DNA of 24,643 nt from a virus, in IMG/VR virus record IMGVR_UViG_3300035698_011533, positions 1 to 24,643 of that record; one strand, written 5' to 3'. The position numbers were made by a program, and so were the translations under genes. Shown piece after piece: positions 1 to 24,643 of the stretch. Each line of letters opens with the position of its first letter. The stretch's first letter is position 1. The notes beneath the pieces were generated by a model. The model had not been told where the DNA came from. It worked only from the letters and a program-made list of their open reading frames with translations, and ran no database searches.

Positions 1-3000
1 AGAGTAGATGACAACATTACTGAGATTGGCGGCGAAGCCATAAATGGTGTTCGTAGTGCTGTATTTCAAATTGAAGAAACACTTGGGATTGATCCTCAAG
101 GAACTGCTGCAGATGTTTCAACGCGTATCTCTACGTCTTTAAATCAGGATGGAACTCTCAAATCGTCAGCACTATCTGGAGTTGGTTTGGTCACTCTTCC
201 CATTGATAACTCTCAAGTAGGCGCATCAGCAGGAATTGAAGAATCCAAATTAGATTTAGATTATTCGACGCTTTACTTGCGACAAGAGATAGTATCTTTA
301 GACGCTTTTGTTATGGCAGTAAATAATAGACTCATTGTTGATATAGATCACCTTACTCAACATGTCGCTAACCCAAGCACTTATGGAAGACATTTAACTA
401 GTGATGTTGACGGCTATACAGGTAAATATTCTTCCTACAATCTTCAAGGCATCGCAGATGACCTTGATACAAGATTGATAGATCACATTACTGATACTGT
501 AGATGCCCACGATGCTAGTGCGATTTCTTTTGATGACACTATAACAGATGTTTCTGCTACCGACGTACAAGTTGCATTAGAGCAGCTTGATGATTTGCAA
601 GCAAGTTTGATGGTTAAGCATAGAGATTCTATGCATGGTAACGGCATTTTAAAAGAACAGAAAACGTTTTTAAGTGGATATCAACATGGTGAAGAAATTG
701 TTCTAAGTGATAACACTATTGCCAACATCTCTTTGGGAGATAACTCTGTTACATTTAGTGGCAGTCCTTCAGAACTTTCAGAAGTGTCTAGAGGAGATAA
801 AGTTGAAATAACTGTTGGTGTTAACATTTTTTACAGGTATGTTGAAAATATAAACACCACATCTTATATTGTAAGTTTTTTTGGAGTTTCTCCGTATTCT
901 GGATCTGGAAGTGCTAAGATATATGAAGCATCAGAAGAAACTATCGCCCCATCTTCTTTAATCCTTGCCATTAAGAGACAGGAAGGTGGCTCACCAGATT
1001 CTGTAATTCAAGTTGTACATCCTGGCTCACCATATATTTTAAGCAGCGGTGTTGATTTGGGACAGGTCTCAGCAACAGTCAGAAACATTCAAGTGCGGTG
1101 GGCAGATGGTTATGCTGAAATAGATGCTTATGATGCATTAAATACTTTTACAAATGATGCTCCTCCCAGCTCTTGGACTTCAGACATATTAGCTATGGCT
1201 CTTAACGATGCTTTTAGACCAGATGGGGTTACTTCGTCTGTAGTTGGTCTTCCTCTTATTGCTTTTTCTTATAGAGGTGAGTTAGGAATCGCTTATGATG
1301 AGCCGGATGGATATCTTAATGCTGAAGTGCCAAATTCAGGATTAAGTGCTTGGACCGCATTAGGTTTTTCTGGAACAGAAGAATCTTATAGTCTTGGACC
1401 TAGAAAATTTTATATTGACGGATATGAATTTTCATCTATAAGAAAAGCTGTTGAAGCTTCCGGCTCTTTTGAGCCGGGGTCTCCTGAACTTATAGAAAAT
1501 ATTACAGAAGATCTCGATGCTCTTGGCCTTCCAACTAATGGTGTTGTTAGGATTTCAGGAAGTTCTGGAGATGGAACATATATTTATAATGCAAGAACAT
1601 CTTCTACGTTAACATTAGATGAATATCCTCTATTTTCTGTAGATCCTTCCGTTTCTATAAAAATTTATTCTGATTCATTTTCTGCCGATCCAACTATAAA
1701 AACTCTTTATGAACTTTTTGCAGATGGCTATGAAAATTCTACTGCAGAATTGCGTGGTGCTAAACGATTAGAATATGAAAATACAAGTGGTGCTTCAACA
1801 AACAATCCAGAGGATTGGTTTGATGTTGTCGACGTGTCTAGAAATTTTGTTGCTAGTGAAAAAAGAATTAAATATAACAACGTAACTGGAGCAGTATCAC
1901 TTGGAGATAGAATTGCTTTAACTACGACAAATGAAGGCGCCGCTGTTACTTTACCGACAAGTAATGAAGAAGGATTTATTTTTAGATTATATGATGGTAA
2001 TGGAGTTGATTATGTTGACTTAGTTATAGTTTCTGGAGCCTATGTTGGAATAGGGAATGATAACTATATCGATATAGATGTTTATAATAGAATTAGTGAA
2101 GAAAAATATGTCCAATTAGGGAAAGTATTGCATGATACAAACTCTTTTAAACATTTTGATGATAGAAGATTATTTGGAACTGTTGGTAGAAGAAATGTAA
2201 GGGATGATTATACAAGAGATCTTATAACATATCCTACTTCTATTTTAAGAGGGAATGGAGTTATTTATGGCTTAGCCGTTTCTGATTCCTCTGGAGATGT
2301 TGGGGTTGCTGGCGGCCAAGTTTTAGTAAATGGCATTTTATATTCTATAAACAAAACTACTATTACCCCTCCTTTAAATAATGTTCAAACAACATATAAT
2401 CTTTTCGTAGATGATAAAGGACAAGTTAAATTTTTAGAAAATGATGTTTTACAAACTTTTGCTACTGGCATATTCACAACTCCATCTATTGAGGAAATAA
2501 CTGCGAGTTCTGATAAAACGCTAATTGCCCAGATTGTTGTAAATGCAAGTAATGCTGTTTCAACCATATCAGATTATAGAAGATTTGTTGGGAATGTTGA
2601 CAATAAGCTTGATTTAATTGTCGAAGAAAATGATATTACGCATGGATCATTTGCTTCATTAGATGCTGCTGCAAATTATTTAAACATTACTCAAAACAAT
2701 CAACAACCAGTTTCAAGAGTTATTAGGGTCAGGGGAGAGATTTTTGTAAATTCAACGGTTTTTCTCCCACCAAATATTACATTGGAAGGAGATAGTTCTG
2801 ATATAAAAAGAGTTTCTAGCACTGATGGCTATGGAGCAACAATAACTTTAGGTACAAGCGGCACAGTTGTATTAGATTATAACTCTGTAGTTAGAAATTT
2901 GCATTTCTACAGTGAGAGCACAAAATCTGGAGGAATGCTTGGTGATGGTGGCACGTCTTATTCTTCTACTGATATTAGAATAGAAAATTGCTCTTTCGAA

Positions 3001-4494
3001 TTTAACACTTTGAGTAATAGTAATATTGGATATAGTGCAGGAGACGATTCTTTAAACCTCAGTATTAGTGGATGTAAATTTAAAAATGTTGGTATAGGCG
3101 TTTCTTTGTTAGCTGTTGCTCAAAGATGTAAGGTGGTTAATAATATTTTTGATGGTGTATCATTAAATGCAATATATGCTGCCGGATGTAATGATTGTAA
3201 TTTTGATAATAATACAATTATGACATCTGCGTCGTTGACTTCTTCAACTAGATTGATTTCCATATATGATTCACAAAGAGTATTAGTTAAAAATAACAAC
3301 ATTATCATTACTTCTACAACAGCAGCAGTAGGAAATGTAATTAATATAGAAAGAGTATCAACTAATTGTGAAGATATATTTATAGAAAACAATACAATAG
3401 TAAATACTGCTACGACCAATCAAGGCTGTTTAGTTGGAATTCTTTTCGCGGGACTTGGCTCCATAGCAAATCATTCTTCTCCTAAAATAATTAACAATGT
3501 TTTAGAGAATTTTGAGGGTGGCAGTTCTAAAGGAATTGCACTAACAGATTCTACTGGAGCGATGATTAAAAATAACACTCTCAAGGCATGTCAGTCTCCA
3601 ATAACAGTTGACGATAGCTCTTCGGCAGTTGTTGATAGTAATTATGTTGGAGGTTATGGAACTACATCACTCATATTAATAACAGGATCTTTAACTACTG
3701 CTATAATAGTTTCTAACAATATAGTTTCAAATGATGATTCTGCTAACGTTCACTTAATAGAAGTTGCTTCATCCGTAACATTGGGAAGAACAAATATAAT
3801 TGGGAATGAACTTTCTAATAATGTAATTCCTGCACTTAGTCTTATTTTTGTTGACTCTACATTAAGCGTTATTTCTAATAATAATATTTGGAGTTGGAGT
3901 GTTTTAGTACCTACCGAACCTCCGATAAGAGTTGATGGTGATTATAATCTTATCACAAATAATATTATTAAGGTAATAGCCCCTTCAATCATAACACATA
4001 TTGCTGATAATGGATCTGGAAATAATGATCTTAACAATAAGGGACAACTTTATTCTGTTTCCATTCCTACATCAGCATCATATGCTCAAAGAGATTCGAC
4101 TGGTATCAGTACATGGAGTGCTAATATTGGAAGTTATGTTGCTAGTAACTCTACTGTGGCAGCAGCACCTTCAGATTTGACCATGGCATATTTTTTCGGA
4201 AATGAACATGTTCCTGTGGGAGCAACAATTACAAGTATAAATATACAATATACACTTTTGACCGGAACAGTAGCGAATTTGCAAATAGGTTGGTTCCAAG
4301 ATGAGTTTAATGCAAGTAGCAATACCATATCTGCTTTGGCAAATGTATCATCTACAGGATCTAGTCAAATAGAAACACTTACAAGCTCTGAAGTAATGGG
4401 ACTAAATCACACACATAGAATAAACATAGCAGCAGTGGCTGGTGGAACCTTTACATTACAAATATTAGGAGTAAAAGTAAATTATACATTATAA
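1..4494 (+). CDS. Large tail fibre/adhesin-like structural protein with beta-helix (5'-truncated)
   Basis: The reading frame is open from base 1 to the TAA at 4492-4494, so the gene starts left of the window and at least 1497 residues are present. The TTG at 187 is not a credible start because the same frame continues upstream with sensible protein. Visible modules, in window residue numbers: a stretch ending in an ETLGIDPQG motif (about 17-50); a helical segment with SKLDLDYSTLYLRQEI (about 80-110); a DAHDASAISF...VQVALEQL segment (about 165-200), a pattern I associate with phage fibre proteins; an RGNGVIYGL...GGQVLVNGILY module (about 745-785); a pectate-lyase-like entry with FLPPNITLEGDS (about 920); many Asn-rich turns such as IENCSF, VVNNIFDG and VKNNNIII over about 960-1340, typical of a right-handed parallel beta-helix; and a beta-rich C-terminal domain. 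Inference: a baseplate-attached fibre or receptor-binding/depolymerase-like protein. No catalytic residues can be assigned by eye. Confidence 0.75.
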   Translation, partial: RVDDNITEIGGEAINGVRSAVFQIEETLGIDPQGTAADVSTRISTSLNQDGTLKSSALSGVGLVTLPIDNSQVGASAGIEESKLDLDYSTLYLRQEIVSLDAFVMAVNNRLIVDIDHLTQHVANPSTYGRHLTSDVDGYTGKYSSYNLQGIADDLDTRLIDHITDTVDAHDASAISFDDTITDVSATDVQVALEQLDDLQASLMVKHRDSMHGNGILKEQKTFLSGYQHGEEIVLSDNTIANISLGDNSVTFSGSPSELSEVSRGDKVEITVGVNIFYRYVENINTTSYIVSFFGVSPYSGSGSAKIYEASEETIAPSSLILAIKRQEGGSPDSVIQVVHPGSPYILSSGVDLGQVSATVRNIQVRWADGYAEIDAYDALNTFTNDAPPSSWTSDILAMALNDAFRPDGVTSSVVGLPLIAFSYRGELGIAYDEPDGYLNAEVPNSGLSAWTALGFSGTEESYSLGPRKFYIDGYEFSSIRKAVEASGSFEPGSPELIENITEDLDALGLPTNGVVRISGSSGDGTYIYNARTSSTLTLDEYPLFSVDPSVSIKIYSDSFSADPTIKTLYELFADGYENSTAELRGAKRLEYENTSGASTNNPEDWFDVVDVSRNFVASEKRIKYNNVTGAVSLGDRIALTTTNEGAAVTLPTSNEEGFIFRLYDGNGVDYVDLVIVSGAYVGIGNDNYIDIDVYNRISEEKYVQLGKVLHDTNSFKHFDDRRLFGTVGRRNVRDDYTRDLITYPTSILRGNGVIYGLAVSDSSGDVGVAGGQVLVNGILYSINKTTITPPLNNVQTTYNLFVDDKGQVKFLENDVLQTFATGIFTTPSIEEITASSDKTLIAQIVVNASNAVSTISDYRRFVGNVDNKLDLIVEENDITHGSFASLDAAANYLNITQNNQQPVSRVIRVRGEIFVNSTVFLPPNITLEGDSSDIKRVSSTDGYGATITLGTSGTVVLDYNSVVRNLHFYSESTKSGGMLGDGGTSYSSTDIRIENCSFEFNTLSNSNIGYSAGDDSLNLSISGCKFKNVGIGVSLLAVAQRCKVVNNIFDGVSLNAIYAAGCNDCNFDNNTIMTSASLTSSTRLISIYDSQRVLVKNNNIIITSTTAAVGNVINIERVSTNCEDIFIENNTIVNTATTNQGCLVGILFAGLGSIANHSSPKIINNVLENFEGGSSKGIALTDSTGAMIKNNTLKACQSPITVDDSSSAVVDSNYVGGYGTTSLILITGSLTTAIIVSNNIVSNDDSANVHLIEVASSVTLGRTNIIGNELSNNVIPALSLIFVDSTLSVISNNNIWSWSVLVPTEPPIRVDGDYNLITNNIIKVIAPSIITHIADNGSGNNDLNNKGQLYSVSIPTSASYAQRDSTGISTWSANIGSYVASNSTVAAAPSDLTMAYFFGNEHVPVGATITSINIQYTLLTGTVANLQIGWFQDEFNASSNTISALANVSSTGSSQIETLTSSEVMGLNHTHRINIAAVAGGTFTLQILGVKVNYTL

Positions 4495-4503
4495 GGAGAA
4501 AGA

Positions 4504-4947
4504 ATGGCTAAGTCAGGAATAGAATTGTTAGAAGAATTGAAAGATCAAATTTTCATATTAAATAAAAGATTCGCTATCATAGAACAAAACACCAAGGAGC
4601 TTTTAAATCGGTCGAATGGTTTTAGTCAATCTATAGCAAAGCAACCGGAAGCACCTAAAACTGCAACTATGGCAATACCAGAGGTGCAGCCGGCTAAGAC
4701 TTCTAAAGTTATGGGCAAGATTAAAAATGAAGATGGAAAGTTTTTAAGCGGCGTTAATGTGAAAGTATCAAATGAGAACGGGGAAATTGTAAAGCAAACT
4801 AAAACGAATCGCGCTGGCGAATGGCTTAGCTTTTTACCTCCGGGAAGTTACTCTGCCTCTTATTTTTTAAAAGACATGGTAGATACGAGTGTTAGATTTA
4901 TAGTTAGTAAAGAGCAAAAGCTTATAAGGGTTGCCCAGGCTAAATAG
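4504..4947 (+). CDS. Small coiled-coil plus carboxypeptidase-regulatory/Ig-like domain protein
   Basis: This 147-residue protein starts 9 nt after the fibre stop. Its AAGGAG site (4493-4498) overlaps that stop, with a 5-nt spacer, which suggests coupling to the fibre gene. Residues 1-36 look like an amphipathic coiled coil (LLEELKDQIFILNKRF). Residues 40-68 are a Pro/Ala/Lys-rich linker. Residues about 69-147 resemble a carboxypeptidase-regulatory-like beta-sandwich (GKIKNEDGKFLSGVNVKV, NRAGEWLSFLPPGSY). Such domains occur on phage structural proteins and may bind surfaces or sugars. The coiled coil suggests it forms oligomers and may decorate or attach to the neighbouring fibre. Function is inferred from fold and position only. 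Confidence 0.6.
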   Translation: MAKSGIELLEELKDQIFILNKRFAIIEQNTKELLNRSNGFSQSIAKQPEAPKTATMAIPEVQPAKTSKVMGKIKNEDGKFLSGVNVKVSNENGEIVKQTKTNRAGEWLSFLPPGSYSASYFLKDMVDTSVRFIVSKEQKLIRVAQAK

Positions 4948-4956
4948 GGAGAACGA

Positions 4957-6072
4957 ATGGCGCGAAGAATGATTGTTTGTAAAAACTGTGGTAAAGAAGC
5001 AGAAAATAAGGGACGCGGGATGTGTTCTAATTGTTATAACAAACAACGACCAAAAAAAATATGTTCTATGTGTGGACAGTTGGCTTTAATTGATATTCAA
5101 AATGAAACCGAATCTATATGTAAAAAATGTTATGCGAGAAACCGTCCCAAAGAAAAGTGTTATGGTTGTGAAGAAAATAAAGTAATAGTATATAGAAAAG
5201 ATGAACCTTTATGTAGAAACTGTTATAGAAAACTAAAAGGTGTTAAAAAGGAAATATGTTCTGCCTGTAACGAACTTAAAACAGTAAATAGCAGGACAAG
5301 TGATGGCGCCCCACTATGTTCTAACTGTTACACAAAAACAAAGCCAAAAGAAGAATGTTCTAAATGTTTAAAGTTAGAAATTATTGTTTTTCGCAGTAAT
5401 AATATTAAAGTTTGCTCTATTTGTTATGGTAAATATTATAGACCAAAAAAGATATGTTCTATATGTTCGCGCAATTCAATAGTTGCCAAATATAATAATT
5501 TGCAACCTATTTGCGGAACTTGCTATAAAAATCAAAATATGAAAAAATGTCACATTTGCAATATGATAAAACCAGTAAATAAAACAGTTGACAATAAACA
5601 CTTTTGTACCGCATGTTATATGAGAGATTATACTAGACCGAAAAAGATTTGTGGTTGTTGCGGCAAACTAGATATAATTGAAAAAATTTACAATGGAGTT
5701 CAATTATGTTCTAGTTGCCATAGGAATTTACCAGAAGTTAAGGTAAGGCACTTTAACTGTCGCCAAAAATATAGATTATTAAGAGATAACTCTGGAAAGA
5801 TTACACTACAAGATTGGCTTAAACTTATGAAAACTACTGATTGGAAGTGTTTTTACTGTGAAAAATCTATTAGTTTCAAAAAGAATCGCACATTAGATCA
5901 TATTATACCAATTTCCAAAAATGGTAAAACAGCAGTGGAAAATCTAGTTCCATGTTGCCGTTCATGTAATGCTAGTAAAGGAAACAGAAATATTGAATTT
6001 TGGCTTAAACAAAAGAACATTGTTTTATCTGATGAAAAGTTAAAAAAATTAGGAGTTTATGATGGCATCTGA
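4957..6072 (+). CDS. HNH homing endonuclease with eight tandem zinc ribbons
   Basis: The 371-residue product has eight Cys4 modules in a row, each with two CxxC pairs: C8/C11-C23/C26, C36/C39-C55/C58, C68/C71-C86/C89, C101/C104-C121/C124, C134/C137-C153/C156, C167/C170-C186/C189, C198/C201-C217/C220 and C232/C235-C251/C254. Most modules are joined by a basic linker of the RPKKIC type. The C-terminus is an intact HNH nuclease: C298/C301, catalytic-type D314-H315 in LDHIIPIS, N329, C334/C337 and SKGNR. By family knowledge this is a free-standing homing endonuclease that cuts DNA lacking the gene. The zinc ribbons probably bind DNA. The start has a gggag site at 4947-4951. The TGA stop lies inside the next gene, so the endonuclease gene supplies that gene's Shine-Dalgarno. 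It is probably mobile cargo, not a virion protein. Confidence 0.88.
   Translation: MARRMIVCKNCGKEAENKGRGMCSNCYNKQRPKKICSMCGQLALIDIQNETESICKKCYARNRPKEKCYGCEENKVIVYRKDEPLCRNCYRKLKGVKKEICSACNELKTVNSRTSDGAPLCSNCYTKTKPKEECSKCLKLEIIVFRSNNIKVCSICYGKYYRPKKICSICSRNSIVAKYNNLQPICGTCYKNQNMKKCHICNMIKPVNKTVDNKHFCTACYMRDYTRPKKICGCCGKLDIIEKIYNGVQLCSSCHRNLPEVKVRHFNCRQKYRLLRDNSGKITLQDWLKLMKTTDWKCFYCEKSISFKKNRTLDHIIPISKNGKTAVENLVPCCRSCNASKGNRNIEFWLKQKNIVLSDEKLKKLGVYDGI
6051..6055 (+). promoter_or_regulatory. Ribosome binding site deciding the start at 6062
   Basis: AGGAG lies inside the last codons of the HNH gene. It is 6 nt before ATG 6062 and 3 nt before ATG 6059, so the second ATG is favoured. Its position means the inserted endonuclease either kept or recreated the downstream gene's site. 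Confidence 0.7.
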
Positions 6073-6814
6073 TCATAGGGTGTATAGCAATCTTTTTCAA
6101 GAAGCTGATTTTGTCCGCCAAGTCGCTGTTTCTCAAGGTAAAAACTTACTTATAGATGCCCTTAGAGAGTTTTTTAAACTTGATGTATTCTATAAATACG
6201 CAACAGATGGTTTTGGGTTTCCTTTAACTCCGGACCTAACAGACCTTCCAACAGACATGGAGGAAGATCGTACGACACGAATATATATAGGTGATGTTTT
6301 TCGCTACGACAAACGCTGGTGGCCCGCTATTGTGGTAAAATATTCTTCAGGAAGATACAAACCCACAAGCATGAATCAAAATCAAACTACCAGATATAGA
6401 ATGGATTTAGTTATAGATGGCTATGGTGAAAAATCTTGGGTTCGTGTTCCTACACATCACGTAGTAGCTGGTTCTTGGGAACAGAGTTTTGAGGTTTTAA
6501 TAGCATCGGAAAGCGTTCCAGATAGAGAAGAACTGACTGACATCGTTTCATCATTTTTAATAGGAAAGGCTAGACAGGAACTTTATGAGGCGGGTCTTTT
6601 TGTAAAGAGTGTCTCTATGAGCGGAGAAAGAGAAGAAGATTGGGGCAATGATAAAGTATATATGCAAAGCGTAACATTAGAAACTTTTTCAGAGTGGAAA
6701 CGAGAAATCCCAATAGATAGTATTGTGGAATCTTTGAATTTTTGTTTTAAATACGGGCTTTTTGGTGGAGACACTTCTATAGACACACTTCTTGTAGATT
6801 CATCTGATCTTTAA
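6062..6814 (+). CDS. Putative tail completion/tail terminator (neck) protein
   Basis: This is a 250-residue protein. I prefer the ATG at 6062 over the in-frame ATG at 6059: AGGAG at 6051-6055 is 6 nt from the former and only 3 nt from the latter. The N-terminus is helical (QEADFVRQVAVSQGKNLLID). A beta-rich middle follows (RIYIGDVFRYDKRWWPAIVV, SWVRVPTHHVVAGSWEQ). The C-terminal half has helix-strand features (DREELTDIVSSFLIGKARQEL, then ETFSEWKREIPID). No membrane segment is seen. It lies directly before the sheath and tube genes, where myoviruses often carry tail-terminator or neck proteins. The helix-plus-strand pattern ending in an SEWKREIP element fits that role but does not prove it. 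It overlaps the upstream HNH gene by 11 nt and meets the minus-strand gene in a shared TTAA. It could instead be another connector or a baseplate wedge protein. Confidence 0.5.
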   Translation: MASDHRVYSNLFQEADFVRQVAVSQGKNLLIDALREFFKLDVFYKYATDGFGFPLTPDLTDLPTDMEEDRTTRIYIGDVFRYDKRWWPAIVVKYSSGRYKPTSMNQNQTTRYRMDLVIDGYGEKSWVRVPTHHVVAGSWEQSFEVLIASESVPDREELTDIVSSFLIGKARQELYEAGLFVKSVSMSGEREEDWGNDKVYMQSVTLETFSEWKREIPIDSIVESLNFCFKYGLFGGDTSIDTLLVDSSDL

Positions 6815-7308
6815 GATTCTGTTTCCCATTTCCTAATTGTACTACAGTTTTTACAGAGCAATAGATAGTCTTTGATTTTTTCATTAGCCTTTTCTAAAGA
6901 CATATTTCGTATTTTGTGTATTTGAAAAGTACCACTTTTTGAGTAAAATTCATACACTGGGATTGGATAAGATATTTTACAGTCTTCACAAACTCCACCT
7001 CTTTCTTGTATGATTCGTTCTATTTTTTCTTCATATTTTAAATCTTTAACTTCTTTTTGACATTCTATACAATAACTAAAAGTTTTGCCGTTATTCTTTC
7101 TGGTATAGAAATTATTTTTGTTTTTTATTTTCTGACATCTAATACAATAGGCTTCGTTTTCTTTTAAATCTATGATATAAGACCTTGTATTTTTGCTGCC
7201 CAATGGAGAACATTTTAAACAAAATTTCCTTCCAGACAAGTTGATGATTTTATTATTAATTTTAATGCTGGTGGGAAATTTTTTGTTGCAGTTTTTACAT
7301 ATAATCAT
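6811..7308 (-). CDS. Degenerate HNH-type zinc-knuckle protein, probably nuclease-dead
   Basis: This is the only minus-strand gene (165 residues). It has its own Shine-Dalgarno, AGAGGTG on the minus strand (7313-7319), 4 nt before ATG. The layout matches a phage/metagenomic HNH family with three paired Cys knuckles: C4/C7-C30/C33, C55/C58-C80/C83 and C107/C110-C152/C155. Family members usually carry an EFHH..DP..K segment between the last two pairs and a His just after the final CxNC. Here the segment reads YEFYSKSGTFQI and CxNC is followed by Ser, so the catalytic and metal-binding histidines appear lost. The gene is convergent with the terminator candidate, sharing TTAA at 6811-6814. It diverges from the sheath gene across a regulatory gap. 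It may be a decaying homing endonuclease or a DNA-binding derivative. Confidence 0.7.
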   Translation of the reverse strand: MIICKNCNKKFPTSIKINNKIINLSGRKFCLKCSPLGSKNTRSYIIDLKENEAYCIRCQKIKNKNNFYTRKNNGKTFSYCIECQKEVKDLKYEEKIERIIQERGGVCEDCKISYPIPVYEFYSKSGTFQIHKIRNMSLEKANEKIKDYLLLCKNCSTIRKWETES

Positions 7309-7335
7309 AATTCACCTCTCATAGATATGTATTAC

Positions 7336-7398
7336 TTATTGATAGAACTTTCTGTTCTATTAAAATGAAAAGACTAATAATTTCAAATCTATCAATAA
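7336..7398. repeat. 11-bp inverted repeat, with a nested hairpin inside
   Basis: TTATTGATAGA (7336-7346) is the exact reverse complement of TCTATCAATAA (7388-7398). A shorter hairpin (7342-7348 with 7354-7360, 5-nt loop) shares the left arm, so the two structures exclude each other in RNA. No T-run follows either structure, so a simple terminator on the plus strand is unlikely. Confidence 0.7.
7339..7366 (+). promoter_or_regulatory. Candidate sigma70-like promoter with dyad in the spacer
   Basis: TTGATA (7339-7344) and TAAAAT (7361-7366) are separated by 16 nt, and each hexamer is one base from consensus. The spacer is almost filled by a perfect dyad, ATAGAAC-TTTCT-GTTCTAT (7342-7360), a classic place for a repressor site. 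Chance matches are common in AT-rich DNA, so confidence is limited. Confidence 0.35.
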
Positions 7399-7432
7399 AA
7401 AACTATTTGTTTTGAAAGAATATTGATATTCT

Positions 7433-7437
7433 GGAGG
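7433..7437 (+). promoter_or_regulatory. Ribosome binding site of the sheath gene
   Basis: GGAGG sits 9 nt before ATG 7447. It excludes the upstream in-frame TTG at 7423, which would place this site inside the coding sequence. Confidence 0.8.
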
Positions 7438-7446
7438 ATTTTATTA

Positions 7447-9990
7447 ATGCCAAATATACCAGGTTTGATGGGGTACATTCAACCGTCTGCTATTTCTCGT
7501 GTTCGCACTTTACAAAGGGCTTTGTCCATTCCTGGCGGTCTTCGCGTTTTGAGCGTAATTGGAGAAGGTAGGCAAGAAGAACTTATTGTAGCATCAGCAG
7601 TTGGGGATGGTAGTGACGGGTTTGATCCAACATTTACAACTACTCCTACTGACGGATATGGAAGATTTTTCAAAACTTCAAATACGAGCTTAGTAGAAAA
7701 CCGAACAACCCTTTTACTTAATGGGTCTGAATTACGTATTCTTGAGGCCACAAATGATGGAACTGCTTTCGCATCTCAATACGATGCGAGACTAGATCCG
7801 ACTACCGGAGAGATTGAAATGCAAAGTGCAAGTATTGTAGACCAAGGAGGAGTTCTGTACTCCACTTCGTCTTCAAATACTGGTGATGGATATCTTTCTA
7901 CTCCCGTGCTTACTGATACAAATGCTCCAGCAGAAATATGGACTATCAGATGCGTTAGTACTTTAAAAGATAGTTATGGTGCTGCAGTTAGAGAGCAAGC
8001 CACCTTTACAGCAAAGGGAACTGTTAGCGGATCTTTGGCTGACGAATATGGACAAACATACACTTGGAGAAGTGATGGCTCGACTGTTGATAATGGTATT
8101 TTGTCTTTTGCCATTTACAATATTTCTCCGAATACTATTTTCGAGGTGGGTGATAGATTTACCGTAGAAGTAGATAGTAAGGTTCTTAAGTCAAGAGATT
8201 CTCTTGAAGCAAGATATATAGCAGAAATTGATCTTAACAATCCTACTACATTTTCTGAGCCAAGTCAAGTATTTACTAAATATGGTACTCCTAGCACAGA
8301 AAATACTTTGTCTTTGGGAGCCCAGATGGCTTTTGAGAATGGTGCTACATCCGTTTTGGCAGTTCAAGCTAAACCGCCGTTGCCAAGGAGAACGTCTGAG
8401 ATCGTTCTGCCATATTACAATAGTGTTACTGGAATAGGCGGAGCTTCTGGAGACACAGATGCTGATGATTTGATTTTTGACTTAGACGCTCCGGGAAAAC
8501 CTGATACCGATACTGTTGTCCACTTTTTCTTAATTGGAACTGATGGTGTAGAAACACAAATATTTCCAAATAAAGTTGATTTTTATGATCCCGACATCAC
8601 TGAAGCTTTCTCAAATTTTGAGACAACTGGTTCTGATACAAACCTTATGTCAGAGTTTATGGATCCGGCTCAAAGCGGAATGCCTTTTAGTTATACCGTT
8701 GTGACTGACGATAAAGTTGAGCAAGGGTCTTACGATGGATATCTTACTCCAATTGGAATAGGTTCTACTGCAACTTTCTATAGTTCATCTGCACAATTTA
8801 CGTCATTAGCCGTTAGTTTAAGTAAAGAACTGGATTTTCACAATACCACTACAGCAAACGAAGGTAGATATGAGATCGCTTCTGTTGTAGATGCTAATAC
8901 TGTAGTTGTTTCAAGAGATTCTGGCTTTTTTATAGAAGAAACTTCTTTGAAATGGCAATTGTTGCTTCCGGGTAGCGATTCTCAAAGAGTTCTTGTTACT
9001 ACAGATTTAGCTTTGGCCGCAAATCAAGGGTTGAGAGTTACTTACATCGATCAGGATGATGCAGATTTCTTTGATGCTAACTGGGCTGAGGTTCTAGATG
9101 TTCTTGAAACTCAAGATGCTCAAATTTTGGTTCCACTGCCGACACAGACATTTTCTGCGATTCAGCAAGCGTTTAGGGTTCATGTTGAAACAATGTCGTC
9201 AACATATTACAAACGTGAGCGCGTTTTATTTACGGGTTCTTTGGACGGCTTAACTGTTCAACAAGTCCTTGGAAATGTACTAGCGGCTCCTGAAGACATT
9301 GGAGTGCTCGAAGGCATTCAGGGCGACGATGCTGAAGAAATTCTCGATGGTAATATCGAAGACTTGGCAGATTATGGCGTTGCAAATAGTTTTGACACGA
9401 CTTTTAGAGTTGTGTTCTTCTATCCAGATCAGATCGTAAGAGTAATTAATGGTACTCGCGAAACTATTCCTGGGTTCTATATGGCTGCTGCCGCTGGTGG
9501 TAGATTAGCTGGAGAGCCAAATATTGCTATGCCACTTACCTTTAAAGATTTGGTTGGATTTACTATTCTCAGGACTAGAGTTTTTAAGCAAACAGAACTA
9601 AATGCTCTAGGGGATGCGGGAATTACAGTTGTTCAGCCAGTAACCGGTGGCGGGAGAGTTCTTCACGGCAAAACAACTGTTGGGTCTGGTTCTCCAGAAG
9701 AAGAGGAAATTTCGATTGTTTTTATTAGAGATAGAGTTGCAATTACAATGCGAAATCGTTTCCAAAGTTTTATTGGTCAACCTGAAGATACAACGCTCAT
9801 ACCTTCTCTAACTACAAGAGCAATAGCTTTGTTAAATGCTTTTATTTCAGAGAACATTATAACTGATTATAGAAATTTGTCGGTTTCAAGAGATGAAGTA
9901 GAGCCAAGACAATATAACATTGTTGTCGAAGTGCAGCCAAACTATCCGGTTAACTGGGTCTTCTGCGACATTAGCGTAGGACTTTTTTAA
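7447..9990 (+). CDS. Contractile tail sheath protein
   Basis: This is an 847-residue protein starting MPNIPGLMGYIQ. The C-terminal region carries the conserved end of phage tail sheaths: a helix (IALLNAFISENIITDYRNL), then SRDEVEPRQYNIVVEVQP and a final strand near NWVFCDISVGLF. That strand is the type that exchanges with neighbouring sheath subunits. The middle includes a GMPFSYTVV segment and long beta-rich stretches. At 847 residues it is longer than many sheaths, so extra surface domains are likely in the N-terminal half (about residues 60-330). The sheath surrounds the tube and contracts to drive it into the cell. The tube genes follow after an inserted endonuclease. The conserved ending makes this the firmest call in the window together with the hub and chaperones. 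Confidence 0.9.
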   Translation: MPNIPGLMGYIQPSAISRVRTLQRALSIPGGLRVLSVIGEGRQEELIVASAVGDGSDGFDPTFTTTPTDGYGRFFKTSNTSLVENRTTLLLNGSELRILEATNDGTAFASQYDARLDPTTGEIEMQSASIVDQGGVLYSTSSSNTGDGYLSTPVLTDTNAPAEIWTIRCVSTLKDSYGAAVREQATFTAKGTVSGSLADEYGQTYTWRSDGSTVDNGILSFAIYNISPNTIFEVGDRFTVEVDSKVLKSRDSLEARYIAEIDLNNPTTFSEPSQVFTKYGTPSTENTLSLGAQMAFENGATSVLAVQAKPPLPRRTSEIVLPYYNSVTGIGGASGDTDADDLIFDLDAPGKPDTDTVVHFFLIGTDGVETQIFPNKVDFYDPDITEAFSNFETTGSDTNLMSEFMDPAQSGMPFSYTVVTDDKVEQGSYDGYLTPIGIGSTATFYSSSAQFTSLAVSLSKELDFHNTTTANEGRYEIASVVDANTVVVSRDSGFFIEETSLKWQLLLPGSDSQRVLVTTDLALAANQGLRVTYIDQDDADFFDANWAEVLDVLETQDAQILVPLPTQTFSAIQQAFRVHVETMSSTYYKRERVLFTGSLDGLTVQQVLGNVLAAPEDIGVLEGIQGDDAEEILDGNIEDLADYGVANSFDTTFRVVFFYPDQIVRVINGTRETIPGFYMAAAAGGRLAGEPNIAMPLTFKDLVGFTILRTRVFKQTELNALGDAGITVVQPVTGGGRVLHGKTTVGSGSPEEEEISIVFIRDRVAITMRNRFQSFIGQPEDTTLIPSLTTRAIALLNAFISENIITDYRNLSVSRDEVEPRQYNIVVEVQPNYPVNWVFCDISVGLF

Positions 9991-10002
9991 TAGAGATGTT
10001 TT

Positions 10003-10848
10003 ATGGGAAGAAGAAAAATAAATTTAGATTTTAAAAAAATAGGTGAGGAGTTTTTAAACGGAAGTGAACTAATACCGCTGGGAAAGAAATATGGGCTTTC
10101 TCAGTGGACCTTACTTGAAAGATTTAAAGAATTAGGCATTAGAAAAACAACAAAAAGATTTCTTAATAAAAAATCTTTTTCTTCCCATACGAAAGAGAAT
10201 TGTTATTGGGCGGGTTTTATCGCTGCTGACGGGTGGGTTCAAAAAAAATATTGTCTAGGTATTGAACTTTCTATTGTAGATAAATCACATTTAGATAAAT
10301 TTAGATTTTTTACAAAAAGTACTGCAGATATTAAAACTAGGACTAGGAAAAGTTTTAATAAAAAACGTAAATATTGTTCAATTCAGTTAAACTCTGTAGA
10401 TTTGATAAGAGATTTAGACATAAACTTTAACATAACTCGTGATAAATCTTTATCTTATGTGCCTCCAGAATTAAATTCAAACTTAATAAAACATTTTATT
10501 CGTGGGTATATGGATGGAGATGGCAGTATTGGTTGGCACAAACATAATCATACGATTAGATTAAATTTTTGTTCTGGCTCCGAATGTTTAATAGAATGGA
10601 TATTTAATCAAATTAAAGAGAATGTCGAACATGTAGGTAATCCGTCAACATCAAAAAGAGAGGGGTCAGAATTATATTCTGTAGAGTTTATGGGAAAGCA
10701 AGTAATAAATATTCTTTATTGGATTTATTCAGATTCGGTCGGTGAAACTAGATTGGAAAGAAAATATAACTCATTTCTTAATTGTTTAGAAAAGTACTTG
10801 GAAAAACAAAATGGCTTACCCACCAAGCAAAAGCAGAACAGATTCTAA
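10003..10848 (+). CDS. Free-standing LAGLIDADG homing endonuclease
   Basis: This 281-residue protein has two LAGLIDADG-type motifs: YWAGFIAADG (68-77, acidic residue D76) and HFIRGYMDGDG (164-174, acidic residue D173). Both metal-binding aspartates are present, so it could be active as a monomer. Residues about 10-50 look like a helix-turn-helix (LIPLGKKYGLSQWTLLERF). It lies between the sheath and the first tube gene, both of which are complete, so it is neither an intein nor obviously intron-borne. Its ribosome binding site is weak (tagag region, 9991-9995). Its last 38 bases overlap the start of the tube gene in another frame, so it gains its stop codon from tube sequence. The coding sequence looks more Lys/Asn-rich than the structural genes, in line with mobile DNA. 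Confidence 0.88.
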   Translation: MGRRKINLDFKKIGEEFLNGSELIPLGKKYGLSQWTLLERFKELGIRKTTKRFLNKKSFSSHTKENCYWAGFIAADGWVQKKYCLGIELSIVDKSHLDKFRFFTKSTADIKTRTRKSFNKKRKYCSIQLNSVDLIRDLDINFNITRDKSLSYVPPELNSNLIKHFIRGYMDGDGSIGWHKHNHTIRLNFCSGSECLIEWIFNQIKENVEHVGNPSTSKREGSELYSVEFMGKQVINILYWIYSDSVGETRLERKYNSFLNCLEKYLEKQNGLPTKQKQNRF

Positions 10849-11419
10849 AATTTCCACCGGCCTTTCTACTCAAATGACCATAAAGGTCGGTGGAGTTACC
10901 GTCGGAGCTATACAACAAATTGCAATAACTCAAAATAGAGAAATGCAAATTTGGCAAGAAATAGGCACAGATGGAATCGTAGAAATTCATCCTAAAGGCG
11001 CTGCTAAAGTCGAATTACAAATTAACAGAGCGGTGTTTGATGATTTGAGACTTCCAGAAGCATTTGCTAGAGGATTTATTAATATTCAGGCTCAAAGAAT
11101 CCCTTTTGATATTGAAATTATGGATGGATCTAATGCAGACTCGGGAAAGAATTATATAGTTCATACTTATAATAATTGTTGGTTTAGAGCATATTCTCCT
11201 ACTTACAGAGCAGACAATTTTTTAGTAGTAGAAAATGCAACTGTTGTAGCTCAATATGTAACCACAACTCGCGATTCTGTTAGTGCAGTTCTAGGTGGGA
11301 TTAGAGGAATAGCTTATGAAACGGACAGTGTTGAGAGATCTACAGATGTAAATGGAAGAGTGGGAAGATTGGAACCTACATCTTTTGGTTCCGCAATAGG
11401 TGGAAATTTAGCAGGTTAG
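10811..11419 (+). CDS. Tail tube protein, copy 1
   Basis: This 202-residue protein starts MAYPPSKSRTDSK and aligns from its first residue with the next gene, which fixes the start. Shared blocks include STGLSTQ, VTVGAIQ, RLPEAFARGFINI, IPFDIEI, CWF..YSP.Y.ADNF and a VENATV/QESATI segment. A beta-rich protein of this size following the sheath gene is the usual tube protein of contractile tails, which stacks as hexameric rings and carries the DNA channel. The start lies 38 nt inside the LAGLIDADG gene and has only a weak upstream GGA (10800-10802), so its translation may depend on the endonuclease gene being read. The C-terminal tail differs from copy 2. Confidence 0.8.
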   Translation: MAYPPSKSRTDSKISTGLSTQMTIKVGGVTVGAIQQIAITQNREMQIWQEIGTDGIVEIHPKGAAKVELQINRAVFDDLRLPEAFARGFINIQAQRIPFDIEIMDGSNADSGKNYIVHTYNNCWFRAYSPTYRADNFLVVENATVVAQYVTTTRDSVSAVLGGIRGIAYETDSVERSTDVNGRVGRLEPTSFGSAIGGNLAG

Positions 11420-11458
11420 ATATAAAAATATATTGTAAATTTTGGAGGAATCAAAATA

Positions 11459-12064
11459 ATGACTTATCCGGTGACAGGAAGTACTCTTAATAGCACCATT
11501 TCGACAGGTCTTAGTACACAGATTTTAGTTAAGGTTGAGAATGTTACCGTTGGTGCAATTCAAAGTCTTTCTATTGATCAAAGTAGAGGTCTAAAAAGAG
11601 TAGGTGAAGTAGGTTTGGATGGAGTGTTGGAGATCGTACCTAATGCCCCAACAGAACACAGCGCAACAATCGAACGTATTGTGTATGACAGATTACGACT
11701 TCCAGAAGCGTTTGCCAGAGGTTTTATTAACATTAAAGCTCAATTGATTCCTTTTGACATTGAGATCATTGATAGGACTGCGGGCGATGGTTCTGAAATA
11801 GTTCATGTATTTTCGAAATGTTGGTTTAATAAGTATAGTCCAAAATATACTGCTGACAACTTTATTCTTCAAGAAAGTGCAACTATCTGGATCGAAGATA
11901 TTAGCACGCATCTTGGAAACTCTCAAGCTAGCGCCGTTAATGGTGGTGATCGTGGTATTCCGTATGTTTCAGATGTCTTTGGAAGAGAAAGAGAAACGGA
12001 CGCTGGAAATAAGGGATATAGAGGAACCATGGATGTTACTGACATCATGCACTCTATAGAGTAA
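11459..12064 (+). CDS. Tail tube protein, copy 2 (paralogue)
   Basis: This 201-residue protein is clearly homologous to the preceding gene (by eye about 40-50 percent identical), with RLPEAFARGFINI and IPFDIEI identical in both. It has a strong GGAGG site in its 39-nt leader. The C-terminal 40 residues diverge (ending DVTDIMHSIE in place of the Gly-rich end of copy 1). Known contractile tails can use tube-like proteins in distinct places, for example T4 gp19 for the tube and gp54 at the baseplate junction. One of the pair could therefore be the main tube and the other an initiator or cap, or both could build a mixed tube. Which copy does which cannot be told here. Confidence 0.78.
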   Translation: MTYPVTGSTLNSTISTGLSTQILVKVENVTVGAIQSLSIDQSRGLKRVGEVGLDGVLEIVPNAPTEHSATIERIVYDRLRLPEAFARGFINIKAQLIPFDIEIIDRTAGDGSEIVHVFSKCWFNKYSPKYTADNFILQESATIWIEDISTHLGNSQASAVNGGDRGIPYVSDVFGRERETDAGNKGYRGTMDVTDIMHSIE

Positions 12065-12185
12065 CAATATTGATGAGGCTCTTTTGCCCCCATCCTTTTC
12101 CTTCCTTTTTTCCGCACATGAAATATAATTTTTTTCAAAAAAACATTAATTAATGCCCATTTGGGTAAACAACAGAGGTGTATAA
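12065..12185. promoter_or_regulatory. Second intergenic control region, before the chaperone genes
   Basis: This gap holds a pyrimidine-only run of 21 nt (12093-12113), a perfect TATAAT hexamer (12124-12129) without a good -35, T7-C-A7 (12129-12143), a perfect 12-bp palindrome, and a small GCCC-ATTT-GGGT hairpin (12155-12166). AGAGGTG (12174-12180) then serves ATG 12186. It may hold a promoter for the chaperone/tape-measure/baseplate block. No convincing terminator for the tube genes is visible. Confidence 0.4.
12144..12155. repeat. Perfect 12-bp palindrome CATTAATTAATG
   Basis: CATTAA followed by its exact reverse complement TTAATG, directly after the T7-C-A7 tract. It lies just downstream of the TATAAT at 12124, where a dimeric repressor could act. 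The symmetry is seen directly and the operator role is inferred. Confidence 0.55.
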
Positions 12186-12632
12186 ATGGTAGAATTAAGT
12201 CATAAAGTATTAGGAACCGTTGGCGCTATTAAAGAACAGCCTGTCAGTATGATGTCTGCAATAGACATAAGATCTTTAATAGGACTAGGGTGTATTAAAG
12301 ATGAAATTGTTATTGGCGATTTTTCATTTTCGTTAAAATCTTTAAGTACTGAAGAAAAGCTTGAATTGGGAAAATATTTGGAATCAGATAAAGAAGAGAA
12401 GGGATTGTTTGAAATCAATATGAGAATGTTAAGTATGTCTATAGAATCTGTAAATGGAAAACCTTTTGAGTACTTGCATCCTAAATATTCTCCAGAGAGC
12501 GATGTTGTAGATCTAAAAGTTAATATTTTAAAATCTATGCAACCTCCTGTTATTCATAAATTGCTACTATTTTATAATGAGATAAACAACAGGTGTGATG
12601 CTCAGTTTGATATGGAGCAAGTAAAAAAATAG
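12186..12632 (+). CDS. Tail assembly chaperone, short form (gpG-like)
   Basis: The unshifted product has 148 residues ending in VKK at UAG. It is an acidic, helical protein (LSTEEKLELGKYLES, DLKVNILKSM) with no membrane segment. The identification rests on context: it lies between the tube genes and the tape measure, and it ends on a canonical frameshift signal leading into the overlapping frame. This is the conserved arrangement of lambda G/G-T type tail chaperones across tailed phages. The short form is expected to be the major product and to coat the tape measure during tail assembly, being absent from the virion. The start is set by AGAGGTG, 5 nt upstream. Confidence 0.8.
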   Translation: MVELSHKVLGTVGAIKEQPVSMMSAIDIRSLIGLGCIKDEIVIGDFSFSLKSLSTEEKLELGKYLESDKEEKGLFEINMRMLSMSIESVNGKPFEYLHPKYSPESDVVDLKVNILKSMQPPVIHKLLLFYNEINNRCDAQFDMEQVKK

Positions 12633-12656
12633 CAATGGAGCCTGGACATCGGCTCC
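12623..12656 (+). promoter_or_regulatory. Programmed -1 ribosomal frameshift signal
   Basis: The slippery heptamer A AAA AAA (12623-12629) is in the correct phase (GTA AAA AAA TAG), and the zero-frame stop follows immediately. After a 7-nt spacer (12630-12636) comes a perfect 6-bp GC-rich stem, GGAGCC (12637-12642) with GGCTCC (12651-12656), and an 8-nt loop TGGACATC. Spacing and phase match known prokaryotic -1 signals. The exact complement of the loop, GATGTCCA, lies at 12719-12726. Confidence 0.88.
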
Positions 12657-13045
12657 GCTGGAAGCTATGTAAGCTTTTCAGAGTTCCTGTAGATAGTAAG
12701 AAACTGAATACAATTAGCGATGTCCAAATGTTGTGGTATCAGTTTCAAGATCATTTCGATAATAAAGACTCTTTTGAATTATTAAGAGATGTTGCAGAAC
12801 ATAATGCTATGTTTTCTAATCCCGAAGGTGTTCAACAAATTAGAGATGCTCGTAAGAACACTTACGAGACTCCTCTTGATGATTTTAGTAAATTGGTAGA
12901 AGAAGCTTTCGGTAGACCTATGCCTGTTATCGATGAAAAAAATAAAACAACAAATGATTTAATGAATGACATAAGAAGTTCTGATACGATCAAACCATAT
13001 TTAGATTTCGAATTAGATGAAGTTAAATTTACTCCTTTTGAATGA
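12629..13045 (+). CDS. Tail assembly chaperone, frameshift extension (gpT-like)
   Basis: This is the -1 frame read after slippage. Codons resume at 12629 (Ile, Ala, then Met at 12635) and run 138 residues to TGA 13043-13045, giving a 286-residue fusion with the upstream 148. The T part starts with a basic stretch (GHRLRWKLCKLFRVPVDSKKL), followed by MLWYQFQDHF and acidic helices. The ATG at 12635 has no usable ribosome binding site (the nearest GGAG, 12614-12617, is 17 nt away), which supports expression only as a fusion. In known systems the T part recruits tube subunits to the chaperone-coated tape measure. The tape-measure gene follows 11 nt later. Confidence 0.85.
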   Translation: MAMEPGHRLRWKLCKLFRVPVDSKKLNTISDVQMLWYQFQDHFDNKDSFELLRDVAEHNAMFSNPEGVQQIRDARKNTYETPLDDFSKLVEEAFGRPMPVIDEKNKTTNDLMNDIRSSDTIKPYLDFELDEVKFTPFE

Positions 13046-13056
13046 GGTTATGATAA

Positions 13057-15144
13057 ATGGCTGATGAAACCCTAACTGTCTTAGATGCGAAAGCTGTAAT
13101 TGAACAAGGCAGAAATATGGACAAATTAGGTGAGACTTATAGAAGAGTTGCAAAAGATGTAAGTGCAACTAAAGATGAGATTAAAAAAGCTGCCGACGCT
13201 TATAGACAGTCTCAAGTGGCATTTGACAACCACTATAATAGTTTAAATGAAATTGATCAAAAAAGTGTAAGCCTCACAAGATCCACTGAAGGATTAAAAA
13301 AATCTATTACTGATGTTACTTCAGCTTTTGGTATGGCGAACACAAAATCTGGCGATCTTGCTTCAAGTCTTGGCGGGAGTTTAATAGATAGTGCTAAAGG
13401 TGTAGGTAAAGCATTTCTCGCAACATCTCCAACTATTCGAGATTTTATAAATCCGCTTGGTGAGGCTAATTTATTATCCAATGCATCTATTCCTATATTA
13501 GGCAGCCTTCAAAAGGCAATGAAGAATCTGCTTACAACTCAAACTACTGCTAGATTATCTTTCATAATGTTAGGCGGTAGTATAGATAAGGCTAATGAGG
13601 CTGCGTTAAACTATCCAAAGACATTGAGAGATATGTCTTCTCTAACTGGAATCTCTACGAAAAGTTTAGATGAGATGAATAAAGTAATGAGGGGTATTCC
13701 AGGAGTAATGGATAGGATTACTGCCACTAGCAAGAACATTGGGATTGATAAAATATTTGGCAAGTCTGTACAACCCGTTGCTATTTTAGGTGTTGTTATG
13801 ACTGCGTTCGGCAAAACTTCTGCCGAAGCCGCAAAGTTTGGTGCCGAGGCTTGGTATAATTTTAACCAAAAGCCACCAGAAACAATTAGACAAATGGGGC
13901 TTGTTGCTGCAGCCGCGAAGGATACTAATGTAGATCTTGGAAAAACTCACGATCAAATTTTAGCCGCTAGTCAAAGCATGGCTCTTTTTGGTGGAAAAAC
14001 TGCTGTAGCGTCTAATGTTTGGCGAACATTTAACACTGCTCTTAAAGATAGTGGGGTTCCTATTAATGCTATTGGATCTATGGTTACTGATTTAGTAGCA
14101 AAGATGGCAAACATGACTACACAAAATAGAGCTTTCATAGGTTTGATGAGCGGAATGTCTCGTGGAAGTACGGCTCTTGGTGGAGCCCTTAAAATGGAGA
14201 TGAATTTAAGAAGTCCCGGCGGCCTTGAGAAAAATCTTGAAGCTATGACCAGTACTCTCTCCAGATTTGGTGGCGGCAAAATAATTACTCTAGAGCAAGC
14301 GGCTAACAATCCTCAACTTGAAATGCAGTTTGTTTTACAAAGACAGATGTTAGGAAAGTTAACAGGTATTTCAAATCCCGAACAACAAAACAGAATACTA
14401 CAAACTTTAGGAAAAGTTCAAGAGGGTGGAATCACTAGGCTTCAAGGAACCAAAGCGTTGCAAGATGTTTACGCAAAGGGAAAAACCGTACAAGATAAAA
14501 TGCTTACTGTTTTAGAAAGAATTGATCAAGGCATTAGAGCTTCCATTGGTGGTAAATTTGACGGATTCCTTAATAAAATAGATAGCTCAATACGGCAATC
14601 TGATACTGGCAACTTAAGAAGATCTGGTACAGGTGCTCTTGAAAATTTTAATGATGCTGCTGGATATTTAGGTGTAGGTAGAAGAGATAAATTCGAAATA
14701 GCTGCTGGGCAACTTGGCAATGCAACTAAAGGAATTGGGAACAAATCGCAGATGCCGGATAAACTCAACTTCAATCCGAGTATAGGAGATTTAGGTAGCA
14801 ACTATGCTAGCGGCCTTACTGGTAATTTAGGTTTCCCTGGTCTCTCTAATCCGAATCTTACAAAACTTCCAATGTTTCCGGGTATTACCGCAGTTCCTCG
14901 TGCTCCTATGTTACCAGAACATAGGGCAATTGCTCCACCTCAAATGTTAAACAACAGAACATCTGAAGCAATTGCTCCTAAAGCGGAAGGTCAAGCAAAG
15001 GCTAATGGTTTTCATGTACTTACTATAAAAATAGACGGCGATCCGGCTATGGAAAATATTTTGAAAAACATTATGGCAAAAGTTCCACCTATTGTGAAAA
15101 AAGAAATAGAAAAAGAAGCTGGCAAAATACTAGGAATAAGGTAA
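13057..15144 (+). CDS. Probable tape measure protein
   Basis: This 695-residue protein has an N-terminal coiled-coil-like region (RNMDKLGETYRRVAKDVSA, KDEIKKAADAYRQ). A long Ala/Gly/Met-rich helical middle has moderately hydrophobic stretches (VAILGVVMTAFG, AIGSMVTDLVAKMANM). A Pro/Asn/Gly-rich low-complexity zone covers about residues 560-650, and a charged helix ends the protein (VPPIVKKEIEKEAGKIL). It directly follows the chaperone pair, the standard place for the tape measure, and such proteins are recognised by position and composition more than by motif. At roughly 0.15 nm per residue it would set a tail of about 100 nm. It is short compared with tape measures of many large phages. ATG 13057 has TGAGGT 8 nt upstream, overlapping the chaperone stop. 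Confidence 0.75.
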   Translation: MADETLTVLDAKAVIEQGRNMDKLGETYRRVAKDVSATKDEIKKAADAYRQSQVAFDNHYNSLNEIDQKSVSLTRSTEGLKKSITDVTSAFGMANTKSGDLASSLGGSLIDSAKGVGKAFLATSPTIRDFINPLGEANLLSNASIPILGSLQKAMKNLLTTQTTARLSFIMLGGSIDKANEAALNYPKTLRDMSSLTGISTKSLDEMNKVMRGIPGVMDRITATSKNIGIDKIFGKSVQPVAILGVVMTAFGKTSAEAAKFGAEAWYNFNQKPPETIRQMGLVAAAAKDTNVDLGKTHDQILAASQSMALFGGKTAVASNVWRTFNTALKDSGVPINAIGSMVTDLVAKMANMTTQNRAFIGLMSGMSRGSTALGGALKMEMNLRSPGGLEKNLEAMTSTLSRFGGGKIITLEQAANNPQLEMQFVLQRQMLGKLTGISNPEQQNRILQTLGKVQEGGITRLQGTKALQDVYAKGKTVQDKMLTVLERIDQGIRASIGGKFDGFLNKIDSSIRQSDTGNLRRSGTGALENFNDAAGYLGVGRRDKFEIAAGQLGNATKGIGNKSQMPDKLNFNPSIGDLGSNYASGLTGNLGFPGLSNPNLTKLPMFPGITAVPRAPMLPEHRAIAPPQMLNNRTSEAIAPKAEGQAKANGFHVLTIKIDGDPAMENILKNIMAKVPPIVKKEIEKEAGKILGIR

Positions 15145-15157
15145 TAAGGAGACTTTA

Positions 15158-15910
15158 ATGGCTAACGAACAATCAACAAGAGAAGGCAATTTACAGACTC
15201 CGACTATTATATCCGAAAATCCTCAACAGCCAGAAGGTATTAGGACAAGACAACTTATTAGGTGGCGCGTTCCTGGTCTTGGTTTTGTAGATATGTATAT
15301 GAATCCCCAAAGTATGGATATCACTGAAAAGAAAATTATTCAAAAGCAACGTACTAAGGGCGGCTATATTGTACAGTATTGGGGAGAAGAACTTACTACG
15401 ATTAAAATGTCTGGTTCTACCGGTGCTTCTGGAATTGAAGGAATAAATATTCTTAGAAAAGTTTATAGAGCTGAACAAGATTCTTTCATACAGGTTGCTC
15501 AAACTTTAGCAGACAGAATAAACTCCTATACTTCCAGTGGGAATGTTGCAAATATAATATCTCAAAGTGCTGGACAAGTTGCTGGAGGTCTTGTAAGTGG
15601 ACTTCTTGGTGGTGGAAGCCCATCCTTGTTGCCAACCTTAGGTTCATTAGCAACATCAGTAGAATTGTTTTATCAAGGATGGGTTTTTAAAGGGTTTTTT
15701 GAAGATTTTACCGTTCAAGAAAATGTACAAAATGGCCCAGGAGTTTTCAATTACAGTTTAACTTTTACTGTCTTAGATAGAAGAGGGGTTAGAAGCAATT
15801 TTGTTCCTTGGCACAGATCTCCTGCAGTGCTAGATGATGGTGGAAATCCAGTATCATATAATAAATCAGATGCAAAAACTACACCAATGAGTTTTTCAGG
15901 TGAGAAATAA
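15158..15910 (+). CDS. Baseplate/hub-associated protein
   Basis: This 250-residue protein has AAGGAG (15146-15151) 6 nt before ATG. The N-terminal domain (about 33-105) contains VDMYMNPQSMDITEKK, QRTKGGYIVQYWGEEL and MSGSTGASGIEGINIL. A Gly/Ser-rich low-complexity linker spans about 135-165. A C-terminal domain (about 168-220) contains WVFKGFFEDFTV, PGVFNYSLTFTVLDRRG and NFVPWHR. The NPQ..., GGY.VQYWG and PWHR pattern is one I associate with baseplate proteins encoded between the tape measure and hub in myoviruses. Two tube-like domains split by a flexible linker would suit an adaptor between hub and tube. Its TAA overlaps the hub ATG by one base (TAATG), indicating coupled translation and near-equal dosage. 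Confidence 0.65.
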   Translation: MANEQSTREGNLQTPTIISENPQQPEGIRTRQLIRWRVPGLGFVDMYMNPQSMDITEKKIIQKQRTKGGYIVQYWGEELTTIKMSGSTGASGIEGINILRKVYRAEQDSFIQVAQTLADRINSYTSSGNVANIISQSAGQVAGGLVSGLLGGGSPSLLPTLGSLATSVELFYQGWVFKGFFEDFTVQENVQNGPGVFNYSLTFTVLDRRGVRSNFVPWHRSPAVLDDGGNPVSYNKSDAKTTPMSFSGEK

Positions 15911-18900
15911 TGTCGATTATTTTGTCGAGTCAAAACGTTCATACAGAAGATGGTCTCAACGTACTTGGAGACTTTGGTAAAGCAATAGGGATACCAGGAT
16001 TACCACGACCTGAAGGTAGAGATTCTAAAGGCACAAACGGGCTTGAAATAGTAAAAGGAAAAGTAAACGATGTTTTAAACAAGTTGCTTGGAAATACAAA
16101 TCAAGAATCTTGGGATTACAACTTTGTCGGTAGTGGTAAACAAAATATTGCGGGCGGAAATGTTCAAGGTGGGAAAGTTGCTCCACTAGAAGACGCTAGT
16201 GTCAGACAAGTTTACAGCCAAACTCCTCAAGCCAGTGTTATAATAAAGAAGAGAGCCTTTTCATCATTGAAAAATTTATATAATCCCATTTATATGGATC
16301 CGGGTGAACAATGGCTTTTGCGGGCTACTAAAAGGTTAATTTCAAACAAATGTTCTGAAATAGCAAATTATGAAAAGCTGACTAAAATATTAAAACTAGA
16401 TGAACTTGGTGCCAGTCCAAGTGTTATTTTCGCATCATTAATTTCAACTGTAGCGGCGGATAGTGGAGGGAGTGATTGGTTTACTTCTGCCATGTCTCTT
16501 AAAAAAGCTGCTTATGATAGGCAACCTCCTAAAATAACAACATATTTTATGGATTATGATATGCCTGTAATAGATAAGCTTGGCCCCGGCAATGGCGTGT
16601 TTGAAATAACTATGGTTTCAGACATTAGCACTAATCTTGGATTAGATGGAAGCGGAAATTGTAATTTTTCAATTGAAGATCCTTACAGACTGTTTTTTGT
16701 TAGAGAAAACGATATAGAGACGGCTTTACAGCAAACTTCTTTATCTAGTTTTGTCAGTGCTATAAGCAGTGCCGCTTCTTTAGCTCTAGACAGTTCTCAA
16801 ACAAATGATTCATTGTTAAATCAGTCCAGAAAAAGTAGAGGCAAGAGTGAAATAAGTTTTACCATAAGTGTTGGCTCTGGTCCTGATGTAGTTGCCATTA
16901 TAGATGCTATAGGTTTTCAAATCACTGCTGATAATTTAGATGACGTTCCTGAAAATCATGTTCTTAATGATGACGAGCAAAGCTTGTTTAAAAGTGTTTT
17001 AGAGAATCTTGAAACATATCAGTCTGCAATGAAAAGCAATCTTCTAAATGGCTTAGGTGGAGTTAACGCTAAAAATATTAGAGGCGATGTAGAATATGCT
17101 AGAAAGAAAATGAGATTGTTTTATCTTGGTAAATCAATCGTTCAGCCAATGGACGCGGTACATATTTTAATTGATGGTGGTACAAGACGTTCTGGCGAGG
17201 GTGAGGATTTAGCAAGAACCAGTAAAGATTTAGGAACTCTGTCTGGATGGGGAAATGTTTTTGGAAGTATGTTAAATGATGATAGTGGTATAGATGATGA
17301 CCTTCTTGAGATAGAGTGGCGTAGAGAAGGTCAACACATGAGATTTTCAGATTTTAAAAAACTTCGTTTAATGCAGCCCAGTGGTGAGAGTGGATTACAT
17401 GTTTTTGGTGGTCTTGTTAAAACTGTATCAGATAGATATGATGCTAATTCTGGCAAGTTTACATTATCTGTTAACTGTGATTCTAATATGGAATGGCTTA
17501 AGATTTCAAAATATAATCAACAACCTTCTTTGGACCAGACTCAAGGAAATATTTATGACCCGCTTACTCCTTTTAATTATAAAACTGATCCCGCCACAGG
17601 TCTTCCCATAGGTAAGCCAGAATTGAGTGATATTAATAAAGTTCAAGGAATTGTTAAGAAATTTTTTAATAACGGCCCAAGAATAGGTACACCTCTTGTT
17701 ACCATAGCTGATATGGAGCAAGATGTGAGGAAAGTCGGCGGAAATATTCTTACGCTATATCAACATGCGCCTGGACTTCTTTATAAATGGAAAGAAGGTA
17801 TTCAGACGGCTGTATATAATTTATCTGGTGTTAACCCTTTGGATGGCACGTTAGTAGATGGTAAACAACTAAGAAGAGATGTTGGCCAGTTTGCGTCAAA
17901 TACTCCTTTTGACAATTTAGATTCGGCTAATATTATAAGTTTGTTGGTTACAGGATTTCCATATGATCCAGCTAGGTTTTTACAATCAGCTCTTAATAAT
18001 GGTTCTTTTAATATTGAAGCTGGTCTTAACAGCACTAAAAACTACTTTCATACGTTTTTAGATGTTCAGAGAACACAAAGCTTTGTACATGGAGGGTTTG
18101 TTCCTTTTAAAACTCTTTCTGGAAGTCCCGCAGCGCTTATGACGCTTGTTAAAACGCAAAAACAACTTACTGATAAATCTACTAGACTTTCTCAACTTAG
18201 AACTAGTCAAGCTACTTTGTCAGATAAAATGAACCAAATGGAGTATATGAAGTTAGAAAATACTCCTTTGAAAACGGCTTTACAGAATAAGATAAAAAAG
18301 ATTTCTTCTGATTTAGATATATTAGAAAATGAAATTCTTGGTCTTACCAGTTCTCCCAAATGGTTAGACGGGGGTGTGCTTGAAGTAGCAGGGAATGACA
18401 TATCTTTCGACCTAGTTGGCGCAGGATCCGACTACAAGTTGGCATCAGATAAACTAACGCATGCGACTCTTAGAAGAAGAGAACAAATTGTAAATGCAAC
18501 AGATTCTAATCTTTTAATTATATCTGATGAGTATGACAAAGATTATGACATTCAAGCATTCGTATTGAAGCTTCGTGAGCAAACTGCTGATTTATGGAAA
18601 TCTAACTACATGTCAGTATTTCAAACATGTGAAAATGTCGCAAAGACATTGAATTTTGAATTCTTTTGTTCTACTCAAGGTCATATTGTTTTTAGGCCGC
18701 CTCAATATAATAGAACTCCATCTTCGGTTTTCAATCAAATGATATCCTTAAGTAAAACAACGGGAATTAAAGTGTTTCCAGATTTTTTAACAAGTTTGTT
18801 TTTAAGTAGAGAGCAAAGTCTTGTAAATGATGTTATAGTATTAGAGTGGGAAATTAGATTAAAAGCCGCATTGCTTGGAAGAAATACAATCGCAGAAGTA

Positions 18901-20607
18901 GAGTCATTAGCGTCATCAGAAAGTAGTGCTAATGAAGGCGAGCTTATGTTTATAACTGATCAAGTTGAAAAGTCTAAAAAAGAGGCAGCTAAAAGAGATT
19001 CTGCACAATTTCCTAAAGAAAAAGCTTTGCTAGTCGATGTGGTTAAATCCGCTTCTCAGAACGCTGTAGTAAATATGCAAGACGGGACATTTACGGCGGT
19101 TGGTCAAAGAAATGTGCAGAAGAAATATTTAAACGCAGAGGGTGCACTGAATCAAAATGAAGTAAGCAACCTTGATACGAAAAAGAGCAGAGATGCTTAT
19201 GATAAGGCTGTTAACGCCCTTGTAAAACTTACAGGCAAAAGAAAGCAAAATTTTGAAACATTCGACAAAGCGAAAATTGGTGTGTCTAGAAATGGCCAAA
19301 CTTCTCCTGCAAGTGATATTTCAAAAACCTTATCTTCTATTGGTGAGCTTGTAAGTAGAAGATCTAAACTGCTAAAAACTTTGGAGAGAATTATTGATCA
19401 AAATGTACAAATAGGATATGTTCAAGAAGATGGTTCGTGGAAACTTGCGACAACAAATTTCTTAAGTTCTTCCGGTTTTGAACAGTCTGAACTATACTCT
19501 AAATTAATCGAAGATGATACTAAACATGTACTTGGCCACATGTCAGGTAATAGATTTGTCATTATGGATGAACATATAATTTCTTCTTCATTCCAAGAAA
19601 AAACACCAGAAGCTACTAGCGTTGTTGTCCATGGTACAGAACCTATTGTTGGAGAAGGTGGCGGCAATCTTGCAGGCGTTCCGGCATATGTAGCATATGG
19701 TGTAGATTTCGATATGTGGCGTCAGTATGGATGGCGTGCGGAGCAAACTCATGATAAACCGTTTTTATGGAGTGCCGAAGCTCAATGTGCCCCATATGCT
19801 TTAATGCTTTTGTCAAGAGAAAGGAAGAACATTGTAACTGGTAGTATTACAGTAATGGGCAATGAGTTCTATCAACTTGGTGATGTTGTTTATGTTACGC
19901 ATAGAGAGATGCTTTATTATGTAGATGCAATTCAGCATGAGTTTTCTCATTCTGGAAAGTTTTCAACAACTTTGAAATTAAAATACGGTCATCCTCCCGG
20001 AGAATATATTCCTACACCATTAGACATTATTGGCAAGAATCTTGCAACAAAGGGCAGCGCTCAAGGTGCGTTTAGAATAAGAAGAGATCGCCCCGGTTCT
20101 GACACTTTTCTTGGAACACTACAGTTTCAAAAAGATTCAACGGATTTGTTAGGCGGTCCATATGGTAAAAAGAATTTTGAAGAACTTAAGAGGGCTTCTT
20201 TAACCGCAAAGGCACAAATAAATGAGACGGAGCCGACAACTAGCGCAAGATTGTATATAATGTTTTATGGCTCTAATAGAGGTGATGGAGAGCAGAGATC
20301 TGAGTCTGCTGCAAATTGGTTATTATCCCCTTATAGGCCAGAAGAGCCGGGATCCGATATTTCAAGCAATCTTTTAAATCCTCCTAAAATTGATAAGGAT
20401 ATTTTAAAATATAAGATTTCGAAAAAGAATGTAAAAACAGATGTTTTAAATCAAACTGTTGATAAAAAAGACCTTACTCCTGCAGAAATTGATTTAGTTA
20501 ACAAAGGTATTGTCGCAGACCAGAAAACAATATTTTTGGATGGAACCCTTGAAAACGTTATTGAGTTGCGTTTAAGATTTCCGCCAACTGGAGGCTGGAC
20601 AAACTAA
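15910..20607 (+). CDS. Baseplate hub protein (gp27/late-control-D type), very long
   Basis: This is a 1565-residue protein. A hub-type segment lies near residues 485-555 (HVFGGLVKTVSDRYDANSGK, then SVNCDSNMEWL and YDPLTPF). A second one lies near 1295-1375 (GSITVMGNEFYQLGDVVYV, MLYYVDAIQHEFSHSGKF, LKLKYGHPPGEYIP). The second resembles the C-terminal barrel of hub proteins of the gp27/gpD/VgrG kind, which form the trimeric ring between spike and tube. About 740 residues separate the two segments. They include heptad-like, charged helices (about 740-815 and 1000-1150) and a region with FFCSTQGHIVFRPPQYNR (about 915-935). The C-terminal 150 residues contain ARLYIMFYGSNRG. A TAATG junction on each side couples it to the 250-residue protein and to the spike. 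It is much longer than T4 gp27 (391 aa). Confidence 0.75.
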   Translation: MSIILSSQNVHTEDGLNVLGDFGKAIGIPGLPRPEGRDSKGTNGLEIVKGKVNDVLNKLLGNTNQESWDYNFVGSGKQNIAGGNVQGGKVAPLEDASVRQVYSQTPQASVIIKKRAFSSLKNLYNPIYMDPGEQWLLRATKRLISNKCSEIANYEKLTKILKLDELGASPSVIFASLISTVAADSGGSDWFTSAMSLKKAAYDRQPPKITTYFMDYDMPVIDKLGPGNGVFEITMVSDISTNLGLDGSGNCNFSIEDPYRLFFVRENDIETALQQTSLSSFVSAISSAASLALDSSQTNDSLLNQSRKSRGKSEISFTISVGSGPDVVAIIDAIGFQITADNLDDVPENHVLNDDEQSLFKSVLENLETYQSAMKSNLLNGLGGVNAKNIRGDVEYARKKMRLFYLGKSIVQPMDAVHILIDGGTRRSGEGEDLARTSKDLGTLSGWGNVFGSMLNDDSGIDDDLLEIEWRREGQHMRFSDFKKLRLMQPSGESGLHVFGGLVKTVSDRYDANSGKFTLSVNCDSNMEWLKISKYNQQPSLDQTQGNIYDPLTPFNYKTDPATGLPIGKPELSDINKVQGIVKKFFNNGPRIGTPLVTIADMEQDVRKVGGNILTLYQHAPGLLYKWKEGIQTAVYNLSGVNPLDGTLVDGKQLRRDVGQFASNTPFDNLDSANIISLLVTGFPYDPARFLQSALNNGSFNIEAGLNSTKNYFHTFLDVQRTQSFVHGGFVPFKTLSGSPAALMTLVKTQKQLTDKSTRLSQLRTSQATLSDKMNQMEYMKLENTPLKTALQNKIKKISSDLDILENEILGLTSSPKWLDGGVLEVAGNDISFDLVGAGSDYKLASDKLTHATLRRREQIVNATDSNLLIISDEYDKDYDIQAFVLKLREQTADLWKSNYMSVFQTCENVAKTLNFEFFCSTQGHIVFRPPQYNRTPSSVFNQMISLSKTTGIKVFPDFLTSLFLSREQSLVNDVIVLEWEIRLKAALLGRNTIAEVESLASSESSANEGELMFITDQVEKSKKEAAKRDSAQFPKEKALLVDVVKSASQNAVVNMQDGTFTAVGQRNVQKKYLNAEGALNQNEVSNLDTKKSRDAYDKAVNALVKLTGKRKQNFETFDKAKIGVSRNGQTSPASDISKTLSSIGELVSRRSKLLKTLERIIDQNVQIGYVQEDGSWKLATTNFLSSSGFEQSELYSKLIEDDTKHVLGHMSGNRFVIMDEHIISSSFQEKTPEATSVVVHGTEPIVGEGGGNLAGVPAYVAYGVDFDMWRQYGWRAEQTHDKPFLWSAEAQCAPYALMLLSRERKNIVTGSITVMGNEFYQLGDVVYVTHREMLYYVDAIQHEFSHSGKFSTTLKLKYGHPPGEYIPTPLDIIGKNLATKGSAQGAFRIRRDRPGSDTFLGTLQFQKDSTDLLGGPYGKKNFEELKRASLTAKAQINETEPTTSARLYIMFYGSNRGDGEQRSESAANWLLSPYRPEEPGSDISSNLLNPPKIDKDILKYKISKKNVKTDVLNQTVDKKDLTPAEIDLVNKGIVADQKTIFLDGTLENVIELRLRFPPTGGWTN

Positions 20608-22826
20608 TGGCACAGCAATATGTAAGTAGCGTTACTAGATTAGCTGAAATAATAAGTGTAAACTATGACGATGGTGTTGCTCATACCAGGTGGGTAGATG
20701 CGGCTGAGCCAGGACCTATTATCCCTATTCCACACCCTTTAGCAAACAAAGGCGGCAGTGGAATTTTTGTTGGTATTAAAATAGGTACTTTAGTAGCTTT
20801 GTCTATGGCTTCTTACCAAAGGTGGGTTCCTGTTCAAGTTCTTCCTATTAGAGCGTACTATGGAGATGATTTAACAGAAGTAGAGGAATCAAATTTTGAT
20901 GATATCGGTTTTCCAACAGTACAAGAAGGAGAGGTTGTATTACAGGGACCTTCTGGTGGGCTTATTGTTTTAGCAAACGATGAGTCTATATATTTAGAAA
21001 ACGAATATTCTGAAGGGTTCACATATGGTGGAGGAGATGACAGTGTAAGATGTCTTATGTCTACTTCACCTCCAGTAGAGTACAACATATCTCACGCAGG
21101 CTTAAGCGTTAAGGGTGTTATTAGAAGAGATGTTAGAGTAGAGGACAGCGAAGAAAGTTATTCTGATTTTTTAACTGATATAGAATCTGAGTCAATATTT
21201 GAAGAGGTGGGTTGGGATTTTAGTAGGAAAGTTTCACTGGTGTCAGACGAGAGTTTTAGAAATCCTCCCTTTGTGGAAGAAAGAAAAATACTTTTAGAGT
21301 CTGCTCGCAAATGGAATGTTGGAACTTTTGATGTTGAACTTGATAGATTTACGCTTCCTCTAAAATCTTTAAATGACTTTGAGGATCGTTCTGAAAATCG
21401 CAGCAATGCTCTTGGCCTTTCTTTGTGGAATCCAAATGAACTTTTGGAAGAGATAGAGGGAACTGTTGTTGATATTTTTGGGAACCCCGTTGATATAAAC
21501 AGAAATAAGATTGACATACCAGTTGGTAGCACACCAAAAGAATTGTTAACAGATACTTTTGAAAAAAAGAGACACACTATAGTTTTACACAAAGAGATTA
21601 ATGTCAGAAAGGGCTGGGGTTATAGAGAAGATCCTGTTGATACTAAAAAGCCTGTTTTACTTTCAGATGCTCCAGATAGTTTATCTTCAGCAAACAATGC
21701 TAGAGACAGAAGCCGTTGGTTTATTGATGTAGACAAGGAAGGTTTAACAAAAATAAACATTCCTTCCACATCTGAAACTGGAAACATTCCCCTGCTTGCT
21801 AGATATGAGACTTCTAGTATTTTAGAAATTGATGCGGCTGGAAACTATAAAGATGATGAGCGTGCGGATCCCAATGAAGCGTTAAAAATATTCAGAAATG
21901 AAAAAAATCAAGATATTTTTCTCGATCAGTTTGGTCCCGGAGGAATCGTGCTGGAAGATGGTGGTCCAGACAACAGATTGGCTGATAAACAAACTAGTTG
22001 GACCGAAGGTGGTCAGACTTTATTGCCTTTCAAAGTGGAAGCTGGAACGGCTTTTCATGATATTACGAAAACTGCTGAATCTTTATTGTACGGAAGTATT
22101 AATAAAAGTTCATCAGTTATACTAGCAGATATTTTGGCAAAGACGGATACTCCCGTTGCAGAAGATATTCCGGCAGTTTCATCGTCAGTAAATAGGTCGG
22201 TCCCAAAAAGTGAAACATCTTCGGCAGTTAGAGATGAAGTTACGGGCCTTGTAAAAGATCAGCCAAATGCTGGTGGAAGAAGTGTTCAAATTAATCTTGA
22301 TGGTAGTCTTGAAACATCTATTGGTGCAAACACTATAGATAGGATTTCTTGGACTCTTGATACTGCTGGAGCACTTATAGCGAGACTTGGTAGAGACAGA
22401 GCTGGTAGAAGTGCTGTAATTCATGCCGACGGAACAATAGCGATTGAGGTTGGGGGCTATGATTTTGTTGGAGAATCAGCAAGTGATAAGACTGATACTA
22501 GATTTGTTGGAAGAGGTGATGGTAGAACAACTACATTACCATTAGATCCAGCTAGATTTCGTGGTGGAAAGATAGTAATAAAGGTGCGACGAGCAAATGC
22601 TGCTGGCACCGGGCCTGATGGAGATAACGATGATCATCTTTTAATCATTGATGAAACTGGAATTACTATAGAATCTGCTGGAGTAATGAATTTTGTTAGC
22701 AAGGCGAACATGACTTTTAAGAGCAAGACTGGCTTGATAATTTTAGATGGCGAAATGGTTCAATTTTATTCCAATGACAAGTCGCCAAGATTTGTTAACA
22801 GGTCTACCAGACCTATCATATTGTAA
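20607..22826 (+). CDS. Baseplate spike / cell-puncturing protein (gp5-like, no lysozyme seen)
   Basis: This 739-residue protein begins with a domain (1-95) fitting the OB-fold of spike proteins: SVTRLAEIISVNYDDGVAHT, IPIPHPLANKGGSGIFVGIK, GTLVALSMASYQRWVPV. A beta strand block follows (VVLQGPSGGLIVLANDESIY). The middle is variable and acidic. The C-terminal third has short strand repeats typical of spike beta-prisms (VQINLDGSLETSIGANTIDR, AVIHADGTIAIEVGG, GITIESAGVMNFVSKANMTF, KTGLIILDGEMVQFY). No lysozyme catalytic pattern was recognised, unlike T4 gp5. The start overlaps the hub stop (TAATG), with GGAGG (20590-20594) 12 nt upstream. It is expected to trimerise under the hub and pierce the outer surface. 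Confidence 0.72.
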   Translation: MAQQYVSSVTRLAEIISVNYDDGVAHTRWVDAAEPGPIIPIPHPLANKGGSGIFVGIKIGTLVALSMASYQRWVPVQVLPIRAYYGDDLTEVEESNFDDIGFPTVQEGEVVLQGPSGGLIVLANDESIYLENEYSEGFTYGGGDDSVRCLMSTSPPVEYNISHAGLSVKGVIRRDVRVEDSEESYSDFLTDIESESIFEEVGWDFSRKVSLVSDESFRNPPFVEERKILLESARKWNVGTFDVELDRFTLPLKSLNDFEDRSENRSNALGLSLWNPNELLEEIEGTVVDIFGNPVDINRNKIDIPVGSTPKELLTDTFEKKRHTIVLHKEINVRKGWGYREDPVDTKKPVLLSDAPDSLSSANNARDRSRWFIDVDKEGLTKINIPSTSETGNIPLLARYETSSILEIDAAGNYKDDERADPNEALKIFRNEKNQDIFLDQFGPGGIVLEDGGPDNRLADKQTSWTEGGQTLLPFKVEAGTAFHDITKTAESLLYGSINKSSSVILADILAKTDTPVAEDIPAVSSSVNRSVPKSETSSAVRDEVTGLVKDQPNAGGRSVQINLDGSLETSIGANTIDRISWTLDTAGALIARLGRDRAGRSAVIHADGTIAIEVGGYDFVGESASDKTDTRFVGRGDGRTTTLPLDPARFRGGKIVIKVRRANAAGTGPDGDNDDHLLIIDETGITIESAGVMNFVSKANMTFKSKTGLIILDGEMVQFYSNDKSPRFVNRSTRPIIL

Positions 22827-22830
22827 GGAG
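22825..22830 (+). promoter_or_regulatory. Ribosome binding site of the last gene
   Basis: AAGGAG overlaps the spike stop codon and lies 5 nt before ATG 22836. It supports a real gene here that runs beyond the window. Confidence 0.8.
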
Positions 22831-22835
22831 AGAGT

Positions 22836-24643
22836 ATGGCTTCCCCAAATTTACCTGTGTTACCGGTGCTTCCATCTACTGGAGGCAGACCTTTAACTTA
22901 TCCTCAATTGCTGGATAAATTAAAATGCGTTTGTACCGCAGGTGCCCAAATAACTCCATCTTCTTTGCCGAGCGCAACTGTAGACCTTGGAGATATTATT
23001 GCGGGTATTTCTAAATACTTATCTATATTTTCTGCTGGGTACAGTATTATTGCTGTAGTAATGAAGATGATCGCTTGTATTATAGATGTTTTATGTGCTT
23101 TAACAAACCCTTTTACTACGATCTATGCTGTTGTCAGATTGTTTGGAACGTGTCTTCCCGATTTTATTCTAATATTTCCACAGTTTGCCATACCATCTAA
23201 AATTATTTGTATATTAAAAATAGTTTTGGCGGTTATTGAATATATTCTTACAGTAATAGTTCCTCTTATACAAGATATAATTGAAAACATAGAGAATTTA
23301 ATTGCTGCTATCGAAGATCAAAACCAGCAGGGTATATCTGTGATTGCTTTTAAAATAGCAACACTTGTAAAAGAACTATATAGCGTACTGGGCATTTTGG
23401 CTGTTTTAGAGGCAGTTTACATAATGATTGAGGCCCTTTTAAAGGCTGGAATCGCGATCCCTTGCGGCGGCTCTGGCGGCTCCTGTTCAGGTTGTGGTGA
23501 TGATCAGTGCAACGTTACTTTAAGAGAAACTAGCATAACTGGAACTGACGGAATAGTTTCATTAAGATTTTTAGGGTCGAATGACTATACTATTAAGTTT
23601 TCATCTGTTTTAAACAAATCGGCCTTTTTAAATTTACGAGGATTTTTTCCTAAAGGTTTAGATTATTCTTCTATTGAAGATGAAGAAGAAATCCCATATC
23701 TTTTAACTTTTGACGACACAACTTATGCTTTAACGGGAGTTAACTCATATGGCAGCGCAACAATTTCACACATACCACAGCCGTATGCTGAAGACGGATA
23801 TCTTTCAAACATATATAATACTGAAGTTTTGGGAATACCCGTAAGCATCCCATACGCTAGTGGATTAGATATTAGATTTGGAGTTGATACTGAAACATTT
23901 TTGTCCTCTTATGCTGGAAGTCGTTATGTTCAGATAGTAGAAGCGGCAAGTGAATCGGCTGCTCTAATTAACAATGGCACCTGGTTGATTCAAGAAGTTT
24001 ATGATGGATATAATGTACGCTTAAGAAACACTTCGAGCTGGATATATCCTGGCGGTCAAAATCCTGACACACACCTGGATTGGAAAGTGTTGCCAACAGT
24101 TCCTAATACCACAGGGTATAAAATTTTTACATTAGATATTAATCATACTGAACTTTTGCGGCATAATTTAATAGGTACTGGGTGCCACCCTGCCGTAAGA
24201 GCTGCTGCGGAGGGTTTTGCTAATAGGTTTCCTGATGCTTCAAGTTTGGAGCTACCGGATTTACCAGAGTTTCCAAATTTGAGCGCTTGTTTGGCAGCTA
24301 TGGCTCCAGAAGATGTTACAACAGATTATGTGTTAGCTAACTATGAAAGTATTGCTACTGGGGCAGCAGCACTTGCAGATTGTATTACTAGCCCACTCGC
24401 TGACTTTGGTGACGGGCTTACTGGTTATGTGGAAGATATATATTCTAGAATATTCTCTCCAGAAAATTCCGAATTATCTGCTGATCCGCTAGTTCAAATT
24501 GTTGGAAGAGATGTTAACATTACATTAATTCCATATGATATTAATGGAGCCAAGTTGGCACAAACATTGCCGACAGGAATAATAGAAGCAACAATTTCGA
24601 GTGATGGGGGAACTATCTCCTCAACTCAAGAAGTTTTTGATGA
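22836..24643 (+). CDS. Unrecognised protein with strongly hydrophobic N-terminus (3'-truncated)
   Basis: The frame is open from ATG 22836 to the right edge, giving 602 complete codons with no stop. Residues 1-50 are Pro-rich and include C31 and C33. Residues about 52-209 hold four long hydrophobic stretches (about 66-90, 96-116, 122-146 and 183-209), looking like a membrane protein or a very hydrophobic helical bundle. A Gly/Cys-rich hinge follows (CGGSGGSCSGCGDDQC, 210-225). The remainder is beta-rich, with segments such as GTWLIQEVYDGYNVRLRNTS and, at the edge, an Ig-like stretch. It shares the tail-tip operon with the hub and spike, which suggests a structural or entry role. I do not recognise the family. 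It might insert into the host membrane during infection, or be a baseplate component with a buried hydrophobic core. Confidence 0.75.
   Translation, partial: MASPNLPVLPVLPSTGGRPLTYPQLLDKLKCVCTAGAQITPSSLPSATVDLGDIIAGISKYLSIFSAGYSIIAVVMKMIACIIDVLCALTNPFTTIYAVVRLFGTCLPDFILIFPQFAIPSKIICILKIVLAVIEYILTVIVPLIQDIIENIENLIAAIEDQNQQGISVIAFKIATLVKELYSVLGILAVLEAVYIMIEALLKAGIAIPCGGSGGSCSGCGDDQCNVTLRETSITGTDGIVSLRFLGSNDYTIKFSSVLNKSAFLNLRGFFPKGLDYSSIEDEEEIPYLLTFDDTTYALTGVNSYGSATISHIPQPYAEDGYLSNIYNTEVLGIPVSIPYASGLDIRFGVDTETFLSSYAGSRYVQIVEAASESAALINNGTWLIQEVYDGYNVRLRNTSSWIYPGGQNPDTHLDWKVLPTVPNTTGYKIFTLDINHTELLRHNLIGTGCHPAVRAAAEGFANRFPDASSLELPDLPEFPNLSACLAAMAPEDVTTDYVLANYESIATGAAALADCITSPLADFGDGLTGYVEDIYSRIFSPENSELSADPLVQIVGRDVNITLIPYDINGAKLAQTLPTGIIEATISSDGGTISSTQEVFD

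Follow-up and report, generated by a model that had tools for sequence, protein, structure and literature searches.

A −1 frameshift signal in the tail assembly chaperone gene of a phage family: a conserved hairpin, a predicted proximal pseudoknot in relatives and a candidate distal arm in three members

Introduction

Tail chaperone frameshifts fix the ratio of two proteins that are required for the building of phage tails. The window (the whole stretch of DNA analysed here, an IMG/VR virus record of 24,643 bases) carries a putative site of this type, in which the loop of a hairpin is complementary to a sequence located further downstream. The question raised by this locus is whether the match is the second arm of a pseudoknot or is due to the encoded proteins. 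A preliminary description, made from the window alone, proposed both a −1 frameshift with a hairpin and a long-range pseudoknot.

The large and mostly uncultured phage family to which the window belongs provides 50 natural variants of one signal, in which a predicted RNA hairpin and a predicted pseudoknot are encoded within a conserved protein motif. The survival of a recoding structure after the loss of one of its arms is now testable. The best overall explanation (probability of about 0.75) includes a −1 frameshift in the chaperone gene, a probably ancestral proximal pseudoknot and, in the window, a distal replacement with roughly even odds.

Genomic context and sampling of relatives

Positions are those of the window. 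The features of the chaperone junction and the two genes that flank it are on the plus strand. The window includes a contractile-tail block: sheath, two tail-tube-like paralogues, chaperone, tape-measure-like long ORF and later tail proteins. The frame-0 ORF (12186..12632; 148 aa, ending in VKK-stop) corresponds to the short form of the tail assembly chaperone and is located between the tail tube gene and the tape-measure-like ORF. Its weak matches to PHROG tail assembly chaperones (E 2e-4) are the only ones found in the family, none of the six other family proteins tried giving any. The proteins encoded at the chaperone position in relatives are 27–53% identical.

The upstream neighbour (11459..12064), second of two tandem copies, encodes a tail tube-like protein that matches phrog_985 (virion structural protein, E 1e-12); the name "tube" is given according to position and gene order and is therefore putative. 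The long ORF just 3′ of the chaperone (13057..15144) presumably encodes the tape measure protein, according to its position and length, to its counterparts in relatives and to the annotated tape measure gene found at the same place in phage G. The tandem tube-like genes (10811–11419 and 11459–12064) are preceded by an ORF encoding a LAGLIDADG homing endonuclease (10003–10848), located between the sheath gene and the first of them; its last 38 bases overlap the beginning of that tube ORF as listed. The second tube-like copy is found in most relatives spanning the region. The ORF 4957–6072 encodes an HNH endonuclease in which zinc-ribbon-like CxxC modules are repeated, and a second cysteine-rich CxxC ORF (6811–7308) lies within the tail block on the opposite (minus) strand.

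Relatives were gathered from IMG/VR with the 1565-aa ORF, then the tube protein, then the extension protein as baits. This sample includes 50 distinct junctions, among them that of the window; L142 is a later addition on top of the 50. Searches of annotated phages by tblastn, with the chaperone, the extension, the tube protein and the 1565-aa ORF as queries, found no close relative, and phage G was reached only when divergent family members were used as queries. Searches of GTDB genomes and of Rfam gave no match.

The frameshift site

The slippery heptamer A AAA AAA (12623..12629) is in the phase A/AAA/AAA of the ORF 12186–12632 and is directly followed by the frame-0 stop UAG (TAG in the DNA, 12630..12632). 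The −1 frame (12629..13045; 138 aa, starting with IAMEPGHRLRWKLCK) encodes a C-terminal extension that carries a motif conserved in relatives, EPxHRLRWKLCK. A −1 slip at the heptamer joins the ORF 12186–12632 to the frame ending at 13045, which gives a fusion of 286 aa. The features named in the preliminary description, among them also the spacer, the stem, the loop, the distal match and a small hairpin, AAGCT/AGCTT, at 12662–12676, are all present at the positions given there.

Homologous heptamers are found in relatives. Among the 50 distinct junctions, A AAA AAN is found in 45 (A7, 27; A6C, 16; A6G, 1; A6T, 1) and U UUA AAA (TTTAAAA in the DNA) in five. The −1 relation of the two frames and the presence of a zero-frame stop at most one codon from the heptamer are found in 50/50 junctions. 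In the five elements with U UUA AAA (L023, L063, L071, L079 and L082), this heptamer is located one codon upstream and replaces the usual one; the hairpin and the fusion are retained. The SD-like GGAG located 5′ of the heptamer is not conserved among relatives.

The −1 programmed frameshift is thus well supported by sequence comparison. It is real in a comparative sense, since the 50 junctions keep the architecture and phage G is annotated likewise; the frameshift and the hairpin proposed in the preliminary description both gain strong support from these junctions. The frameshift itself is ordinary and of a known kind (PMC5009743; PMC10885494 deals with its frequency). Ribosomes stalled by the hairpin would slip from A AAA AAA to AAA AAA and bypass the UAG. 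Those that slipped would add the 138-residue domain, leading to a minor long chaperone alongside the major short one. The architecture is conserved; slippage in vivo and the ratio of the two proteins are predictions made from it.

The fusion, or the extension, could be produced in two other ways. The extension could be made separately, by reinitiation at the ATG at 12635 after the UAG and with no frameshift. This ATG, two bases past the stop, makes the window an exception: 42 of the 50 junctions have no ATG, GTG or TTG before or within the conserved extension motif, although the frame that encodes the extension is conserved, so that a separate start is generally impossible. The heptamer is also either conserved or swapped for another valid one, and reinitiation is extremely unlikely. 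Slippage of the RNA polymerase on the A7 tract, instead of ribosomal slippage, would yield the same fusion and would fit the seven A's in a row of the window. It is very unlikely in view of the 16 relatives that have six A's followed by C and of the five that have UUUAAAA, with four A's; the hairpin is kept in these relatives, a pattern that fits tandem tRNA slippage.

The hairpin S1

The stem S1 includes a 5′ arm, GGAGCC (12637..12642), and a 3′ arm, GGCTCC (12651..12656), that form five G-C pairs and one A-U pair. They enclose the 8-nt loop TGGACATC (12643..12650), which is the pseudoknot loop in relatives. The spacer is 7 nt long (12630–12636). The energy of the window hairpin (−13.2 kcal/mol; z = −3.05; 0/200 shuffles) is beyond that expected by chance. 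The 6-bp/8-nt architecture is retained in all 50 junctions. Over these sequences, 96.7% of the S1 cells are paired, and three of the six pairs have changes on both sides; the pair changes among relatives are G-C to U-A, C-G to U-A and G-C to U-G.

Because S1 overlaps the protein motif EPxHRLRW, the effect of coding was checked. Leu in the 3′ arm is encoded by CTC in 44/50 sequences (0.06 genome-wide), and the Glu codon is GAG in the 40/40 sequences that have Glu at this position (0.35 genome-wide). The synonymous-codon null is rejected (Fisher p 4e-60, relatedness ignored). Among the structures predicted in this family, S1 is the most conserved.

The predicted proximal pseudoknot

Trp-His loops (TGGCAY) are found in 22 of the 50 sequences, or 23 when L142 is included. 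In 22 of these 23, the GGCAY of the loop pairs with GUGCC, encoded by Val-Pro codons. This proximal arm is located at offset 54–58 from the start of the −1 frame, 26 nt past S1, and the predicted fold is a classical H-type pseudoknot. The GGCAY/GUGCC pairing is complete (100%) in the 22 Trp-loop sequences, and four of its five pairs are invariant. As these four pairs never vary, the support for the proximal pseudoknot is codon choice and not covariation.

The proximal Val codon is GTG in 22/22 Trp-loop sequences (22/23 with L142), for a genome mean of 0.14; the product of the GTG codon frequencies over the 22 sequences is 1.5e-20 (relatedness ignored). As a control, GTG is used for the next Val in 0/15. 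Non-Trp relatives that have Val at the proximal site use GTT or GTA. After permutation of the loops among sequences, 11.0 pairings are expected at the proximal offset, versus 22 observed, a number reached in 0/2000 permutations. When the p-values for the proximal arm are combined by Fisher's method, the result (4.7e-5) appears weak, an effect of the discreteness of the individual p-values; the codon-frequency product given above is the suitable measure, although it takes no account of relatedness.

In Trp-loop relatives, pairing of the loop with a downstream sequence is thus conserved beyond what coding imposes. The proximal pseudoknot is probably ancestral, since Trp-loop members are found in both halves of the tree. 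The ancestral geometry would be: S1, 6 bp; L1, 2 nt; S2, 5 bp; L2, 1 nt; L3, 26 nt. This is a case, in a phage tail gene, of a downstream pseudoknot backed by codon choice and not by folding alone.

In the window, the site of the proximal arm is at 12683..12687. This site reads GTTCC, which gives 3/5 pairs: the proximal arm is lost and the site is unpaired. In L142 (L142:2501-2630), the Trp loop and A AAA AAC are kept, S1 is broken by two mismatches and the proximal arm is GTTCC, both elements having decayed together. The idea of the preliminary description that the loop forms a pseudoknot therefore holds for the family; the partner conserved there, however, is a nearer site (+54), whose pairing arm the window has lost. 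The conserved pseudoknot of the family is invisible from the window alone.

The distal site

The candidate replacement partner of the S1 loop is the distal arm GATGTCCA (12719..12726), which is the exact reverse complement of TGGACATC. At offset 90–97, the pairing is 8/8 in the window, 8/8 in L002 (including one G-U) and 7/8 in L044. The other sequences have 0–5 pairs, the distal contact being missing in 47/50 sequences. The loops of the window, L002 and L044 encode Pro-Gly-His with CCT for Pro, and none of the three has the proximal arm. L078 and L011, which also have Gly-containing loops, are unpaired at the distal site. In the window, L002 and L044, the distal site is the lowest-energy partner of the loop within 250 nt (−11.0, −10.1 and −9.1 kcal/mol, respectively); the next-best partner is at −5.5 kcal/mol or weaker in L002 and L044, and at −7.5 kcal/mol (+198) in the window.

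The loop and arm of the window and L002 differ by a double change (A-U to G-C) and by a G-C to G-U change. Since only 34% of the four-fold sites (138/401 in the 1565-aa ORF) are identical between the two, L002 is approximately an independent draw at silent positions. Under synonymous recoding of loop and arm, p is 0.013 (window), 0.001 (L002) and 0.036 (L044). The signal is carried by the loop: when only the loop codons are recoded, p is 0.02 (window), 0.004 (L002) and 0.10 (L044), and when only the arm codons are recoded, the distal pairing arises in 34–48% of cases in these three elements. The pairing for which the preliminary description proposed a covariation check is kept in the window, L002 and L044, with one compensatory double change and moderate statistics, and is absent in all the others; the distal site is a reasonable candidate for a replacement partner.

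The codons under the distal arm encode the conserved residues D-(A/V)-Q. Many family members share the arm sequence GATGCYCA, and the loops of L002 and L044 would pair just as well with the arms of 8 and 11, respectively, of the 49 other sequences. The window, L002 and L044 may be one lineage: their monophyly stands in the AU test (p-AU 0.445, no rejection), although L044 is set apart in the best tree. Because the arm sequence is common and the three elements may share one origin, the distal pseudoknot in the window is given, on these comparisons, a little under an even chance. In the window, a Watson-Crick run of 8 bp between the loop and downstream sequence is found in 0.15% of synonymous recodings of both, and, with the loop left as it is and the downstream codons recoded, in 5%; eight pairs at the exact distal site are found in 1.3% of recodings. 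The chance of once in a thousand advanced for such an 8-mer was too optimistic given coding.

If all eight pairs between loop and arm were formed, L1 and L2 would be zero. Zero-length L1 and L2 are infeasible for H-type pseudoknots. The preliminary description had rightly pointed out that full pairing leaves no first crossing loop; with the six pairs GACAUC/GAUGUC, L1 is 2 nt, S2 is 6 bp and L3 is 62 nt. The simple energy sum of the pseudoknot is about −31 kcal/mol (no pseudoknot penalty included), versus −27.6 kcal/mol for the best nested fold. Thermodynamics is not decisive, because this comparison precedes any pseudoknot penalty. The distal arm is also held in the loop of a predicted stem-loop, GAAACTGA-A-TAC / GTA-TCAGTTTC (12700..12746; −12.5 kcal/mol; z −2.84; synonymous null p 0.028); this stem-loop was looked for in L002 and L044, where it is not conserved, and was found in the window only.

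The distal match could be explained by a switch of the second arm of the pseudoknot: Trp would have been replaced by Gly in the loop, GUGCC would have been lost and the loop would have recruited a site located 36 nt further downstream. The new site would already have been nearly complementary through the conserved Asp-Ala-Gln codons, and the pseudoknot would persist with a third loop of 62 nt in place of 26 nt. In the lineage of the window, in which Gly-His would have replaced Trp-His and the proximal arm would have been lost, 12719–12726 would act as the replacement with 6–7 of the eight pairs, at about even odds, the hairpin acting alone otherwise. The switch as a whole is still more tentative than the distal pairing; a change of pseudoknot partner from lineage to lineage would be new, if true.

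Stimulation by the hairpin alone in the window, with a probability near one half, is the serious rival of the distal pseudoknot. The heptamer and S1 would suffice, the ancestral pseudoknot would be lost and the GATGTCCA match would have arisen by coincidence from the P-G-H and D-V-Q codons. The distal arm is indeed largely coding-driven (up to 0.48 with only arm codons redrawn), the 8-bp match arises in one in 20 of the downstream-only recodings (5%, see above), and for most non-Trp-loop relatives neither of the two sites tested offers a consistent partner. A coincidence fits less well with the 8/8 pairing of L002, obtained at a pre-named site (p 0.001) despite saturated synonymous sites (34% same at four-fold sites), with the 7/8 pairing of L044 (p 0.036) and with the loss of the proximal arm in the window, L002 and L044. 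The loop and the distal arm could also form a nested 9-bp hairpin that opens S1 and acts as a switch or attenuator, not as a pseudoknot. Such a duplex is present in the minimum free energy fold of the isolated segment 12630–12740, the nested fold at −27.6 kcal/mol mentioned above; however, it would disrupt the most conserved structure of the family, and folds that include upstream sequence retain S1. It is considered unlikely.

Comparison with known systems

Bacillus phage G (JN638751.1) is a cultured remote relative. Its tail assembly chaperone is annotated in two pieces, gp181/gp182, which are followed by the tape measure gene, the same order as in the window. The site includes A AAA AAC UAG, with a hairpin spaced much as in the family, and the extension is about 27% identical to those of family members. 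The stem differs (GCGAC/GUCGU), and the loop is neither of the Trp-His nor of the Gly-His type.

As in G/G-T of phage lambda, the −1 frameshift is located close to the end of the short form, produces a minor long form and concerns a chaperone whose client is the tape measure protein, according to the part of PMC5009743 that deals with this system; no downstream pseudoknot is described for G/G-T in that part. The Trp-loop relatives resemble H-type −1 stimulators in that the S1 loop pairs downstream and L1 and L2 are short. In this family, unlike in these stimulators, the second arm is encoded within a conserved protein motif, and it has been lost, perhaps moved, between lineages.

In IS3411-type pseudoknots of bacteria, a first stem-loop pairs through its apical loop with another one located 44–104 nt downstream (section of PMC5009743 citing Mazauric 2008). 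Compared with that summary, the arm of the window is 62 nt past S1, inside a predicted stem-loop, but conservation of this predicted stem-loop does not extend to L002 and L044, and the arm would lie in its apical, not internal, loop. The resemblance is only formal.

Other matches of the loop

For the Y- and S-loop clades, a possible third site near +103, on Trp-Tyr codons, was considered as a partner (0/2000 in one register). It was not counted, because its pairs either are rich in G-U or are dictated by the encoded residues (e.g. TACCA/TGGTA). A pattern match in L131 was found to be unrelated. In L064, the loop ATACCAAA has its exact complement in TTTGGTAT, at offset 103–110 from L064:2501, an isolated 8-bp match. 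This match, on Leu-Trp-Tyr codons, may represent such a third site for the Y-loop clade and is largely coding-driven. In L011, a 6-bp partner (GTCAAC/GTTGAC) is found shifted by 6 nt, in this single sequence.
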